Shown here: positions 1-64,000 of the stretch, piece by piece
How the letters are laid out: each line of letters opens with the position of its first letter
Numbering within the stretch: position 1 is the first letter of the stretch
NCBI GenBank assembly: GCA_007713455.1
Contig: VMRT01000002.1
Coordinates: forward strand, 434,001 to 498,000
From: Pseudomonas sp.
Lineage (GTDB): Bacteria > Pseudomonadota > Gammaproteobacteria > Pseudomonadales > Pseudomonadaceae
Length of the DNA: 64,000 bases
Reading direction: 5' to 3'
Program-made: the position numbers and the translations under genes
Notes under the pieces: model-generated
Seen by the model: the letters and a program-made list of their open reading frames with translations, nothing else
Database searches by the model: none
Told to the model about the DNA's origin: nothing

Positions 1-1
1 G

Positions 2-688
2 CCTTGGGCAATCACACCGCTGTTGATGCTCGGCGGCGCCTTTCTCTGTTACGAGGGGTTCGAGAAGCTGGCGCACCGCTTTCTTCATAGCGATGACAGC
101 GATCACGCGGAGACGGTGAAGGCGCTCGCCGACCCGTCCGTGGACATGGTGGCGTTCGAGAAGAAAAAGATCAGCGGCGCGGTGCGTACCGACTTCATCC
201 TCTCCGCCGAAATCATCGCCATCACCCTCGGCACGGTCGCGGCCGCGTCGTTCAGTCAGCAGGTCATGGTTCTGGTGGGTATCGCCATCCTGATGACGAT
301 AGGCGTCTACGGGCTGGTAGCCGCCATCGTCAAGCTCGACGATCTTGGTCTGGCCCTGAGCAAGCGGGCCAGCGGTGTGGCCAGCGCCATCGGGCGCGGC
401 ATTCTGAGCGTCGCGCCGTGGCTGATGAAGTCGCTGTCGGTCATCGGCACCGCGGCGATGTTCATGGTGGGCGGCGGCATCCTCACCCACGGTATACGCG
501 CCGTGCATCATTTCATCGAGAACAGCACCCACGAAGCGCTCGGACTGCCCTATGTCGGAGCGGTACTCGGCGGCCTGTTGCCGACGCTGCTCGACGCCGC
601 ATTCGGCATCATCGCCGGCGGTGTGGTGTTGGCGTTGGTTACGCTTGGCGGCCGGCTGTTCAAGCGCGGCTCCGGCGCCGCGGCCTGA
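2..688 (+). CDS. DUF808 family inner-membrane protein (5' partial)
   Basis: The reading frame is open from base 2 and the window begins inside the gene, so the true start lies upstream. The visible 228 residues contain the pattern of the DUF808 (YedI-like) family: a conserved KKI-SGA(V)RTDFILSAEI stretch about 55 residues in, followed by several hydrophobic segments (about residues 65-105, 130-165 and 180-215). It is a predicted inner-membrane protein. The family's function is not established, so none is given. It is convergent with trkH, the two stop codons being one base apart, with no room for a dedicated terminator. Confidence 0.85.
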   Translation, partial: PWAITPLLMLGGAFLCYEGFEKLAHRFLHSDDSDHAETVKALADPSVDMVAFEKKKISGAVRTDFILSAEIIAITLGTVAAASFSQQVMVLVGIAILMTIGVYGLVAAIVKLDDLGLALSKRASGVASAIGRGILSVAPWLMKSLSVIGTAAMFMVGGGILTHGIRAVHHFIENSTHEALGLPYVGAVLGGLLPTLLDAAFGIIAGGVVLALVTLGGRLFKRGSGAAA

Positions 689-689
689 G

Positions 690-2141
690 TCAGTGGCGCC
701 AGAAGGCCGGGGTCAGCAGCACCAGCACCGTGATGATCTCCAGGCGTCCCAGCAGCATGCCGATCGACAGCAGCCATTTTGCCGTGTCGGGCAGTGTGGA
801 GAAGTTGCCGGCTGGCCCGATGATCTCGCCCAGCCCCGGGCCGACGTTGCAGACCGCGGTCGCCGCGCCCGTGAGCGCGGTGATCGGGTCGAGGCCTAGG
901 AGCGCCAGGCACAGCGCCAGTACGCCGATGGTCATGGTGATGAAAAAGGAAAAGGTCAGGATCGAGCGAACAATTTCTTCGTCCAGATTGTGCCCGTTGT
1001 ACTGCTGGCGGATTACCGCGCGGGGGTGAATCAGCTGCTTGAAGTTGGCGCGTAGCAGCGAGTAGGCCACCTGGAAGCGGAACATCTTCAGCCCGCCTGA
1101 CGTCGAGCCCGAGCAGCCGCCGACGAAGGTCAGGTAGAAAAATGCCATGACGGCGAAACCGCCCCACTGGGTGTAGTCATCCACCGCGAAACCGGTCGTG
1201 GTAACCACGGAAACCACGCTGAAGGTCACGATGCGCAGTGCATCCAGCGCCGGAATGTCATTGTTCAGCCAATACCAGCCGCTGAACAGCACGCTGGTGA
1301 TGGTGAGCATCAGGACGAAGCCTCGCACCTGCTGATCCTTGAGCAGCGCCGTGCGATGGCCTCGCAGCGTCATCACGTAAAGGGTGAACGGCAGACTGCC
1401 GAGCAGCATGAAGAATACTGCGACCCAGTGCGCGGACGGCCCGAACTTGCCCATCGATGCATCGGAGGTGGAAAAGCCGCCAGTGGCGACGGTCGACATC
1501 GCATGGTTGATGGCATCGAACATGCTCATGCCGGTCAACAGGAAGGCCAGAAACGCGGCGACGGTAAACGTCACGTAGATGACCAGCAGGTACTGCCCGG
1601 CCACGTGCGAGCGCGGCATCACCTTCTCCGACCAGTCCGAGGACTCGGTCTGGAACAGCCTCATGCCACCGACTCGCAGCAGCGGCAGAATCGCGATCGC
1701 CATGCCGATGAAGCCGATGCCACCCAGCCAGTGCAGCAGCGAGCGCCACATCAGCAGCCCGGGCGATGCGCTATCCAGTCCCGAGAGCACGGTGGCGCCA
1801 GTGGTGGTGATACCGGACATAGTTTCGAAGAAGGCGTCCGAATAGCTGATGTGCTGAATCAGCATCAGCGGCAAGGCGGCGAAACAGCAGACCACCACCC
1901 AGCTGATCGTGGTCAGGAAGTACATGTCGCGCGGCCGCAGGTTGGTGTTGGCTGGTCTACCCGGTGCGACAAGGGCGAAGCCGCAGGAAAAGGTGATCAG
2001 GCTACCCCAGATGAATGCCTGCAGGTCATCGGTGCGTTCGAATGCCAGCAGGGTCAGCATCGGAATGATCATGCTGACGGCCAGGGTGATCAGGAAAATG
2101 CCGAGGATGAAACCGATGATGCGTAAGGTCGGCAGGGCCAT
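690..2141 (-). CDS. trkH: TrkH family potassium uptake protein
   Basis: Membrane-embedded subunit of the Trk K+ uptake system, expected to work with the cytoplasmic NAD-binding TrkA encoded elsewhere. The 483-residue product has the usual TrkH length and hydrophobic profile with selectivity-filter-like segments, for example FFETMSGITTTGATVL, MSTVATGGFSTSD, VTTTGFAVDDY and AVCNVGPGLGEI, one per pseudo-repeat of the channel fold. The frame stays open further upstream, but the start at MALPTLRIIGF fits the family's N-terminus; the additional 65 upstream residues are charged and low in similarity to anything expected. It is divergent from the cysteine-cluster gene at 2330. Confidence 0.93.
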   Translation of the reverse strand: MALPTLRIIGFILGIFLITLAVSMIIPMLTLLAFERTDDLQAFIWGSLITFSCGFALVAPGRPANTNLRPRDMYFLTTISWVVVCCFAALPLMLIQHISYSDAFFETMSGITTTGATVLSGLDSASPGLLMWRSLLHWLGGIGFIGMAIAILPLLRVGGMRLFQTESSDWSEKVMPRSHVAGQYLLVIYVTFTVAAFLAFLLTGMSMFDAINHAMSTVATGGFSTSDASMGKFGPSAHWVAVFFMLLGSLPFTLYVMTLRGHRTALLKDQQVRGFVLMLTITSVLFSGWYWLNNDIPALDALRIVTFSVVSVVTTTGFAVDDYTQWGGFAVMAFFYLTFVGGCSGSTSGGLKMFRFQVAYSLLRANFKQLIHPRAVIRQQYNGHNLDEEIVRSILTFSFFITMTIGVLALCLALLGLDPITALTGAATAVCNVGPGLGEIIGPAGNFSTLPDTAKWLLSIGMLLGRLEIITVLVLLTPAFWRH

Positions 2142-2329
2142 GTAGAGGGTGCTCGGCACGGTGAAAGAGGGCGGACATTCTACTCGCGTCGCTTCGCCAG
2201 TAAACCGCCCGACGGCTGGTAGAAAAATGTTTTCTCGGCAGCCGCGGAGCCTCTTCCCAAGCGCAGCGCCATGAATAGAATAGCCGCCCGGGCGCCGGCC
2301 CATTTCCGGTCTCTGGGTGTTCACCTTCC

Positions 2330-2701
2330 ATGTCAATCGACAATCCCTGCCTCACGTGCGGCGCCTGCTGCGCGTACTTCCGTGTGTCCTTCTATTTTGG
2401 TGAATGCGTTTCTGCCGGCGGTGCGGTGCCGGACCAGCTGACGGTTCAGGTTTCGCCGTTCCATGTGGCCATGCTCGGGACCGAGAGCAAGCCTGCGCGC
2501 TGCGTCGGACTGCTGGGCGATGTCGGTTGCGGCGTGCGCTGCAGCATGTACGAGCAGCGTTCGAGCACCTGCCGCGAATTCGAGGCGTCCTGGGAGAACG
2601 GCGAGCACAATGCGCATTGCGACGCGGCGCGGGCGGCGCACGGCCTGCCACCGCTGGTGCCGCCGCTGCAGCCGCAGCTCTCGCCGGATCGGGTGGCTTG
2701 A
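2330..2701 (+). CDS. YkgJ family cysteine cluster protein
   Basis: A 123-residue soluble protein with the N-terminal signature CLTCGACC (residues 7-14) and further cysteines at CVGLLGDVGCGVRCSMYEQRSSTC (split here as C-x8-C-x3-C-x9-C). This pattern defines the YkgJ/Fe-S-cluster-containing (zinc or iron binding) family. The exact ligand and function are unknown. Upstream, trkH reads away from it. Downstream is a repeat-containing intergenic region before the nitroreductase. The same neighbour pair (trkH, YkgJ protein, nitroreductase) is recalled from other pseudomonads, which supports the call. Confidence 0.8.
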   Translation: MSIDNPCLTCGACCAYFRVSFYFGECVSAGGAVPDQLTVQVSPFHVAMLGTESKPARCVGLLGDVGCGVRCSMYEQRSSTCREFEASWENGEHNAHCDAARAAHGLPPLVPPLQPQLSPDRVA

Positions 2702-2709
2702 CCTGGTGG

Positions 2710-2844
2710 GCTGTTTGGTAAATTCGGTTGGTCAATTTCGGATGACCATGGCCCCGATACTGTGTTGCTGCTCCTTGCCATAAGCCAGCTATGACTCGTC
2801 GCAGCGCCTTGTCTCGGAGCCATGTTCATCCGAACTTGCCTCAG
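2710..2844 (+). repeat. Intergenic repeat, copy A (inverted relative to copy B)
   Basis: About 100 bases of this stretch match, as reverse complement, the intergenic sequence at 8923-9024, at roughly 85% identity by eye. Shared blocks include GTTGGTCAATTTCGG, GCGCCTTGTCTCGGAG and CATGTTCATCCGAACTTGCC. Copy A carries a 34-base stretch (about 2771-2804) absent from copy B; its edges are near-repeats (CTGCTCCTTG / CAGCGCCTTG). Neither copy has a convincing coding frame. The family is not one I can name. Confidence 0.75.
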
Positions 2845-2964
2845 CCAACTCACTGCACGGGCCACCAGCGCCGGCCGGCGCGTTGTTTGCGCTGTCGGCC
2901 GGCCATCACTCGCGGTACGTCGCCAACAACCTCTAGAATGTCCGACCCTTTCAGGAGGTAATGG

Positions 2965-3528
2965 ATGGACGCTCTGGACCTGTTGCTCAACCGCGTATCT
3001 GTCACTCGCCTATGCGAGCCGGCACCCGATGCCGATCAACTCGATCTGCTTTTTCGTGCAGCCTTGCGTGCGCCGGATCACGGCCAGTTGCACCCCTGGC
3101 GCTTCCTGACCGTCGAGGGCGATGCGCGCGGCAAGCTCGGTGAGCTGTTTGCCGACGCTCTGCAGGCCCGGCAGACGTCTGCCTTGGACGAAGCGCTGCA
3201 GAAGGCGCGCAACATGCCGCTGCGTGCGCCGATGTTGATCGTGGTGATCGCCAGTCCGAAGGCGCACCCGAAAGTCCCGGAAGGCGAACAGTTGCTGGCT
3301 GCCGGCTGCGCGGCGCATGGTCTGCTGTTGGCCGCCCATGCCCAGGGGATTGGCGCGGTGTGGCGCACCGGTGAGTTCGCCTATGACCCGCATGTAATGA
3401 AGGGGCTGGGCCTGGCCGAGCAGGAACGTCTGCTGGGCTTCCTGTACCTGGGCACGCCGGAGGGCCGCATCCGTAGCGCTCCGGTGCTCGAGCCCGAGGC
3501 TTTCGTCAGCGCTTGGAACGGTCAGTGA
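2965..3528 (+). CDS. NAD(P)H nitroreductase family protein (YdjA-like)
   Basis: FMN-dependent nitroreductase-fold oxidoreductase, 187 residues, close to the length of E. coli YdjA. Seen motifs: the N-terminal family pattern LLNRVSVTRLCEPAP, the FMN-contact segment RAPDHGQLHPWRF (about 36-48), and the C-terminal AHGLLLAAHAQGIGAVWRTG plus LGFLYLGTP. It probably acts as a cytosolic homodimer reducing nitroaromatics or quinones; the physiological substrate is unknown. The start is fixed by a perfect AGGAGG six bases before the ATG at 2965; an ATG at 2961 is in another frame. It converges with the sensor kinase gene, overlapping it by seven bases. Confidence 0.88.
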   Translation: MDALDLLLNRVSVTRLCEPAPDADQLDLLFRAALRAPDHGQLHPWRFLTVEGDARGKLGELFADALQARQTSALDEALQKARNMPLRAPMLIVVIASPKAHPKVPEGEQLLAAGCAAHGLLLAAHAQGIGAVWRTGEFAYDPHVMKGLGLAEQERLLGFLYLGTPEGRIRSAPVLEPEAFVSAWNGQ

Positions 3529-4877
3529 TGGGCCTGAATCTCTGACACCGTGCCTGCAGCTGCCAACGGCAGACGCAGGCTCGCGATAAAGCCGCCATCG
3601 GGGTGGTTGGCCAGCTGCAGCTGACCACCGTGGCGCTCGGCCGCACGGCGGGCGATGGCCAATCCGAGGCCATGCCCGGCCGCCGTTTGTCCCGGCGCTC
3701 GGAAGAAGGGCTGGCTCAGTTGCGGCAGATGTTCGTCGGCGACTCCTGGCCCGTGGTCGCGCACACTCAGTACCAGCTCGTCACCGTCGCGCTGCGCGCG
3801 CAACTCCACGGGCACGCCCTCGGGGTTGAAGCGCAGGGCGTTGCGCAACAGATTGTCCAGCGCGCGTTCGAGCATTTCCGTCCAGCCAGTGAATGCCAGG
3901 CCTGGCTCGACCCGGCTGTCGATACGCTGAGCGGGCGCGACGATGCGGGCGTTGTCCTCCAGTTGTTCGAACATTGCTGGCAGGTCGACGGCCGTTGTCG
4001 TGCCGGGTTCCGCATCCAGGCGCGAGAGTTCGAGAATCTCGCTGATCAACGCTTCCAGCCGATCGCATTCCTTTGCCAGTCGCGGCCAGATCACTTCGCG
4101 TTCGCTCGGGCTGGCGCGTTCGGCCAGTGCCTGGGCAATGCGCAGGCGCGCCAGCGGTGAGCGCAGTTCATGGGATACGTCGCGCAATAACTGGCGCTGA
4201 CTGCCGATCAGCGCCTGCAGCCGTGCGCCCATGCGATTGAAATCGCTCGCCAGCACGCCGAGTTCGTCGCGCCGTGTTGCCAGGCGGGCAAGGGACTGCT
4301 GCTGATAGCTGGTCTGTCCCAGATCGTGCACGGCACGGCGCAGGCGATCCAATGGGCGGGTGATGGACAGCGTCAGTAGCAGGCTGAAACCGGTGAGCAC
4401 CACCAGCGCGATGCCCAGCGCGCTGAGCGGCCAGGCCAGGCTGCCGCGATGCCAGGCCTGCAGTTCGGGATAGGGAATGCGGTAGATGAACAGGTAGGTT
4501 TCACCGCTGGTCGGGCTGGTGTAATCGGCGGTGAGGCGTCGCCAGGGCAGTGGGCGCTCGCGATCCTGATGGCGCGCCTCGAAGGCGGCGGCACGGGCAG
4601 GGAAGGTGCCGCGGATGATTGGCTGGCCGTTTTCCGCCAGCACCTGTACATCGACCCGTGCACGATGGCGGTGCTGTTCCAGCAGGCGCTGTGCAGCCAG
4701 CGGGCCCTGGCGCTCGTAGACCTCGGTCCAGGTTTCGGCGAGACCTTGCAGCGCCGGGTGGCGGCCGAGAATCCAGGCGTCCTGGTTCAACGCATGGCCG
4801 AGTAGCATGGCCAGGCCGGCAACCAGTGCAATGGCCAGCCAGAAGGTTGCGAGTATGCGCCAGAACAGTGATCGCAC
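3522..4877 (-). CDS. cpxA: Cpx-type sensor histidine kinase
   Basis: Inner-membrane sensor kinase partner of the response regulator at 5521-6198. Two membrane segments (about residues 4-25 and 148-170) bracket a periplasmic domain of roughly 120 residues, followed by HAMP, the H-box DVSHELRSPLARLRIA (phospho-histidine near residue 236), and the ATPase motifs N (LLRNALRFNP), G1 (DHGPGV) and G2 (GHGLGLAIARR). I choose the GTG at 4877, which gives the usual MRSLFWRIL N-terminus and has GGAG seven bases upstream; a TTG at 4895 is also possible. The order regulator, Spy/CpxP-like chaperone, kinase supports a Cpx envelope-stress assignment. Confidence 0.85.
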   Translation of the reverse strand: MRSLFWRILATFWLAIALVAGLAMLLGHALNQDAWILGRHPALQGLAETWTEVYERQGPLAAQRLLEQHRHRARVDVQVLAENGQPIIRGTFPARAAAFEARHQDRERPLPWRRLTADYTSPTSGETYLFIYRIPYPELQAWHRGSLAWPLSALGIALVVLTGFSLLLTLSITRPLDRLRRAVHDLGQTSYQQQSLARLATRRDELGVLASDFNRMGARLQALIGSQRQLLRDVSHELRSPLARLRIAQALAERASPSEREVIWPRLAKECDRLEALISEILELSRLDAEPGTTTAVDLPAMFEQLEDNARIVAPAQRIDSRVEPGLAFTGWTEMLERALDNLLRNALRFNPEGVPVELRAQRDGDELVLSVRDHGPGVADEHLPQLSQPFFRAPGQTAAGHGLGLAIARRAAERHGGQLQLANHPDGGFIASLRLPLAAAGTVSEIQAHH

Positions 4878-4896
4878 TGGGTCTCTCCACGGCAAA

Positions 4897-4946
4897 GCCC
4901 GGCAGCTCCCACCGGCGTTCTGAACGCTTGGCGGAGCCTGCCGGGC
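4897..4946 (-). terminator. Long hairpin between the Spy-like gene and the kinase (attenuator-like)
   Basis: The 72-base gap holds an inverted repeat with arms GCCCGGCAGCTCC and GGAGCCTGCCGGGC, 13 pairs with one bulged base, plus an inner pairing GGCGTT/AACGCT. On the minus strand it is followed only by CTTTGCC, so it is not a classical strong terminator. It could partially terminate, or protect the upstream chaperone mRNA, and so make more chaperone than kinase. Function is inferred. Confidence 0.5.
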
Positions 4947-4967
4947 AGGTTTCAGGAAGGGCGCAGA

Positions 4968-5381
4968 TCAGTTCTTCTGATCACGGTCCGCTTTCCATTT
5001 GAGGAACTCGGCACGTTCGGCGCGCTTTTCTTCCATCTTCTTCATGCCTTCGTCGAAGGCCTTGTGCTGCTCGGGCTTGAGCAGCGCGCGCATGCTCTGG
5101 TGGGTCTTCTCGCGGCTGGCGTCGAGATCGTTCTGCATGGCCTTGCGCTCGGCTTCGGGCAGCTTGTCGAGGTAGCGCTGGGTGATCTGCTGGCGCTGCC
5201 GCATCTGCTCGCCCATCAGCTTGCGCATTTCGCGTTGCTGGTCCTTTGTCAGGTCCAGGTCCTGAAACATGTGCGGGGCGTTCTTGCCGCCGTGATGACC
5301 GTCGTGCATGCCGCCAGGCATGGCGAAAGCGAGGGTCGGAACGGCAGCGGCGAACAGTAGGGCTACGAGTGATTTGCGCAT
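4968..5381 (-). CDS. Spy/CpxP family periplasmic protein (LTXXQ motif)
   Basis: A 137-residue exported protein: signal peptide MRKSLVALLFAAAVPTLAFA, then a His/Gly-rich linker and a helical region with the family's DLTKDQQREMRKLM (LTxxQ-type) motif, repeated in altered form as LKPEQHKAFDEGMKKM. Spy/CpxP proteins are periplasmic chaperones and, for CpxP, feedback inhibitors of the Cpx kinase. Its position between a CpxR-like regulator and its kinase, behind a CpxR box, fits that role. The ATG at 5381 was chosen because the signal peptide begins there. Confidence 0.87.
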   Translation of the reverse strand: MRKSLVALLFAAAVPTLAFAMPGGMHDGHHGGKNAPHMFQDLDLTKDQQREMRKLMGEQMRQRQQITQRYLDKLPEAERKAMQNDLDASREKTHQSMRALLKPEQHKAFDEGMKKMEEKRAERAEFLKWKADRDQKN

Positions 5382-5461
5382 GGTGAAAACTCTCCTGTGT
5401 AGGGAAACCGGCCATACCGACGCGTTGCTCATTGGCGGCAGGTCTGTGACCGGATGAGTTC

Positions 5462-5515
5462 AGTCTACGCAGGGCAAGGTCAAGGGCGGTCAGCTCAGGG
5501 TAAAGCCTCGGTAAA
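5462..5515 (-). promoter_or_regulatory. CpxR box and putative promoter upstream of the Spy/CpxP-like gene
   Basis: On the plus strand GTAAA-GCCTCG-GTAAA occupies 5500-5515, matching the known CpxR operator (two GTAAA repeats about one helical turn apart). It sits immediately downstream of the regulator gene and about 120 bases before the chaperone ATG. A TAGACT at 5462-5467 (minus strand) could be the -10, placing the box near -50. The box is seen directly; the -10 is tentative. Confidence 0.65.
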
Positions 5516-5520
5516 GACGA

Positions 5521-6198
5521 TCAGACGGCGTACAGATAGCCGCGACTGCGCAGGGCGACGATCCGTGGGCTGCCGTCGGCGTGCGGACCAAGCTTGCGCC
5601 GCAGGTTGCTGACGTGCATGTCGAGGCTACGGTCGTAGAGGGTGAGCTTGCGTCCCAGGGCGTGCTGGGCAAGGGTCTGCTTGTCGATCGGCTCGCCTGG
5701 TTGCGCGAGCAGCGTTTCGAGGATGCGGCCTTCGGAGAGCGTCAGGCTGACGTCATGACCGCCGACGCTGGCCACGCCGCGTGCCGGGCTGTAGCAGAGA
5801 TCGCCGAACTCGACCTGGCTGGGCGTCGCGGTCGGCTGGCTGCGGCGCAACACTGCACGTAGGCGTGCGGTAAGTTCGCGCGGGTCGCAGGGCTTGGCCA
5901 GGTAATCGTCTGCGCCAAGTTCGAGGCCGAGAATCCGATCCAGTGGCTCACCGCGACCCGACAGCATCAGCACCGGCAGATCGGGATGTTCACTGCGCAG
6001 TTGCTTGAGCAGCTCCAGGCCACTGCCGTCGGGCAGCATCACGTCCAGGACCACCGCGGCTGGCTGGTGCTGCGCCAGCGCCTGGCGTGCACTGTTGCCA
6101 TCGTGGCAGGCATGGGCGACGAAACCTTCCTGAGCGAGCCAGCTGATCAGCAGCTCGCAGAGTTCTTCGTCATCGTCGATAAGCAGCAATTCACTCAT
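5521..6198 (-). CDS. cpxR: CpxR-like OmpR-family response regulator
   Basis: 225 residues: receiver domain (about 1-115) with acidic pocket DDD near residues 8-10, phospho-acceptor Asp52 in VVLDVMLPDGSG, LMLSGRG switch residue and KP dipeptide in YLAKPCD; then an OmpR/PhoB winged-helix DNA-binding domain ending DMHVSNLRRKLG and RGYLYAV. It is expected to be phosphorylated by the kinase at 3522-4877 and to act on the GTAAA box just beyond its own stop codon. The upstream membrane-protein gene is only 14 bases away, so the two may be cotranscribed. Confidence 0.87.
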   Translation of the reverse strand: MSELLLIDDDEELCELLISWLAQEGFVAHACHDGNSARQALAQHQPAAVVLDVMLPDGSGLELLKQLRSEHPDLPVLMLSGRGEPLDRILGLELGADDYLAKPCDPRELTARLRAVLRRSQPTATPSQVEFGDLCYSPARGVASVGGHDVSLTLSEGRILETLLAQPGEPIDKQTLAQHALGRKLTLYDRSLDMHVSNLRRKLGPHADGSPRIVALRSRGYLYAV

Positions 6199-6212
6199 GT
6201 CGGCTCAGGTAC

Positions 6213-6590
6213 TCAGTTGAGCCACTGGCGTCGACGGCGACCGCGCGTGACCAGCAGGCCCAGGGTGAAACTGACGACCCCGACAGCACCACCGACGGCG
6301 AACCACTGCTGCTGTTCGTTCAACATCGCGGGCAGCACTTTTGCCTGCTCGGTCTGCAACTGCAGGCGCAAGCGGCGATTTTCCTCGCGCAGACGCAGCA
6401 GCAAGGCCTCCGTGGTGTCGGTGCTCGGGCCGGCAGGCTCTGGCTCGGCTACGGCGTCAAGCTCGTCGTATTCGGCGGGGTCGCCGGGCTCGGTCACCGG
6501 AACAGCAGGTTCCGTTATTGCTTCCTCGGCATACAGCGCCGGGGTGAGCAGGGTAAGGGCAAACAGCAGGGCAAGCGATCGTTGACGCAT
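6213..6590 (-). CDS. Small exported protein with YgiM-type C-terminal membrane anchor
   Basis: 125 residues: a signal peptide (MRQRSLALLFALTLLTPALYA), an acidic Pro/Glu-rich stretch (about 22-57), a short coiled coil (LLLRLREENRRLRLQLQTEQ, about 64-83), then one transmembrane segment (about 95-115) and the basic tail TRGRRRRQWLN. The last 30 residues resemble the anchor of YgiM-like 'SH3 and anchor' proteins (W-x-GG-x-G ... RRR-x-W-x-N), but no SH3 domain is present. Orthologues in pseudomonads are often mislabelled 'translation initiation factor 2'; nothing here supports that. Function unknown. Confidence 0.72.
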   Translation of the reverse strand: MRQRSLALLFALTLLTPALYAEEAITEPAVPVTEPGDPAEYDELDAVAEPEPAGPSTDTTEALLLRLREENRRLRLQLQTEQAKVLPAMLNEQQQWFAVGGAVGVVSFTLGLLVTRGRRRRQWLN

Positions 6591-6656
6591 CGGAACTCCT
6601 ATTTCCTTACGAGGCCGTGGGCTGCCAGCGGCCGGGCTATTCCCTGCTGTGTCGGC

Positions 6657-6956
6657 TCAGGGCAGTACTTTCTTGAAGGGCTTGACCACCACGTTCACGT
6701 ATACGCCGGCGGCCTTGTACGGATCGGCCTCGGCCCACTGCTGCGCGGCTTCCAGCGAATCGAACTCGGCGACTACCAGACTGCCGCTGAACCCGGCTTC
6801 GCCCGGGTCGTTGCTGTCGATGGCTGGGTGCGGGCCGGCGAGAACCAGGCGGCCTTCGTTCTTCAGCTGCTCCAGGCGTGCCAGGTGGGCCGGGCGAGTG
6901 GCGAGGCGGTCCTGCAGGGAGTTCGGTGCGTCGGTGGCGATAACGGCGTAGAGCAT
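6657..6956 (-). CDS. YciI family protein
   Basis: 99-residue dimeric alpha-beta barrel protein of the YciI (YCII) family, with the family pattern [14 protein letters not shown]-x-x-HLARL, [26 protein letters not shown] and the C-terminal [10 protein letters not shown]. The conserved His/Asp pair typical of the family is present at HLARLEQL and ADPYKAAGV. The precise biochemical role of family members is not settled. Start at MLYAV, since upstream residues in frame are not conserved-looking. In many pseudomonads a septation protein A gene precedes it; here none is visible. Confidence 0.85.
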
Positions 6957-7368
6957 GGTCGATCCTCGTTCGCGTAGGGGCGTATATAAAAAGTACAGAA
7001 AGCCCGGCATGGGGACAGTGCCGGCGCGGCTTCTGTGTCGCGCGGGTCCAGGCGCTACAATGGACCGCGCCGTGCAGCGCGGCATCATAGCAAACGGCGC
7101 TTGCGACGGAAGCGCTGCGCTTTCCCCCGCTGCAGCGGTTGATGGCACGCAGGATCGTATCGGCGGTCGAAGCAAGAGCGGTTTGCGGCGCCTGCAGCGC
7201 TGGCTGGCCGTAATGACGGTGACGACACGAGCCAAAGCGCCGGTGCGGCGTTAGACTAGTCGGCCGTTTGCGCCGGAGCACCCCGTCTTTCGGGCCGGTG
7301 AAGCCTCACCGCCGCAGGCTTACGGATTCTTATCGAGGTGTCTGCATCTCACTGGAGCGCGTTACCAG
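6957..7368. other. 412-base gap between divergent YciI and PHP genes, no gene seen
   Basis: Divergent intergenic region. Frames crossing it are Arg/Ala-rich, lack a ribosome binding site and look like chance openings in GC-rich DNA. It must hold promoters for both flanking genes, but I cannot place a convincing -35/-10 pair. It contains GC-rich imperfect inverted repeats (around 7050-7090 and 7285-7310) without a T-run. The septation inhibitor gene (yciB/ispZ) that often lies beside yciI in pseudomonads is not here. Confidence 0.5.
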
Positions 7369-8235
7369 ATGATTGTCGATCTGCATTGCCACAGCACCGC
7401 CTCGGACGGCGCGCTGGCGCCTGCCAAACTGGTGGAGCGAGCCCATGCGCGTGGTATCGAGATGCTGGCGCTCACCGACCACGACACGGTCGACGGCCTT
7501 GCCGAGGCGCGGGCAACTGCGCAGGCGCTCGGCATGCAGCTGGTCAATGGCATCGAGCTTTCTTGCCTGTGGAACGGGGCTACCATTCATGTATTGGGCT
7601 ACGCCTTCGACGCTGATGCGCCTGCGCTGCAGCAGGCGATCGCGCAACTGCACGAAGGCCGTTGGCGCCGCGCCGAACTGATCGGCCAGCGCCTCGAAGC
7701 GAAGGGGATGCCGGGTGCGCTGGAAGGCGCGCGGGCGCTTCAGCAGGAACTCGGCGACAGTGGCAACGCACCGGCGCGGCCGCATTTCGCCGATTTTCTC
7801 GTGCGTGCCGGTCATGTCCGCGACCGTGCCGAAGCGTTTCGCAAATGGCTGGGTTCGGGCAAGCTCGGCGACGTCAAGCAGCATTGGCCGAGCCTGGAGC
7901 AGACGGTCCAGACCTTGCGTGACGCAGGTGCGTGGATCAGCCTGGCGCACCCGTGGCAGTACGATTTCACCCGCAGCAAGCGGCGCCGGCTGGTGATCGA
8001 TTTCGCCCAGGCCGGCGGTCACGCGCTGGAGGTGGTCAACGGCATGCAGCCGCTGGAACAGGTCGGCGGTCTGTCGATCCTGGTACGTGAGTTGGGCCTG
8101 ATGGCCACAGTGGGCAGTGATTTCCATGCGCCCGGCGACTGGTCGGAACTGGGGCTGTACCGCAGCCTGCCGGAGGACCTGTCGCCGCTTTGGAGACATT
8201 TCGATCATGAGCGCCGCATACCTGCTGCCAGCTGA
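7369..8235 (+). CDS. rnm: PHP-domain nuclease/phosphatase (RNase AM / YciV type)
   Basis: 288-residue cytosolic metallo-enzyme with the PHP motifs DLHCHSTASDGALAP (residues 3-17), LALTDHDTVDGL (about 34-45), an HPWQYDFTRSKRRRLV segment and the final metal motif GSDFHAPGDW. Homologues hydrolyse 3',5'-nucleoside bisphosphates and act as a 5'-3' exoribonuclease that trims rRNA 5' ends (RNase AM). It is followed at 13 bases by the YciO gene, so the two are probably cotranscribed, as in many gammaproteobacteria. Confidence 0.87.
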   Translation: MIVDLHCHSTASDGALAPAKLVERAHARGIEMLALTDHDTVDGLAEARATAQALGMQLVNGIELSCLWNGATIHVLGYAFDADAPALQQAIAQLHEGRWRRAELIGQRLEAKGMPGALEGARALQQELGDSGNAPARPHFADFLVRAGHVRDRAEAFRKWLGSGKLGDVKQHWPSLEQTVQTLRDAGAWISLAHPWQYDFTRSKRRRLVIDFAQAGGHALEVVNGMQPLEQVGGLSILVRELGLMATVGSDFHAPGDWSELGLYRSLPEDLSPLWRHFDHERRIPAAS

Positions 8236-8248
8236 ACAGGGAGTTTCC

Positions 8249-8872
8249 ATGAGCCAGTTCTTTCAGATCCATCCGGACAACCCGCAACCGCGCCTGATCA
8301 AACAGGCCGTGGAAATCATCCGCAAGGGCGGCGTAGTGGTCTACCCGACCGACTCCAGTTATGCCGTCGGCTGCTCGATGGGTAACAAGGCCGGCATCGA
8401 ACGCATTCGCCGGCTGCGCCAGCTCGATGACAAGCACAACTTTACGCTGGCCTGTCGCGATCTGTCGCAGCTTGGCCTTTTCGCCAAGGTCGATACCGCG
8501 GCCTTTCGCCTGCTCAAGGCTCATCTGCCCGGTCCCTACACGATCATCCTGTCTGCTACCCGCGAGGTGCCGCGCATGTTGCTGCACCCCAAGCGCCGCA
8601 CCATCGGCCTGCGTGTGCCGGCACAGCCGATCGCCCAGGCGCTGCTGGAAGAACTCGGTGAGCCGCTGATGAGCGTCAGCCTGATCCTTCCCGGTGAAGA
8701 CCTGCCGATGAGCGACCCCTACGAGATGCGTGACGCGCTGGAGCATCAGGTAGACCTGATCATCGATGGCGGTTACGGTGGCCTCGAAGCATCGACCGTG
8801 GTCAGCCTGGTCGATGATCGGCCTGAAGTGATACGGGTCGGCTGCGGCGATCCCGAACCCTTCATGGCTTGA
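8249..8872 (+). CDS. L-threonylcarbamoyladenylate synthase family protein (YciO type)
   Basis: 207 residues with the SUA5/YciO/YrdC fold: KGGVVVYPTDSSYAVGC near the N-terminus, RIRRLRQLDDKHNFTLACRDLSQLG, and LPGPYTIILSATREVPRMLL. YrdC/TsaC members make threonylcarbamoyl-AMP for tRNA t6A; YciO is the paralogue that binds RNA and retains weak activity, so the physiological role is less certain. The DDKHNF and PKRRTIGLRVP segments favour YciO over TsaC. The ATG at 8249 follows a GGGAG; an in-frame extension upstream overlaps the PHP gene and is unlikely. Confidence 0.87.
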   Translation: MSQFFQIHPDNPQPRLIKQAVEIIRKGGVVVYPTDSSYAVGCSMGNKAGIERIRRLRQLDDKHNFTLACRDLSQLGLFAKVDTAAFRLLKAHLPGPYTIILSATREVPRMLLHPKRRTIGLRVPAQPIAQALLEELGEPLMSVSLILPGEDLPMSDPYEMRDALEHQVDLIIDGGYGGLEASTVVSLVDDRPEVIRVGCGDPEPFMA

Positions 8873-8922
8873 GCCTGGATGGCGAGCGTGCCTGTACACC
8901 ATCTGGCCTGTCGGTGAGAGGG

Positions 8923-9024
8923 TTGAGGCAAGTTCGGATGAACATGACTCCGAGACAAGGCGCAGCAACGCGGTATCTGGGCCATGGGCGCCGAAATTGA
9001 CCAACTGAACTTACCAAACAGGCC
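8923..9024 (-). repeat. Intergenic repeat, copy B (inverted relative to copy A)
   Basis: Reverse-complement match to 2710-2844, covering the whole space between YciO and trpS apart from a few edge bases. It lacks the 34-base stretch found in copy A. It comes within about 20 bases of the trpS start, so it may contribute part of the trpS promoter or leader. The two copies in inverted orientation bracket about 6 kb. Confidence 0.75.
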
Positions 9025-9044
9025 AATTAATCAAGGACACCCTT

Positions 9045-10259
9045 TTGAGCTCCATGGATTCACAGCGGCGCGTGGTTTCCGGCATGCGTCCCAGCGGCCG
9101 GCTTCATCTCGGTCACTACAACGGCGTGTTGAAGAACTGGGTCAGACTGCAGCACGAGTACGAGTGTTTCTTCTGCATCGTCGACTGGCACGCGCTGACC
9201 ACCGACTACGAAAGCTCCGGCGAAATCTCGCAGAACATCATGGATATGGCGGTGGACTGGCTGGCTGCCGGCGTCAGTCCCAGTTCAGCGACGCTGTTCA
9301 TCCAGTCACAGGTGCCGGAGCACGCCGAGCTGCACCTGCTGCTGTCGATGATCTGCCCACTGGGCTGGCTGGAGCGGGTGCCATCCTACAAGGAGCTGCA
9401 GCAGAATCTGCAGCACAAGGACCTGGATACCTATGGCTTCCTCGGATATCCCCTGCTGCAGGCGGCGGACATCCTGATCTATCGCGCCGGGCTGGTGCCG
9501 GTCGGCGCCGACCAGCTGCCGCATATCGAATTCGCCCGCGACGTGGCGCGACGTTTCAACCATCTCTATGGCCGCGAAGCGGATTTCGAGGACAAGGCCG
9601 AAGCGGCGATCCGCAAGCTCGGCAAGAAGACCTCCAAGCTGTACGTCAGCCTGCGCAAGAGCTATCAGGAGCAGGGTGACGTCGAGGCGTTGAACACCGC
9701 CCGTGCGGTTATCAAGGAACAGCAGACCATCACCATCGGCGATCAGGAGCGGCTTTACGGCTACCTGGAAGGCTGCGGCAAGCTGCTGCTGCCGGAACCG
9801 CAGGCGCTGCTCGGCGAGCAACCGAAGATTTCCGGGCTCGACGGCGGCAAGATGGCGAAGTCCAACAGCAATGCGATCTACCTGCGTGATACGTCGAACG
9901 AGATCGAGGAGAAGATTCGCCGTATGCCCACCGATCCGGCCCGCGTGCATCGCAGCGACCCTGGTGAACCGACGCGCTGCCCGGTGTGGCAGATGCATCT
10001 GGTGCACTCCGAAGAGGCCGTCTGCCAGTGGGCAGAGCAGGGTTGCCGCAGCGCCGGCATCGGCTGCCTGGAGTGCAAGGGGCCGCTGATCGACTCGATC
10101 AAGGCTGATCTGACGCCCCTGCAGGAACGCGCGCTGGACTACGAGCAGAATCCCGACCTGGTCCGCAGCATCCTCGCAGAAGGTGCGGAGCACGCCCGTG
10201 ACGAGGCCCGTGAGACGCTGATCGAAGTTCGCCAGGCGATGGGCCTGAATTACCGCTGA
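9045..10259 (+). CDS. trpS: Tryptophanyl-tRNA synthetase
   Basis: Class I aminoacyl-tRNA synthetase charging tRNA-Trp, 404 residues. Seen: PSGRLHLGHYNG (HIGH region, about 15-26), YPLLQAADILIYRA, GADQLPHIEFARD, and the KMSKS-type loop GGKMAKSNSN. A cysteine series C-x21-C-x6-C-x2-C follows in the anticodon-binding half (CPVW ... GCRSAGIGCLECKG), close to the 4Fe-4S motif C-x22-C-x6-C-x2-C of Thermotoga TrpRS. The start is probably the TTG at 9045: AAGGA lies seven bases upstream, whereas the ATG at 9054 would be sixteen bases away. Confidence 0.93.
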   Translation: MSSMDSQRRVVSGMRPSGRLHLGHYNGVLKNWVRLQHEYECFFCIVDWHALTTDYESSGEISQNIMDMAVDWLAAGVSPSSATLFIQSQVPEHAELHLLLSMICPLGWLERVPSYKELQQNLQHKDLDTYGFLGYPLLQAADILIYRAGLVPVGADQLPHIEFARDVARRFNHLYGREADFEDKAEAAIRKLGKKTSKLYVSLRKSYQEQGDVEALNTARAVIKEQQTITIGDQERLYGYLEGCGKLLLPEPQALLGEQPKISGLDGGKMAKSNSNAIYLRDTSNEIEEKIRRMPTDPARVHRSDPGEPTRCPVWQMHLVHSEEAVCQWAEQGCRSAGIGCLECKGPLIDSIKADLTPLQERALDYEQNPDLVRSILAEGAEHARDEARETLIEVRQAMGLNYR

Positions 10260-10293
10260 GCGGCGCATAAGCGGCCGGCGCCGAAGGATTTTC

Positions 10294-11115
10294 ATGCAGC
10301 ACACCGAGTCCCCCAGTCCCGAAGCGATCCAGCCCGGCGAGCAGCTACGCCTGGCGCTGGTCTATGGCGAGGCGGTGACCGAGCTGCCGCTGGACCTCTA
10401 CATTCCGCCGGATGCGCTGGAAGTCTTTCTCGAAGCCTTCGAAGGCCCGCTGGATCTTCTGCTTTACCTGATCCGCAAGCAGAACATCGACATCCTCGAT
10501 ATTCCGGTGGCCGAGATCACCCGGCAGTACATGGGTTACGTCGAGCTGATGAAATCGGTGCGCCTGGAGTTGGCCGCCGAGTATCTGGTGATGGCCGCGA
10601 TGCTCGCCGAGATCAAGTCACGCATGCTGCTGCCGCGCTCGGCTGAGGTCGCCGAAGAAGAGGATGATCCGCGCGCCGAGCTGATCCGCCGGCTGCAGGA
10701 GTACGAACGTTTCAAGGCCGCCGCCGAAGACATCGACGAGCTGCCACGGGTCGGCCGCGACCTGCAGGTGCCGCGTCTCGATGCACCCGAGGCTCGGGCG
10801 CGTAAGCTGCTGCCGGACGTGAGCCTGGAAGAGCTGCTGGTGTCGATGGCCGAGGTGCTGCGCCGCGCCGACATGTTCGAGAGCCATCAGGTCACCCGCG
10901 AAGCGTTGTCGACCCGCGAGCGCATGAGCGAAGTGCTCGAACGACTGAAGGACGGTGGTTTCGTTCCCTTCGTAGCGCTGTTCCGCATCGAGGAAGGGCG
11001 ACTCGGCGTGGTGGTGACCTTCATGGCTGTGCTCGAGCTGATCAAGGAGTCGTTGGTCGAGCTGGTGCAGAATGAACCCTTTGCGCCGATTCATGTGCGC
11101 AGCCGTACCGAATAG
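10294..11115 (+). CDS. scpA: Segregation and condensation protein A
   Basis: Kleisin subunit of the Smc-ScpAB condensin, 273 residues. The N-terminal kleisin domain shows FEGPLDLLLYLIRKQNIDILDIPVAEITRQY (about residues 48-78; only part need be quoted: FEGPLDLLLYLIRK), and a C-terminal winged-helix region follows (FVPFVALFRIEEGRLGVVV-like, near 222-245). The middle is rich in Glu/Arg as usual for the linker. AAGGA precedes the ATG. scpB follows after 19 bases, so the pair is an operon. Pseudomonads using Smc-ScpAB in addition to MukBEF-like systems carry this pair routinely. Confidence 0.92.
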   Translation: MQHTESPSPEAIQPGEQLRLALVYGEAVTELPLDLYIPPDALEVFLEAFEGPLDLLLYLIRKQNIDILDIPVAEITRQYMGYVELMKSVRLELAAEYLVMAAMLAEIKSRMLLPRSAEVAEEEDDPRAELIRRLQEYERFKAAAEDIDELPRVGRDLQVPRLDAPEARARKLLPDVSLEELLVSMAEVLRRADMFESHQVTREALSTRERMSEVLERLKDGGFVPFVALFRIEEGRLGVVVTFMAVLELIKESLVELVQNEPFAPIHVRSRTE

Positions 11116-11134
11116 GCATTTGCAGGAGTCAATC

Positions 11135-11911
11135 GTGGACCTGTCCGATCCAAAGGATCTCGCTTCTCTGCTCGAAGCCTTTCTGCTCGCATCCGGTAAA
11201 CCGCTCTCCCTGGAGCGCCTCGGCGAACTCTTCGAGGAAGCCGAGCGGCCGTCTTCGGCACAGCTGAAGAAGGCCCTCGAAGTGCTGGAAAAGTCCTGCA
11301 AGGGCCGCGCCTTCGAACTCAAGGAAGTCGCCAGCGGTTACCGCCTGCAGGTGCGTCAGCGCTTTTCGCCATGGGTCGGCCGGCTCTGGGAAGAGCGCCC
11401 CCAGCGTTACTCCCGCGCGCTGCTGGAAACCCTGGCGCTGATTGCCTACCGCCAGCCGATCACCCGTGGCGAGATCGAGGATATCCGCGGCGTCGCGGTG
11501 AACAGCCAGATCGTCAAGACGCTGCAGGAGCGCGAGTGGATTCGTGTGGTTGGCCATCGTGACGTACCGGGACGCCCGGCGATGTTCGCCACCACCCGGC
11601 AGTTTCTCGATCATTTCAACCTGAAGAATCTGGATGAACTGCCGCCGCTGGCCGTGCTGCGCGAAATGGAGCCCGAGCTGCGCCCGGTACTCGACGACGA
11701 GGATACCGCCGTGCCTGTTGCCTTGCAGGCGCGGGCCGATGAAGTTGCAGATGAGCCGCAGGCCCCACTGCGTGAGCAGACCAGCTTCCGCAGCCTGCTG
11801 GCCGAACTCGACGGCATGGAGCAGGGCCTGAAGACCGACTTCGACGATCTGCTGGAAGCCGAAGAAGAAACATCGGCAGACGAGCCGCGCGGAGACGAGC
11901 CTGCGCAATAA
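11135..11911 (+). CDS. scpB: Segregation and condensation protein B
   Basis: Winged-helix dimer that binds the ScpA linker in the Smc-ScpAB complex. 258 residues with LLEAFLLASGKPLSLERLGELFEE at the N-terminus (quote: LLEAFLLASGKPLSLERL), LALIAYRQPITRGEIEDIRG (typical ScpB core) and HRDVPGRPAMFATT. I choose the GTG at 11135, with GGAG six bases upstream, over an ATG at 11072 inside scpA. The C-terminal 80 residues are acidic and variable. The pseudouridine synthase gene rluB, which follows scpB in several relatives, is absent here; edd comes next. Confidence 0.9.
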   Translation: MDLSDPKDLASLLEAFLLASGKPLSLERLGELFEEAERPSSAQLKKALEVLEKSCKGRAFELKEVASGYRLQVRQRFSPWVGRLWEERPQRYSRALLETLALIAYRQPITRGEIEDIRGVAVNSQIVKTLQEREWIRVVGHRDVPGRPAMFATTRQFLDHFNLKNLDELPPLAVLREMEPELRPVLDDEDTAVPVALQARADEVADEPQAPLREQTSFRSLLAELDGMEQGLKTDFDDLLEAEEETSADEPRGDEPAQ

Positions 11912-12011
11912 GCGCCAAGCCACCTCCAACCGGCGTACTCAGGCTCCTGGTCGCCGCTTCCATGCCGGCATCGCGTCGTGTCAGAACGCCAACTGACCCT
12001 GGATGGATTAT

Positions 12012-12060
12012 GGTTGTCTGAGCTTTCAACCAAGCGTTGAGCCCTTCAACCACAGTTGAA
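12012..12060. promoter_or_regulatory. Array of alternating GTTGA/TCAAC half-sites upstream of edd
   Basis: Between scpB and edd lie GGTTG (12012-12016), TCAAC (12026-12030), GTTGA (12036-12040), TCAAC (12046-12050) and GTTGA (12055-12059). The last two form a perfect palindrome TTCAAC-CACA-GTTGAA (12045-12060). Successive half-sites are 9-10 bases apart, about one helical turn. This looks like an operator for a cooperatively binding dimeric regulator of edd-glk. It does not match the HexR consensus I know for pseudomonads (TTGT-N7/8-ACAA). Confidence 0.5.
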
Positions 12061-12080
12061 TTTTGCAGCAGGAGTGAGGC

Positions 12081-13906
<1,826 letters not shown>

Positions 13907-13910
<4 letters not shown>

Positions 13911-14869
13911 AGACGGCGCTCGTTGGAGATATTGGCGGTACCAATGCACGTTTCGCGCTGTGGCGCGACCAGCGTATCGAGCAGATTCGCGTGATTCCCA
14001 CGGCCGACCATGCGCGGCCGGAGCTGGCGATCCTTGCGTACCTGAGTGAAGTCGATCAGCCGCTGGAAACCCTCGAGGCGGTGTGCCTCGCCTGTGCCGG
14101 GCCGGTCGGCGGCGACCTGTTTCGTTTTACCAACAACCATTGGCAGCTGAGCCGCGAAGCCTTCTGCCGCGAGCTGGGCGTGAAGGAGCTGTTGCTGATC
14201 AACGACTTCACCGCCATGGCCCTCGGCATGACGCGGCTGCACGATGGTGAGCGCATCACGGTTTGCGATGGCGAGCCTGAACCGGGACGGCCGCGGCTGG
14301 TCATAGGGCCCGGCACCGGGCTTGGAGTCGCCGGATTGCTGCCACTGTCTGGCGGCGGTTGGCGCGCCTTGCCGGGCGAGGGCGGGCATATCTGCCTTCC
14401 CGTCGGCAGCGAGCGCGAGGCGGCGATCTGGGCGCATCTGCATCGTTCGCTCGGCCATGTGAATGCCGAGGCGGTGCTCAGCGGTCCGGGGCTGCTGACG
14501 CTCTACCGTGCCTGCTGTGCACTGGACGGGCAGCAGGTGGCGTTCGATTCCCCTGCAGCTATCACCAAGGCTGCGCTGGCAGGCGACACTTATGCGCTCG
14601 CGGTGCTGGAGCAGTTCTGCCGCTGGCTGGGGCGTATCGTCGGCGATAACGTGCTGACCCTCGGTGCCCGCGGCGGCGTTTACATCGTCGGTGGCGTGGT
14701 GCCGCGTTTCGCCGAGATGTTCCTGCGCAGCGGTTTCAGCGAGGCGTTGCGTGAGAAGGGGCAGATGAGCCGCTATTTCGATCGCCTGCCGGTCTGGCTG
14801 GTGACCGCGCCGTATCCGGGCCTCGAGGGCGCGGGCGTGGCATTGCAACCGTTGTTGGAGGGAGCCTAG
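13907..14869 (+). CDS. glk: Glucokinase
   Basis: ATP-dependent phosphorylation of intracellular glucose, feeding edd through zwf/pgl encoded elsewhere. 320 residues starting at a GTG overlapping the edd stop. Seen: the phosphate-binding motif DIGGTNARF (residues 8-16), [21 protein letters not shown] (catalytic Asp in the NDF motif), [10 protein letters not shown] and the glucose-binding EGGH in [11 protein letters not shown]. The C-terminal [12 protein letters not shown] is also typical. Together with the downstream ABC transporter it forms the direct phosphorylative glucose route. Confidence 0.94.
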
Positions 14870-14925
14870 GCTGCGACATGGCGGGTCGACGGGTGACCCC
14901 ATAACAACAAGAAAAGGGACGTGAC

Positions 14926-15660
14926 GTGAGCCAAGCAGGTAAGAACATCCTTCTGGTCGACGACGATCAGGAAATCCGCGAACTGTTGCAGACCTATCTC
15001 AGCCGCTCGGGCTTTCATGTGCGCGGCGTGCCGGACGGCGGGCAGTTTCGCTCGGCGCTGTGTGCCGAGCCGGCCGATCTGGTGATTCTCGACGTGATGC
15101 TGCCCGACGAGGACGGCTTCAGCCTGTGCCGCTGGATTCGCCAGCACGAGCGGTTGGCTTCGATGCCGATCATCATGCTCACCGCCAGCTCCGACGAGGC
15201 CGATCGGGTCGTCGGCCTGGAGCTGGGCGCCGACGACTACCTGGGCAAGCCATTCAGCCCGCGCGAATTGCTCGCGCGGATCAAGGCACTGCTGCGACGC
15301 GTCAGCTTCGCCCAGGAACGCGGCAGTGATGTGCTGGCCTTCGATGAGTGGCGGCTGGACATGATCAGCCACCGCCTGTTCCACGCCGACGGCGAGGAGG
15401 TCTTTCTCTCCGGCGCCGATTTCGCCCTGCTCAAGCTGTTTCTCGATCATCCGCAGCAGATCCTCGACCGCGACACGATCGCCAACGCCACCCGTGGTCG
15501 CGAGGTGATGCCGCTGGAGCGTATCGTCGACATGGCGGTCAGTCGCCTGCGCCAGCGCCTGCGCGACACCGGCAAGTCGCCGCGGCTGATCCGCACGGTA
15601 CGTGGCAGCGGTTACTTGTTGGCTACCCAGGTGACGCCGCACCATGAATCTGCGCACTGA
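14926..15660 (+). CDS. gltR: Response regulator GltR
   Basis: OmpR-family regulator of glucose uptake, 244 residues: receiver with DDD at 12-14, phospho-Asp56 in LVILDVMLPDED, LTASSDEADR and KPFSPREL; winged-helix output with ERIVDMAVSRLRQRLRD and IRTVRGSGYLLA. The start is GTG at 14926 behind AAAAGGGA. Its last 17 bases overlap gtrS. In pseudomonads GltR controls the glucose porin/ABC operon and is inhibited or activated by the GtrS kinase in response to glucose-derived 2-ketogluconate or 6-phosphogluconate. Confidence 0.92.
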   Translation: MSQAGKNILLVDDDQEIRELLQTYLSRSGFHVRGVPDGGQFRSALCAEPADLVILDVMLPDEDGFSLCRWIRQHERLASMPIIMLTASSDEADRVVGLELGADDYLGKPFSPRELLARIKALLRRVSFAQERGSDVLAFDEWRLDMISHRLFHADGEEVFLSGADFALLKLFLDHPQQILDRDTIANATRGREVMPLERIVDMAVSRLRQRLRDTGKSPRLIRTVRGSGYLLATQVTPHHESAH

Positions 15661-17095
15661 GCGGCGGCGCCTGCGGCTAGTGCCACGTTCGCTGCTCGGA
15701 CGGATGCTGTTGCTGACCCTGCTGGCGGTGTTGCTGGCCCAGGGACTTTCGAGTCTGATCTGGCTGTCCCAGCTGCGAGCCAGCCAGATGGAAGGCTTGC
15801 TCACCAGCGCCCGCAGCCTGGCGCAGTCGATGGCGGCCAGCGTCAGCTACTTCCGTTCGCTGCCGCTGGGCTATCGCCCATTGGTGCTCGATCAGTTGCG
15901 CAGCATGGGCGGTACACGTTTCTTCGTGTCGCTCAACGACAAGCCGCTGGACATGGAGATCCTCCCGGAAACGCCGCGCAAGCGTGCTGTCCTGCATGAG
16001 GTGGAGCAGGTATTGCGCCAGCGTTTGGGCGGCTCGGTGGACCTGAACATCGAGTTCGTCAGCCCCGATGACCTGCGCATCTTCAACAGCGGCATCACGC
16101 TCGATGAGTTGCCGCGCTCCTGGGCGCACTACGCGCTGGGCCTTGAACCACTGTCACCGCCGGTGCTGGTGACGCAGATCCAGATCGCCCCGCAGGAATG
16201 GCTCTATCTGGCCTCGCTGATGCCGGCTCCCTACGTCAGCCTGGAGGACGAGGGGCTGCCGGCCCAGCAGTTGTGGTTCATCGTGCTCACCAGCGCCTTT
16301 CTGCTGCTGTTCATCGGCCTGCTGGTGCGCTGGCAGAGCCGGCCACTGAAGCGCCTGGCCAAGGCGGCGCGGGAGTTGTCGCTGGGCGCCGAGGTGCAGC
16401 CGTTGACCGAGGCCGGCGCCAGCGAGATCGTCGAGGTGAGCCGTGCCTTCAACAACATGCGCCAGCGCATCAGTCGCTACCTGACCGAGCGAGGCCAATT
16501 GTTCAGCGCGATTTCCCATGACCTGCGCACGCCCATCACGCGCCTGCGTCTGCGTGTCGAGCTGCTGGAAGATGAAGCCCAGCAGATCAAGTTCACCCGT
16601 GACCTCGACGAGCTGGAGCTGCTGGTCAAGGGCGCACTGCAATGCGTGAAGGACACCGACATCCACGAGAACATCGAGGCGGTGGATCTAAATCTGCTGC
16701 TCGAGCATATCGTCGAGCCCTATCAGGCCTGCGACCAGACCCGCGTGACTTTGGACGGCCGGGCTTCGGCGCCTTATCCGGGCAAACCGCTGGCGCTCAA
16801 GCGCTGCATCGGCAATTTGCTGGACAATGCCCTGAAGTACGGTGAGCGCGCCCACCTGCGTGTCGAGGACGGCAAGGAGGCGCTGGTGCTGCACGTCGAT
16901 GACGAGGGCCCGGGCGTGCCCGAGCAGCGTCTTGAGCATGTCTTCGAACCCCACGTGCGGCTCTCGGGGCAGCAGCAGGGCTACGGGCTGGGGCTCGGTA
17001 TCGCACGGAATATCGCCCACGCCCACGGTGGCGAACTGAGCATGCGCAATCTGCAGCAGGGAGGGCTGAGGGTGACGCTGACCTTGCCGCGCTGA
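15644..17095 (+). CDS. gtrS: Sensor histidine kinase GtrS
   Basis: 483-residue membrane kinase: TM1 about 20-43, periplasmic sensor about 45-208, TM2 about 210-229, HAMP, H-box FSAISHDLRTPITRLRLR (His292), N-box CIGNLLDNALKYGE, G1 DEGPGVPE and G2 GYGLGLGIARNIAHAHGG. It overlaps gltR by 17 bases, so the two are coupled. In P. aeruginosa the GtrS periplasmic domain binds 2-ketogluconate and 6-phosphogluconate and signals to GltR. Its position directly before the ABC transporter genes supports the same role. Confidence 0.92.
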   Translation: MNLRTERRRLRLVPRSLLGRMLLLTLLAVLLAQGLSSLIWLSQLRASQMEGLLTSARSLAQSMAASVSYFRSLPLGYRPLVLDQLRSMGGTRFFVSLNDKPLDMEILPETPRKRAVLHEVEQVLRQRLGGSVDLNIEFVSPDDLRIFNSGITLDELPRSWAHYALGLEPLSPPVLVTQIQIAPQEWLYLASLMPAPYVSLEDEGLPAQQLWFIVLTSAFLLLFIGLLVRWQSRPLKRLAKAARELSLGAEVQPLTEAGASEIVEVSRAFNNMRQRISRYLTERGQLFSAISHDLRTPITRLRLRVELLEDEAQQIKFTRDLDELELLVKGALQCVKDTDIHENIEAVDLNLLLEHIVEPYQACDQTRVTLDGRASAPYPGKPLALKRCIGNLLDNALKYGERAHLRVEDGKEALVLHVDDEGPGVPEQRLEHVFEPHVRLSGQQQGYGLGLGIARNIAHAHGGELSMRNLQQGGLRVTLTLPR

Positions 17096-17110
17096 TCCGG
17101 CTCAGTGCAC

Positions 17111-17198
17111 TTCGTTACGATCGCTGCGGCTTTGTAACGGCTCTGTGACCATCGCCCATCCCTTCGTTACCCAGTGTCCATTTCCCTGCGCATAGACT
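17111..17198 (+). promoter_or_regulatory. CGTTAC repeats and putative promoter of the glucose ABC operon
   Basis: Upstream of gltB are TTCGTTAC (17111-17118), the inverted GTAACG (17134-17139) and a second TTCGTTAC (17163-17170). A TAGACT (17193-17198) about 55 bases before the ATG could be the -10. Repeats spaced by about two and three helical turns suggest an activator site, GltR being the obvious candidate by position. The repeats are seen; the binding protein is inferred. Confidence 0.45.
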
Positions 17199-17253
17199 CG
17201 GTCCATCGCAAGCGACCATGACTTGCCGGATAAAAACAAGAAGGTGCCTCTAC

Positions 17254-18501
17254 ATGAACGCGATCCATCGTCTCGCTCTTTCCGTTTCCCTTGCCCTGCC
17301 ATTGCTCGCCCATGCCGGCGAGGTCGAAGTTCTGCACTGGTGGACTTCCGGTGGCGAGAAGCGCGCCGCCGACACCCTGCAGAAGCTGGTCGAGCAGAAA
17401 GGCCATACCTGGAAGGACTTCGCCGTCGCCGGCGGTGGTGGCGAGGCTGCCATGACCGTACTGAAGACCCGCGCCGTTTCCGGCAACCCGCCGTCCGCCG
17501 CACAGATCAAGGGCCCGGACATCCAGGAGTGGGGCGAACTCGGCCTGCTCGCCAATCTCGATGACACCGCCAAGGCCGAACGCTGGGACGAAATGCTGCC
17601 CGAGCAGGTGCGCAAGATCATGCAGTACGACGGTTCCTACGTTGCGGTGCCGGTCAACGTGCATCGGGTCAACTGGCTGTGGATCAACCCGGAGGTGTTC
17701 GAGAAGGCCGGCGCCACGCCGCCGAAGACCCTCGACGAATTCTTCGCCGCAGCCGACAAGCTCAAGGCTGCCGGCTTCATTCCGGTTGCCCACGGCGGCC
17801 AACCCTGGCAGGACGGCACCGTGTTCGAGGGCTTTGTACTGAGCATTCTCGGCCCGGACGACTATCACAAGGCCTTCGTCGAGCTGGATAACGACACCCT
17901 GACCGGCGACAAGATGGTCCAGGCCTTCACCGCACTGAAGAAGTTGCGCGACTACATCGATGCCGACGCGGCCGGGCGTGAATGGAACCGTGCCACCGGC
18001 ATGGTCATCGACGGCAAGGCCGGCATGCAGATCATGGGCGACTGGGCCAAGAGCGAGTTCACCGCCGCCAACAAGGTGGCTGGCGAGGACTACCAGTGCC
18101 TGCCGTTCCCCGGCACCCAGGGCAGTTTTGCCTTCAATATCGATTCGCTGGCCATGTTCAAGCTCAGCAACGATGACAACCGCAAGGCTCAGGAAGACCT
18201 GGCGCGCACGGTGCTGGAGCCGGAATTCCAGACCTTCTTCAATCAGAACAAGGGCTCTATCCCGGTTCGCCAGGACCAGGACATGAGCGAGTTCGACGCC
18301 TGCGCCCAGCAGTCGATGATCGACTTCAAGGAGGCCGCCAAGGGCAGCGGCCTGCAGCCCAGCCTGACCCATGGCATGGCGGCTTCAAGCTATGTGCAGG
18401 GCGCGGTGTTCGACGTCGTCACCAACTTCTTCAACGACCCCAAGGCCGACCCGCAAAAGGCGGCCAAGCAACTGGCGGCAGCGATCCAGGCCGTGCAGTA
18501 A
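17254..18501 (+). CDS. gltB: Glucose ABC transporter, periplasmic binding protein
   Basis: 415-residue solute-binding protein of family 1 (sugar type). Signal peptide [21 protein letters not shown] followed by [16 protein letters not shown], characteristic of the pseudomonad and Thermus glucose-binding proteins; further [16 protein letters not shown] and [11 protein letters not shown]. It binds glucose in the periplasm and delivers it to GltFGK. I start at the ATG at 17254, where the signal peptide begins; an ATG 36 bases earlier would put charged residues before it. It is first gene of the transporter operon. Confidence 0.93.
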
Positions 18502-18507
18502 CGCTGA

Positions 18508-18572
18508 GGGCGGACCGTTCCGCCCGCTTCCCGAAACGTTCGTCCCGGCACAGGCCTCGGTCTGTGCCGCGG
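18508..18572 (+). other. Two hairpins between gltB and gltF
   Basis: The 108-base gap contains GGGCGG-accgtt-CCGCCC (18508-18525) and a stronger CCGGCACAG ... CTGTGCCG(CGGG) hairpin (18544-18572). Neither has a T-run. Such intercistronic hairpins after a binding-protein gene are known to stabilise its mRNA and lower expression of the permease genes, so the operon can make more binding protein than membrane subunits. The effect here is inferred. Confidence 0.55.
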
Positions 18573-18609
18573 GCGACGACATCCCCGATTTCCATGAGGG
18601 ATCACACCC

Positions 18610-19527
18610 ATGAGCTCCATCGCGCTTCAAGCCAGGCCTGCCAAAGCCTCGCCGCTCGACGCCCTGCAGCGCTGGCTGCCCAAGCTGGTTCTGGCGCCGA
18701 GCATGCTGATCGTACTGGTCGGCTTCTACGCCTACATCGGCTGGACCTTCCTGCTCTCGTTCACCAACTCACGCTTCATGCCCAGCTACAAGTGGGCCGG
18801 CCTGCAGCAGTACGAGCGCCTTTGGGACAACGATCGCTGGTGGGTCGCCAGCCAGAACCTGCTGGTGTTCGGTGGCATGTTCATCGCCATCAGTCTGCTG
18901 ATCGGCGTGGTGCTCGCTGTGCTGCTGGACCAGCGCATCCGTCGCGAAGGACTGATCCGCACCATCTACCTGTACCCCATGGCGCTGTCGATGATTGTCA
19001 CCGGCACCGCCTGGCAGTGGCTGCTCAACCCCGGCCTGGGTCTGGACAAGCTGCTGCGCGACTGGGGCTGGGAAGGCTTTCGCTTCGACTGGCTGGTTGA
19101 TCCGGATCGGGTCATCTACTGCCTGGTGATCGCGGCGGTGTGGCAGGCCTCGGGCTTCGTCATGGCGCTGTTCCTCGCCGGTCTGCGCAGCGTCGATCAG
19201 TCGATCATCCGCGCCGCCCAGGTGGATGGTGCGAGCCTGCCGACCATCTACCTGCGCATCGTGCTGCCGAGCCTGCGCCCGGTGTTCTTCAGTGCCTTGA
19301 TGATTCTGGCCCATATCGCGATCAAGAGCTTCGACCTGGTCGCGGCGATGACTGCCGGTGGGCCGGGGTATTCCAGCGATCTGCCGGCGATGTTCATGTA
19401 CGCTCATACCTTCACCCGTGGCCAGATGGGCCTGGGTGCGGCGAGCGCCATGCTGATGCTCGGCGCGGTGATGGCGATCATCGTGCCTTATCTGTACTCC
19501 GAGCTGAGGAACAAGCGCCATGTCTGA
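18610..19527 (+). CDS. gltF: Glucose ABC transporter permease
   Basis: 305-residue inner-membrane permease with six predicted membrane helices. The cytoplasmic EAA-type loop reads AAQVDGASLPTIYLRIVLPSLRP (quote: AAQVDGASLPTIYLRIVLP). Sequence such as WTFLLSFTNSRFMPSYKWAGLQ matches the MalF/UgpA-type subunit of CUT1 sugar transporters. It pairs with GltG to form the channel and contacts GltK. It overlaps gltG by eight bases. Confidence 0.92.
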   Translation: MSSIALQARPAKASPLDALQRWLPKLVLAPSMLIVLVGFYAYIGWTFLLSFTNSRFMPSYKWAGLQQYERLWDNDRWWVASQNLLVFGGMFIAISLLIGVVLAVLLDQRIRREGLIRTIYLYPMALSMIVTGTAWQWLLNPGLGLDKLLRDWGWEGFRFDWLVDPDRVIYCLVIAAVWQASGFVMALFLAGLRSVDQSIIRAAQVDGASLPTIYLRIVLPSLRPVFFSALMILAHIAIKSFDLVAAMTAGGPGYSSDLPAMFMYAHTFTRGQMGLGAASAMLMLGAVMAIIVPYLYSELRNKRHV

Positions 19528-20362
19528 CTTCGCGCAACCGCGCCTGACCCTCGGGCGCCTGACCATCCATGCCACCTTGTTGCTGGCCTGTGCCGTCTAC
19601 CTGGTGCCGCTGATCGTGATGCTGCTGACCAGCTTCAAGACCCCGGAAGACATCCGCACCGGCAACCTGCTGAGCTGGCCGGAAGCGTTCAGCGCCATGG
19701 GCTGGCTGACGGCGTGGGACAGTATCGGCGGCTATTTCTGGAATTCGGTGAAGATCGTCCTTCCGGCCGTTTTGATCTCTACCGCGCTGGGTGCGATCAA
19801 TGGCTATGTGCTGTCGATGTGGCGTTTCCGTGGCTCGCAGCTGTTCTTTGGCCTGCTGCTGTTCGGCTGCTTCCTGCCGTTTCAGGTAATCCTGCTGCCG
19901 GCGTCCTTCACCCTCGGCAAACTCGGCCTGGCCAATACCACCACCGGCCTGGTGCTGGTGCACGTGGTCTACGGCCTGGCCTTCACCACGCTGTTCTTCC
20001 GCAACTTCTACGTCAGCGTGCCGGACGCACTGGTGCGGGCGGCACGGCTGGACGGTGCCGGCTTCTTCACCATCTTCGGGCGCATTCTGCTGCCGATGTC
20101 GGTACCGATCATCATGGTCTGCCTGATCTGGCAGTTCACCCAGATCTGGAACGACTTCCTCTTCGGCGTGGTGTTCGCCAGTGGCGATACCCAGCCGGTC
20201 ACCGTGGCACTGAACAACCTGGTGAACACCAGCACTGGCGCCAAGCAATACAACGTCGACATGGCCGCGGCGATGATCGCCGGCCTACCCACGCTGGTGG
20301 TCTACGTGGTTGCCGGCAAATATTTCCTGCGCGGGCTGACTGCCGGCGCCGTCAAGGGTTGA
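19520..20362 (+). CDS. gltG: Glucose ABC transporter permease
   Basis: 280-residue permease of the MalG/UgpE type. N-terminal helix LLLACAVYLVPLIVMLLTSFKTPEDI, six helices in total, and the EAA loop RAARLDGAGFFTIFGRILLPMS (quote: RAARLDGAGFFTIFGRILLP), which is the ATPase docking segment. It heterodimerises with GltF. The ATPase gene follows after 11 bases with GAGGAG ahead of its start. Confidence 0.92.
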   Translation: MSDFAQPRLTLGRLTIHATLLLACAVYLVPLIVMLLTSFKTPEDIRTGNLLSWPEAFSAMGWLTAWDSIGGYFWNSVKIVLPAVLISTALGAINGYVLSMWRFRGSQLFFGLLLFGCFLPFQVILLPASFTLGKLGLANTTTGLVLVHVVYGLAFTTLFFRNFYVSVPDALVRAARLDGAGFFTIFGRILLPMSVPIIMVCLIWQFTQIWNDFLFGVVFASGDTQPVTVALNNLVNTSTGAKQYNVDMAAAMIAGLPTLVVYVVAGKYFLRGLTAGAVKG

Positions 20363-20373
20363 GGAGAATAACG

Positions 20374-21546
20374 ATGGCTTCCCTGGAACTGCGCAACGTT
20401 CAAAAAAGTTATGGCAACAGCCAGATCGCAACGCTGAAGGACATCGCGCTGAAGATCGACGCCGGTGAATTCCTGATCCTCGTCGGGCCTTCGGGCTGCG
20501 GTAAATCCACGCTGATGAACTGCATCGCCGGGCTAGAGAACATCACCGGCGGTGAGATTCTCGTCGACGGCGAGGACATCAGCCAGGCCAGCCCGAAGGA
20601 TCGCGACATCGCCATGGTGTTTCAGTCCTACGCGCTGTATCCGACCATGACGGTGCGCGACAACATCGCCTTCGGCCTGAAGATGCGCAAGGTGCCGGCG
20701 GCGAAGATCGAGGAGGAAGTGGCGCGGGTCGCCAAGCTGCTGCAGATCGAACCGCTGCTCGAGCGCAAGCCGTCGCAGCTGTCGGGTGGCCAGCAGCAGC
20801 GCGTGGCCATGGGCCGGGCGCTGGCGCGGCGGCCGAAGATCTACCTGTTCGACGAACCGCTGTCGAACCTCGATGCCAAGCTGCGGGTGGAGATGCGCAC
20901 CGAGATCAAGCTGATGCACCAGCGGCTGAAGACCACCACGGTATACGTCACCCATGACCAGATCGAGGCGATGACCCTCGGCGACAAGGTCGCGGTGATG
21001 AAGGACGGCGTGATCCAGCAGTTCGGCACGCCCCACGAGATCTACAACAACCCGGCCAATCTGTTCGTTGCCAGCTTCATCGGCTCGCCGCCGATGAACT
21101 TCGTACCGTTGCGCATCCGCCAGCGCGACGGACGCTGGGTGGGTGTGCTCAACAGCGAGCAGGGCAGCTGTGAATTGCCGTTGCCGATTACCAGCGACGA
21201 CGGGTTGCGTGATCGCGAACTCATCCTCGGCATTCGCCCTGAACAGATCGGCCTCGCCGGAGTCGGAACAGCTGATTTTTCGCTGGCGGTCGACATCGAA
21301 GTGGTCGAACCCACCGGGCCAGACACCCTGGTGGTGTTCACGCTGAATCAGGTCAAGGCCTGTTGCCGGTTGATGCCGGACCAGGCTCCGCGAGTGGGGG
21401 AGACGCTCAATCTGCAGTTTGACCCGCGCAAGGCGCTGCTCTTCGATGCGCAGACCGGCGAGCGGCTTGGTGTTGTGCAGCCGGAGCCGGTGCGCGAGAG
21501 CAAGGTCCCCCGGCTGGTTTCCAACGGAGCGGGCACAGCGCAGTGA
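20374..21546 (+). CDS. gltK: Glucose ABC transporter ATP-binding protein
   Basis: 390-residue ATPase of the MalK/UgpC (CUT1) group. Walker A GPSGCGKST (about 36-44), Q-loop MVFQSYALYPTMTV, signature LSGGQQQRVAMGRALAR, Walker B YLFDEPLSNLD, and the H-loop VTHDQIEAM, then a C-terminal OB-fold/TOBE regulatory domain (about 240-380). It drives uptake through GltFG. The C-terminal domain could take regulatory input as in MalK. A longer frame upstream runs through gltG and is not real. Confidence 0.94.
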   Translation: MASLELRNVQKSYGNSQIATLKDIALKIDAGEFLILVGPSGCGKSTLMNCIAGLENITGGEILVDGEDISQASPKDRDIAMVFQSYALYPTMTVRDNIAFGLKMRKVPAAKIEEEVARVAKLLQIEPLLERKPSQLSGGQQQRVAMGRALARRPKIYLFDEPLSNLDAKLRVEMRTEIKLMHQRLKTTTVYVTHDQIEAMTLGDKVAVMKDGVIQQFGTPHEIYNNPANLFVASFIGSPPMNFVPLRIRQRDGRWVGVLNSEQGSCELPLPITSDDGLRDRELILGIRPEQIGLAGVGTADFSLAVDIEVVEPTGPDTLVVFTLNQVKACCRLMPDQAPRVGETLNLQFDPRKALLFDAQTGERLGVVQPEPVRESKVPRLVSNGAGTAQ

Positions 21547-21602
21547 ACTGCCGCCTGCCTTGCCAGCAGGCGGTCGATGAAAGTGGACGGTTACAGGAAT
21601 GA

Positions 21603-22880
<1,278 letters not shown>

Positions 22881-22890
22881 AAGTCGCGGA

Positions 22891-23670
22891 TTAGCGCGTC
22901 GCCATCCAGATCAGCAGGCAGGCCTGGAACAGCGCCAGCGCAATCAGGCAAACAATGGTGAATCGCAGCGCACCGTCCTCTCGGCGGAAGCGGGCGATTC
23001 GCTCCTGCAGCTCACGAATCTGGTTCTCCTGTGCCTGCAGGTTGCGGTCGGCCTGTTCCAGCATCGCCGCCGCCTCCTGCAGCTCCACTACCTGCACCTT
23101 CTCGCTGTTCCAGTCCGCTCGCAGGGCGCTGACCCGCGGTGCGCCGTAGGTTGGCTTGAGCGGCGTCGCCTGGGGGTAGTCGATATCGAAGCCCTGGGTG
23201 CGCAGGCAGTGATCGCGACGCAGGCGCTGGTCTTCGCTCGCCACATCCTTCGGCAACGCGCCGCCCTCGACCAGATAGTGGCTCCAGCGCTTCTGCGCCC
23301 ATGCCGCGCCCTGGGCCAGCAGAAAGCGGCCGAGGCCTCGATTGGCCGGGTCCAGTTGTAATCCGCTATCCGGCCCGAAGCGCAGTTCCTTGCTGCGGTG
23401 ATCGGCCCACACCTCCAGCACGTTGTTCTTGCGCGAGCGCACCTGGCCGGGGATGTTGATGAACATCCGCAGCAGGCTCTGCTCCGGCGTATGCCGTTCC
23501 AGTTGCGCAAGTTCGACGAATCGCAGCGGGCGCGCGCCGCCGTCGCGCTCGGTGGGCAGTGGTGCCAGGCGCAGGAGGCGGAAACGGTCGGGCTTGAGCT
23601 CCGTCCACGGATGCTTAGGTGCTGCCGGCTGGTCTTTTTCAGTGCTCTGGGTGGTTTCGCTGTCGGTCAT
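22891..23670 (-). CDS. Uncharacterised tail-anchored coiled-coil protein
   Basis: 259 residues, not assigned to a named family. The N-terminus is polar (T/S/Q/E-rich). A soluble central domain (about 20-185) contains FVELAQLERHTPEQSLLRMF and LDPANRGLGRFLLAQGAAWAQ. A predicted coiled coil follows (about 190-232, heptad-like EAAAMLEQADRNLQAQENQI), and a single C-terminal membrane segment (about 236-256, FTIVCLIALALFQACLLIWM). This suggests a tail-anchored inner-membrane protein with its bulk in the cytoplasm. It converges with the maltoporin gene at ten bases. Confidence 0.7.
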   Translation of the reverse strand: MTDSETTQSTEKDQPAAPKHPWTELKPDRFRLLRLAPLPTERDGGARPLRFVELAQLERHTPEQSLLRMFINIPGQVRSRKNNVLEVWADHRSKELRFGPDSGLQLDPANRGLGRFLLAQGAAWAQKRWSHYLVEGGALPKDVASEDQRLRRDHCLRTQGFDIDYPQATPLKPTYGAPRVSALRADWNSEKVQVVELQEAAAMLEQADRNLQAQENQIRELQERIARFRREDGALRFTIVCLIALALFQACLLIWMATR

Positions 23671-23751
23671 CTGCGCGTTCCTGGGCCTGCGCGGCGGCTC
23701 GTTCAGGAGCCGATCGGGCCCTCGTCATGCGGGCTATCGGCAGCGCGGCGC

Positions 23752-24714
23752 CTAACTGGAGGCTGGCAGGATGCCATTGGCCTGCAGGAAGTGTCGGATA
23801 CGTTCCTGCAGGCCCCAGGCGAGCGGCAGGTCGGGATCATCGTAGGAGGCCAACTGTTGCGCATTCGCCGGGACGATGCGCAGCACATGGTTCATGCCAT
23901 CGATCAGCGCCAGCTTGGCGTCGGGTTTTGCGCGCTGCAGGGCTCCGGCGTCCTCGATACCGACCTGGATGTCGTGGCGGCCCTGCACGATCAGCGCAGG
24001 TGTCTCGACGGCCGCGAAGGCCTCCGCCGGGTCGTAGGCGAACAGCGAAATCAGGTACGGCTGCACGCTGGGGCGGAACAGCACCTGCAGGGGCTCCGGC
24101 ACTTCGGCGTGGGTTCGGCCGGCCTTGAGCTCGTCGATCAGAAAATAACTGGTGGCGAGCAGTGCCGGCGGCAGGCGACCCTGCAGTTGCTCGCGCAGCA
24201 CCTCGTCGATCGGTCGGCCGCTGCCGGCGATGCTGATCAGCGCCGCGGCGCCCGACTTTGGCGCGGCGAGACTGGCGATCAGCGCGCCTTCGCTGTGGCC
24301 GATCAGGATCAGTTGGCTGAAACGGGGATCGCCCTTGAGCTTCGCGCTCCAGGCCAGCGCATCGCTGACATAGCCCTCGACGCTCAGCTCGCGCTCGTCC
24401 GGTGCGGCCGCCAGGCTGGCGCCGACGCCGCGCTTGTCGTAGCGCAGGCTGGCCACGCCCAGCTTGGCGAGGCCCTGGGCCAGGCGCTTGAGGCTGTCGT
24501 TGCGTCCGGCCGGGTTGTTGCCGTTGCGATCGGTCGGGCCGGAACCTGCGATCAGCAGCGCTACCGGTACCGGTTGGTCGCTTTTCGGCAGCAACAGGCT
24601 GCCCTGCAGCACGCCGCTGCCGGTATCCAGGTTCAGGGTCTGATTGAGCAGGGTCTGCGCCTGCAGGAAAGAAGGGGGCATGGTCAGTAGCAGCAGTATC
24701 AGCAGGGCACGCAT
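23752..24714 (-). CDS. Exported alpha/beta hydrolase
   Basis: 320 residues with a signal peptide (MRALLILLLLTMPPSFLQAQ). Alpha/beta hydrolase fold: oxyanion region VALLIAGSGPTDRNGNN, nucleophile elbow LIGHSEGALIA (Ser in G-H-S-E-G), an Asp near IVQGRHDIQVG and the final His in DGMNHVLR. The GSGPTDRNGN motif is typical of the small periplasmic 'alpha/beta fold hydrolase/BAAT-like' esterase group. Substrate unknown. Start at the signal peptide; the extra upstream residues in frame overlap aroC. Confidence 0.85.
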   Translation of the reverse strand: MRALLILLLLTMPPSFLQAQTLLNQTLNLDTGSGVLQGSLLLPKSDQPVPVALLIAGSGPTDRNGNNPAGRNDSLKRLAQGLAKLGVASLRYDKRGVGASLAAAPDERELSVEGYVSDALAWSAKLKGDPRFSQLILIGHSEGALIASLAAPKSGAAALISIAGSGRPIDEVLREQLQGRLPPALLATSYFLIDELKAGRTHAEVPEPLQVLFRPSVQPYLISLFAYDPAEAFAAVETPALIVQGRHDIQVGIEDAGALQRAKPDAKLALIDGMNHVLRIVPANAQQLASYDDPDLPLAWGLQERIRHFLQANGILPASS

Positions 24715-24859
24715 GGAAGGATTTCGTTGGTCACTGAGCAGGTTGGACGCGGCAATCGACGCAAAGGTCAGTATGCGCCGGCAACAGGAGCGATGACACC
24801 GTAGCGGCCTCAGGTATACTTCCGGCCCCTGTTTTTCGGTCGATCGCGGAGCGTCCTGC

Positions 24860-25951
24860 ATGTCCGGCAATACCTACGGCAAGCTGTTCACCGTCACCAC
24901 TGCCGGCGAAAGCCATGGTCCTGCGCTGGTGGCCATCGTCGACGGTTGCCCGCCCGGGCTGGAGCTGTCGCTGGACGATCTGCAGCGCGATCTCGACCGC
25001 CGCAAGCCGGGCACCAGCCGGCATACCACTCAGCGCCAGGAAGCCGACGAGGTGGAAATCCTCTCCGGCGTCTTCGAAGGCAGGACAACCGGTTGCCCCA
25101 TCGGCCTGTTGATCCGCAACACCGACCAGAAGTCCAAGGACTACTCGGCGATCAAGGACCAGTTCCGTCCGGCCCACGCCGACTACACCTATCACCACAA
25201 GTACGGCCTGCGCGACTACCGCGGCGGTGGCCGCAGCTCCGCGCGCGAGACCGCCATGCGCGTGGCGGCCGGTGCCATCGCCAAGAAGTATCTGGCGACC
25301 CTGGGCATCCAGGTGCGCGGTTACATGAGCCAGCTCGGTCCGATCGAGATCCCGTTCAAGACCTGGGACAGTGTCGAGCAGAATGCCTTCTTCAGTCCGG
25401 ACCCGGACAAGGTGCCGGAGCTGGAGGCCTATATGGACCAGCTGCGTCGCGATCAGGATTCGGTGGGCGCGAAGATCACCGTGGTCGCCGATGGCGTACC
25501 GCCGGGCCTTGGCGAGCCGATCTTCGACCGCCTCGACGCCGAGCTGGCCCATGCGCTGATGAGCATCAATGCGGTCAAGGGCGTGGAAATCGGTGCCGGC
25601 TTCGCTTCGGTAGCCCAGCGTGGCACCGAGCACCGTGACGAGCTGACGCCCCAGGGATTCCTCTCCAACAATGCCGGCGGCATTCTCGGTGGCATCTCCT
25701 CGGGACAGCCGATCGTCGCCCACCTGGCGCTCAAGGCCACGTCCAGCATCACCACGCCAGGGCAGTCGATCGATGTGAATGGCGCGCCGGTCGAGGTCAT
25801 CACCAAGGGTCGTCATGACCCCTGCGTCGGCATTCGTGCCACGCCGATCGCCGAGGCCATGATGGCAATCGTTCTGCTCGATCACCTGCTGCGCCACCGT
25901 GGGCAGAACGCCGATGTGCAAGTGCTCACCCCGGTGCTGCCGCAACTGTGA
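24860..25951 (+). CDS. aroC: Chorismate synthase
   Basis: Last step of the shikimate pathway: 5-enolpyruvylshikimate-3-phosphate to chorismate, using reduced FMN. 363 residues, standard length. Signatures [17 protein letters not shown] (7-23), [22 protein letters not shown] (in part: [16 protein letters not shown]), and [16 protein letters not shown]. The MFS gene follows after 74 bases; aroC and an MFS protein are frequent neighbours in pseudomonads. Confidence 0.96.
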
Positions 25952-26025
25952 ATCCGGGCCGTAGACGGCAGACCGACGGCGGCAGCATAAGGCGGCCGTT
26001 GTCCGCAGTCGGTAGCTTGTAGCCT

Positions 26026-27177
26026 ATGGCCGCTGCTCTGCCGTACTGGCGTCTGTCCGGTTTCTACTTTTTCTACTTTGGCCTGCTCGGCTCCACGGCG
26101 CCGTTTCTCGGCCTGTACTTCGATCATCTGGGTTTCTCGCCGGAGCGGATCGGCGAGCTGATCGCCATTCCCATGCTGATGCGTTGCGTGGCGCCGAATC
26201 TCTGGGGCTGGCTGGGTGATGCAACCGGTCGGCGGCTGGAAATCGTCCGTCTCGGCGCGCTGTGCACCTTGCTGTCCTTCGGGCTGATCTTCTTCGACAA
26301 GAGCTTTGCCTGGCTGGCGCTGGTGATGGCGTTGCATGCGTTCTTCTGGCACGCGGTGCTGCCGCAGTTCGAAGTCATCACCCTGGCGCATCTGCACGAG
26401 CAGACTGAGCGCTACAGCCAGGTCAGGCTGTGGGGCAGCATCGGTTTCATCTTCGCGGTGGTAGGGCTCGGGCTGCTGTTCCAGCGGCTGAGCCTCGATC
26501 TTTACCCGACCGCGGTGGCTTTCGTGATGGTCGGCATCGTGCTGAGCAGCGCCTGGGTGCCCAACGCGCATCCGCGGCAACGTAGCGAGGCGGCCGGGCA
26601 GGGCGGGTTCCTCGCCCAGCTGCGGCGGCCTGGCGTACTGGCCTTCTACGGCTGCGTGGCGTTGATGCAGCTGGCCCATGGTCCGTACTACACCTTCTTC
26701 AGTATTCACTTGGAAGCACTGGGCTACAGCCGCAGCTTTATCGGACTGATGTGGGCGCTGGGCGTGGTCGCGGAAATCCTGCTGTTCCTGGTAATGGCGC
26801 GCCTGCTCGAGCGTTTCTCGCTACGTCAGGTGCTGCTGGCCAGCTTCCTGATCGCCGCCCTGCGCTGGGTGTTGCTCGGGCAGTTCGCCGAGCATCTGGC
26901 CGTGCTGCTGGTCGCGCAGCTGATGCACGCGGCGACCTTCGGCAGTTTCCACGCCGCCGCCATTCACTTCGTCCAGCGTAGTTTCGGCCATCGCCAGCAG
27001 GGCCAGGGCCAGGCGCTGTATGCCAGCCTGTCCGGCATCGGTGGAGCGCTGGGTGCGCTCTACGCGGGCTACGCCTGGTCCGGTCTGGGACCGGGCTGGT
27101 CGTTCGCCATCGCCAGTCTGGCGGCGCTGGCCGCAGCCGCTATCATTGCCTGCCGTTTGCAGGAGGACCGCGCATGA
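26026..27177 (+). CDS. MFS transporter (MFS_1-like, HcaT/PPP-type)
   Basis: 383 residues with about twelve membrane helices. The N-terminus YWRLSGFYFFYFGLLGSTAPFLGLYF and the loop VAPNLWGWLGDATGRRLEIVRLG resemble the 3-phenylpropionate transporter-like branch of the major facilitator superfamily (quotes: YWRLSGFYFFYFGLLG and WGWLGDATGRR). Substrate cannot be told from sequence. It overlaps mtnB by four bases (ATGA), so it may be in the methionine-salvage operon. Confidence 0.85.
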   Translation: MAAALPYWRLSGFYFFYFGLLGSTAPFLGLYFDHLGFSPERIGELIAIPMLMRCVAPNLWGWLGDATGRRLEIVRLGALCTLLSFGLIFFDKSFAWLALVMALHAFFWHAVLPQFEVITLAHLHEQTERYSQVRLWGSIGFIFAVVGLGLLFQRLSLDLYPTAVAFVMVGIVLSSAWVPNAHPRQRSEAAGQGGFLAQLRRPGVLAFYGCVALMQLAHGPYYTFFSIHLEALGYSRSFIGLMWALGVVAEILLFLVMARLLERFSLRQVLLASFLIAALRWVLLGQFAEHLAVLLVAQLMHAATFGSFHAAAIHFVQRSFGHRQQGQGQALYASLSGIGGALGALYAGYAWSGLGPGWSFAIASLAALAAAAIIACRLQEDRA

Positions 27178-27794
27178 CTGCCACCCGCCAGCACCTGAGC
27201 CAGGCGATCATCGACGCCGGACGCTTCTTGTATGGTCGTGGATGGTCGCCGGCGACCAGCAGCAACTACTCGGCGCGCCTGTCCAGCGCCGAGCTGCTGC
27301 TGACCGTTTCCGGGAGGCACAAGGGCGAGCTGACTGCCGATGACCTGCTGGCCGTGGACATGCACGGCAACAGCCTGGAAGAGGGCAAGAGGCCTTCGGC
27401 GGAGACACTGCTGCATACCCAGCTGTATCGCTGGCAGCCGGAGATCGGCGCGGTGCTGCATACCCATTCGGTCAATGCCACGGTGCTGTCCCGCGTCGCC
27501 CTGGCCGATTCGCTGGTGTTCGCCGATTACGAGTTGCAAAAGGCCTTCAGCGGCATCTCGAGCCATGAATCGCAGGTGCTGGTGCCGATCTTCGACAACG
27601 ACCAGGACATCGCCGCCTTGGCCACCAGGGTGCAGCCGTGGCTTGACGAGCATCCCGATTGCGTCGGCTACCTGATTCGCGGCCACGGCTTGTACACCTG
27701 GGGCGAGACGATGAGCGATGCGCTGCGACAGATCGAGGCATTCGAATTTCTGTTCGAATGCGAACTGAAGATGCGTGCCCTGCAGCCCAGATAA
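27174..27794 (+). CDS. mtnB: Methylthioribulose-1-phosphate dehydratase
   Basis: Zinc-dependent class II aldolase-fold enzyme of the methionine salvage pathway, dehydrating 5-methylthioribulose-1-phosphate. 206 residues with GRGWSPATSSNYSARL, VSGRHKGELTADDLL, and zinc ligands in VLHTHSVNATVLS and a later GHGLYTWG. It is followed by mtnD (53 bases) and mtnC (1 base), so mtnBDC form a unit. mtnA and the final transaminase are not in the window. Confidence 0.93.
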   Translation: MTATRQHLSQAIIDAGRFLYGRGWSPATSSNYSARLSSAELLLTVSGRHKGELTADDLLAVDMHGNSLEEGKRPSAETLLHTQLYRWQPEIGAVLHTHSVNATVLSRVALADSLVFADYELQKAFSGISSHESQVLVPIFDNDQDIAALATRVQPWLDEHPDCVGYLIRGHGLYTWGETMSDALRQIEAFEFLFECELKMRALQPR

Positions 27795-27847
27795 ATTCCT
27801 GCCTGCCCGGTAGCGACCGGTCAGACGACCTTTTCGGAGAGCCGAAC

Positions 27848-28393
27848 ATGAGTGTCCTCAGCGTCTATCACGAGACCCGACCCGATCAGCCGCTCAAGGT
27901 GCTGACCCACCTCGAAGACATCGCCCCGACGCTGGCCAAGGTCGGTGTGCAGCTGGAGCGCTGGGAGGCCAACGCACCAATCGCCGCCGGAGCCAGCCAG
28001 GAAGAGGTGATCGCTGCCTACCGGCCGCAGATCGACAAGCTGATGACCGAGCGTGGCTACGTCACGGTGGATGTGATCAGCCTGACCCGCGATCACCCGC
28101 AAAAGGACGAACTGCGCGCGAAGTTCCTTGACGATCATCGCCATGCCGAGGACGAAGTGCGCTTCTTCGTTGCCGGGCGCGGGCTGTTTACCCTGCATAT
28201 CGATGACATGGTCTACGCCGTGCTGTGCGAAAAGAGCGACCTGATCTCTGTGCCCGCCGGCACGCGTCACTGGTTCGACATGGGTGAAGAGCCACACTTC
28301 GTCGCTATCCGCCTGTTCAACAACCCGGAAGGCTGGGTCGCGGAATTCACCGGCGAACGCATCGCCGATCAGTTCCCTCGGCTGGACGACTGA
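27848..28393 (+). CDS. mtnD: Acireductone dioxygenase
   Basis: Metal-dependent cupin that cleaves acireductone to the methionine precursor 2-keto-4-methylthiobutyrate (Fe form) or off-pathway products (Ni form). 181 residues with the ligand set [15 protein letters not shown] (His, His, Glu) and TRHWFDMG (third His). CTRL start MSVLSVYHE follows GGAGAGCC. It lies between mtnB and mtnC. Confidence 0.94.
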
Positions 28394-28394
28394 G

Positions 28395-29078
28395 ATGCCG
28401 ATCAAGGCGATCCTCACCGATATCGAAGGCACCACCAGCGCCGTCAGCTTCGTCTTCGATGTGCTGTTTCCCTATGCGCGCGAGCATTTGCCGGCGTATA
28501 TCCGCAGCCACGCCGGCGAACCTGCGGTCGCTGCGCAGCTCGATGCGGTGCGCGGCGAAAGCGGTGAGGCCGATGCGGATATCGAGCGCGTCATCGAGAT
28601 ACTGCTCGGCTGGATCGCCAGCGATCGCAAGGCGACCTCGCTCAAGGCGCTGCAAGGCATGGTCTGGGCCCAGGGCTACCGGGCCGGTCAGCTCAAGGGG
28701 CACGTCTATCCTGACGCAGTGGCTGCGCTCCGCGAGTGGAAGGGGCAGGGGTACGCGCTGTACGTGTATTCCTCAGGCTCGATCCAGGCACAGCAGCTGA
28801 TTTTCGGCTGTTCCGAAGCCGGCGACCTGACGCCGCTGTTCTCCGGTCATTTCGATACCACAAGCGGGCACAAGCGCGAGGCGGCCTCCTACCAGCGCAT
28901 CGCCGAAGCCATTGGCGTGCCGGCCGTCGAGGTGCTGTTCCTCTCTGACGTGCTCGAGGAACTCGATGCCGCGCAGCAGGCCGGCATGTGCGTCTGCGGC
29001 CTGGGCCGCGATGGCGGCATCCTCGGTGAGCACGAGACCGTCGCCAGCTTTGCGCAGATCGACCCGCGGCGCTACTGA
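28395..29078 (+). CDS. mtnC: Enolase-phosphatase E1
   Basis: Bifunctional HAD-superfamily enzyme producing acireductone from 2,3-diketomethylthiopentyl-1-phosphate. 227 residues with the nucleophile motif [29 protein letters not shown] (motif II Ser), [14 protein letters not shown] (Lys) and [17 protein letters not shown] (motif IV Asp). The start lies one base after the mtnD stop, so it is translationally coupled. Confidence 0.94.
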
Positions 29079-29154
29079 GCCACCGGGCGATTACTGAACC
29101 CTGCCGCCGCGCTGGCATCGTAGATTAGGTACTCACCCAAACAGGAGCGAACCC

Positions 29155-29364
29155 ATGGGAGATGCCTTCGGCGGTATTTTCGGCCTGCTCATCCTGATAC
29201 TGGATATCTGGGCGATCATCAGCATCGTTCGCAGCGATAGCACCGGGGGCAAGAAGGTGCTCTGGGTGCTTCTGATCGTTCTGCTGCCAGTGCTCGGCCT
29301 GATCATCTGGGGAATCATGGGGCCGCGTGGTAATCGCCCCGACGCGCGTGGGCCGTATCGGTAG
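29155..29364 (+). CDS. Small PLDc_N-domain membrane protein
   Basis: 69 residues with two membrane helices (about 5-25 and 33-55) and the PLDc_N pattern GGKKVLWVLLIVLLPVLGLIIWGIMGPR (quoted in part: KKVLWVLLIVLLPVLGLIIW). The domain is otherwise found at the N-terminus of phospholipase D/cardiolipin synthases; stand-alone forms have no assigned function. GAGC lies before the ATG. The next gene encodes a paralogue. Confidence 0.75.
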   Translation: MGDAFGGIFGLLILILDIWAIISIVRSDSTGGKKVLWVLLIVLLPVLGLIIWGIMGPRGNRPDARGPYR

Positions 29365-29370
29365 CCGTTG

Positions 29371-29562
29371 ATGGAAAGCCTCAGCGGTCCGCTGGCCATC
29401 GTGGTCCTCGTGCTCGACGTCCTCGCCATCGCTTATGTGTGGCGCAGCCGCATCGAGGTCGGGCGCAAGGTTGTCTGGTCATGTGTGATCCTGCTGCTGC
29501 CCGTGGTCGGTCTGATCATGTGGGCGGTAGCAGCCGGACCGTTCGGCAAGGCGCGGTTGTGA
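29371..29562 (+). CDS. Small PLDc_N-domain membrane protein (paralogue)
   Basis: 63 residues, two membrane helices and the same motif order as the preceding protein (RKVVWSCVILLLPVVGLIMW). It begins six bases after the upstream stop and lacks a good ribosome binding site, so translation probably depends on coupling to its neighbour. A TTG three bases earlier is an alternative start. The two look like a local duplication that has diverged strongly at the DNA level. Confidence 0.65.
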   Translation: MESLSGPLAIVVLVLDVLAIAYVWRSRIEVGRKVVWSCVILLLPVVGLIMWAVAAGPFGKARL

Positions 29563-29565
29563 CAC

Positions 29566-30126
29566 ATGTGGCGCAGCGGTCTGCTGATCAGTCTGCTGGC
29601 GCTTGCTGCCGAGCCGCTTCGGGCTGACGACGCGACGGCATGGCAGGCACTGCGCGAGGGCCGGGCGATTCTTGTCATGCGTCACGCCAGCGCGCCAGGT
29701 CTCGGCGATCCCGAAGGCTTCGTTCTCGAAGACTGCAAAACCCAGCGAAATCTGAATCAGCGCGGCCGGGATGAGGCCCGGCGCTGGGGCGCGCGGCTGC
29801 GCGAAGCGGGTCTGCATGAAGTGCGCTTGTTCAGCAGTCGCTGGTGCCGTGCGCTGGAGACCGCGGAGCAGATGGCGCTCGGCCGGGTGGAACCACTGCC
29901 TGCGCTGGATTCGTTTTTCACGTCGCCCGCAAACGAGCACTGGCATACCGAAGCCTTGCGCGAGGCCGTCGAGCAGCTTCCGGCCGGCGAGGTAGCGGTG
30001 CTAGTCACTCACCAGGTCAACATCACTGCACTGACGGGCATCTTCCCGCAGTCGGGCGAAGGACTGATCCTGGAGCGCCCGCTGACCAGTCCGCCCAGAC
30101 TGCTGGCGCGTATCGCGCTGCCTTAG
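29566..30126 (+). CDS. Exported histidine phosphatase family protein
   Basis: 186 residues with a signal peptide (MWRSGLLISLLALAAEPLRA), then the RHG motif VMRHASAPG (catalytic His), Arg in the LFSSRWCRALETA segment, Glu, and the second His in VLVTHQVNITALTG. This is the branch-2-like periplasmic group related to LpxT/Ais-type and SixA-like phosphatases. Substrate unknown; cell-envelope sugar phosphates are one possibility. It starts three bases after the preceding stop and ends overlapping alkA's stop by four bases on the opposite strand. Confidence 0.82.
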   Translation: MWRSGLLISLLALAAEPLRADDATAWQALREGRAILVMRHASAPGLGDPEGFVLEDCKTQRNLNQRGRDEARRWGARLREAGLHEVRLFSSRWCRALETAEQMALGRVEPLPALDSFFTSPANEHWHTEALREAVEQLPAGEVAVLVTHQVNITALTGIFPQSGEGLILERPLTSPPRLLARIALP

Positions 30127-31007
30127 CCGCCTTTGGCCGCTTTGGAATAGTTGTCCCAGATATGAATGGCCGCATAGGCCCGCCACGGACGCCAGGCTTC
30201 GGCGCGTCGAGCCAACGCCTTGGCGCTGATGCCATCCGCGCCCCACATTGGCGCTTTCAGCAATCCGAGATCGGCTGCGGGAAAGGCGTCCGCGACGCCG
30301 AAGCCCCGTAGCGCGATGTATTCGGCGGTCCACGGCCCGATCCCCGGCAATTCGCAGAGTCGTTGTACCAGCGCATCGGCACCATCTTCCACATGCAGCT
30401 GCAGCGCCCCTTCGGCCACCGCGGCAGCGAGCCGGCGTAGCGCCTGGGCTCGCTTGGATGGCATGCCGATATTGTCCAGCGGGTCATCGGCTATCGCTTG
30501 TGCGGTAGGGAAGAGCATCTCCAGCCCCGTTAGCGCGTCCTGCAGCCGCTCGCCAAGGCGTTCCACCAGACGTCGCGTAATGGTCACCGCCGCCTTGACC
30601 GTGACCTGCTGGCCGACCACTGCCCGCACCGCCTGTTCGAACGGGTCAGAGGCGGCTGGCAGGCGCAGGCCGGGGTTCGCGGCGATAAACGGGCCGAGCG
30701 CGGGATCGCTAGCGAAATGTGTGGCGATGGCCTGCGGGTCGGCATCCAGATCGAACATCCTGCGAACCTGCCCGACGAGTGGCTGGGTAGCCTGTTGCAG
30801 GGAGTCGCTGAAAGTCAGTTCGAGCGCCGAGCGGTCGGCCTGCGCGCGCACGCGGAGCCAGCCGCAGGCTTCGCCGAGTCGCAGCGTACGCGCGTAGCCG
30901 TCAACGTCCAGCCGCTCCACGCCGGGCAACAGGCGCAGGGCGAAATGGCGGTGGAACTGCTGCCAGTCCCAGGGTTCGAGGTAGGGCAATTGGATGATTT
31001 CGCTCAT
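30123..31007 (-). CDS. alkA: DNA-3-methyladenine glycosylase II
   Basis: 294-residue base-excision glycosylase. The N-terminal AlkA_N-type domain (about 1-115) is followed by the HhH-GPD domain: GQQVTVKAAVTITRRLVERLG, the hairpin ELPGIGPWTAEYIALRGFG and the catalytic Asp in AFPAADLGLLKA. It removes alkylated purines. No Ada-type regulator is adjacent. The distance to the divergent spermidine synthase gene is 188 bases. Confidence 0.92.
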   Translation of the reverse strand: MSEIIQLPYLEPWDWQQFHRHFALRLLPGVERLDVDGYARTLRLGEACGWLRVRAQADRSALELTFSDSLQQATQPLVGQVRRMFDLDADPQAIATHFASDPALGPFIAANPGLRLPAASDPFEQAVRAVVGQQVTVKAAVTITRRLVERLGERLQDALTGLEMLFPTAQAIADDPLDNIGMPSKRAQALRRLAAAVAEGALQLHVEDGADALVQRLCELPGIGPWTAEYIALRGFGVADAFPAADLGLLKAPMWGADGISAKALARRAEAWRPWRAYAAIHIWDNYSKAAKGG

Positions 31008-31195
31008 GACCAGACTTTAGGGGCTGCCAATGGCTTTGTCGTTCCGAAGTGTGCTTTTGCTGCCAGCGGTTTCCGCTGTCATCTTGGCCAACGTAGAATG
31101 CGCCTCTTTTCGGTGGGCAGGCTGCATCGCCCGTCAAGCCAGATTGCCATCATGCGGCGTAGCGCTGCTTCGTCGCCGGTCAAGGGAGATACCCC

Positions 31196-32056
31196 ATGAG
31201 CGACTTTCAGGAAACTCTCTACGAGGGATACGGGCAGCGGTTCCAGGTCGACAAGCTGCTGCACGAGATGCGCACCGAGCATCAGCATCTGGTGATCTTC
31301 GAGAACCCGCGCATGGGCCGGGTGATGGCCCTGGACGGCGTGATCCAGACCAGCGAAGCCGACGAGTTCATCTACCACGAGATGCTCGCCCACGTGCCGA
31401 TCCTGGCTCATGGCCTGGCGCGCCGGGTGCTGATCATCGGTGGCGGCGACGGTGGCATCCTCCGTGAAGTGGCACGTCATCGCGATATCGAAAGCATCAC
31501 CATGGTCGAGATCGACGGCGCCGTAGTGGAGATGTGCAGGGAGTTCCTGCCGAATCATTCCGCCGGCACCTTTGACGACCCGCGGCTGAATCTGGTGATC
31601 GATGACGGCATGCACTTCGTGGCAACCACCGAAGAGAGGTTCGACGTCATCATTTCAGACTCCACCGATCCCATTGGCCCGGGTGAAGTGTTGTTCTCGG
31701 AGAACTTCTACCAGGCCTGTCGCCGCTGCCTGAACGAAGGCGGCATTCTCGTTGCGCAGAACGGTACGCCGTTCATGCAACTGGGCGAACTGCAGACCAC
31801 TGCCAAACGCATGCAGGGCCTGTTCGCCGACTGGCATTTCTACCAGGCGGCCGTGCCGACTTACATCGGCGGTGCCATGTCCTTTGCCTGGGGCGCGTGC
31901 AGTGCCGAGAGCCGCAAGCTGCCGCTGGAAGCTCTGATGCAGCGCTTCGCCGGCAGCGGCATCGTTACGCGGTATTACAACCCGCATGTGCACATTGGCG
32001 CTTTTGCTCTGCCGCAATACGTGTTGCATGCGATCGCCAAGCCTAGCAACGACTGA
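31196..32056 (+). CDS. speE: Polyamine aminopropyltransferase (spermidine synthase)
   Basis: 286 residues; transfers aminopropyl from decarboxylated S-adenosylmethionine to putrescine, releasing methylthioadenosine, the substrate that feeds the methionine salvage genes seen 3 kb away. Motifs: [38 protein letters not shown] (SAM binding), [11 protein letters not shown] and [13 protein letters not shown] (catalytic Asp). AGGGAG precedes the ATG. Followed by an intrinsic terminator. Confidence 0.94.
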
Positions 32057-32387
32057 TTCCAGATCGTGATAGCGACGCAGTAACACGCGCTGTGCTTGAT
32101 CCACGGCCCGCCCGGCAACGGTGCGGGCACGTTTTTGAATCCAGCGTCCGGGTTGAACTGCCGGGACTTTTCCGGGTTCTACTGGAGCGAGGCCGCGCGC
32201 TTGGGCCGGGGGTTAATTAAGCCCTCGCAGTTGGCACCGCGGCCTGCTAGCTTGTCAGCGTGGACTGCGTCCACCGCGTCATTTCGACTAGCTGTTGCGA
32301 CTCCCGTTTGCCCGATGTCTTGACGACGGAGCCGATCTCCCGCTGAGCTCGTGGCAACTTCATCCAGGTATGAGAGGAGGTTGATTT
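32057..32387. other. 331-base gap between speE and rraB, no gene seen
   Basis: Apart from the speE terminator at its left end, no coding frame with a ribosome binding site is apparent. Base composition dips locally around a GTTAATTAAG (near 32211). It must contain the rraB promoter, but I cannot place it confidently. An AGAGGAGG stands directly before the rraB ATG. Confidence 0.45.
32106..32136 (+). terminator. Intrinsic terminator after speE
   Basis: Stem GCCCGC / GCGGGC (32106-32111 with 32123-32128) around an 11-base loop, followed by AC-G-TTTTT. It is 50 bases past the speE stop codon. Confidence 0.65.
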
Positions 32388-32729
32388 ATGAGCACCACCT
32401 TCCACGAGGATGTCAGCAGCACCGTTCTGCGCCGGATGAAGGAGGGCGGTTTCGATTTCGCCCGAGTCCATCCAATCGAGTTCTATGCGGTATTTTCCGA
32501 ACAGGACCGCGCTCAGAGGGCCGCGCAGAACTTTCGCGGCGAAACCATCAATACCCAGGTGTTTCCGCGTGAGGACGGAAGCTGGAATCTGCAGGTAAGC
32601 AAGGTGATGTATGCGACGTTCGATGGCATCGGCGATTTCGAGCAGGATCTTGAATACCTGGTCGAACCCCTCGGTGGGGTGCTTGATGGCTGGGGCGTCA
32701 CCCAGGAGATCGAAGGTCAGGGTGCCTGA
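32388..32729 (+). CDS. rraB: Ribonuclease E inhibitor RraB family protein
   Basis: 113 residues, somewhat shorter than E. coli RraB (138). Family features: FHEDVSSTVLRRMKEGGFDFARVHPIEFYAVF (quoted in part: VLRRMKEGGFDFARVHPIEF), PREDGSWNLQVSKVM and the acidic FEQDLEYLVEPLGGVLDGWG. RraB binds RNase E and modulates mRNA decay. A near-perfect AGAGGAGG ribosome binding site precedes it, suggesting good expression. The acidic C-terminal tail of the E. coli protein is missing. Confidence 0.82.
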   Translation: MSTTFHEDVSSTVLRRMKEGGFDFARVHPIEFYAVFSEQDRAQRAAQNFRGETINTQVFPREDGSWNLQVSKVMYATFDGIGDFEQDLEYLVEPLGGVLDGWGVTQEIEGQGA

Positions 32730-32740
32730 CCGTTCTATCC

Positions 32741-33697
32741 TCACTCCCGCTTGAAGCCGCTCTGAAGTGCCTGGTCCCAGGGAGGGACCGGGCCGAAGCG
32801 GTTTTTCAGAAACTCCAGCAACAGACGGCTCCGCGAGTCGGCCTCGCGTCGCAATCGCAGCGCGTAGATGCCGCTGGCTTCCGGTTGCGGCAATCCCCCT
32901 TCGCAGAACAGCGGCAGCAGTTCGCCACGCAGCAGCTGGTCGCTGATCAGCCAGGTTGGCAGGTGGGCGATACCGAGCCCGGCTAGCGCACCGGCCAGCA
33001 GCGCCTCGGCATTGTTCGCCACCATGCGCAGGCGACCCGGACGCAGCAGTTGCGGTCGCCCGCCGCGCTCGAAGCGCCACGCATGGGGCGGCGCCAGCGC
33101 GTCCCAGTCCAATCCATCATGGTCGGGCAATTCCTCCGGTTGTAGTGGCACGCCGCGGCGTTCCAGATAGGCGGGGCTGGCGCAGACTACTCGCACCATC
33201 GGCGCCAGCGGTGTGGCGACCAGACGGGTGTCGGCCAGCGGGCCGATGCGCAACACCAGATCGACCTCACCCAGGTGCTCGCCGTGCAGGTCGACGAAGC
33301 TGTCGATCAGACGCAGCTGGATATCGACTCCCGGATAGGCCTGGAGAAATTCGGCCAGGGCCGGCGCCAGGTGACGGCGACCGAAGGGGGCCGGTGCGTC
33401 GATCCGGATGCGGCCTTCCGGTGCGCTGTCCAGCGACGTCGCTTCGGCGCGCGCCAGGTGCAGTTCCTGCACGATGCGCCGGGCGCGCTCGGCGAATGCC
33501 AATGCGGCGGGCATCGGACGAACCGCGTGGGTGCTGCGGTTGAACAGCTGGCAGCCCAGTGCCTGTTCCAGTGCATCGATGCGCCGCGCCACCGCCGACG
33601 GTGTCAGGCCGTGGCGGCGCGCGGCGGCGGAGAAGCTGCCAGCGTCGAGCACATCGATGAACAGGCTGAGCTGGGCGGAAAGGGCGTCGGGCAGCAT
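32741..33697 (-). CDS. LysR family transcriptional regulator
   Basis: 318 residues: N-terminal helix-turn-helix (AGSFSAAARRHGLTPSAVARRIDALEQALG, quoted in part: AARRHGLTPSAVARRIDALE) and a LysR substrate-binding domain beginning RIRIDAPAPFGRRHLAPAL. The profile is of the CrgA-like/LysR subgroup common in proteobacteria. Start at 33697, with AAGGA six bases upstream. It is divergent from the TauE/SafE-type transporter 109 bases away, so that gene is the likeliest target. Inducer unknown. Confidence 0.88.
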   Translation of the reverse strand: MLPDALSAQLSLFIDVLDAGSFSAAARRHGLTPSAVARRIDALEQALGCQLFNRSTHAVRPMPAALAFAERARRIVQELHLARAEATSLDSAPEGRIRIDAPAPFGRRHLAPALAEFLQAYPGVDIQLRLIDSFVDLHGEHLGEVDLVLRIGPLADTRLVATPLAPMVRVVCASPAYLERRGVPLQPEELPDHDGLDWDALAPPHAWRFERGGRPQLLRPGRLRMVANNAEALLAGALAGLGIAHLPTWLISDQLLRGELLPLFCEGGLPQPEASGIYALRLRREADSRSRLLLEFLKNRFGPVPPWDQALQSGFKRE

Positions 33698-33806
33698 TCG
33701 AATTCCTTGCTTGTGCGATCTGGGCAAAGCCATTGTGCGTGGCTATGCGTACCGGCGCCAGCGGCGGCGGCGTACGATGAGCGCCCCTGTGAATTGGAGC
33801 GTCGGA

Positions 33807-34559
33807 ATGCTGCTGGATATCGGATTGAACGTACTGCTCGGATTGGCGTTAGGCACGCTGGGCGGCTTGTTCGGTATCGGCGGCGGGCTGATTGCGATTC
33901 CCGTGCTGGGTGTGCTGTTCGGCCTGGACCAGCAACTGGCGCAAGGCACCGCGCTGGTGATGGTCGTGCCCAACGTGCTGCTTGCCATCTGGCGCTATCA
34001 CCAGCGCAATCGCATCGACTGGCGGCATGCCCTCGCGCTGGGCAGTGCCAGTTTCATGTTCGCCATCGCCGGTGCGGCCGTTGCCGTGTCGCTGGATGCC
34101 GGGCGCATGCGCATGGCGTTCGTCGGCTTCCTGCTGGCCCTGGCTGCCTACACCTTGCTACGGGTGTTTCTGCGCCCGGCCGCCGGCGACGGACAGCTGC
34201 GTCATCCCTGGCCATGGCTGGGCCTGCTCGGTGCGGGTGCCGGCGCAATGGGAGGTTTGTTCGGTGTCGGTGGAGCGGTTATCGCCACGCCGATTCTGAC
34301 CAGCGTATTCGGCACCTCGCAGGTGGTCGCTCAGGGCCTGTCGCTGGCACTGGCCGCGCCGAGCACCGGCGTCACTCTGGTGACCTATGCGCTGCATCAT
34401 CAGGTCAACTGGTCGCTGGGCCTGCCGCTGGCGGTAGGCGGGTTGCTCAGCATCAGTTTGGGCGTGCGGTTGGCGCATGCCTTGCCGGAACGTCTGCTGC
34501 GACTGCTGTTCAGCGTTTTTCTGGTGGCAAGCGCCGTGTTGCTGGCAATGGAAAGCTGA
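33807..34559 (+). CDS. TauE/SafE (TSUP) family membrane transporter
   Basis: 250 residues, about eight membrane helices, with the TSUP repeat motif seen twice: LGTLGGLFGIGGGLIAIPVL near the N-terminus and AGAMGGLFGVGGAVIATPIL in the second half. TSUP proteins export sulfite or sulfonates or transport related anions; specificity cannot be told. GGAG seven bases before the ATG at 33807 fixes the start; an ATG at 33777 in frame is less good. Divergent from the LysR gene. Confidence 0.86.
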   Translation: MLLDIGLNVLLGLALGTLGGLFGIGGGLIAIPVLGVLFGLDQQLAQGTALVMVVPNVLLAIWRYHQRNRIDWRHALALGSASFMFAIAGAAVAVSLDAGRMRMAFVGFLLALAAYTLLRVFLRPAAGDGQLRHPWPWLGLLGAGAGAMGGLFGVGGAVIATPILTSVFGTSQVVAQGLSLALAAPSTGVTLVTYALHHQVNWSLGLPLAVGGLLSISLGVRLAHALPERLLRLLFSVFLVASAVLLAMES

Positions 34560-34579
34560 TCGGCGCGATTTCGAGTCGT

Positions 34580-35800
34580 TTAGCCCGTCAGGCCGATCAG
34601 GCCACCACCCACAGCGCCACCGATCACCACCAGCCAGGGCGGCAGTTTCCAGTACATCAGTGCGGCGAGGGCGAGCAGGGCAAGGACGAAATGCTCTGGG
34701 GCCTTGATGCCGCTGGTCCATACCGGATCGTACAGCGCAGCCAGCAGCAACCCGACCACTGCCGCGTTGACCGCCGCCAGGGCTGCCTGCGTGCGCCGGT
34801 TGCTGCGCAGGCGCTCCCAGAACGGCAGCACGCCGATGACCAGCAGAAACGACGGCACGAATACCGCAACCAGGCACACCGCCGCTCCCAGCAAGCCGCT
34901 GGGCGACTCATTCATCGAGGCGCCGAGAAACGCGGCAAAGGTGAACAGCGGGCCGGGTACCGCCTGGGCCGCGCCGTAGCCAGCGAGGAACGTATCGCGG
35001 TCTACCCAGCCTGGCTGCACCACTTCGGCCTGCAGCAGCGGCAGCACCACGTGGCCGCCACCGAACACCAGCGCGCCAGCGCGGTAGAACGCATCGAGCA
35101 ACGCCAGCAACGGGTTGTCCGTGCCGCTGGCGAGTAGCGGCAACAGCATGAGCAGCGCAAAGAACAGCGCCAGTGCTGTGAGCGCGGCCCGACGCTTCAC
35201 CGCAACGGGCAATGCGACATGTGCTTCCGTGGTGGCAGGGCGAAAGAAAACCACCCCGATCAGACCCGCCGTGGCGATGACCGCAACCTGACTCCAGATG
35301 AACGGGAGCAGCAGCACGGTGCTCGCCGCCGCCAGCGCAATGGCGATTCGCGGCGCGTCGGTGCACAGCGTTCGTGCCATGCCCCAGACGGCCTGGGCAA
35401 CTACGGCCACAGCGACGATCTTCAGACCCTGAAGGACGCCAGCAGGCAGCGCGTCGCCCCATGTGGCGATTCCCAGCGCGAACAGCGTCAGCGCGATCGC
35501 CGATGGCAGGGTGAAGCCTGCCCAGGCCGCCAGCGAGCCACGGTAACCGCCGCGCAGCAAACCGATCGCCAGGCCTACCTGGCTGCTGGCCGGGCCTGGA
35601 AGAAACTGGCAGAGCGCGACCAGATCGGCATAGCTGCGCTCGTCCAGCCAGCGGCGACGCTGGACGAACTCCTCGCGGAAATAGCCGAGATGCGCGATGG
35701 GACCGCCAAAGGAGGTGAGGCCCAGGCGCAGGAACACCAGAAAAATGGTCCAGGCGTCGAGTCGGGAGGATGTCGAATGATGCTGCGAGTCGGTGGGCAT
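34580..35800 (-). CDS. chrA: Chromate transporter ChrA (two-domain)
   Basis: 406 residues comprising two CHR domains. Motifs: FLVFLRLGLTSFGGPIAHLGYFREEFV (quoted in part: LGLTSFGGPIAHLGYFREEF), QFLPGPASSQVGLAIG, and the second-half equivalents GALVFGGGHVVLPLLQ and QAVPGPLFTFAAFLG. Expels chromate, conferring resistance, or may handle sulfate-like anions. No chrB-like regulator or chromate reductase is adjacent. It converges on the TSUP gene with 20 bases between stops. Confidence 0.9.
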   Translation of the reverse strand: MPTDSQHHSTSSRLDAWTIFLVFLRLGLTSFGGPIAHLGYFREEFVQRRRWLDERSYADLVALCQFLPGPASSQVGLAIGLLRGGYRGSLAAWAGFTLPSAIALTLFALGIATWGDALPAGVLQGLKIVAVAVVAQAVWGMARTLCTDAPRIAIALAAASTVLLLPFIWSQVAVIATAGLIGVVFFRPATTEAHVALPVAVKRRAALTALALFFALLMLLPLLASGTDNPLLALLDAFYRAGALVFGGGHVVLPLLQAEVVQPGWVDRDTFLAGYGAAQAVPGPLFTFAAFLGASMNESPSGLLGAAVCLVAVFVPSFLLVIGVLPFWERLRSNRRTQAALAAVNAAVVGLLLAALYDPVWTSGIKAPEHFVLALLALAALMYWKLPPWLVVIGGAVGGGLIGLTG

Positions 35801-35863
35801 GCGGGTCTGTCGGCTATCGATCTGTAGGGTCGAGTCGGGCAGGCAGTCTAGCTGTTCAAGGTG

Positions 35864-36829
35864 TCAGGTGGATGACAACGGACGCGCTGCGGCGCCGTTA
35901 CAGGGCCAATCATTGGCAACCAGAAACAGCCGTTCCTGCTCCAGCCAGACGCCCGATGCATCCGGTTCGAGCCGCGCCAGCAGCTGCGCCCGCGCCTGTG
36001 CCGGATTGGCGGCTTGCCAGTCGGCAAACCGGGTCGCATCCCACAGCTCGGCCGGCGTAACACGTGCTGGCGCGAGCCAGGCCGAGCGAGCGATGGGTTG
36101 CCAGACAGCGTCGGGCGTCTCGGACTGGAAGCGCGGCCAGTCGGCCTGGCGCAGCCATCTGCCCTGCAGGTGGTGCGGGTTGGCGCCGAGCGGCGACGTG
36201 CAGCTCTGCGGCCAGGGGCGGAACAGGTACCCGCTGAGCCAGAAGCTGCTTTGCACCGGGCGGCCGGTAAGTTCGGCGAGCACCGCCAGCGTTGCTGGCT
36301 GGGTACACAGCGGCAGCTGGCGCTGGCACATATGGTCGAGTTTCAGATCGAGTCGATCGTGACTGCCGGGACCAAGCCAATGCGCGTGCCGGCTGCCATC
36401 GCCCTGCCCGAGCCCCAGGTAGAACTTCACGGCCAGCTCCAGGTGGTGCACGCCCTGGTCATCGCAGAACAGCAGGTCCAGCTCGCCGAGGGTGCTGCCG
36501 TTCTGCCGGATCGGCAGATTGGCGGCGAGCAGCTGGATATCGGGTGCGTGGGACAGCGCGTATTGCCACAGTCGCTCGTAGTACAGGCCCAGTCGTCGAA
36601 TGCGGTGCAGCGACAGCCAGGCTTCGAGAATCGATGGCTCGGCATCCTGTTGCCACAACCAGTTGGCCAGTCGCTCCGGCTCGCTGTTCCAGCAGCTCGC
36701 GGACAGCGGGTGACGCTGACACTGCGGTGCCTCGTTCAGCAGCGGCGGCGAGAGGATCGTCCAGGCGAGATCGCGCACCTGCGGATGCTGGAGGCGGTTG
36801 GGGAGGGCGGAAAGACTGCACAGGCTCAT
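35864..36829 (-). CDS. DUF1853 family protein
   Basis: 321 residues with the DUF1853 pattern: VRDLAWTILSPPLL at the N-terminus, LGLYYERLWQYAL, NGSTLGELDLLF and HHLELAVKFYLG in the first half, and LDLKLDHMCQRQL. The GELDLLF ... LELAVKFYL arrangement (Glu/Asp, then E-x-K) resembles a PD-(D/E)XK nuclease-like core, which is an inference from the motif alone. Function not known. Divergent from nadK at 212 bases. Confidence 0.8.
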   Translation of the reverse strand: MSLCSLSALPNRLQHPQVRDLAWTILSPPLLNEAPQCQRHPLSASCWNSEPERLANWLWQQDAEPSILEAWLSLHRIRRLGLYYERLWQYALSHAPDIQLLAANLPIRQNGSTLGELDLLFCDDQGVHHLELAVKFYLGLGQGDGSRHAHWLGPGSHDRLDLKLDHMCQRQLPLCTQPATLAVLAELTGRPVQSSFWLSGYLFRPWPQSCTSPLGANPHHLQGRWLRQADWPRFQSETPDAVWQPIARSAWLAPARVTPAELWDATRFADWQAANPAQARAQLLARLEPDASGVWLEQERLFLVANDWPCNGAAARPLSST

Positions 36830-37041
36830 GAATGCAGCATAGCTGTCGGTTTGCTGATGGTCCGGCGTTTCGCTGATAATCCGCTGCCGCTGAACACCGC
36901 GGCGAGCAGGGGCTCTAACCCCTGTGCTGGATTTCAGGCGAATAGCCGATTCGTATCGGCGTCGTCGCCTGCGTGCTGCGTGTTATTTTCTAGCGCTGCG
37001 ACTGCCCGCAACCATCCGCCCAGCCACACCAGGGAACGTCA

Positions 37042-37929
37042 ATGGAGCAATTCCGCAATATCGGCATCATCGGCCGCCTGGGTAGCTCCCAGGTGCTGGA
37101 TACCATCCGCCGGCTGAAGCGATTCCTCGTCGAACGCCATCTGCATGTGATTCTTGAAGAGAACATCGCCGAGGTGCTGCCGGGACACGGCATGCAGACC
37201 TCGTCGCGGCAGCGGCTGGGCGAATCCTGCGACCTGGTGATCGTGGTCGGCGGCGACGGCAGCCTGCTGGGCGCCGCCCGGGCGATGGCCAAGCACCGGG
37301 TGCCGGTACTCGGCATCAACCGTGGCAGCCTCGGCTTTCTCACCGACATCCGTCCGGATGAGCTGGAAGAGAAAGTCGCCGAAGTGCTCAACGGCCAGTA
37401 CACCCTGGAAAATCGCTTTCTGCTGGAGGCCCAGGCGCGACGCTTCGATGAGCCGATCGGCGAGGGCGACGCGCTCAATGATGTGGTGCTGCATCCGGGC
37501 AAATCCACGCGCATGATTGAATTCGAGTTGTACATCGACGGCCAGTTCGTCTGCAGCCAGAAGGCCGACGGCCTGATTGTGGCGACCCCCACCGGCTCCA
37601 CTGCCTATTCGCTGTCGGCGGGCGGGCCGATCATGCATCCGCGATTGGACGCCATCGTCGTCGTGCCCATGTACCCGCACACGCTGTCGAGCCGTCCGAT
37701 TGTGGTCGATGGCAACAGCGAGCTGAAGATCGTGGTGTCGCCGAACATGCAGATCTATCCGCAAGTGTCCTGCGACGGCCAGAACCACTTCACCTGTGCC
37801 CCGGGCGATACCGTGACGGTGCGCAAGAAGCCGCAGAAGCTGCACCTGATCCATCCGCTGGACCACAACTACTACGAAGTTTGCCGGACCAAGCTGGGCT
37901 GGGGCAGTCGCCTCGGCGGGGGCGATTGA
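37042..37929 (+). CDS. nadK: NAD kinase
   Basis: ATP-dependent phosphorylation of NAD to NADP, 295 residues. Seen: VVGGDGSLLGAAR (GGDGS motif, about 69-81), LGINRGSLGFLTD, NDVVLHPG and ATPTGSTAYSLSAGGPI. The C-terminal part (DGQNHFTCAPGDTV) is also standard. One-base overlap (TGATG) with the downstream phosphatase gene, then a four-base overlap with the rhomboid gene, so the three are one operon. Confidence 0.95.
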   Translation: MEQFRNIGIIGRLGSSQVLDTIRRLKRFLVERHLHVILEENIAEVLPGHGMQTSSRQRLGESCDLVIVVGGDGSLLGAARAMAKHRVPVLGINRGSLGFLTDIRPDELEEKVAEVLNGQYTLENRFLLEAQARRFDEPIGEGDALNDVVLHPGKSTRMIEFELYIDGQFVCSQKADGLIVATPTGSTAYSLSAGGPIMHPRLDAIVVVPMYPHTLSSRPIVVDGNSELKIVVSPNMQIYPQVSCDGQNHFTCAPGDTVTVRKKPQKLHLIHPLDHNYYEVCRTKLGWGSRLGGGD

Positions 37930-38900
37930 TGCAGCTTGATCCCGAACGCGGCTACGACCTTATCGGTGATGTGCATGGCTGCGGTCGTGCACTGGCGCGG
38001 CTGCTGGATCAGCTGGGCTACCGCCTGCAGGGCGGGGTCTGGCGCCATTCGCGGCGACAGGTGATCTTCCTCGGCGACATCATCGACCGCGGCCCGCATA
38101 TCCGCGAGGCGCTGCATCTGGTCTACGACATGGTTGATCGTGGGCAAGCCTACTGCATCATGGGTAACCACGAGTTCAATGCGCTGGGCTGGTACATGCC
38201 GGCACCGCCGGGCAGCGGCCGGGAATTCGTGCGTGACCGCACGCCGCGCTTCGCCCGCCTGCTGCAGGAGACGTTTGAGCAGTTCGAACGGTATCCGGAC
38301 GAGTGGCGAGCGTTCCGCGAATGGTTCTACGAGTTGCCACTGTTCTTGGAATCCGAGCGCTTCCGCGTGGTGCATGCCTGCTGGGACAGCTGGGTGATCG
38401 CACGGCTGCGTCCGTTTCTCAAGGACGCCTGCCTCAACCCGGCGATCCTGCGCGAAGCCGGCCTGCCGGGTACCTTCATCTGCCAGGCGCTGGATCGGCT
38501 GCTGCGCGGCACTGACATGCCTCTGCCCGAGGGCATGACGCTGACCAGTGAGGAAGGTTTCGTGCGCACCTTCTTCCGCACCAAATTCTGGGAAGAGAAC
38601 CCACAGACCTACGGTGACGTGGTCTTCCAGCCCGATGGCCTGCCGGATCATGCGGCGCGCATGCCACTGTCTGCGCAACAGAAGAATCGCCTGTTCCTCT
38701 ACGGTCCGGACGAGCCGCTGCTGTTCGTCGGCCACTATTGGCGTCGCGGCCAGCCGGGGCCGCTGCGCGACAATCTGGCCTGCCTGGACTACAGCGCGGT
38801 GAAGAACGGCAAACTGGTGGCCTATCGACTGGATCAGGAAGTCCGGCTGGACCCGGCGAAGTTCGTCTGGGTCGATGTCTGCGCGGTGTTCCGAACATGA
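37929..38900 (+). CDS. Metallophosphoesterase (PP1-like, ApaH/PrpE type)
   Basis: 323 residues with the calcineurin-like metal motifs YDLIGDVHGCGRALARLL (D-x-H), IFLGDIIDRGPHIREAL (G-D-x2-D-R-G) and CIMGNHEFNALGWY (G-N-H-E); later His residues in VVHACWDS and VGHYWRRG. Cytosolic. Substrate could be a phosphoprotein, a dinucleotide tetraphosphate or NAD(P)-related; coupling to nadK invites the last idea but nothing proves it. Confidence 0.85.
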   Translation: MQLDPERGYDLIGDVHGCGRALARLLDQLGYRLQGGVWRHSRRQVIFLGDIIDRGPHIREALHLVYDMVDRGQAYCIMGNHEFNALGWYMPAPPGSGREFVRDRTPRFARLLQETFEQFERYPDEWRAFREWFYELPLFLESERFRVVHACWDSWVIARLRPFLKDACLNPAILREAGLPGTFICQALDRLLRGTDMPLPEGMTLTSEEGFVRTFFRTKFWEENPQTYGDVVFQPDGLPDHAARMPLSAQQKNRLFLYGPDEPLLFVGHYWRRGQPGPLRDNLACLDYSAVKNGKLVAYRLDQEVRLDPAKFVWVDVCAVFRT

Positions 38901-39766
38901 GTGTCGAGGTGAGCGAAGCGCTGCGCCTGCCGCTGTCGGAAGACCTCAGCGGTTTCATCGCCTTGCTGCGCCGTCTGCGGGTGCCGTGCCGGGTGTCGGA
39001 GGAGGGCGATCAACAGGTGCTGCGCGTGCCGGTTGAGGTCGTCGAGCAGGTTCGTGACCTGTACTCACGGCATCCCCATGGCGATGACAGCGTCGTCATC
39101 GAACAGCCGCGTCGCCGCGGCGGTTTCGTCGCCGCCCTGCGCGCCAGCCCGCTGACCGCGGCGGTATTGGTGATCACCCTGGTTGTCGCGGCTATCACCA
39201 TGCTTGGTGAGAATTTCGCGACGATCCGCTGGCTGAACTTCGTCGACTTCCGTGTCGACGGTGAATACGCCTACTTCGCCTCGCTGGAGCAGACACTCGC
39301 TGCCGGACAATGGTGGAGGCTGATCACGCCGATCTTCGTGCATTTCGGCATTCTGCATCTGGCGATGAACAGCATGTGGTTCTGGGAGCTGGGGCGGCGC
39401 ATCGAAGCCCTTCAGCGCGCCTGGATGCTGCTGGCGCTGACGCTGCTGTTCGGTTTGGTGTCCAACTTCGCCCAGTACCTGTTCGGTGGCCCGGGTATTT
39501 TTGGTGGGCTTTCCGGCGTGCTGTACGGGCTGCTCGGGCACTGCTGGCTATATCAGAAGCTCGCGCCCAACGAGGCCTACCGACTGCCGCCCGGCGTGGT
39601 GGTGCTGATGCTGGTGTGGCTGGTGATCTGCCTCACCGGCGTCATCGAGGTGCTCAGTTTCGGCGCGTTGGCCATCGCCAATGCCGCTCATGTCGGCGGG
39701 TTGGTCGCCGGCTGCGTGACCGGCGTGATTGGCGGCACCCTGGCGCGCCGTCGGCGCCAGCGCTGA
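38897..39766 (+). CDS. Rhomboid family intramembrane serine protease
   Basis: 289 residues: N-terminal cytoplasmic region (about 1-85), then six or more helices. Rhomboid motifs: LITPIFVHFGILHLAMNSMWFWELG (His/Asn of the oxyanion region), GGLSGVLYGLLG (catalytic Ser in GxSG) and ANAAHVGGLVAG (catalytic His). Related to GlpG. It cleaves membrane proteins in the bilayer; native substrates unknown. Four-base overlap with the phosphatase gene. Confidence 0.9.
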   Translation: MSVEVSEALRLPLSEDLSGFIALLRRLRVPCRVSEEGDQQVLRVPVEVVEQVRDLYSRHPHGDDSVVIEQPRRRGGFVAALRASPLTAAVLVITLVVAAITMLGENFATIRWLNFVDFRVDGEYAYFASLEQTLAAGQWWRLITPIFVHFGILHLAMNSMWFWELGRRIEALQRAWMLLALTLLFGLVSNFAQYLFGGPGIFGGLSGVLYGLLGHCWLYQKLAPNEAYRLPPGVVVLMLVWLVICLTGVIEVLSFGALAIANAAHVGGLVAGCVTGVIGGTLARRRRQR

Positions 39767-39827
39767 GGCTTTTCCCTAAAGCACGGCTGCCCGGTAGAAT
39801 GGCCGCTCGTTTCCCTCGGAGCTGGCC

Positions 39828-40106
39828 ATGTCGACCTTTATCCAAACCGCCGAAAACATCACCCCCGAAATCTACCTGAACCTCAAGCAGGCGCTTGAAC
39901 TCGGCAAATGGGCTGACGGCCGCAAGCTGACCCCCGAGCAGAAGGAAACCTGCATGCAGGCGGTTATCGCCTGGGAGATGAAGAACCTCCCGGAAGAACA
40001 GCGCACCGGCTTCATGGGCGGTCAGGAATGTGCTTCCAAGAGCAAGAAGGCTGAGCCGGCCATCGATACCAGCCTGTTCGCTCCCGCTTCGGGAACCCGC
40101 CACTGA
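39828..40106 (+). CDS. YeaC family (DUF1315) protein
   Basis: 92 residues; the pattern TPEIYLNLKQALELGKWADGRKLTPEQKE and CMQAVIAWEMKNLPEEQRTGFM (each quoted in part in the family: YLNLKQALELGKWADG, AVIAWEMKNLPEEQRTG) is that of YeaC. Function unknown. Its stop overlaps the DUF2797 start by one base (TGATG), so they are coupled, an arrangement shared by many gammaproteobacteria. Confidence 0.85.
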   Translation: MSTFIQTAENITPEIYLNLKQALELGKWADGRKLTPEQKETCMQAVIAWEMKNLPEEQRTGFMGGQECASKSKKAEPAIDTSLFAPASGTRH

Positions 40107-40939
40107 TGCTCGAATTGGGACGCGGTGCGCTGAGCAAGATGTCGATCCAGCTCGGCGCACCGGCGCAGTATTCCTTCCGTCTGAACGACGAGCTGGTGCC
40201 GGTCAATCCGCTGATCGGCAAGACCCTGCGTCTGGAATACCTCGGCGCCATCAACTGCACCCATTGCGGTCGCAAGACCAACAAGAGCTTCAGCCAGGGT
40301 TATTGCTATCCCTGCTTCAAGAAGCTGCCGCAGTGCGATGTCTGCATCATGAGCCCGGAAAAGTGCCACCACGATTTCGGCACCTGCCGCGACCCGCAGT
40401 GGGGCATGGACTTCTGCATGACCGACCACGTGGTCTACCTGGCCAACTCGTCGGGCATCAAGGTCGGGATCACCCGTGCCACGCAGCTGCCGACGCGCTG
40501 GCTCGATCAGGGCGCCAGCCAGGCGCTGCCGATCATGCGCGTCGCCACGCGCCAGCAGTCCGGAATGGTCGAAGACCTGCTGCGCAGCCAGGTGGCGGAT
40601 CGCACCAATTGGCGCGCGCTGCTCAAGGGCGATGCCGAACCCATCGACCTGATCGAAATGCGCGAGCAGATCTTCGATGCCTGTGCCGATGGGTTGCGCG
40701 AGTTGCAACAGCGCTACGGGCTGCAGGCGATCCAGCCGGTGGCGGACGCCGAGGTGCTGGAGATTCGCTATCCGGTCGACGCCTATCCGACCAAGGTGGT
40801 CAGTCTCGATCTGGAGAAGACGCCCGTAGTCGAAGGTACGCTCAGGGGCATCAAGGGCCAGTACCTGATTCTCGATACCGGCGTGATCAACATTCGCAAG
40901 TTCACCGCTTATCAGGTCGCCGCCAGCGCTACCGCGTAG
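40106..40939 (+). CDS. DUF2797 family protein with zinc-finger-like and GIY-YIG-like regions
   Basis: 277 residues. A cysteine-rich block (about 50-92) holds CTHCGRKT, CYPCFKK, CDVC and further Cys/His, likely a structural zinc site. It is followed by DHVVYLANSSGIKVGITRATQLPTRWLDQGA (in part: VVYLANSSGIKVGITR), resembling the two strands of a GIY-YIG nuclease core. DUF2797 has no established function. The stop codon TAG is supplied by the left end of a REPIN-like repeat, so the C-terminus may differ from relatives. Confidence 0.82.
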   Translation: MLELGRGALSKMSIQLGAPAQYSFRLNDELVPVNPLIGKTLRLEYLGAINCTHCGRKTNKSFSQGYCYPCFKKLPQCDVCIMSPEKCHHDFGTCRDPQWGMDFCMTDHVVYLANSSGIKVGITRATQLPTRWLDQGASQALPIMRVATRQQSGMVEDLLRSQVADRTNWRALLKGDAEPIDLIEMREQIFDACADGLRELQQRYGLQAIQPVADAEVLEIRYPVDAYPTKVVSLDLEKTPVVEGTLRGIKGQYLILDTGVINIRKFTAYQVAASATA

Positions 40940-41040
40940 GGTGGATAACGCTTCGCTTATCCACCGCTTACGGCCGGCGGGCTCAAGGATGAGCGGCCTG
41001 GAACAACCCTGTGGAAAAGGCTTCTCCGTTTCCACCCTAC
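40936..41040. repeat. REPIN-like element (two inverted REP sequences)
   Basis: 105 bases bounded by a perfect inverted repeat, GTAGGGTGGA (40936-40945) and TCCACCCTAC (41031-41040). Next to each end lies a REP-like hairpin: GGTGGATAA ... TTATCCACC (40940-40965) and GTGGAAA ... TTTCCAC (41011-41035). The terminal GTAG / CTAC tetranucleotides next to imperfect palindromes in opposite orientation are the hallmark of REPINs mobilised by RAYT transposases. No RAYT gene is in the window. Confidence 0.75.
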
Positions 41041-41159
41041 AAGTCCGTCGCGACAGACGCTAAGCTCGAACTCATCCGCAGCCCGGTTTCGGGGCTGGCA
41101 GTCCATCGCCAAATTCCTGCTTGAAGCTAACCGCTTGAAGCTCAGTCGACGAGGTTTCC

Positions 41160-43820
41160 ATGCGTACCGAACAACCGAAAGTCATTCATCTGAAGGATTA
41201 CCAGGCGCCCGAATACCTGATTGATGAAACCCACCTGACCTTCGAACTGTACGAGGACCGCACCCTGGTGCACGCCCAGCTGGTGATGCGCCGCAATCCC
41301 GAGCGTCCGGCTGGCAAGCTGCCGCCGCTGGAGCTGCACGGCCAGGAGCTTGAGCTGCAGGCCATCGCGCTGAACGACCGCGAGCTTGGCCTGGGCGACT
41401 ACCAGATCAGCGAAGACTGTCTGACCCTGCAGCCGGACAGCGACAGCTTCGTCATCGACAGCTCGGTGGTCATCCATCCGGAAAGCAACACCGCGCTGGA
41501 AGGGCTGTACAAGTCCGGCAGCATGTTCTGCACCCAGTGCGAGGCCGAGGGCTTCCGCAAGATCACTTATTACCTCGACCGCCCGGACGTGATGAGCAAG
41601 TTCACCACCACCGTGAGCGCCGAACAAAAGGCCTATCCGGTGCTGCTTTCCAACGGCAACCCGATTGCCAGCGGCAGCGAGGACAACGGTCGGCACTGGG
41701 CGACCTGGGAAGATCCGTTCAAGAAGCCGGCCTACCTGTTCGCCCTGGTGGCGGGTGACCTCTGGGCCATCGAGGACAGCTTCACCACCATGAGCGGGCG
41801 CGACGTGGCGCTGCGGATCTACGTCGAGCCGGAGAACGTCGACAAGTGCCAGCACGCCATGGACAGCCTGAAGAAGTCGATGAAGTGGGATGAAGAGGCC
41901 TACGGTCGCGAGTACGACCTGGACATCTTCATGATCGTCGCGGTCAACGACTTCAACATGGGCGCCATGGAGAACAAGGGCCTCAATATCTTCAACTCCA
42001 GCGCCGTGCTGGCCCGCGCCGAAACCGCTACCGATGCCGCGCACCAGCGCGTCGAGGCGATCGTCGCCCACGAATACTTCCACAACTGGTCGGGCAATCG
42101 CGTGACCTGTCGCGACTGGTTCCAGCTGTCGCTCAAGGAAGGCTTCACCGTCTTCCGCGATTCGCAGTTCAGCGCCGACATGAACTCGGCGACGGTCAAG
42201 CGCATCGAGGACGTCGCCTACCTGCGCACCCACCAGTTCGCCGAGGACGCCGGCCCGATGGCGCATTCGGTGCGCCCGGAATCCTTCATCGAGATTTCCA
42301 ACTTCTACACCCTGACCGTCTACGAGAAGGGCGCCGAAGTGGTGCGCATGATCCAGACCCTGCTGGGCGACGAGGGCTTCCGCAAGGGCAGCGACCTCTA
42401 TTTCGAGCGGCATGACGGCCAGGCCGTGACGGTCGACGATTTCGTCAAGGCGATGGAGGACGCCAACGGTGCGGACCTGACCCAGTTCAAGCGCTGGTAC
42501 AGCCAGTCCGGTACACCGCGCCTGGCCGTCAGCGAGCAATACGACGAGGCGGCGAAGACCTACCGCCTGACCTTCCGCCAGAGCTGTCCGCCGACACCGG
42601 GCCAGCCGACCAAGGAGCCGTTCGTGATCCCGGTGGCGCTGGGCCTGCTCGCCGCCGATGGTTCGGACATGCCGCTGCGTCTGGACGGTGAAGCCTCCGC
42701 CGTCGGAGCCAGCCGCGTGCTGGCGGTGACCGAAGCCGAACAGACCTTTACCTTCGTCGACGTCGCCGAGCGTCCGCAGCCATCGCTGCTGCGCGGCTTC
42801 TCCGCGCCGGTAAAGCTGGATTATCCGTACGACCGCGACCAGCTGATGTTCCTGATGCAGCACGATTCCGACGGCTTCAATCGCTGGGAAGCGGGTCAGC
42901 AGCTGTCGGTGCAGGTGCTGCAGGAGCTGATCGGTCAGCATCAGCGTGGGGAAGCGTTGGTGATGGATGAGCGCCTGGTCGAGGCGCTACGCAGCCTGTT
43001 GCAAAACGAGACGCTCGATGCAGCCATGGTTGCCGAAATGCTTTCGTTGCCGGGCGAGGCCTATCTGACCGAAATCAGCGAAGTGGCGGACGTGGATGCC
43101 ATCCATACGGCACGCGAGTTCGCCCGCAAGCGCATCGCCGACGCGTTGTTCGAGCCGCTGTGGCAGCGCTACCAGGCCAATCGGCAAACCTCGCGCAGCA
43201 CGCCCTATGTCGCCTCGGCCGAACATTTCGCCCGTCGCGCCCTGCAGAACATCGCATTGTCATATCTGATGCTGAGCGAAAAAGCCGAAGTCGTGGAAGC
43301 CTGCCTGGAACAGTTCGAGCAGGCCGACAACATGACCGAGCGCTTGACCGCACTGGCCGTGCTGGTCAACTCTCCGTTCGAGGCTGAGCGCGACAAGGCG
43401 CTGCAGGCCTTCGCCGAGCACTTCAAGGACAACCCTCTGGTAATGGATCAGTGGTTCAGTGTTCAGGCCGGCAACCCGTTGCCCGGCGGGCTGGAACGGG
43501 TGCAGACGCTGATGCAGCACCCGGCATTCACCCTGAAGAATCCGAACAAGGTGCGTGCGTTGATCGGCGCCTTCGCCAACCAGAACCTGATCAACTTCCA
43601 CCGCGCCGATGGCGCCGGCTACCGCTTCCTCGCCGACCAGGTGATCACCCTCAACGCGCTGAACCCGCAGATCGCCTCGCGGCTGCTGGCACCGCTGACC
43701 CGCTGGCGCAAGTACGACAGCGCCCGGCAGGCGCTGATGAGGGCCGAGCTGGAGCGCATCCTTGCGTCCGGAGAGCTGTCCAGCGATGTCTACGAAGTGG
43801 TGAGCAAGAGCCTCGCCTGA
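41160..43820 (+). CDS. pepN: Aminopeptidase N
   Basis: M1-family zinc aminopeptidase, 886 residues, normal length. Seen: the exopeptidase motif GAMENKGLNIFNSSAVLA, zinc motif VAHEYFHNWSGNRVTCRDWF (HExxH about residue 304) with the third ligand in LKEGFTVFRDSQF, and the catalytic Tyr in FYTLTVYEKGAEVVRM. Cytosolic; removes N-terminal residues from peptides. Followed by a strong intrinsic terminator, so it is monocistronic. Confidence 0.96.
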   Translation: MRTEQPKVIHLKDYQAPEYLIDETHLTFELYEDRTLVHAQLVMRRNPERPAGKLPPLELHGQELELQAIALNDRELGLGDYQISEDCLTLQPDSDSFVIDSSVVIHPESNTALEGLYKSGSMFCTQCEAEGFRKITYYLDRPDVMSKFTTTVSAEQKAYPVLLSNGNPIASGSEDNGRHWATWEDPFKKPAYLFALVAGDLWAIEDSFTTMSGRDVALRIYVEPENVDKCQHAMDSLKKSMKWDEEAYGREYDLDIFMIVAVNDFNMGAMENKGLNIFNSSAVLARAETATDAAHQRVEAIVAHEYFHNWSGNRVTCRDWFQLSLKEGFTVFRDSQFSADMNSATVKRIEDVAYLRTHQFAEDAGPMAHSVRPESFIEISNFYTLTVYEKGAEVVRMIQTLLGDEGFRKGSDLYFERHDGQAVTVDDFVKAMEDANGADLTQFKRWYSQSGTPRLAVSEQYDEAAKTYRLTFRQSCPPTPGQPTKEPFVIPVALGLLAADGSDMPLRLDGEASAVGASRVLAVTEAEQTFTFVDVAERPQPSLLRGFSAPVKLDYPYDRDQLMFLMQHDSDGFNRWEAGQQLSVQVLQELIGQHQRGEALVMDERLVEALRSLLQNETLDAAMVAEMLSLPGEAYLTEISEVADVDAIHTAREFARKRIADALFEPLWQRYQANRQTSRSTPYVASAEHFARRALQNIALSYLMLSEKAEVVEACLEQFEQADNMTERLTALAVLVNSPFEAERDKALQAFAEHFKDNPLVMDQWFSVQAGNPLPGGLERVQTLMQHPAFTLKNPNKVRALIGAFANQNLINFHRADGAGYRFLADQVITLNALNPQIASRLLAPLTRWRKYDSARQALMRAELERILASGELSSDVYEVVSKSLA

Positions 43821-44137
43821 CTCGACAAGGCCGATCGTGCAATGCGATCGGCCTTTCTTTTACGAGGGCCCGTTCCAGGCACTATCCACGGCAAACAACC
43901 TTCCTGCGTATCGTGACCATCCTCTGGCGCCTCGCGTCGGATCGTCACTGCGGGATCGAAAGGGGCGGTCGGCACATACTGGCCACTGGCCCAATCAGCC
44001 TGAGTGATCACGCGTCAATCATTGCGTGAGAGTTAACAATTCATAACGTCCGGCCAATTGTGCCTGTCTGTGGAAGCTGGCTAGGATGGCCGAGCCTGCA
44101 TTACAGGCCTTACCTAATAAGAATAAAGGGGGTATGT
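43821..44137. other. 317-base gap after pepN: terminator, inverted repeat, putative promoter
   Basis: No gene. It contains the pepN terminator, then an inverted repeat TCACGC-N10-GCGTGA (44008-44029, with inner AAT/ATT symmetry) that could be an operator, and further right TTGTGC / TAGGAT with an 18-base spacer (about 44059 to 44088) as a possible promoter for the YCF48-like gene. Only the repeats are seen directly. Confidence 0.4.
43827..43860 (+). terminator. Intrinsic terminator after pepN
   Basis: Eleven-pair stem AAGGCCGATCG / CGATCGGCCTT with loop TGCAATG followed by TCTTTT, seven bases past the pepN stop. Confidence 0.9.
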
Positions 44138-45229
44138 ATGAGTGAGCCCGTTCAGCGGCGCACACTATCCGGCCGCGCCGTGGTTCCATCCCAGGCGAGG
44201 GCGTCGCGTCTTCACTCATCGGTTGCCGGCATGCTTTCGCTGTGCGGCGCCTTCTCACTCCTGCTGCTCGCAGCATCGGCGCCCGCCCAGGCTGCTACCG
44301 ATGGCCAGGCCCGCTACTCGATCGAGTCGGCCAAGGCGGTATCCAATCTTCTGCTCGATATCACCCAGGCCGGCGAACGCCTCGTTGCGGCGGGCGATCG
44401 AGGCCACATTCTCTATTCCGACGATGGTGGCGCCAGCTGGATGCAGGCCAAGGTGCCGACGCGCCAGCTGCTGACGGCCATCGACTTCGTCGATGACAAG
44501 CACGGCTGGGCGGTCGGCCATGACGCGTTGATCCTGGCTACAGCCGACGGCGGTGAGAGCTGGACGGCTCAGTATGAGGATCGCGAACGCGAGGCCCCCT
44601 TGCTGGACGTCTGGTTCGAAGACACCCAGCACGGCATCGCGGTTGGCGCCTACGGTGCGCTGCTCGAAACCATCGATGGCGGTCAGAGCTGGGAGGACAT
44701 CAGTGAGCGCCTCGACAACGAGGACGGTTATCACCTGAACGCCATCACCCATATTCAGGGCTCGGGCCTGTTTGTCGTAGGCGAACTGGGCGGAATGTTC
44801 CGTTCTGCCGATATGGGCGAAACTTGGGAGCGCGTCGAGTCGCCGTATCAGGGGTCGTTCTTCGGGGTAGTCGGCGGTTCGGAACCGGGGGTAGTGGTTG
44901 CCTTCGGGCTGCGCGGCCACCTGTTCCGCTCCATCGACTTCGGCGACAGCTGGGAAGGCATCGAGCTCGTCAACGGCAACGGCAATGTACTGGAGTCCGG
45001 GCTGGCCGACGGCAACCTGCTGCGTGATGGGCGCATCGTGGTGGTCGGTCACGGCGGTGCGGTACTCACCAGCGACGATCAGGGCCGTAGCTTCAAGCTG
45101 TTCAATCGCCCCGACCGCCGTTCGCTGTCGGGTGTCACCTCCGATTCCCAAGGCAACCTGATCCTGGTAGGGCAGGGTGGTGTTCGCATCGCCTCGCCAT
45201 CGGGCGCGGATCTGGCCACACAACAATAA
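44138..45229 (+). CDS. Exported YCF48-like / BNR-repeat beta-propeller protein
   Basis: 363 residues. An N-terminal segment with a long signal sequence (hydrophobic about 33-50, cleavage after PAQA) precedes a beta-propeller with Asp-box repeats: SDDGGASW, TADGGESW, TIDGGQSW, SADMGETW, SIDFGDSW and SDDQGRSF. The spacing of about 40-45 residues suggests six to seven blades. Such proteins are regularly encoded next to MMPL/RND exporters in pseudomonads; the family name comes from the photosystem II assembly factor but that role is irrelevant here. AAAGGGGG precedes the ATG. Confidence 0.85.
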   Translation: MSEPVQRRTLSGRAVVPSQARASRLHSSVAGMLSLCGAFSLLLLAASAPAQAATDGQARYSIESAKAVSNLLLDITQAGERLVAAGDRGHILYSDDGGASWMQAKVPTRQLLTAIDFVDDKHGWAVGHDALILATADGGESWTAQYEDREREAPLLDVWFEDTQHGIAVGAYGALLETIDGGQSWEDISERLDNEDGYHLNAITHIQGSGLFVVGELGGMFRSADMGETWERVESPYQGSFFGVVGGSEPGVVVAFGLRGHLFRSIDFGDSWEGIELVNGNGNVLESGLADGNLLRDGRIVVVGHGGAVLTSDDQGRSFKLFNRPDRRSLSGVTSDSQGNLILVGQGGVRIASPSGADLATQQ

Positions 45230-45245
45230 AGCCGGGAGAGTCTGC

Positions 45246-47600
45246 ATGACCAAGCACCACCAGAAGCCGGCGTCGTTCCTCGAGCGCCTGATCTTCAACA
45301 ACCGGCCGGCAGTCGTCGTACTCTGCCTGCTGATCAGCGCATTTCTCTTCTATCAGGCGGCCCAGGTTCGGCCGCAGACCAGCTTCGAGAAGATGATTCC
45401 GCTGGGGCATCCGTATATCCAGAAGATGCTCGAGCACCAGAATGATCTGGCCAACCTCGGCAACACGGTGCGGATCTCCGTGGCAGCAAAAGATGGTGAC
45501 ATCTTCGCCAAGGACTACATGGAAACGCTGCGGCAGATTCATGACGAAGTGTTCTATATCCAAGGTGTCGATCGCTCCAACATGAAGTCGCTTTGGAGTC
45601 CCAGCGTTCGCTGGACCGAGGTGACAGAGCAAGGCTTCGCCGGCGGTGAGGTCATTCCGCAGACCTATGACGGGTCGCCGGAAAGTCTCGATGACCTTCG
45701 CAGCAACATTCTCAAGTCCGGTCAGGTCGGGCGTCTGGTCGCCAATGACTTCAAGTCCAGCATCATCGACGTGCCGCTGATGGAGTCCTACTCGGATCCG
45801 GAAGATCGCAGCAAGCAGATCAAGCTGGACTACCAGAAGTTCTCCCACGAGCTGGAAGAGAAGATTCGCGACAAGTACGAGACGCAGAACCCGAATGTGG
45901 AGATTCACATCATCGGCTTCGCCAAGAAGGTCGGTGACCTGATCGACGGGCTGGTCGGTGTGGCGTTGTTCTTCATCGTCGCCATCGGCATCACCTTCGT
46001 CCTGCTGCTGTGGTTCACCCGTTGCCTGAAGAGCACCATCGCGGTGTTGATCACCACGCTGATCGCCGTGACCTGGCAGCTCGGCCTGTTGCACACCCTG
46101 GGCTTCGGGCTCGATCCGTACTCGATGCTGGTACCGTTCCTGGTCTTCGCCATCGGTATCTCCCACGGCGTACAGAAGATCAACGGCATCGCCATGGCCT
46201 CCGGCTACACCGAAGACCCGGTGACGGCGGCGCGCATGGCATTCCGTCAGCTGTTCATCCCCGGCATGGTGGCGTTGCTGTCGGATGCGGTGGGTTTCGT
46301 AACCCTGCTGCTGATCGATATCGGCGTGATCCGCGAGCTGGCCATCGGCGCTTCGCTGGGCGTGGCGGTCATCATCCTGACCAACCTGATCCTGCTGCCG
46401 GTGGCGATTTCCTATATGGGCATCAGCCAGCGGGCGATCAAGCAGGCCCGCGAAGAAGCCTCGCGCGATCATCCGTTCTGGCGTGCGCTGTCGAATTTCG
46501 CCAGCCCGAAGGTGGCACCGATCTCCATCACTATCGCCGTGGTCGCGCTGGCGGGTGGCCTCTGGTACGGCCAGAACCTGAAGATCGGCGACCTTGATCA
46601 GGGCGCGCCGGAGCTGCATCCGGATTCGCGCTACAACCTGGACAACGACTTCGTCATCCGCAACTACTCGACCAGTTCCGACGTGCTGGTAGTGATGGTC
46701 AAGACCGCGCCGGAAGGCTGTTCGCACTACGACACGCTCGCCGCCATGGACGAGCTGATGTGGAAGATGCAGAACACCGAGGGCGTGCAGTCGGCGGTGT
46801 CGATGGTGTCGGTGGCGCGCCAGGGCATCAAGGGCATGAACGAGGGCAGCCTGAAATGGGAAACGCTTTCGCGTAACCAGCATGTGCTGAACAACTCCAT
46901 CGCCCGTGCCGAAGGTATGTACAACAGCGACTGCTCGCTGGCACCGGTACTGGTGTTCCTCAACGACCATAAGGCCGAGACGCTGGAACACGTCGTCGCC
47001 GCGGCGAAGGATTTTGCCGAGGAGAACAACCGCGAAGGTCTGGAGTTCGTGCTGGCGGCAGGTAACGCCGGTATCGAAGCGGCCACCAATGAGGTCATCG
47101 CGGCGTCGGAAACCACCATGCTGATCGCCGTCTACCTGGCTGTGAGCATCATGTGCCTGCTGACGTTCCGTTCGCTGGCGGCCACGCTCTGCGTGATCCT
47201 GCCGCTGGTGCTGACATCGATCCTCGGTAACGCGCTGATGGCCTTCATGGGCATCGGGGTGAAGGTGGCGACGCTGCCGGTGATCGCACTGGGCGTGGGT
47301 ATCGGTGTGGACTACGGCATCTACATCTACAGCCGTCTGGAGTCGTTCCTGCGCCAGGGCATGACCCTGCAGGAAGCCTACTACCAGACCCTGAAGTCCA
47401 CCGGCAAGGCGGTGATCTTCACCGGCGTCTGCCTGGCGATTGGTGTGGTGACCTGGGTGTTCTCGGCGATCAAGTTCCAGGCCGACATGGGTCTGATGCT
47501 GACCTTCATGTTCCTCTGGAACATGGTCGGCGCGATCTGGCTGCTGCCGGCCCTGGCTCGCTTCCTGATCAAACCGGAGAAGCTGCGTCAGAAAGCGTGA
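45246..47600 (+). CDS. MMPL/RND-superfamily exporter
   Basis: 784 residues with two repeats, each one membrane helix, a large periplasmic domain and about five more helices: helix near 20-38, group about 240-400, then about 430-450 and 625-775. Conserved cores are VPFLVFAIGISHGVQKINGI and LPVIALGVGIGVDYGIYIYS (the D-Y pair expected for proton relay). Relatives export hydrophobic or lipid-like compounds. It lies 16 bases after the YCF48-like gene. The DUF1302 and DUF1329 outer-envelope partners that commonly complete this operon are absent. Confidence 0.88.
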   Translation: MTKHHQKPASFLERLIFNNRPAVVVLCLLISAFLFYQAAQVRPQTSFEKMIPLGHPYIQKMLEHQNDLANLGNTVRISVAAKDGDIFAKDYMETLRQIHDEVFYIQGVDRSNMKSLWSPSVRWTEVTEQGFAGGEVIPQTYDGSPESLDDLRSNILKSGQVGRLVANDFKSSIIDVPLMESYSDPEDRSKQIKLDYQKFSHELEEKIRDKYETQNPNVEIHIIGFAKKVGDLIDGLVGVALFFIVAIGITFVLLLWFTRCLKSTIAVLITTLIAVTWQLGLLHTLGFGLDPYSMLVPFLVFAIGISHGVQKINGIAMASGYTEDPVTAARMAFRQLFIPGMVALLSDAVGFVTLLLIDIGVIRELAIGASLGVAVIILTNLILLPVAISYMGISQRAIKQAREEASRDHPFWRALSNFASPKVAPISITIAVVALAGGLWYGQNLKIGDLDQGAPELHPDSRYNLDNDFVIRNYSTSSDVLVVMVKTAPEGCSHYDTLAAMDELMWKMQNTEGVQSAVSMVSVARQGIKGMNEGSLKWETLSRNQHVLNNSIARAEGMYNSDCSLAPVLVFLNDHKAETLEHVVAAAKDFAEENNREGLEFVLAAGNAGIEAATNEVIAASETTMLIAVYLAVSIMCLLTFRSLAATLCVILPLVLTSILGNALMAFMGIGVKVATLPVIALGVGIGVDYGIYIYSRLESFLRQGMTLQEAYYQTLKSTGKAVIFTGVCLAIGVVTWVFSAIKFQADMGLMLTFMFLWNMVGAIWLLPALARFLIKPEKLRQKA

Positions 47601-47616
47601 TGATCACGCAGTAACG

Positions 47617-47647
47617 AAAACCGCGACCCTGGGGTCGCGGTTTTTTT
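47617..47647 (+). terminator. Intrinsic terminator after the RND exporter (probably bidirectional)
   Basis: AAAACCGCGACC-CTGG-GGTCGCGGTTTTTTT. The A-run on the left and T-run on the right allow it to work for both the RND gene and the convergent nirB-cobA operon, whose last stop codon is at 47678. Confidence 0.9.
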
Positions 47648-47677
47648 ATGGGTGTTTGGTACGGCGGTCAGCTACGG

Positions 47678-48415
47678 TCAGGCGCTCTGGCTTACCGCCT
47701 GGAATGCAGCCTGCGCGGCCACTTCGCCGATCACCAGGATCGCCGGGCTCTTCAGCTTGAAGGCCAAGGCATCGCGGCACATGCCGGCGAGGCTCGAACG
47801 GCATTCGCGCTGCTGCGGCAGAGAGGCGCTCTCGATCATCGCCACTGGTGTACCGGCGGAAAGTCCGCCCTCCAACAGCCCGGCCTGCACCTGTTCCAGC
47901 TTGCTCACACCCATGTACACCACCAGCGTGGTGCCGCTTTTTGCCAGCGCCTGCCATTCCGGGCTGCTGTCATCGAGCGTGTGCGCCGTGACCAGGGTGA
48001 CGCCGCGGGCGACGCCGCGTTGGGTCAGCGAGATGCCGCATTGCGTGGCACCGGCCAGGCCGGCGGTGATGCCGTTGACCAGCTCGACCTCGATGCCGCG
48101 CGCCGACAGCCATTCGGCTTCTTCGCCACCGCGACCGAAGATGCACGGATCGCCACCCTTGAGGCGTACCACGCACTTGCCCTGGCGGGCGTAACGCAGC
48201 ATCAGGCGGTGGATGAAGGCTTGCGGCGTGGAGCGGCAGCCGCCGCGCTTGCCCACCGGGATGATGCGTGCGTTGGGGCAATGTTCGAGCACGGCGGGGT
48301 TGACCAGGTCATCGACCATCACCACCTGCGCGTCGCCCAGCGCTCGTACGGCCTTGAGGGTCAGCAGTTCCGGGTCGCCGGGGCCGGCGCCTACCAGCCA
48401 GACTTTTGCGCTCAT
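47678..48415 (-). CDS. cobA: Uroporphyrinogen-III C-methyltransferase
   Basis: 245 residues; methylates uroporphyrinogen III twice to precorrin-2, the first step to siroheme, the cofactor of NirB. Motifs: KVWLVGAGPGDPELLTLKAV, VMVDDLVNPAVLEHC, RLKGGDPCIFGRGGEEAEWL and VTAHTLDDS. It lacks the CysG dehydrogenase/chelatase half, so it is the single-domain SUMT. Last gene of the nirB-nirD-nasC-cobA operon, 25 bases after nasC. Confidence 0.93.
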   Translation of the reverse strand: MSAKVWLVGAGPGDPELLTLKAVRALGDAQVVMVDDLVNPAVLEHCPNARIIPVGKRGGCRSTPQAFIHRLMLRYARQGKCVVRLKGGDPCIFGRGGEEAEWLSARGIEVELVNGITAGLAGATQCGISLTQRGVARGVTLVTAHTLDDSSPEWQALAKSGTTLVVYMGVSKLEQVQAGLLEGGLSAGTPVAMIESASLPQQRECRSSLAGMCRDALAFKLKSPAILVIGEVAAQAAFQAVSQSA

Positions 48416-48440
48416 GGGGAAATCCTCGTCTTGGTTGGTA

Positions 48441-51146
48441 TCAGGAAAGTGCGCGTTCCGGCTGGCTGGCCAGCAGACGCTTGATTTCGGGCACGCAGGA
48501 GCCACAACTGGTGCCGCAACCGAGTTCCTGCTTGAGGCCAGTCAGATCGAGACCGCGCTCGATGCCTGCACGGACCTTGCTCTGGCTGACGTTCATGCAA
48601 TTGCACAGGGTGCGGTCGGTATTGATCGCCGCGCCGCCAGGCGGCGCGCTGAGGGGCGCCAGTAGCCAGCGACGCAGTTCGGCATCGGCACTGCCGCTTT
48701 CCCAGAGGCCGCGCAGCCACTGCCGGGCGGCGGTCTCGCCGGCCAGGCGCAACGCGACAATACGGCCTTCCGCGATGCGTACGCGCTTGCCGACTGCACG
48801 ACGCGGGTCGTCATATGCCAGCACCGGGCCTTCGTCGAGGCCGAGCAGGCGGTCGATGGCGTCGAGCTCGGCGGCTGTCGGCGCCGCGTCCCGCGCGGCG
48901 CGGATCAGCAATGCCGAACGCTCACGCCCGCCGAGGCTGAAACTGGCGTAGTCGAAGGCTTCGAACAATGGCCGCAGCGCCTCGAAGCGTCGCTGCACAT
49001 CTCCCTCGACCAGCGCGAAGAACTGCCAGGGCAATTCGGCTTGTTCGACTTCGATGCCGGCGTGCTTGAGTTCCGGCTGTTTCGACAGCGGATCGACGCT
49101 GGCCAGGGTCAGTACGTTGCTGCCCAGCCCCTTGAGAAAGCGATCGCCCCAGTGCATCGGCAGGAAGGTCTGGCCGGCACGCAGGCTGTCATCTTTCTGC
49201 ACCGGGAGGATCAGGCTGCCGCGACGGCTTTTCACCGTCACCAGCTGGCCGTCCAGCAGACGCCGGCGGCGCATGTCATCAGCGTTCATTCCGAGCAACG
49301 CTTCTTCGACATGGCCGAACAGCCGCGCCGCGGTGCCAGTGCGGCTCATGCCGTGCCACTGGTCGCGCAGCCGGCCGGTATTGAGCGTAAGCGGATAGCG
49401 CGCCTCGCGCTTTTCCTTCGGCGCCTGGTAGTGCTCGGCGATGAAACGGGCGCGGCCATTGGCGGTGGGGAACAGGCCATCGGCATACAGCCGCGCGGTG
49501 CCCTGTTCGCTGCCCGGCGGGAACGGCCATTGCTGCGGACCGAGCGCATCAAGTACTGCGTAGCTCAGGCCGCTGTAATCCAGATCGCGAGCGGCGGTGA
49601 GCGGCTTGTACTCGTCGAACAGCGCTTCGGCATTCTCGAAAGTGAACAGGCTCGGCTGGCCGGGGCGCAGGTGACGTTCCAGGCGTCGGGCGAAATCGCA
49701 GGTGATCGCCCAGTCCGCACGGGCTTCGCCTGGGGCCGGCACGGCGCGGCGCACGTGGCTGATACGACGCTCGGAGTTGGTCACGGTGCCTTCCTTCTCG
49801 CCCCAGCTCGCGGCCGGCAGCAGAAGGTCGGCGTGGCGGCAGGTTTCGGTCGTGAAGAAGGCTTCCTGCACCACGACGAAGGGGCAGGCGGCCAGGGCCT
49901 CATGGACTTTCTGCTGGTCCGGCAGCGACTGAGCAGGGTTGGTGCAGGCGATCCACAGCGCCTTGATCTTGCCGGCGCGCACGGCCTCGAATAGCTCGAC
50001 GGCGGACAGTCCAGGCTGTTTGGGCAGCTGCTCGACACCCCAATAGTGCGCCACTTCTGCGCGGTGTTCGGCATTGGTTGCGTCGCGGTGGCCGGGTAGC
50101 AGGTTGGACAGGCTGCCGGTTTCGCGTCCGCCCATGGCGTTCGGTTGGCCGGTCAGCGAGAAGGGCCCGGCGCCCGGCTTGCCGATCTGTCCGGTGGCCA
50201 GGTGCAGATTGATCAGCGCACTGTTCTTGGCGCTGCCGGCGGTGGACTGATTCAGCCCCATGCACCACAGGGAGAGAAAAGCTGGAGCGCTTCCAATCAG
50301 CCGTGCACAGGTTTGCAGATCATCTACAGAGATGCCGCAGAGGTCGGCGACCATTGCCGGGGTGTAGTCGCGCACCAGGCTTTTCAGCGCATCGAAGCCT
50401 TCGGTATGGGCATCGATGAAGCGGCGGTCGATCCAGCCTTCCCACATGAGGATATGCAGCAGGCCGTGGAACAGCGCGACATCGGTGCCCGGCAGGATCG
50501 GCAGGTGCAGGTCGGCCAGCTCGCTGGTGTCGGTGCGCCGCGGGTCGACGACGATGATGGTCATCTCCGGTCGCTTCGCCTTGGCTTCCTCCAGACGGCG
50601 GAACAGCACCGGATGCGCATAGGCCATGTTGCTGCCGGCGATCAGCAGGCAGTCGGCCTGCTCGATGTCCTCGTAGGAGCAGGGTGGGGCGTCGGCGCCC
50701 AGGCTGCGCTTGTAGCCGACCCCTGCCGAGGACATGCACAGCCGCGAGTTGGAATCCAGGTTGTTGGTGCCGACCAGGGCGCGGGCCAGTTTGTTGAAGG
50801 CGTAGTAGTCCTCGGTCAGCAGCTGGCCGGAGACATAGAAGGCGACGCTGTCCGGCCCGTGTTCGCGGATGGTCTCGGCGAACACGTTAGCGGCATGCTC
50901 CAGGGCGCTGTCCCAGTCGGTACGGCCGCGGGCCAGGCCCTTACCCAGGCGCAGCTCGGGATAGAGGGCGCGGGCGTCGAGGTCGCCGGTGAGGTGCAGG
51001 GTCGAACCCTTGCTGCACAGCTTGCCGAAGTTGGCCGGATGGCTGGAGTCGCCAGCCACGTCGAGGATGCGCTCGCCGTCGTGCTCGATCAGCACGCCAC
51101 AGCCGACACCGCAGTAGCAGCAGGTCGAGGCGGTTGTCATACGCAT
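48441..51146 (-). CDS. nasC: Assimilatory nitrate reductase catalytic subunit
   Basis: 901-residue cytoplasmic molybdoenzyme reducing nitrate to nitrite. N-terminal 4Fe-4S motif STCCYCGVGCGVLIEHDGE with a fourth Cys at FGKLCSKGST; molybdopterin dinucleotide domains (about 60-740), for example CMSSAGVGYKRSLGADAPP and SLWCMGLNQSTAGSAKNSAL; and a C-terminal BFD-like 2Fe-2S domain with LCNCMNVSQ and CGTSCGSCVPEI. This composition is that of NasA/NasC reductases. Start at 51146 with GGAG eight bases upstream. Also called nasA in other bacteria. Confidence 0.93.
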   Translation of the reverse strand: MRMTTASTCCYCGVGCGVLIEHDGERILDVAGDSSHPANFGKLCSKGSTLHLTGDLDARALYPELRLGKGLARGRTDWDSALEHAANVFAETIREHGPDSVAFYVSGQLLTEDYYAFNKLARALVGTNNLDSNSRLCMSSAGVGYKRSLGADAPPCSYEDIEQADCLLIAGSNMAYAHPVLFRRLEEAKAKRPEMTIIVVDPRRTDTSELADLHLPILPGTDVALFHGLLHILMWEGWIDRRFIDAHTEGFDALKSLVRDYTPAMVADLCGISVDDLQTCARLIGSAPAFLSLWCMGLNQSTAGSAKNSALINLHLATGQIGKPGAGPFSLTGQPNAMGGRETGSLSNLLPGHRDATNAEHRAEVAHYWGVEQLPKQPGLSAVELFEAVRAGKIKALWIACTNPAQSLPDQQKVHEALAACPFVVVQEAFFTTETCRHADLLLPAASWGEKEGTVTNSERRISHVRRAVPAPGEARADWAITCDFARRLERHLRPGQPSLFTFENAEALFDEYKPLTAARDLDYSGLSYAVLDALGPQQWPFPPGSEQGTARLYADGLFPTANGRARFIAEHYQAPKEKREARYPLTLNTGRLRDQWHGMSRTGTAARLFGHVEEALLGMNADDMRRRRLLDGQLVTVKSRRGSLILPVQKDDSLRAGQTFLPMHWGDRFLKGLGSNVLTLASVDPLSKQPELKHAGIEVEQAELPWQFFALVEGDVQRRFEALRPLFEAFDYASFSLGGRERSALLIRAARDAAPTAAELDAIDRLLGLDEGPVLAYDDPRRAVGKRVRIAEGRIVALRLAGETAARQWLRGLWESGSADAELRRWLLAPLSAPPGGAAINTDRTLCNCMNVSQSKVRAGIERGLDLTGLKQELGCGTSCGSCVPEIKRLLASQPERALS

Positions 51147-51189
51147 GGCGTCGTCTCCTGGGAAAAGGTGCTGGTCAACTGCGGTGTGT

Positions 51190-51519
51190 TCAGGCCGCGC
51201 ATTCCTTGCGCTGGTTAAGCGAAAGCTGCACGCGACCATTCTCGACGCGCGCCTCGTGGCGGTGGGCGCAGCCGACGTCGGGCGCTAGTGCTTCGCCGCT
51301 TTGCAGATCGATCTGCCAGTTGTGTAGCGGGCAGGCGACCTGCTTGCCGTAGACAATCCCTTGCGACAGCGGGCCGCCCTTGTGTGGGCAGCGGTCGTCG
51401 AGGGCAAAGACCTGATCGTCCGAGGTGCGGAATATTGCGATGTCGCCCTTGGGGCCAGCGATGATGCGCGAGCCGAGCGGGTTGATCTCATCCAGTGCGC
51501 AGATATCGAGCCAGTTCAT
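51190..51519 (-). CDS. nirD: Nitrite reductase (NADH) small subunit
   Basis: 109-residue Rieske-type protein with CPHKGGPLSQG and CPLHNWQIDL, both Cys-x-His pairs of the 2Fe-2S site present. It works with NirB in reducing nitrite to ammonium in the cytoplasm. Located 24 bases after nirB and 43 before nasC. Confidence 0.94.
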   Translation of the reverse strand: MNWLDICALDEINPLGSRIIAGPKGDIAIFRTSDDQVFALDDRCPHKGGPLSQGIVYGKQVACPLHNWQIDLQSGEALAPDVGCAHRHEARVENGRVQLSLNQRKECAA

Positions 51520-51543
51520 GCGGTGTCCCTCCAGATCAGGTTC

Positions 51544-53994
51544 TCAGGCGTTTTCCAGCTGCTTGACGGCGATGCGGTCGAATTCCTTCTTCAGCTGCGG
51601 CTTGGAAAGTTGCTCCTGCCACGGGTCCTGCTCGAAGGAGAGCGAGAACAACAGCCGCTGATGCAGCGCCTTGCGTCGCTCGGCGTCGTCCAGCACGGCC
51701 TTCTTGATGTGATCCATGCCGACGCGCTGCATGTAGTGCACGGTGCGCTCGAGGTAGAAGGCTTCCTCGCGGTAGAGCTGGAGGAACGCCAGGCTGTATT
51801 CCATGACCTCCTCGGCGCTCTTCACCTTGACAAAGAACTCGCCGGCCTCGGTCTTGATGCCGCCGTTGCCGCCGATGTACAGCTCCCAGCCGGAGTCCAC
51901 ACCGATGATGCCGACGTCCTTGATGCCGGATTCGGCGCAGTTGCGCGGGCAGCCGGAAACGGCCAGCTTGACCTTGTGCGGCGACCACATGTTGAACAGC
52001 GCGTGTTCCAGGTCGATGCCCATCTGCGTGCTGTTCTGCGTACCGAAGCGGCAGAACTCGCTGCCGACACAGGTCTTCACGGTACGGATGGATTTGCCGT
52101 AGGCGTGGCCGGAAGGCATATCCAGGTCTTTCCAGACACCCGGCAGGTCTTCCTTCCTGATGCCCAGCAGGTCGATGCGCTGGCCACCGGTGACCTTGAC
52201 CATCGGTACCTGATACTTGTCGGCCACATCGGCGATGCGCCGCAGCTCGGCGGCATTGGTAACGCCGCCCCACATCCGCGGGATGACCGAGTAGGTGCCG
52301 TCCTTCTGGATGTTGGCGTGGGCGCGCTCGTTGATGAAGCGAGATTGTGGGTCGTCCTTGGCTTCGCCCGGCCAGGTGGAGATCAGGTAGTAGTTCAGCG
52401 CCGGCCGGCAGGTGGCGCAGCCGTTCGGCGTGCGCCATTCCATGAAGGCCATGGCCGCCGGAATGCTGGTCAGGTGGTGCTCGCGAATGGCCTTGCGTAC
52501 CTGGCCGTGGTTAAGGTCGCTGCAGCCGCAGATGGCCTTCTCGCTCTTCGGCTTGACGTCGGCGGCGCCGCCCACGGTGTTGATCAGAATCTGTTCGACC
52601 AGCCCGGCACAGGAGCCGCAGGAACTCGCGGCCTTGGTGTGCTTTTTCACCTCGTCCACCGAGAACAGCCCGTGTTCCTGAATCGCCTTGACGATGGTGC
52701 CCTTGCACACACCATTGCAGCCGCACACTTCCATATCGTCGGGCATGGACATGGCCTTGCTCTGGCCTTGGTGGCCAGCGTCGCCGATGGCGCCTTCGCC
52801 GAACATCAAATGGTCGCGTATCTGGCCCACGTTCTGGCCCTCGCGTACCTGGCGGAAGTACCAGCCGCCGTCGGCGGTGTCGCCGTACAGGCAGGCGCCG
52901 ACCAGCACGTCGTCCTTGATCACCAGTTTCTTGTATACGCCGCCGATGGGGTCGGAGAGGGTGATGGTCTCGGTGCCGTCGCCGCCGATGAAATCGCCGG
53001 CCGAGAACAGGTCGATGCCGGTGACCTTTAGCTTGGTCGAGGTCACCGAGCCGAGATAGCGGGAAAAGCCGAGCATGGCCAGGTGGTTGGCGCAGACCTT
53101 GGCCTGTTCGAACAGCGGTGCGACCAGGCCATAGGCGGTGCCGCGATGGTTGGCGCATTCGCCGACGGCGTAGATGCGCGGGTCGTAGGTCTGCAGGGTG
53201 TCGTTGACCAGAATGCCGCGATTGCACGGGATACCGGCCTGTTCGGCCAGTTCGCTGTTGGGGCGGATGCCCGCGGCCATCACCACCAGGTCGGCGGGGA
53301 TCACCTCGCCGTCCTTGAACTTGACCGCGCAGACCCGGCCTTCGCCGTTGTCGAGCAGTTCGGCGGTGTGCTTGGGCAGGAGAAACTTCAGGCCACGGCT
53401 TTCCAGCGCGCTCTGCAGCAGGGTGCCGGCGGTCTTGTCGAGCTGGCGTTCCATCAGCCAGTCACCGATATGCACCACGGTGACGTCCATGCCGCGCAGC
53501 TTGAGGCCGTTGGCCGCTTCCAGGCCGAGCAGGCCGCCACCGATGACCACCGCGTGTTTGTGGGTCTTGGCGGTTTCCATCATCACCTGGGTGTCGGCGA
53601 TGTCGCGGTAGCCGATTACGCCCTGCAGGTCCTTGCCGGGAATCGGCAGGATGAACGGGTTGGAGCCGGTAGCGATGAGCAGGCGGTCGTACTCGGCCTC
53701 GCTGCCATCATCGGCGATGACCCGGCGACGGGCGCGGTCGATCTTCACCACCTTGCGGTTGAGCTTGAGGTGGATATCGTTCTCGGCGTACCAGTTCAGG
53801 TCGTTGAGCACGATCTCTTCGAACTGCTGTTCGCCGGCCAACACCGGGGAGAGCAGGATGCGGTTGTAGTTGGGATGCGGCTCGGCACCGAACACCGTGA
53901 TGTCGTAGAGCTCGTTGGTGAGCTTGAGCAGTTCCTCAAGGGTCCGCACGCCGGCCATGCCGTTGCCGATCATTACCAGTTTGAGTTTCTTCAT
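51544..53994 (-). CDS. nirB: Nitrite reductase (NADH) large subunit
   Basis: 816-residue siroheme enzyme. N-terminal FAD/NAD domain (KLVMIGNGMAGVRTLEELL, LIATGSNPF, VVIGGGLLGLEAANGL), BFD-like 2Fe-2S domain(s) with CGCNGVCKGTIVKAI and SSCGSCAGLVEQIL, a second CGCSDLNHGQVRKAI, and the siroheme/4Fe-4S domain with CVGSEFCRFG and SGCPRNCAES. First gene of the operon, preceded by an attenuated leader and a sigma-54 promoter. Start at the ATG at 53994; an upstream in-frame start would lie past the leader terminator and lengthen a non-family N-terminus. Confidence 0.95.
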   Translation of the reverse strand: MKKLKLVMIGNGMAGVRTLEELLKLTNELYDITVFGAEPHPNYNRILLSPVLAGEQQFEEIVLNDLNWYAENDIHLKLNRKVVKIDRARRRVIADDGSEAEYDRLLIATGSNPFILPIPGKDLQGVIGYRDIADTQVMMETAKTHKHAVVIGGGLLGLEAANGLKLRGMDVTVVHIGDWLMERQLDKTAGTLLQSALESRGLKFLLPKHTAELLDNGEGRVCAVKFKDGEVIPADLVVMAAGIRPNSELAEQAGIPCNRGILVNDTLQTYDPRIYAVGECANHRGTAYGLVAPLFEQAKVCANHLAMLGFSRYLGSVTSTKLKVTGIDLFSAGDFIGGDGTETITLSDPIGGVYKKLVIKDDVLVGACLYGDTADGGWYFRQVREGQNVGQIRDHLMFGEGAIGDAGHQGQSKAMSMPDDMEVCGCNGVCKGTIVKAIQEHGLFSVDEVKKHTKAASSCGSCAGLVEQILINTVGGAADVKPKSEKAICGCSDLNHGQVRKAIREHHLTSIPAAMAFMEWRTPNGCATCRPALNYYLISTWPGEAKDDPQSRFINERAHANIQKDGTYSVIPRMWGGVTNAAELRRIADVADKYQVPMVKVTGGQRIDLLGIRKEDLPGVWKDLDMPSGHAYGKSIRTVKTCVGSEFCRFGTQNSTQMGIDLEHALFNMWSPHKVKLAVSGCPRNCAESGIKDVGIIGVDSGWELYIGGNGGIKTEAGEFFVKVKSAEEVMEYSLAFLQLYREEAFYLERTVHYMQRVGMDHIKKAVLDDAERRKALHQRLLFSLSFEQDPWQEQLSKPQLKKEFDRIAVKQLENA

Positions 53995-54044
53995 GCCCGT
54001 TCTCCGTGCCAGCTGCCGTCCGGCCTGCTCGAAATTTTTCAACA

Positions 54045-54086
54045 ACAAAAAAGGCGTCCCACCGGTTACCCAGTGAGGACGCCTTT
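54045..54086 (-). terminator. Leader terminator upstream of nirB
   Basis: On the minus strand GGCGTCC ... GGACGCC with an inner pairing (CAC/GTG around GGGTAACC), followed by TTTTTTG. It ends about 50 bases before nirB, so unchecked transcription would stop before the operon. Its 5' arm overlaps the second ANTAR-type hairpin. Confidence 0.9.
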
Positions 54087-54108
54087 GTCCGTGTCCCGCT
54101 CAGTCGGG
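54077..54108 (-). promoter_or_regulatory. ANTAR-type tandem hairpins in the nirB leader (NasT target)
   Basis: Minus-strand hairpin 1 is CCCG[ACTGAG]CGGG (54095-54108); after four bases hairpin 2 is GGAC[AAAGGC]GTCC (54077-54090). Both have six-base loops with A at position 1 and G at position 4, the known ANTAR recognition pattern. The 3' side of hairpin 2 is part of the terminator's 5' arm, so the two structures exclude each other. A third A1/G4 hairpin, CTC[AACGTG]GAG, lies just upstream (54119-54130). The remaining bases of the 483-base gap (54181-54477) hold a putative NtrC site and no gene. Confidence 0.8.
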
Positions 54109-54164
54109 AAACCTGCCGCTCCACGTTGAGGGTCAGGTCGTAATGATTCTTCGAGGTTCTGCTT

Positions 54165-54180
54165 TGCAGAGGCTGTGCCA
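54165..54180 (-). promoter_or_regulatory. Sigma-54 promoter of nirB-nirD-nasC-cobA
   Basis: Minus-strand TGGCACAGCCTCTGCA matches TGGCAYRNNNNTTGCW with one mismatch, the GG and GC being exactly ten bases apart. The expected start of transcription is near 54154, giving a leader of about 160 bases that contains the hairpins and terminator. Confidence 0.8.
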
Positions 54181-54264
54181 ACTTGCAATGTCCTCGGTTT
54201 TCAAGGGCTTGAGCGCTAGCTATGGAGCAGTCGAGGTCGATCGTTGCACTGATATGCAGCGGCT

Positions 54265-54280
54265 TGCGCCCTGATGGTGC
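54265..54280. promoter_or_regulatory. Putative NtrC-binding site upstream of nirB
   Basis: TGCGCC-CTGA-TGGTGC is one base away from the known NtrC inverted repeat TGCACC-N4-TGGTGC. Its centre is about 118 bases upstream of the inferred sigma-54 start, a usual enhancer distance. Confidence 0.55.
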
Positions 54281-54477
54281 GAATCGCCATAGAAGCGACT
54301 CTAAAAACGCCGTTGACAGGCTGCGGCCAGCTTTCTAAAGTTTCGCCCATGCGCCGATTTAGTCAGCTACTTGCGGGGCGCCTGGAGCCGATGGCTTCGA
54401 AATACCGCTAAAGCGCTGGTTCCGGTGTCGCCTCCCACCGCTGCCCAGCGGAATCCTCGAGGCGGAAGTTGAAATCG

Positions 54478-54786
54478 ATGAACGCAAAGCACGCCCAGTT
54501 GCGCCTGGCCCCGATCACCAGCGGCCTGCACCCCAGCAATCCGAAAATCCTCCTGGGTGGTACTCACCAGCCATCTCTGTTGCGCTACCTCGAAGGTTGG
54601 CCGCGACGCCATCGCAAATCCCCCGCCCTGCTTATCCAGTTCGCTACGGCCGACGAGTCGCTGGCGCGTTTTGCCACCGACAGTTTCGATATGGCGGTGA
54701 TTCAGGCGCCGACCGCCGAGTGCCTGGAAGAGTGCGTGCGCGAGCTGACCCGGGTGGCGCGCCAGGGGCTGATTACCCGTCGCTGA
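54478..54786 (+). CDS. Small protein resembling the end of a SAM-methyltransferase domain
   Basis: 102 residues. The middle (SPALLIQFATADESLARFATDSFDMAVIQAPTAECL, in part: FATDSFDMAVIQAPT) and the end (CVRELTRVARQGLITRR) resemble the post-motif-I region of class I methyltransferases (strand 4, then 'L..v.R.LkpgG'-like), but the SAM-binding glycine loop is missing. It may be a remnant, or a genuine small protein conserved in the genus. No good ribosome binding site is seen. It sits between the nirB promoter and the kinase gene, reading toward the latter. Confidence 0.5.
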   Translation: MNAKHAQLRLAPITSGLHPSNPKILLGGTHQPSLLRYLEGWPRRHRKSPALLIQFATADESLARFATDSFDMAVIQAPTAECLEECVRELTRVARQGLITRR

Positions 54787-54789
54787 GCG

Positions 54790-56463
54790 TCACGCGCCTT
54801 TTATCAGCAACACCACCAGCAGCAGGTTGAGCAGCAGGGAAAGCAGTGCCATGCCGCGCCATACCTTGAGCGGCTCACGTTCGAGCAGCGGGCGTGGCCG
54901 AAGGCTGGCGCTGCGCTGTTCGCCCTGTTCCAGCTCAAGCAGCCATTGTTCGGCGGTTTCGAAGCGCTGCTGTGGATCTACCGCCACCGCGCGGCCAAGA
55001 CTTTCCTCCAGCCAGTTCGGGACGTCCGGGCGATAGCGGCTGGCCGGTGTCGGATTGCCGAAGCGCGGACGCTGGAAGGCTTCGATCTCGCCGTAGGGGT
55101 AGTGCCCGGTCAGCAGGTAATAGAGCGTCACGCCGGTCGCATAGAGATCCTGCGCTGCGCTGGGTTCGGCTCCCGTAAATGCCTCCGGGGCAATGAAACT
55201 CGGGGTTCCGGGCAGGTGGTTGGGCAGGTCGCGGGACAACCCGGGGCAGAACGCCAGGCCGAAATCCAGGATACGCAGCTCGCCGTCCTCACCCAGCAGC
55301 AGGTTTTCCGGCTTGATGTCACGATGCAGGATGTTGCGCCGATGCAGCATGCCCACCGCGCGGATCAGCCGGGAGGCGACCTGCAGCAAATCGGTCAGTG
55401 GCAGCGGGCCGTCTCGTTCGAAGCGTTGCGCCAGGGTCGTCCCGCTGTACTCGCGCTGCACGTAATAGAGGTGTTGGCGTTCTGGCAGCGGATGCAGTTC
55501 GGCGAAGTTGCGCCCGGCAACCCGGCGCATGAACCATTCTTCCTGCAGCAGCGCCGGTCCTGCGTCTGCCTCGTCCTGCCGGCTGGGTGGCAGCGTCTTC
55601 AGCAGCCAGGCCTGGCCCTGAGCATCCTGCACCCGGTAGATCAGCGACTGCCGCGACTCGTGCAGCAGTGCATTCACCTGCCAGCCCTCGAACAGCTGGC
55701 CGGGGCGCAGCTTCGGCGGCAACGGCCAATGATCGAGCTGGGCGAGGGCGTCGGCCAGCACCGCTTCGGGCAGGGCTTCGACGCGCAGCAGCAAGGCACT
55801 GGCGTTGTCCTGACTGCCGCTCTGGTGTGCCAGGTTGACCAGCGCCCGTGCCGCGGCGCCTAGGTCGGGTTGATCGTGCAGGATATGCGCGATATCGCGC
55901 TCGGACACCGACGACCAGACGCCATCGCTCAGCAGCAAATAGCTTTCGCCTTCCTGCAGCTCGCCGTCGAGGTAGTCCACCACCAGATGCTGATCCAGCC
56001 CCATGGCGCGTTTGAGCACATGCTGCATGCCCGACTGTTCCCAGACATGGTCTTCGCTGAGCCGCTCGAGCTGCGAGCCGTTCCAGCGATAGGCGCGGCA
56101 GTCGCCAACATGCGCCAGGGTGAAGCGGCGACCGCGCAGCACCAGCGCGGTGAGCGTGGTCAACAGCGGCTGATTGCCGCCATTGGATTGCAGCCAACGG
56201 TTGTGCGCGACCAGCACGCGGTCGAGCGACTGCGCGACGGCCCAGGTTTCCGGCGTTGCGTAGTAGTCGAAGGCCAGCGCCTGCAAGGTCGCCCGCGCGG
56301 CCAGCCCGCCATCGGCGCATTGGCTGACGCCATCGGCCAGCGCGAACAGATAGCCCTTGCCGGTTGCCAGCCCGGGTGCCGGGGTGACGATACGTATCGC
56401 ATCCTGGTTTTCCGGGCGCGGTCCGGCGGTGCTGGCCTCGCCGTAGCTCAATCGCAGGGGCAT
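54790..56463 (-). CDS. Fused PP2C-type phosphatase and Ser/Thr protein kinase
   Basis: 557 residues. The N-terminal PP2C domain (about 1-240) has RPENQDAIRI, FALADGVSQCADGG, HVGDCRAYRW and SDGVWSSV. The kinase domain (about 260-530) has an ATP-site Lys in WLLKTLPPS, the catalytic loop HRDIKPENLLL, DFG in LDFGLAFCPG and the APE-like motif FIAPEAF. A C-terminal membrane helix (about 534-554) anchors it. It follows the nitrate transporter by 67 bases, an arrangement shared with P. aeruginosa. Both activities in one protein suggest a reversible switch on a nitrate-assimilation component; the target is unknown. Confidence 0.88.
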   Translation of the reverse strand: MPLRLSYGEASTAGPRPENQDAIRIVTPAPGLATGKGYLFALADGVSQCADGGLAARATLQALAFDYYATPETWAVAQSLDRVLVAHNRWLQSNGGNQPLLTTLTALVLRGRRFTLAHVGDCRAYRWNGSQLERLSEDHVWEQSGMQHVLKRAMGLDQHLVVDYLDGELQEGESYLLLSDGVWSSVSERDIAHILHDQPDLGAAARALVNLAHQSGSQDNASALLLRVEALPEAVLADALAQLDHWPLPPKLRPGQLFEGWQVNALLHESRQSLIYRVQDAQGQAWLLKTLPPSRQDEADAGPALLQEEWFMRRVAGRNFAELHPLPERQHLYYVQREYSGTTLAQRFERDGPLPLTDLLQVASRLIRAVGMLHRRNILHRDIKPENLLLGEDGELRILDFGLAFCPGLSRDLPNHLPGTPSFIAPEAFTGAEPSAAQDLYATGVTLYYLLTGHYPYGEIEAFQRPRFGNPTPASRYRPDVPNWLEESLGRAVAVDPQQRFETAEQWLLELEQGEQRSASLRPRPLLEREPLKVWRGMALLSLLLNLLLVVLLIKGA

Positions 56464-56530
56464 GGTCGTTCTCGAATGACGGCGTACTGCAGCAGAGCAA
56501 TATTCGCGCCCTGCAGAATCTGCGTGGGCA

Positions 56531-57742
56531 TCACACCCGCGCCGCGGTTACCGCAGCCGAGCCCCAGGTAGTGCGCCAGCGACGCTTGACGCCATACAGG
56601 CCGAACCAGGCCAGTACGCCGAGGCTGGCAAACAACCAGAGGCCGAGCTGGTAATCGCCGGTGGACTGCTTGACCGCACCGAGACCGGCGGTGAGCAGGA
56701 AGCCGCCGATACCGCCGGCCATGCCGACCAGTCCGGTCATCACGCCGATCTCCTTGTTGAAGCGCTGCGGCACCAATTGGAACACCGCACCGTTGCCGGC
56801 ACCCAAGCTGAGCATGGCGACCACGAACAGCGCCAACGCTGCAGTCGAACTGGCCAGATTGAACCCCACCACGGCGATACAGAAGGCGGCGACGGTGTAC
56901 ATCACCAGCAGTGCACGGATGCCGCCGATGCGGTCGGCAAGAGCGCCGCCAAGGGGCCGCAGCAGGCTGCCGGCGAAGACGCAGGCCGCGGTGTAGTAGC
57001 CGGCCTTGACCGGGTCGAAGGCGTACTGGTCGTGGAAATAGCCGGGCAGGGTACTGGCCAGGCCGAGGAAGCCGCCAAAGGTGACGCTGTAGAAGAACAT
57101 GAACCACCAGCTGTCGCGGTCGCCCAGCGCCTTCATGTAATCGGCCAGCGACTTCGGTGCCGGGCGGTTGGGGGCATTCTTCGCCACGCTGGCGAAGATG
57201 ATCAGGGTGAGGACCAGCGGGATCAGCGCCAGGCCGAATACATTGTTCCAGCCGAAGATCGCCGCCAGCACCGGCGCGAACAGGGCCGCCAGCACAGTGC
57301 CGGAGTTACCGGCACCGGCGATGCCCATCGCCTTGCCCTGGTGCTCTGCCGGATACCACTGCGAGGCCAGCGGCAGCGCGACGGCAAAGGATGCGCCGGC
57401 CATGCCGAGGAACAGGCCGAGCAGCAGTGCCTGCTCGTAACTGTGGATGCCATGCAGCCAGGCGACGAGCAGCGCGACGATGACGACAATCTGGCCGAAC
57501 AGCCCCGCGGTTTTCGGCGATGTGCGATCCGCCAGGATGCCCAGCGCGAGACGTAGTACGGCACCGGCGAGGATCGGCGTGGCGACCATAAAGGCGCGTT
57601 GCTGGGTGGTCAGGCCGAGATCGGCGGCGATCTGCACGCCCAGCGGGCCGAGCACGTACCAGACCATGAAGCTCAGGTCGAAGTAGAGGAAGGAGGCAAA
57701 CAGGGTCGGCGCATGGCCGGCTTTCCAGAAACTCGTGCTCAT
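56531..57742 (-). CDS. nasA: Nitrate/nitrite MFS transporter (NarK/NasA family)
   Basis: 403 residues, twelve membrane helices. Carries both nitrate-porter signature regions: MGIAGAGNSGTVLAALFAP and LGAGNGAVFQLVPQRFNKEIG, and the conserved Arg-rich helix LRLALGILADRTSPK. Takes up nitrate for cytoplasmic reduction. The gene has its own sigma-54 promoter and ANTAR leader and is followed by the PP2C-kinase. The name nasA follows Pseudomonas usage. Confidence 0.93.
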   Translation of the reverse strand: MSTSFWKAGHAPTLFASFLYFDLSFMVWYVLGPLGVQIAADLGLTTQQRAFMVATPILAGAVLRLALGILADRTSPKTAGLFGQIVVIVALLVAWLHGIHSYEQALLLGLFLGMAGASFAVALPLASQWYPAEHQGKAMGIAGAGNSGTVLAALFAPVLAAIFGWNNVFGLALIPLVLTLIIFASVAKNAPNRPAPKSLADYMKALGDRDSWWFMFFYSVTFGGFLGLASTLPGYFHDQYAFDPVKAGYYTAACVFAGSLLRPLGGALADRIGGIRALLVMYTVAAFCIAVVGFNLASSTAALALFVVAMLSLGAGNGAVFQLVPQRFNKEIGVMTGLVGMAGGIGGFLLTAGLGAVKQSTGDYQLGLWLFASLGVLAWFGLYGVKRRWRTTWGSAAVTAARV

Positions 57743-57820
57743 TGGATCGGCTCCAGGGCGTTCGTGACGCGGCGTTGGCCGCTAGGGCTGCTCAGACCGC
57801 CCCCTCGTCGAGGCGGAAAA

Positions 57821-57869
57821 CAAAAAAGGCGCCGCAGCACGCCTGCCGGAGCAGGAGTGGTGCGACGCC
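57821..57869 (-). terminator. Leader terminator upstream of the nitrate transporter
   Basis: On the minus strand GGCGTCGCACCAC pairs with GTGCTGCGGCGCC (one mismatch, one wobble) around an inner CCTGC-TCCG-GCAGG hairpin, followed by TTTTTTG. It lies about 80 bases before the transporter ATG. Its 5' arm begins inside ANTAR hairpin 2. Confidence 0.88.
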
Positions 57870-57902
57870 TTTGTCGTGATATTGCAGACCGCCGTTGGCC
57901 TG
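57863..57902 (-). promoter_or_regulatory. ANTAR-type tandem hairpins in the nitrate transporter leader (NasT target)
   Basis: Hairpin 1: CAGGCC[AACGGC]GGTCTG (57885-57902), six pairs including one G-U. Hairpin 2: CGAC[AAAGGC]GTCG (57863-57876), eight bases downstream. Both six-base loops have A1 and G4. Hairpin 2 overlaps the terminator's 5' arm. The rest of the 357-base gap to pfkB (57933-58099) holds no gene; pfkB's ribosome binding site AAGGAG is at 58088. Confidence 0.82.
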
Positions 57903-57916
57903 CCTGAAGCGGAACT

Positions 57917-57932
57917 AGCATCTAGCGTGCCA
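57917..57932 (-). promoter_or_regulatory. Sigma-54 promoter of the nitrate transporter operon
   Basis: Minus-strand TGGCACGCTAGATGCT, one mismatch to TGGCAYRNNNNTTGCW with correct GG/GC spacing. The start of transcription would be near 57906, immediately before hairpin 1. Confidence 0.8.
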
Positions 57933-58099
57933 GCTTGCGGAGGCCGCCAATTCTGTGCGTTCGGCGTGGCTAAGCAGATGGCGTACGACGACAAGCGCAC
58001 AGATAGCGCGCAACCGCGCGCCAAATCAGGGCAAGGCATCTCGTAAAGCCCAGGCGCGCTTGCTGTTAGTCTTGAGCGGCTTTTGCCAAGGAGCGAGCG

Positions 58100-59050
58100 A
58101 TGCCTCTGATTGCGACCCTGACCCTCAACCCCGCGATGGACCTTTCCGTCAGCACCGCCCGGGTGATCAGTACCGAAAAGCTGCGGTGTTCGCTGCCGCG
58201 TCACGACCCGGGTGGCGGCGGAATCAACGTGGCGCGGGTGGTGAAGACGCTCGGGGGCAGGGCGATCGCCATCTATCCGGCTGGAGGGCCCTTTGGCTAT
58301 CTCCTGCAACGTTCGCTGGACGAACTGGGTCTGGTGCATCGTCCGGTGTCCATTACTGGCGATACCCGCGAGAGTTTCACTGTCGATGAGCTGGGCTCAG
58401 GCCTGCAGTACCGTTTCGTGTTGCCCGGTCCGACGCTATCCGCGCAGGAACTTCAGCGTTGCCTCGACAGCCTCGCAGCGCTGCAGCCAGCGCCGGCCTA
58501 TGTAGTGCTGAGCGGCAGCTTTCCACCCGGCGTCGACCTGGGTTTCTACGACGAGCTGCTGGCATTGACGCGCGGTATCGGTGCGCGGCTGGTCGTCGAT
58601 CTGTCCGGCGAGCCATTACGCCACGCCGCCCGGCAGGGCGGTGCATACCTGATGAAGCCGAGCCTCGACGAGCTGTCCAGCCTTGTGGGCTACCCCATCT
58701 CCAGCGAAGCCGAACAGGAGGCAGCGCTGCGCCGCCTGATCGCTCAGGGCTGCGCCGAAGTGGTCGTGTTGTCGCTGGGAGCCCAGGGCGCGCTGTACGC
58801 CTGTGGCGATGAGCTGCAGCGCCTGCCGTCGGCGGATGTCCCGGTTGTTAGCGCGGTGGGTGCGGGTGACAGCATGCTCGGCGCCATGGTGCTGGCGCTG
58901 GCCGAGGCGCGCTCGCTACAGGATGCGGTGTGCCGGGGCATTGCCGCGGGTGCCGCGACGGTGATGCGTCCCGGCACCGAGCTGTGTCATCGCGAGGATG
59001 TCCAGCGGTTGCTGCAATCTGTGGCAGACGCCCCTAGTCGATCCGGTTGA
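58100..59050 (+). CDS. pfkB: PfkB-type 6-phosphofructokinase
   Basis: 316-residue ribokinase-fold sugar kinase. It resembles E. coli Pfk-2 specifically: EKLRCSLPRHDPGGGGINVARVV, AIYPAGGPFG, QYRFVLPGP, LSGSFPPGVD, GAQGALYACG, the catalytic GAGDSMLGAM and the ending RPGTELCHREDVQRLL. The expected reaction is fructose-6-phosphate to fructose-1,6-bisphosphate; tagatose-6-phosphate or fructose-1-phosphate kinases of the family are alternatives. AAGGAG precedes the ATG. It is alone on the plus strand inside the nitrate island and ends 17 bases into the thioesterase gene. Confidence 0.82.
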   Translation: MPLIATLTLNPAMDLSVSTARVISTEKLRCSLPRHDPGGGGINVARVVKTLGGRAIAIYPAGGPFGYLLQRSLDELGLVHRPVSITGDTRESFTVDELGSGLQYRFVLPGPTLSAQELQRCLDSLAALQPAPAYVVLSGSFPPGVDLGFYDELLALTRGIGARLVVDLSGEPLRHAARQGGAYLMKPSLDELSSLVGYPISSEAEQEAALRRLIAQGCAEVVVLSLGAQGALYACGDELQRLPSADVPVVSAVGAGDSMLGAMVLALAEARSLQDAVCRGIAAGAATVMRPGTELCHREDVQRLLQSVADAPSRSG

Positions 59051-59477
59051 CCCGCGGAAACTTGCCGGCGAACGCCTCGGGCATGGCGACGACGCGGCTT
59101 TGGGCGTAGTTGTAGAAGACGAAACCGGATTTGGCCATGGCGATCAGTGTGTCGTCGGCAGGGCGGGTGATGCGGAAGATGATATCGCCGCCGTACTTGT
59201 TGAAATCCATCACGCCGACCTCGAACAGCAGCGCATCACGGGCATGGGCTTCGGCTTTGTAGGTCGTGGCAAGGTCGGTCACGATGATGCCAGCACCGTC
59301 CTGACGGGTCTCGGCAACCCCGTAGGCGAACAGGAAGCGCGCCCGCGCCTCGGAAATCATCGAGATCATCGAATCGTTGGCCAGATGGTTGCCGGCGTTG
59401 ATGTCGGTGATTCGTACAGTGAGCTGGGTGGAAAAGCAGTACTGGTCTTCCGGGAAATGCAGGGTAAGACGCGCCAT
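59034..59477 (-). CDS. Hotdog-fold thioesterase
   Basis: 147 residues of the 4HBT/acyl-CoA thioesterase type: TVRITDINAGNHLANDSMISMISEARARFL (in part: DINAGNHLANDSMISMISEA), with the DxNxxxHxxN-like active-site pattern, followed by ATTYKAEAHARDALLFEVGV. It would hydrolyse an acyl-CoA in the cytosol; substrate unknown. Convergent overlap with pfkB. The 226-base gap on its other side (59478-59703) shows nothing recognisable. Confidence 0.82.
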   Translation of the reverse strand: MARLTLHFPEDQYCFSTQLTVRITDINAGNHLANDSMISMISEARARFLFAYGVAETRQDGAGIIVTDLATTYKAEAHARDALLFEVGVMDFNKYGGDIIFRITRPADDTLIAMAKSGFVFYNYAQSRVVAMPEAFAGKFPRVNRID

Positions 59478-59703
59478 GGGTCGCTCGGTAATCGGTAGAA
59501 GGCGCGCATTCTAGCGTTGTGTTCTTCGCCGGGGTTAGATGCGCGCTCGTGGCTGCAGTCTTGACCGCGAATGAGCTGGCACCGGGCGGCCCCATTTGCG
59601 GCCGAGGCGCTTCTAATGGAAACCCGCGTATAGCGGATCCTGCACGTAGCCATGCGTTGCCGGCCGCCAATGGAGCGGAGACCGGCCCCGCAACCTCTAT
59701 CCG

Positions 59704-60426
59704 TCAGCCCGCCCGATGCAAGCCACGCTGCGCTTGTGCGCCACTGTGCTGCAGACGCTGCCGGATCAACTGCAGGCGCGCGTCGATGAAGGGAGTGACC
59801 AGGGCAAAACACTCGGGCGGGCTCAGCCTCGGTTGGGCTGCATGGATCACGCTGCGCTCAAGCTTGCCGACCAGCCGCTTCAGCTCCATATCGGTGTCTG
59901 TAGCCATGCGCCGACAGAGTGCTTTCAGGCGCTTTTGCAAAGCCGGCGTGCAGCCGCCCTGATTCGAGGCGACGACGCAGAGGCCGCGCAGGCGTGCCAC
60001 GTCTTCCAGTTCGCGGCAGGCGCGAGCGGCTTCGGCGGGTTCGTTGCTCGATATCGGCGCCCGCTTCTCAAGCGCATCGATAAGGGTTTCGATCAGTGCG
60101 CAATGCCCGTCGAAATCGGCAGGGTTGTTGCGCAGAACCAGCCAGCTTTCGGTTATCGAATACGCATCGGGCAGGGCACTGCGCTGTTGCAGACGTTGCG
60201 TCAGGCTTGTCGCCAGCGTGCAGCGCAGCGCTACCGCAGTGGGTTCGCTCTGTACGCCCATACCGCGATGCTGTTGCAGCAGGCGGAGAATCTCCAGATC
60301 TTCCTGAACTGCCAGCAGGCGCAACTGCGCTACGCGTCGGGAATGTTGTGCGCTGGCCATGCCGTTCAGATAGTGGCCCAGCATCAGCAGTGCACAGGCG
60401 ATCGCCAAGGTCGCGGTGATGGTCAT
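59704..60426 (-). CDS. NIT-like membrane-anchored protein, possible nitrate/nitrite sensor
   Basis: 240 residues, almost all helical. An N-terminal membrane segment (about 3-22, ITATLAIACALLMLGHYLNG) is followed by helices with LEILRLLQQHRGMG (about 45-58) and, later, ELEDVARLRGLCVVASNQGG (about 150-170). The two [Q/E]..RG-type helix starts resemble those of the NIT nitrate-sensing domain of NasR. There is no ANTAR or other output domain. The gene has a sigma-54 promoter and a NasT-like leader, which ties it to nitrate assimilation. The NIT assignment is by pattern only. Start at ATG 60426 behind AGGGA. Confidence 0.55.
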   Translation of the reverse strand: MTITATLAIACALLMLGHYLNGMASAQHSRRVAQLRLLAVQEDLEILRLLQQHRGMGVQSEPTAVALRCTLATSLTQRLQQRSALPDAYSITESWLVLRNNPADFDGHCALIETLIDALEKRAPISSNEPAEAARACRELEDVARLRGLCVVASNQGGCTPALQKRLKALCRRMATDTDMELKRLVGKLERSVIHAAQPRLSPPECFALVTPFIDARLQLIRQRLQHSGAQAQRGLHRAG

Positions 60427-60472
60427 TCTGCAAATCCCTGAAGTGAGCGCGCGGCACTGCCGCGCGGGCAAC

Positions 60473-60521
60473 AAAAAAGGCGTCCGGACCGGCATGTCGA
60501 AACATGCGGTGCAGGGACGCC
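60473..60521 (-). terminator. Leader terminator upstream of the NIT-like gene
   Basis: Minus-strand GGCGTCC ... GGACGCC with an inner ACCGCATG/CATGCCGGT hairpin, followed by TTTTTTG. It shares its outer arms with the nirB leader terminator and lies about 47 bases before the NIT-like ATG. Confidence 0.88.
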
Positions 60522-60549
60522 TTCGTCTTTGCCGGACGCCTTCATTGGC
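60516..60549 (-). promoter_or_regulatory. ANTAR-like tandem hairpins, third leader (before the NIT-like gene)
   Basis: Hairpin 1: GCC[AATGAA]GGC (60538-60549), loop A1/G4. Ten bases later hairpin 2: GAC[GAAGGC]GTC (60516-60527), where the loop differs from the other two leaders only by A1 to G. A direct repeat GAAGGCGTCC (minus strand, at 60534-60543 and 60515-60524) gives an alternative partner for the terminator arm. The element is shorter and less regular than the other two. Confidence 0.55.
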
Positions 60550-60564
60550 TCGGCCAATCCATCT

Positions 60565-60580
60565 AGCAAGCTGCTTGCCA
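60565..60580 (-). promoter_or_regulatory. Sigma-54 promoter of the NIT-like gene
   Basis: Minus-strand TGGCAAGCAGCTTGCT, one mismatch to TGGCAYRNNNNTTGCW, 10 bases between GG and GC. Transcription would start near 60554, just before hairpin 1, as in the other two leaders. It lies 146 bases beyond the nasT stop codon. Confidence 0.75.
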
Positions 60581-60725
60581 GCCTGCCGCTTGCTGCAGGC
60601 TTTCGGCTGAACGCCGCGTCGTGGCGGATGGCGGCGTTGCAGCTGTCTCAGGTCCATGCCGAGGAACCGCGAGCACGCTCGCCGATGGTGCGTTTGGTCG
60701 AGCGGTTGCACTGCGGGCGGGCAGC

Positions 60726-61304
60726 TCACTGCCCAAGCAGCTCGTTCATGGCGATGATCTGCTCGGCGACCTGGATCAGCTTCTGCTGGCGACTCATCGC
60801 CTGGCGGCGCATCAGGGTGTAGGCCTCTTCCTCCTTGCAGTCGCGCATCTTCATCAGCATGCCCTTGGCCAACTCGATGCGCTTGCGTTCCGCGAGTTGC
60901 TGCTCGCGGGCCTGCAATTGCGCGCGGATCGCCTGGTCGGTCTCGAAACGCGCCATCGCTACATCGAGGATCGGCTTGAGCCGCTGGGCCTGAATGCCTT
61001 CGACGATATAGGCGCTGACCCCGGCGCGGATGGCCTGACGCATGGCATCCGGGTCACTGTCGTCGGTGAACATGACGATAGGCCGTGGTTGATCGCGGCT
61101 GACCAGCACCACTTGCTCCAGCACATCGCGGCCCGGTGAGTCGGTGTCGATCAGCACCACGTCCGGGCGGATCGCCTCGACCCGCTCGGGCAGATCGATG
61201 GTCAGGCCGGATTCATCGATGACTTCGAAGCCGGCCTCGATCAGCGCGCTTCGCAGGCGCCCGATCTTGCGTGGGGTGTCGTCGATCAGCAGGATGCGCA
61301 ACAT
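60726..61304 (-). CDS. nasT: NasT, ANTAR-domain antiterminator
   Basis: 192 residues: pseudo-receiver domain (about 1-120; LLIDDTPRKIGRLRSALIEAG, DVVLIDTDSPGRDVLEQV) followed by an ANTAR RNA-binding domain (about 128-190) with ERKRIELAKGMLMKMRDCKEEEAY and LMRRQAMSRQQKLIQVAEQII. It binds leader hairpins and prevents termination; NasS holds it inactive without nitrate. I use the ATG at 61304 with AGGGG seven bases upstream; an in-frame TTG at 61322 overlaps nasS. Cotranscribed with nasS, 14 bases downstream of it. Confidence 0.93.
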   Translation of the reverse strand: MLRILLIDDTPRKIGRLRSALIEAGFEVIDESGLTIDLPERVEAIRPDVVLIDTDSPGRDVLEQVVLVSRDQPRPIVMFTDDSDPDAMRQAIRAGVSAYIVEGIQAQRLKPILDVAMARFETDQAIRAQLQAREQQLAERKRIELAKGMLMKMRDCKEEEAYTLMRRQAMSRQQKLIQVAEQIIAMNELLGQ

Positions 61305-61318
61305 GCCTGATCCCCTGC

Positions 61319-62539
61319 TCAAAGGGCAGCCGCCATGGCCTGATCGGCCATGGCGTGCAGCGGGAAACTGCGGGCGTAGGCTGCCGGATCGCTGCCGTCC
61401 CAGGTCTTGCCATCCATCAGCGTGGCGCTGCGCATGGGCGACTCCGGCACGGTGATACCCAGCGCTTCGGCAGCCTGTCGGTACAGCTCGATCTGTTGCA
61501 CCTGGCTTGCAGCCAGCTGGTAGTCCGGGTCCTGGCGCAACAGGCCCCAGCGCCGCAGCTGGGTCATGAACCAGAGGCCGTCGGACAGGTAGGGCATGTT
61601 CGCCGCGCCATCGGCAAAGAAGCGCAGCGGGTGTTGGTCATTCCAGGCGTTGCCCAGCCCATCCTGATACGAGCCGAGAAAGCGTGATTCGATGGCTGCC
61701 AGCGGCGCGTTGACATACTCGCTCCCGGCAATCAGCTGCGCGGTGCTGCGGCGGTTTTCCTGGCTCTGGTCGATGAAACGACTCGCCTCGAGCACCGCCA
61801 TTACCAGTGCGCGCGCGGTGTTGGGGTACTGCTCAACGAATGCGCGGGTGCAGCCGAGCACCTTTTCCGGATGATCCGGCCATATCGACTGGCTGGTTGC
61901 GAGGGTGAAGCCGACCCCCTCGGCGATCGCCTGCGCGCCCCAGGGTTCGCCGGCGCAGAAACCGTCGATGCGCCCGGCCTGCAGGTACGCCACCATCTGC
62001 GATGGCGGCAGCACCAGCGTCCGCACATCCTGCAGCGGGTGGATACCGTTGGCGGCCAGCCAGTAATAGAGCCACAGCGCGTGGGTGCCGGTGGGGAAGG
62101 TATGCGCGAGAGTCAGGCGTGCACCGCTTTGGCGCACGCTGTTGCGCAATGCCTCGGGATCGGTCACGCCGGCTGCCTTGAGCGGGGTCGACAGGTTGAT
62201 GCTCTGGCCGTTCTGCGCTAGCCCCATGAGCACCGCCATATCCACCGCGTGACTGCCGCCGATTCCCAGGTGCACGGCATATATCAGTCCGTACAGGCCG
62301 TGCGCTGCGTCCAGCTCACCGCCGATCAGCTTGTCGCGCAGGCCTGACCAGGAGTTCTGGCGGTGCAGGTTGAGCGTCAGGCCGAAGGGCTGGGCGAAGC
62401 CCTGGGTGGCGGCGACGATCAGCGAGGCGGCATCGGTAAGTGGCAGAAAGCCCAGGTTCAGCGAGCTCTTTTCCGGTGCATCACTGCCGGCAACCCAGGC
62501 CAGTGCATCGTGGCGGGGCGATGTGGAGGGTTCGGTCAT
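61319..62539 (-). CDS. nasS: NasS, nitrate-binding sensor
   Basis: 406-residue cytoplasmic NrtA-like binding protein without a signal peptide. Family motifs: LNLGFLPLTDAASLIVAATQGFAQPFGL (in part: LGFLPLTDAASLIVAATQGF), SWSGLRDKLIGGELDAAHGLYGLIYA and GRIDGFCAGEPWGAQA. It sequesters NasT and releases it when nitrate or nitrite binds. It is the first gene of nasST, behind a sigma-54 consensus site. Confidence 0.93.
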   Translation of the reverse strand: MTEPSTSPRHDALAWVAGSDAPEKSSLNLGFLPLTDAASLIVAATQGFAQPFGLTLNLHRQNSWSGLRDKLIGGELDAAHGLYGLIYAVHLGIGGSHAVDMAVLMGLAQNGQSINLSTPLKAAGVTDPEALRNSVRQSGARLTLAHTFPTGTHALWLYYWLAANGIHPLQDVRTLVLPPSQMVAYLQAGRIDGFCAGEPWGAQAIAEGVGFTLATSQSIWPDHPEKVLGCTRAFVEQYPNTARALVMAVLEASRFIDQSQENRRSTAQLIAGSEYVNAPLAAIESRFLGSYQDGLGNAWNDQHPLRFFADGAANMPYLSDGLWFMTQLRRWGLLRQDPDYQLAASQVQQIELYRQAAEALGITVPESPMRSATLMDGKTWDGSDPAAYARSFPLHAMADQAMAAAL

Positions 62540-62619
62540 GCTGTGGGCCTTTCGATTGCGAAGCGTGCGGCACAGTTAACCGTGCGCGACGGATCAGGAG
62601 TGGTCTATGCCAAGCCTGA

Positions 62620-62635
62620 AGCAAGCGATATGCCA
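62620..62635 (-). promoter_or_regulatory. Sigma-54 promoter of nasST
   Basis: Minus-strand TGGCATATCGCTTGCT agrees with TGGCAYRNNNNTTGCW at every defined position. Transcription would begin near 62609, 70 bases before nasS. No ANTAR-like leader or terminator is seen here. A weaker NtrC-like inverted repeat (TGCACC-GCGT-TGGTCA, 62666-62681) lies upstream, close to the end of batD. Confidence 0.75.
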
Positions 62636-62716
62636 GCGAGAAAGTGGTGCGCCATGCGGTGCCCGTGCACCGCGTTGGTCAGGCGCGTCTGGTGTGAAGC
62701 GGTGCGGCGTTGCCGG

Positions 62717-64000
62717 TCAGCGTGGATACAGTGGTGGCAGGGCGCTGTGGTTCTGGTCGACACTCGGACTGGTCGCTGGAGGGAGCGTCTGGATCGCCTG
62801 CCACAGCGCCTCTCCCTGCCAACGCTGGCCGGCTTCGCTGTACAGCGCACCGTTGAGTCCGTCCAGCGCATCGGACAGCGGCACGAAGCGCGCAGCCATG
62901 TCGGCCAGCGTCTCCGGCTGTTGCCGCGCCCAGGCATCCAGCGCCTGGCGAGTGGCCTGCGAGTCGTTGGCCTGGCAGGCGCGACGCAGGTCGTCGAGCA
63001 GGCTGCGCGGGGTTGGGCCGGGTTGCACTGCACGCTGTACCGCGGGTTGCCGCCGCGCGTGTAGCCACAGTCCGAAGCCGGCGAGGGTGGACAGGGCGAA
63101 GAGCAGGGTACTCAGCTGCCAGGGCCACAGTAGCTGCTGCTCGGCAGGTAATGGCGTTGCGGCCGGTTGCTCGGCGGGTGTCGGCGCGAGATTCGGATTA
63201 TCGGCGACATTCAGGGTCCGTTCGTCCAGCGTGGTGCGTTCTAGCCGGTCTTCCACGGTGTTCCACCAGACCACTTCCACCGCGGGTAGCTGCAACGCGC
63301 CGCTGCGCGTGGGAATCAGCGCCTCGCGCTGCTCGCGGCTACCGACCAGACCCGCGCCACTGACTTCGTTGGCCAAGATCGGTTGATCCGGGTAGCGGCG
63401 CAGGTCGGGGCTCTGGGCAGAACCGATGGCGGGCAACTGGGTGCTGGTCAGGCCTTCGGCCTTGAGCAACAGGCTGCGGGTGAGCGATTCGCCGGTCTGT
63501 GCCTGATCGGGCTCCGGGCTCCAGGCCTCGACCAGGGTCAGGCTGCGTGCCGGCAGCCAGGGCGCCGCGGCGGGGTAGTCCGCCGGTTTGCGCTTGACCG
63601 TCAGCGGGATGCTTGGTGACCTGACCTGCGTCGAGCGGCCCGAACGCGAGCCGAACAGCGGGTTGCTGCCATTGGTCACGGTGGTGGCGCTGAACAGTTG
63701 GGCAGGGATGGTCAGCTCGCCGGACTTCTGCGGGAACAGCGCATAGCGCACTTCGATGACGCCGTGGCGAATGCCGTTGATGGTTTTCTCGTAGGTGCGT
63801 GGCTCACCGAGCCGTTCGACCAGGGCTTCCGGCATCTGCAGCGGCGAGAGGGTGCTGTCGTCGTACAGCGAAACCGAATGATAGATGCGCAGGGTAAGGA
63901 TCACCTGGGCCTGAACGTAAACGTTTTCCTGATCGACGCTGGCATCGATGAAGATCGGGGCCAGCTGGTCGCTTTCGGTATTTTTCAGCGATTCCTGGAC
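62717..64000 (-). CDS. batD: BatD family protein (5' partial)
   Basis: The frame runs open to the window edge, so at least 427 residues are visible and the N-terminus is missing. Seen: ENVYVQAQVILTLRIYHSVSLYDDS near the visible start, EKTINGIRHGVIEVRYALFPQKSGELTIP (in part: IEVRYALFPQKSGELTIPA), one membrane segment about two thirds along (LSTLLFALSTLAGFGLWLHA) and a C-terminal cytoplasmic helical region. BatD is a membrane protein with repeated beta-sandwich domains encoded with MoxR/BatAB; it is linked to aerotolerance and envelope processes. It ends 177 bases before nasS. Confidence 0.88.
   Translation of the reverse strand, partial: VQESLKNTESDQLAPIFIDASVDQENVYVQAQVILTLRIYHSVSLYDDSTLSPLQMPEALVERLGEPRTYEKTINGIRHGVIEVRYALFPQKSGELTIPAQLFSATTVTNGSNPLFGSRSGRSTQVRSPSIPLTVKRKPADYPAAAPWLPARSLTLVEAWSPEPDQAQTGESLTRSLLLKAEGLTSTQLPAIGSAQSPDLRRYPDQPILANEVSGAGLVGSREQREALIPTRSGALQLPAVEVVWWNTVEDRLERTTLDERTLNVADNPNLAPTPAEQPAATPLPAEQQLLWPWQLSTLLFALSTLAGFGLWLHARRQPAVQRAVQPGPTPRSLLDDLRRACQANDSQATRQALDAWARQQPETLADMAARFVPLSDALDGLNGALYSEAGQRWQGEALWQAIQTLPPATSPSVDQNHSALPPLYPR

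Follow-up and report, generated by a model that had tools for sequence, protein, structure and literature searches.

A conserved Pfk-2-lineage kinase gene at the nitrate-assimilation locus of Stutzerimonas and Azotobacter

Pseudomonads are generally described as lacking 6-phosphofructokinase. P. chlororaphis GP72 is reported to be without the enzyme "like other Pseudomonas strains" (PMC3644233), phosphofructokinase is given as absent from S. marianensis PS1 on the basis of KEGG annotation (PMC13261371), and the poor sugar use of P. stutzeri A1501 is ascribed, among other causes, to a "well-known deficiency" (PMC7232493). We asked what is encoded by a PfkB-type gene that lies among nitrate-assimilation genes in a 64,000-nucleotide stretch of pseudomonad DNA (the window), and how the gene came to be there. 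A search of open-licence PMC papers by title and start of abstract found none describing this pfkB in P. stutzeri or Stutzerimonas.

The kinase and its closest relatives

The pfkB gene (58100..59050, + strand; contig 23 of a genome of 4.71 Mb) is an intact open frame of 316 codons that starts with ATG and is preceded by the ribosome-binding site AAGGAG (58088..58093, +). Its 316-aa product scored 151 bits against the Pfam PfkB family PF00294 (cut-off, 25.8), which bears out the PfkB-type kinase called at this position in the first-pass annotation. The nearest relatives, including those of S. chloritidismutans AW-1 and S. kunmingensis, are 98 to 100% identical, and from the pfkB gene alone, which is not a taxonomic marker, we infer that the host is a Stutzerimonas. 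The frame is not a chance one, because all 33 Pseudomonadaceae copies checked are free of internal stops and the dN/dS ratio was 0.11 to 0.33 in the 10 pairs computed. The same 10 pairs gave 0.03 to 0.21 for narK; pfkB is under purifying selection, weaker than that on narK.

The only NCBIfam model whose cut-off the window PfkB cleared was the general hexose kinase model TIGR03168 (265.8 bits; cut-off, 216.4). It scored 257.1 against a cut-off of 353 with NF007632, the 6-phosphofructokinase II equivalog, and we therefore do not file it as such an equivalog; the A. vinelandii PfkB likewise fell under this cut-off, at 262.0. The models for 1-phosphofructokinase (TIGR03828; 232.8 versus 292) and LacC tagatose-6-phosphate kinase (TIGR01231; 117.2 versus 409.55) were not reached either.

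A sequence search of solved structures returned E. coli Pfk-2 (PfkB, NP_416237.3) as the nearest, aligned over residues 3 to 305 with 205 bits and 40% identity, compared with 133 bits for the best FruK structure and 124 bits for LacC. The window PfkB is 33% identical to the FruK of its own genome and about 30% identical to LacC, proteins with which it shares its fold and, in the case of FruK, its superfamily. The earlier proposal, that the likeness is to Pfk-2 over the full length of the product and not to the FruK type, thus held.

Phylogeny had been proposed as the check between a Pfk-2 placement and one with FruK or LacC. We chose 58 rows for a maximum-likelihood tree, in which the window PfkB fell on the E. 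coli Pfk-2 side with support of 100/99, and the other side held nine FruK and three LacC proteins, each forming one group. Because this tree drew a program warning about long branches and their joining to one another, it was rebuilt from 52 rows (42 Pfk-2-side, 7 FruK, and 3 LacC) after the long-branched DeinoFruK, AciFruK, L092, L094, L101, and L102 were dropped. The rebuilt tree gave the identical split, again at 100/99 and in 100% of 200 bootstrap trees, with the long-branch warning persisting for E. coli Pfk-2 and one LacC and with several rows differing in letter make-up; both trees are unrooted. The branching order within the Pfk-2 side differed between them, such that the sister of the Stutzerimonas/Azotobacter PfkB clade was a Microvirga/Rhodococcus/Mycobacterium group (97/87) with 58 rows and an open fork with 52.

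The residues of the predicted substrate pocket point the same way. In a 28-row alignment, the window PfkB has K27, G40, and R105 (Pfk-2 numbering) together with D14, N43, R90, S139, and D256, whereas in the three rows for FruK and LacC the corresponding residues are V27, K40, and either D105 (FruK) or E105 (LacC); L102 was the single Pfk-2-side row with H105. K27, R90, and R105 are invariant across 30 aligned relatives. We take K27, R90, R105, and the catalytic D256 to have the fructose 6-phosphate (F6P) pocket roles known from structure work on Pfk-2 with F6P, and by this measure the Pfk-2-type pocket appears to be kept. An AlphaFold model built from the 30 aligned relatives (pLDDT, 94.1) had as its best structural match the Pfk-2/F6P complex 3n1c (Z, 44.7; rmsd, 1.5; 309 residues; 40% identity). 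The top four matches were all Pfk-2 (Z, 44.4 to 44.7; rmsd, 1.4 to 1.5), followed by LacC (Z, 40.5) and FruK (Z, 40.2), with the limit that fold likeness by itself does not establish function. Together, sequence, tree, and model indicate that the window PfkB belongs to the Pfk-2 lineage, apart from FruK and LacC.

The narK locus and the distribution of pfkB

On one side, pfkB is separated by 357 bp from a divergent narK/nasA-type nitrate/nitrite MFS transporter gene (56531..57742, -; over the TIGR00886 cut-off), and on the other, its stop is overlapped by a convergent 4HBT_2 thioesterase-like gene (59034..59477, -). Beyond the thioesterase gene lie genes for a NasT-type response regulator with an ANTAR domain (60726..61322, -) and for a presumed NasS-type nitrate-binding sensor with an NMT1_2 domain (61319..62539, -). 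On the narK side are a PP2C phosphatase/Ser-Thr kinase fusion (54790..56463, -), a nirB-type gene (51544..54048, -), a nirD-type Rieske gene (51190..51519, -), and a molybdopterin nitrate-reductase-type gene (48441..51239, -). Most pseudomonad loci have the PP2C/Ser-Thr kinase fusion in this position, with nirB on one side and narK on the other.

We compared 31 Pseudomonadaceae loci (the window, L005 to L033, and L043) that were found by similarity to the window PfkB, that include many near-identical strains, and in which neighboring genes were called with a codon-usage caller. In 29 of the 31, narK lies divergently within 5 kb of pfkB, and in 22 the two are adjacent (<540 bp). The exceptions were L023, in which no member of the nitrate-gene cluster was called, and L024, in which narK is 8.9 kb away on the other side of pfkB. 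ABC-transporter-type genes separate narK from pfkB in L025 to L028. The A. vinelandii gene (L031, 8001-8927), whose product is 61% identical to the window PfkB, is at the same nitrate locus, with a divergent narK 2.3 kb off; this Azotobacter locus differs from that of the window in having a sulfatase-domain gene between narK and pfkB and other genes between pfkB and nasT.

The narK locus is also present where pfkB is not. Among the 24 genomes of the window's genus that have no pfkB among the matches listed, 19 have narK at an E value of ≤1e-60. We compared 18 of these (a partial narK match was left out) over 7 kb on pfkB's side, and none had pfkB there. The thioesterase gene adjoins narK in 15 of the 18; of the other three, L107 has nasT beside narK, L121 has another frame, and L124 has nothing recognized. 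In the 16 pfkB-less rows that were aligned, the gap beside narK is 311 to 381 bp and the narK leader is kept. pfkB is thus a one-gene indel at the narK/thioesterase junction. L107, whose NarK is 97% identical to that of the window, by eye retains the sequence that precedes pfkB elsewhere, yet it has neither pfkB nor the thioesterase gene and looks like a secondary loss.

We surveyed 398 Pseudomonadaceae genomes, an even draw from a larger set, and 293 of them had some match at an E value of ≤1e-20. Among the matches listed, 45 genomes had one of at least 57% identity to the window PfkB: 32 of the 56 genomes of the window's genus (the copy in G249 is a fragment), 8 of genus g10, 4 of genus g17, and 1 of genus g11. 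Eight more genomes, again among the matches listed, had matches of 37 to 48% identity, and the six of these put in the 58-row tree fell on the Pfk-2 side. In the remaining 240 genomes, the best matches were weaker than about 1e-35, with 30 to 36% identity among the matches listed; judged collectively, these appear to be of FruK grade. Four loci in genera g12 and g15 (L096, L097, L099, and L100) have a different Pfk-2-type protein, 43 to 48% identical to that of the window, that groups with E. coli Pfk-2 and is perhaps an independent acquisition.

Identity to the window PfkB falls from 71 to 100% in Stutzerimonas-titled loci to 65 to 67% in the P. linyingensis group and 60 to 62% in Azotobacter, a gradient that resembles vertical descent. 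One Stutzerimonas-titled protein, K1, is 67% identical and groups with P. linyingensis. From the 398 genomes we picked 30 (19 with pfkB and 11 without) for an aroC tree, in which 11 of the 27 inner branches are starred. On it, 4 changes account for where pfkB occurs, compared with 9.2 in shuffles, and its presence therefore follows lineage; G152 is a pfkB carrier within a mostly pfkB-less group. Because this tree is poorly resolved, it does not settle gains and losses, and losses cannot be separated from regains.

The gene had been described as isolated within the nitrate island, which was read as a sign of insertion. It is indeed a single-gene indel, but pfkB at the nitrate locus is lineage-wide, occurring at the same locus in many Stutzerimonas, in Azotobacter, and in the P. 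linyingensis/P. sagittaria group, and the arrangement is for that reason probably old. Base composition was considered as a sign of recent foreign insertion and was not decisive: pfkB has a GC content of 0.666 (window, 0.642) and a slightly low GC3 of 0.756 (0.80 to 0.88 in eight other genes measured).

Outside the pseudomonads, the surroundings are different. Two recurrent neighbors were assigned by Pfam as a PEP-synthase type and a trehalose-phosphatase/GH65 fusion, which overturned our initial reading of them as phosphoketolase and pyruvate oxidoreductase. Non-pseudomonad relatives (L038, L083, L091, L092, and others) carry the kinase gene beside ppsA, on plasmids and other contigs (Pfam-checked for L038); since PEP synthase is gluconeogenic, ppsA beside several distant relatives does not point to glycolysis. 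Mycobacterium-type loci of the related kinase have genes for a GAF histidine kinase, Usp, and erythromycin esterase, families that were not found among the pseudomonad pfkB neighbors given to Pfam. We considered whether pfkB natively belongs to a DosR-like dormancy module and rejected the idea, which would suit these Mycobacterium-type loci and not the pseudomonad neighbors. A putative phosphofructokinase is also reported to be encoded by the A. vinelandii phage TayeBlu (PMC12772287).

The narK-pfkB intergenic region

By eye, the interval contains an extended -10-like element, TGTTAGTCT (58064..58072, +), that may belong to a pfkB promoter; in an alignment of upstream regions, 19 of 20 rows retain the element TGNTAGNCT ahead of pfkB, L012 being the row without it. 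Two dyads, also found by eye, lie at 57995-58011 and 58016-58033, and we take them to be NtrC-like from their resemblance to the consensus. Similar dyads are present in pfkB-less relatives, and so they would belong to narK first. In front of narK, an exact pattern match gave a sigma54-type -24/-12 element, TGGCACGCTAGATGCT (57917..57932, -). The pattern TGGCAC-N6-TGCW has two exact matches in the window, before nirB and before narK, against 0.59 expected, and at least two matches occurred in 11 of 100 shuffles. In P. stutzeri A1501, the nas genes are reported to be NtrC dependent (PMC8443478).

The narK leader carries the Rfam narK RNA RF03032 (57862..57931, -). At its start, the RF03032 model has GGCaCAgcucUUGCU; this resembles a sigma54 -24/-12 promoter, and the 5' part of this RNA may be promoter DNA rather than RNA. 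The hairpin of the narK RNA has the hexaloop AACGGC, and a second hairpin, CGAC-AAAGGC-GUCG, lies just downstream. A1 and G4 of the hexaloop are features of ANTAR/NasT antitermination leaders, and both narK-leader hexaloops have them. The second hairpin block is the same in all 17 aligned rows, and the first varies in L122 and L123. Before nirB, the Rfam P11 sRNA (54053-54192, -) overlaps the second sigma54-like match (54165-54180), and this "sRNA" may represent the leader of nirB together with its promoter.

Control by FNR/Anr as a shared feature of pfkB was rejected: TTGATNNNNATCAA, with at most one mismatch, occurred in 1 of 96 upstream regions (L038), which is not that of the window, and a looser form occurred in 7 of 96, with L016 and L027 as pseudomonads among them. 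The shared NtrC/sigma54-like region would allow a bolder proposal, namely, that pfkB is part of the nitrate-assimilation regulon and switches on an Embden-Meyerhof branch during nitrate assimilation or nitrogen limitation, its patchy presence splitting Stutzerimonas into strains with and without classical glycolysis. We regard this proposal as doubtful.

Metabolic setting and candidate functions

Four proteins in the genome, the window PfkB among them, match PF00294. The second is a FruK that passes TIGR03828 (356.3 bits; cut-off, 292), and its gene by eye lies directly behind a PTS-like gene. The third is a 541-aa frame that we take for HldE by its length only, and the fourth is a fructokinase-like protein under the cut-off of its model. 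A profile search for PfkA (PF00365), with a control that was positive in 9 of 14 genomes, found none in this genome, in which it differs from E. coli; of 12 more genomes searched, 9 being pseudomonad, only Mycolicibacterium litorale had PF00365 over its cut-off, and P. oryzagri had a sub-threshold match. The genome has one FBPase and one class II aldolase. The window contains both edd (phosphogluconate dehydratase; 12081..13910, +; TIGR01196, 1042.8 bits) and glk (glucokinase; about 13907..14869, +, the start codon not being settled; NF001415, 434.3 bits), as had been noted at first pass.

For this lineage, a phosphofructokinase is already in print for A. vinelandii (PMC8686835), in which Embden-Meyerhof flux is described as non-negligible but very low (PMC6744558). 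Because A. vinelandii has no PF00365 match and does have the orthologue, the printed enzyme is probably the product of this pfkB gene. A. vinelandii is also credited with a full complement of genes for the oxidative pentose phosphate pathway (PMC6744558); in contrast, A. vinelandii CA had no match to 6-phosphogluconate dehydrogenase (PF00393). The idea that pfkB is retained owing to a missing 6-phosphogluconate dehydrogenase was rejected, as PF00393 was found in 0 of 11 genomes (this one and 10 others, A. vinelandii CA included), with and without pfkB.

We consider it fairly probable that the pfkB product is an ATP-dependent 6-phosphofructokinase with the ribokinase fold, a Pfk-2-lineage enzyme that converts F6P to fructose 1,6-bisphosphate (FBP) in a minor Embden-Meyerhof branch of this Stutzerimonas; its substrate, flux direction, age of acquisition, and role are inferred. 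F6P would be supplied by Glk and Pgi or by a fructokinase, PfkB would phosphorylate it with ATP, and aldolase would split FBP into triose phosphates, with FBPase opposing PfkB. The branch would be a minor addition in a genome that has Edd and no PfkA. The gene would have been acquired probably before Stutzerimonas, Azotobacter, and their near relatives split, and then have settled at the nitrate-assimilation locus next to narK; some Stutzerimonas would have lost it.

Two sequence measures count against this reading, namely, the sub-cut-off NF007632 score and the identity of just 40% to the E. coli enzyme, but our confidence is limited mainly by two characterized proteins. M. tuberculosis PfkB (Rv2029c) in vitro accepts F6P and tagatose 6-phosphate (T6P), the latter nearly as well as F6P, and not F1P, and it weakly catalyzes the reverse reaction, with a Km for FBP of 17.5 mM (PMC7867265); elsewhere, PFK activity was undetectable in cell extracts, and complementation of an E. 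coli strain mutated in pfkA and pfkB failed (PMC3567006). Near the Stutzerimonas/Azotobacter clade, and on the Pfk-2 side of the tree, are Mycobacterium proteins other than Rv2029c, and these keep the pocket residues. Rv2029c differs from the window gene in belonging to a dormancy regulon, in an organism that has PfkA, and its activity is disputed (PMC3567006). The second protein, Csal0639 of Chromohalobacter salexigens, is annotated as a PfkB 6-phosphofructokinase and showed no activity that could be measured in any assay tried, 6-Pfk included (PMC6692947); we compare it with the window PfkB by annotation.

These findings lend weight to the reading of PfkB as a broad or different sugar-phosphate kinase, for which T6P or another 6-phosphosugar would be the physiological substrate and F6P a side reaction, as does the fact that it clears the general hexose kinase model only. 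We give this reading a small but real chance, since no tagatose pathway gene was recognized among the annotated neighbors (part of the called genes were given to Pfam), and PfkB stands apart from LacC in both trees with its Pfk-2 pocket residues kept. The weak reversal seen with the M. tuberculosis enzyme, and the distant relatives near PpsA, Usp, and GAF histidine kinase, would fit an enzyme that works mainly in reverse or as a buffer, making F6P and ATP from FBP and ADP under stress or a nitrogen shift. The genome already has FBPase, however, and the Km for FBP of the M. tuberculosis enzyme is high enough to count against such a role, which we think improbable. Least credible is that PfkB is a 1-phosphofructokinase for PTS-imported fructose: its identity to the resident FruK and the name "1-phosphofructokinase family hexose kinase" on annotated relatives would suggest it, but a separate FruK gene already sits behind the PTS-like gene, and tree, residues, and fold set PfkB apart, which leaves this explanation very improbable.

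The generalization that pseudomonads lack 6-phosphofructokinase therefore stands for most of the family but not for the Stutzerimonas/Azotobacter lineage, where A. vinelandii is an exception already in print (PMC8686835); counted by gene, the rule appears to have a lineage-wide exception, with the activity predicted. pfkB is a conserved gene for a kinase of the Pfk-2 lineage whose distribution is mildly surprising, and its link to nitrate assimilation is intriguing and unproven. Papers on this group take the lack of phosphofructokinase for granted, though among the matches listed pfkB is carried by 32 of the 56 genomes sampled from the genus, a count of sampled genomes and not a statement on strain PS1 or A1501. 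The label "1-phosphofructokinase family hexose kinase" on related records hides the gene, and metabolic models of strains that carry it would miss a reaction. With one gene present or absent at one locus, these bacteria offer matched strains for the effect of Pfk beside an Entner-Doudoroff route.
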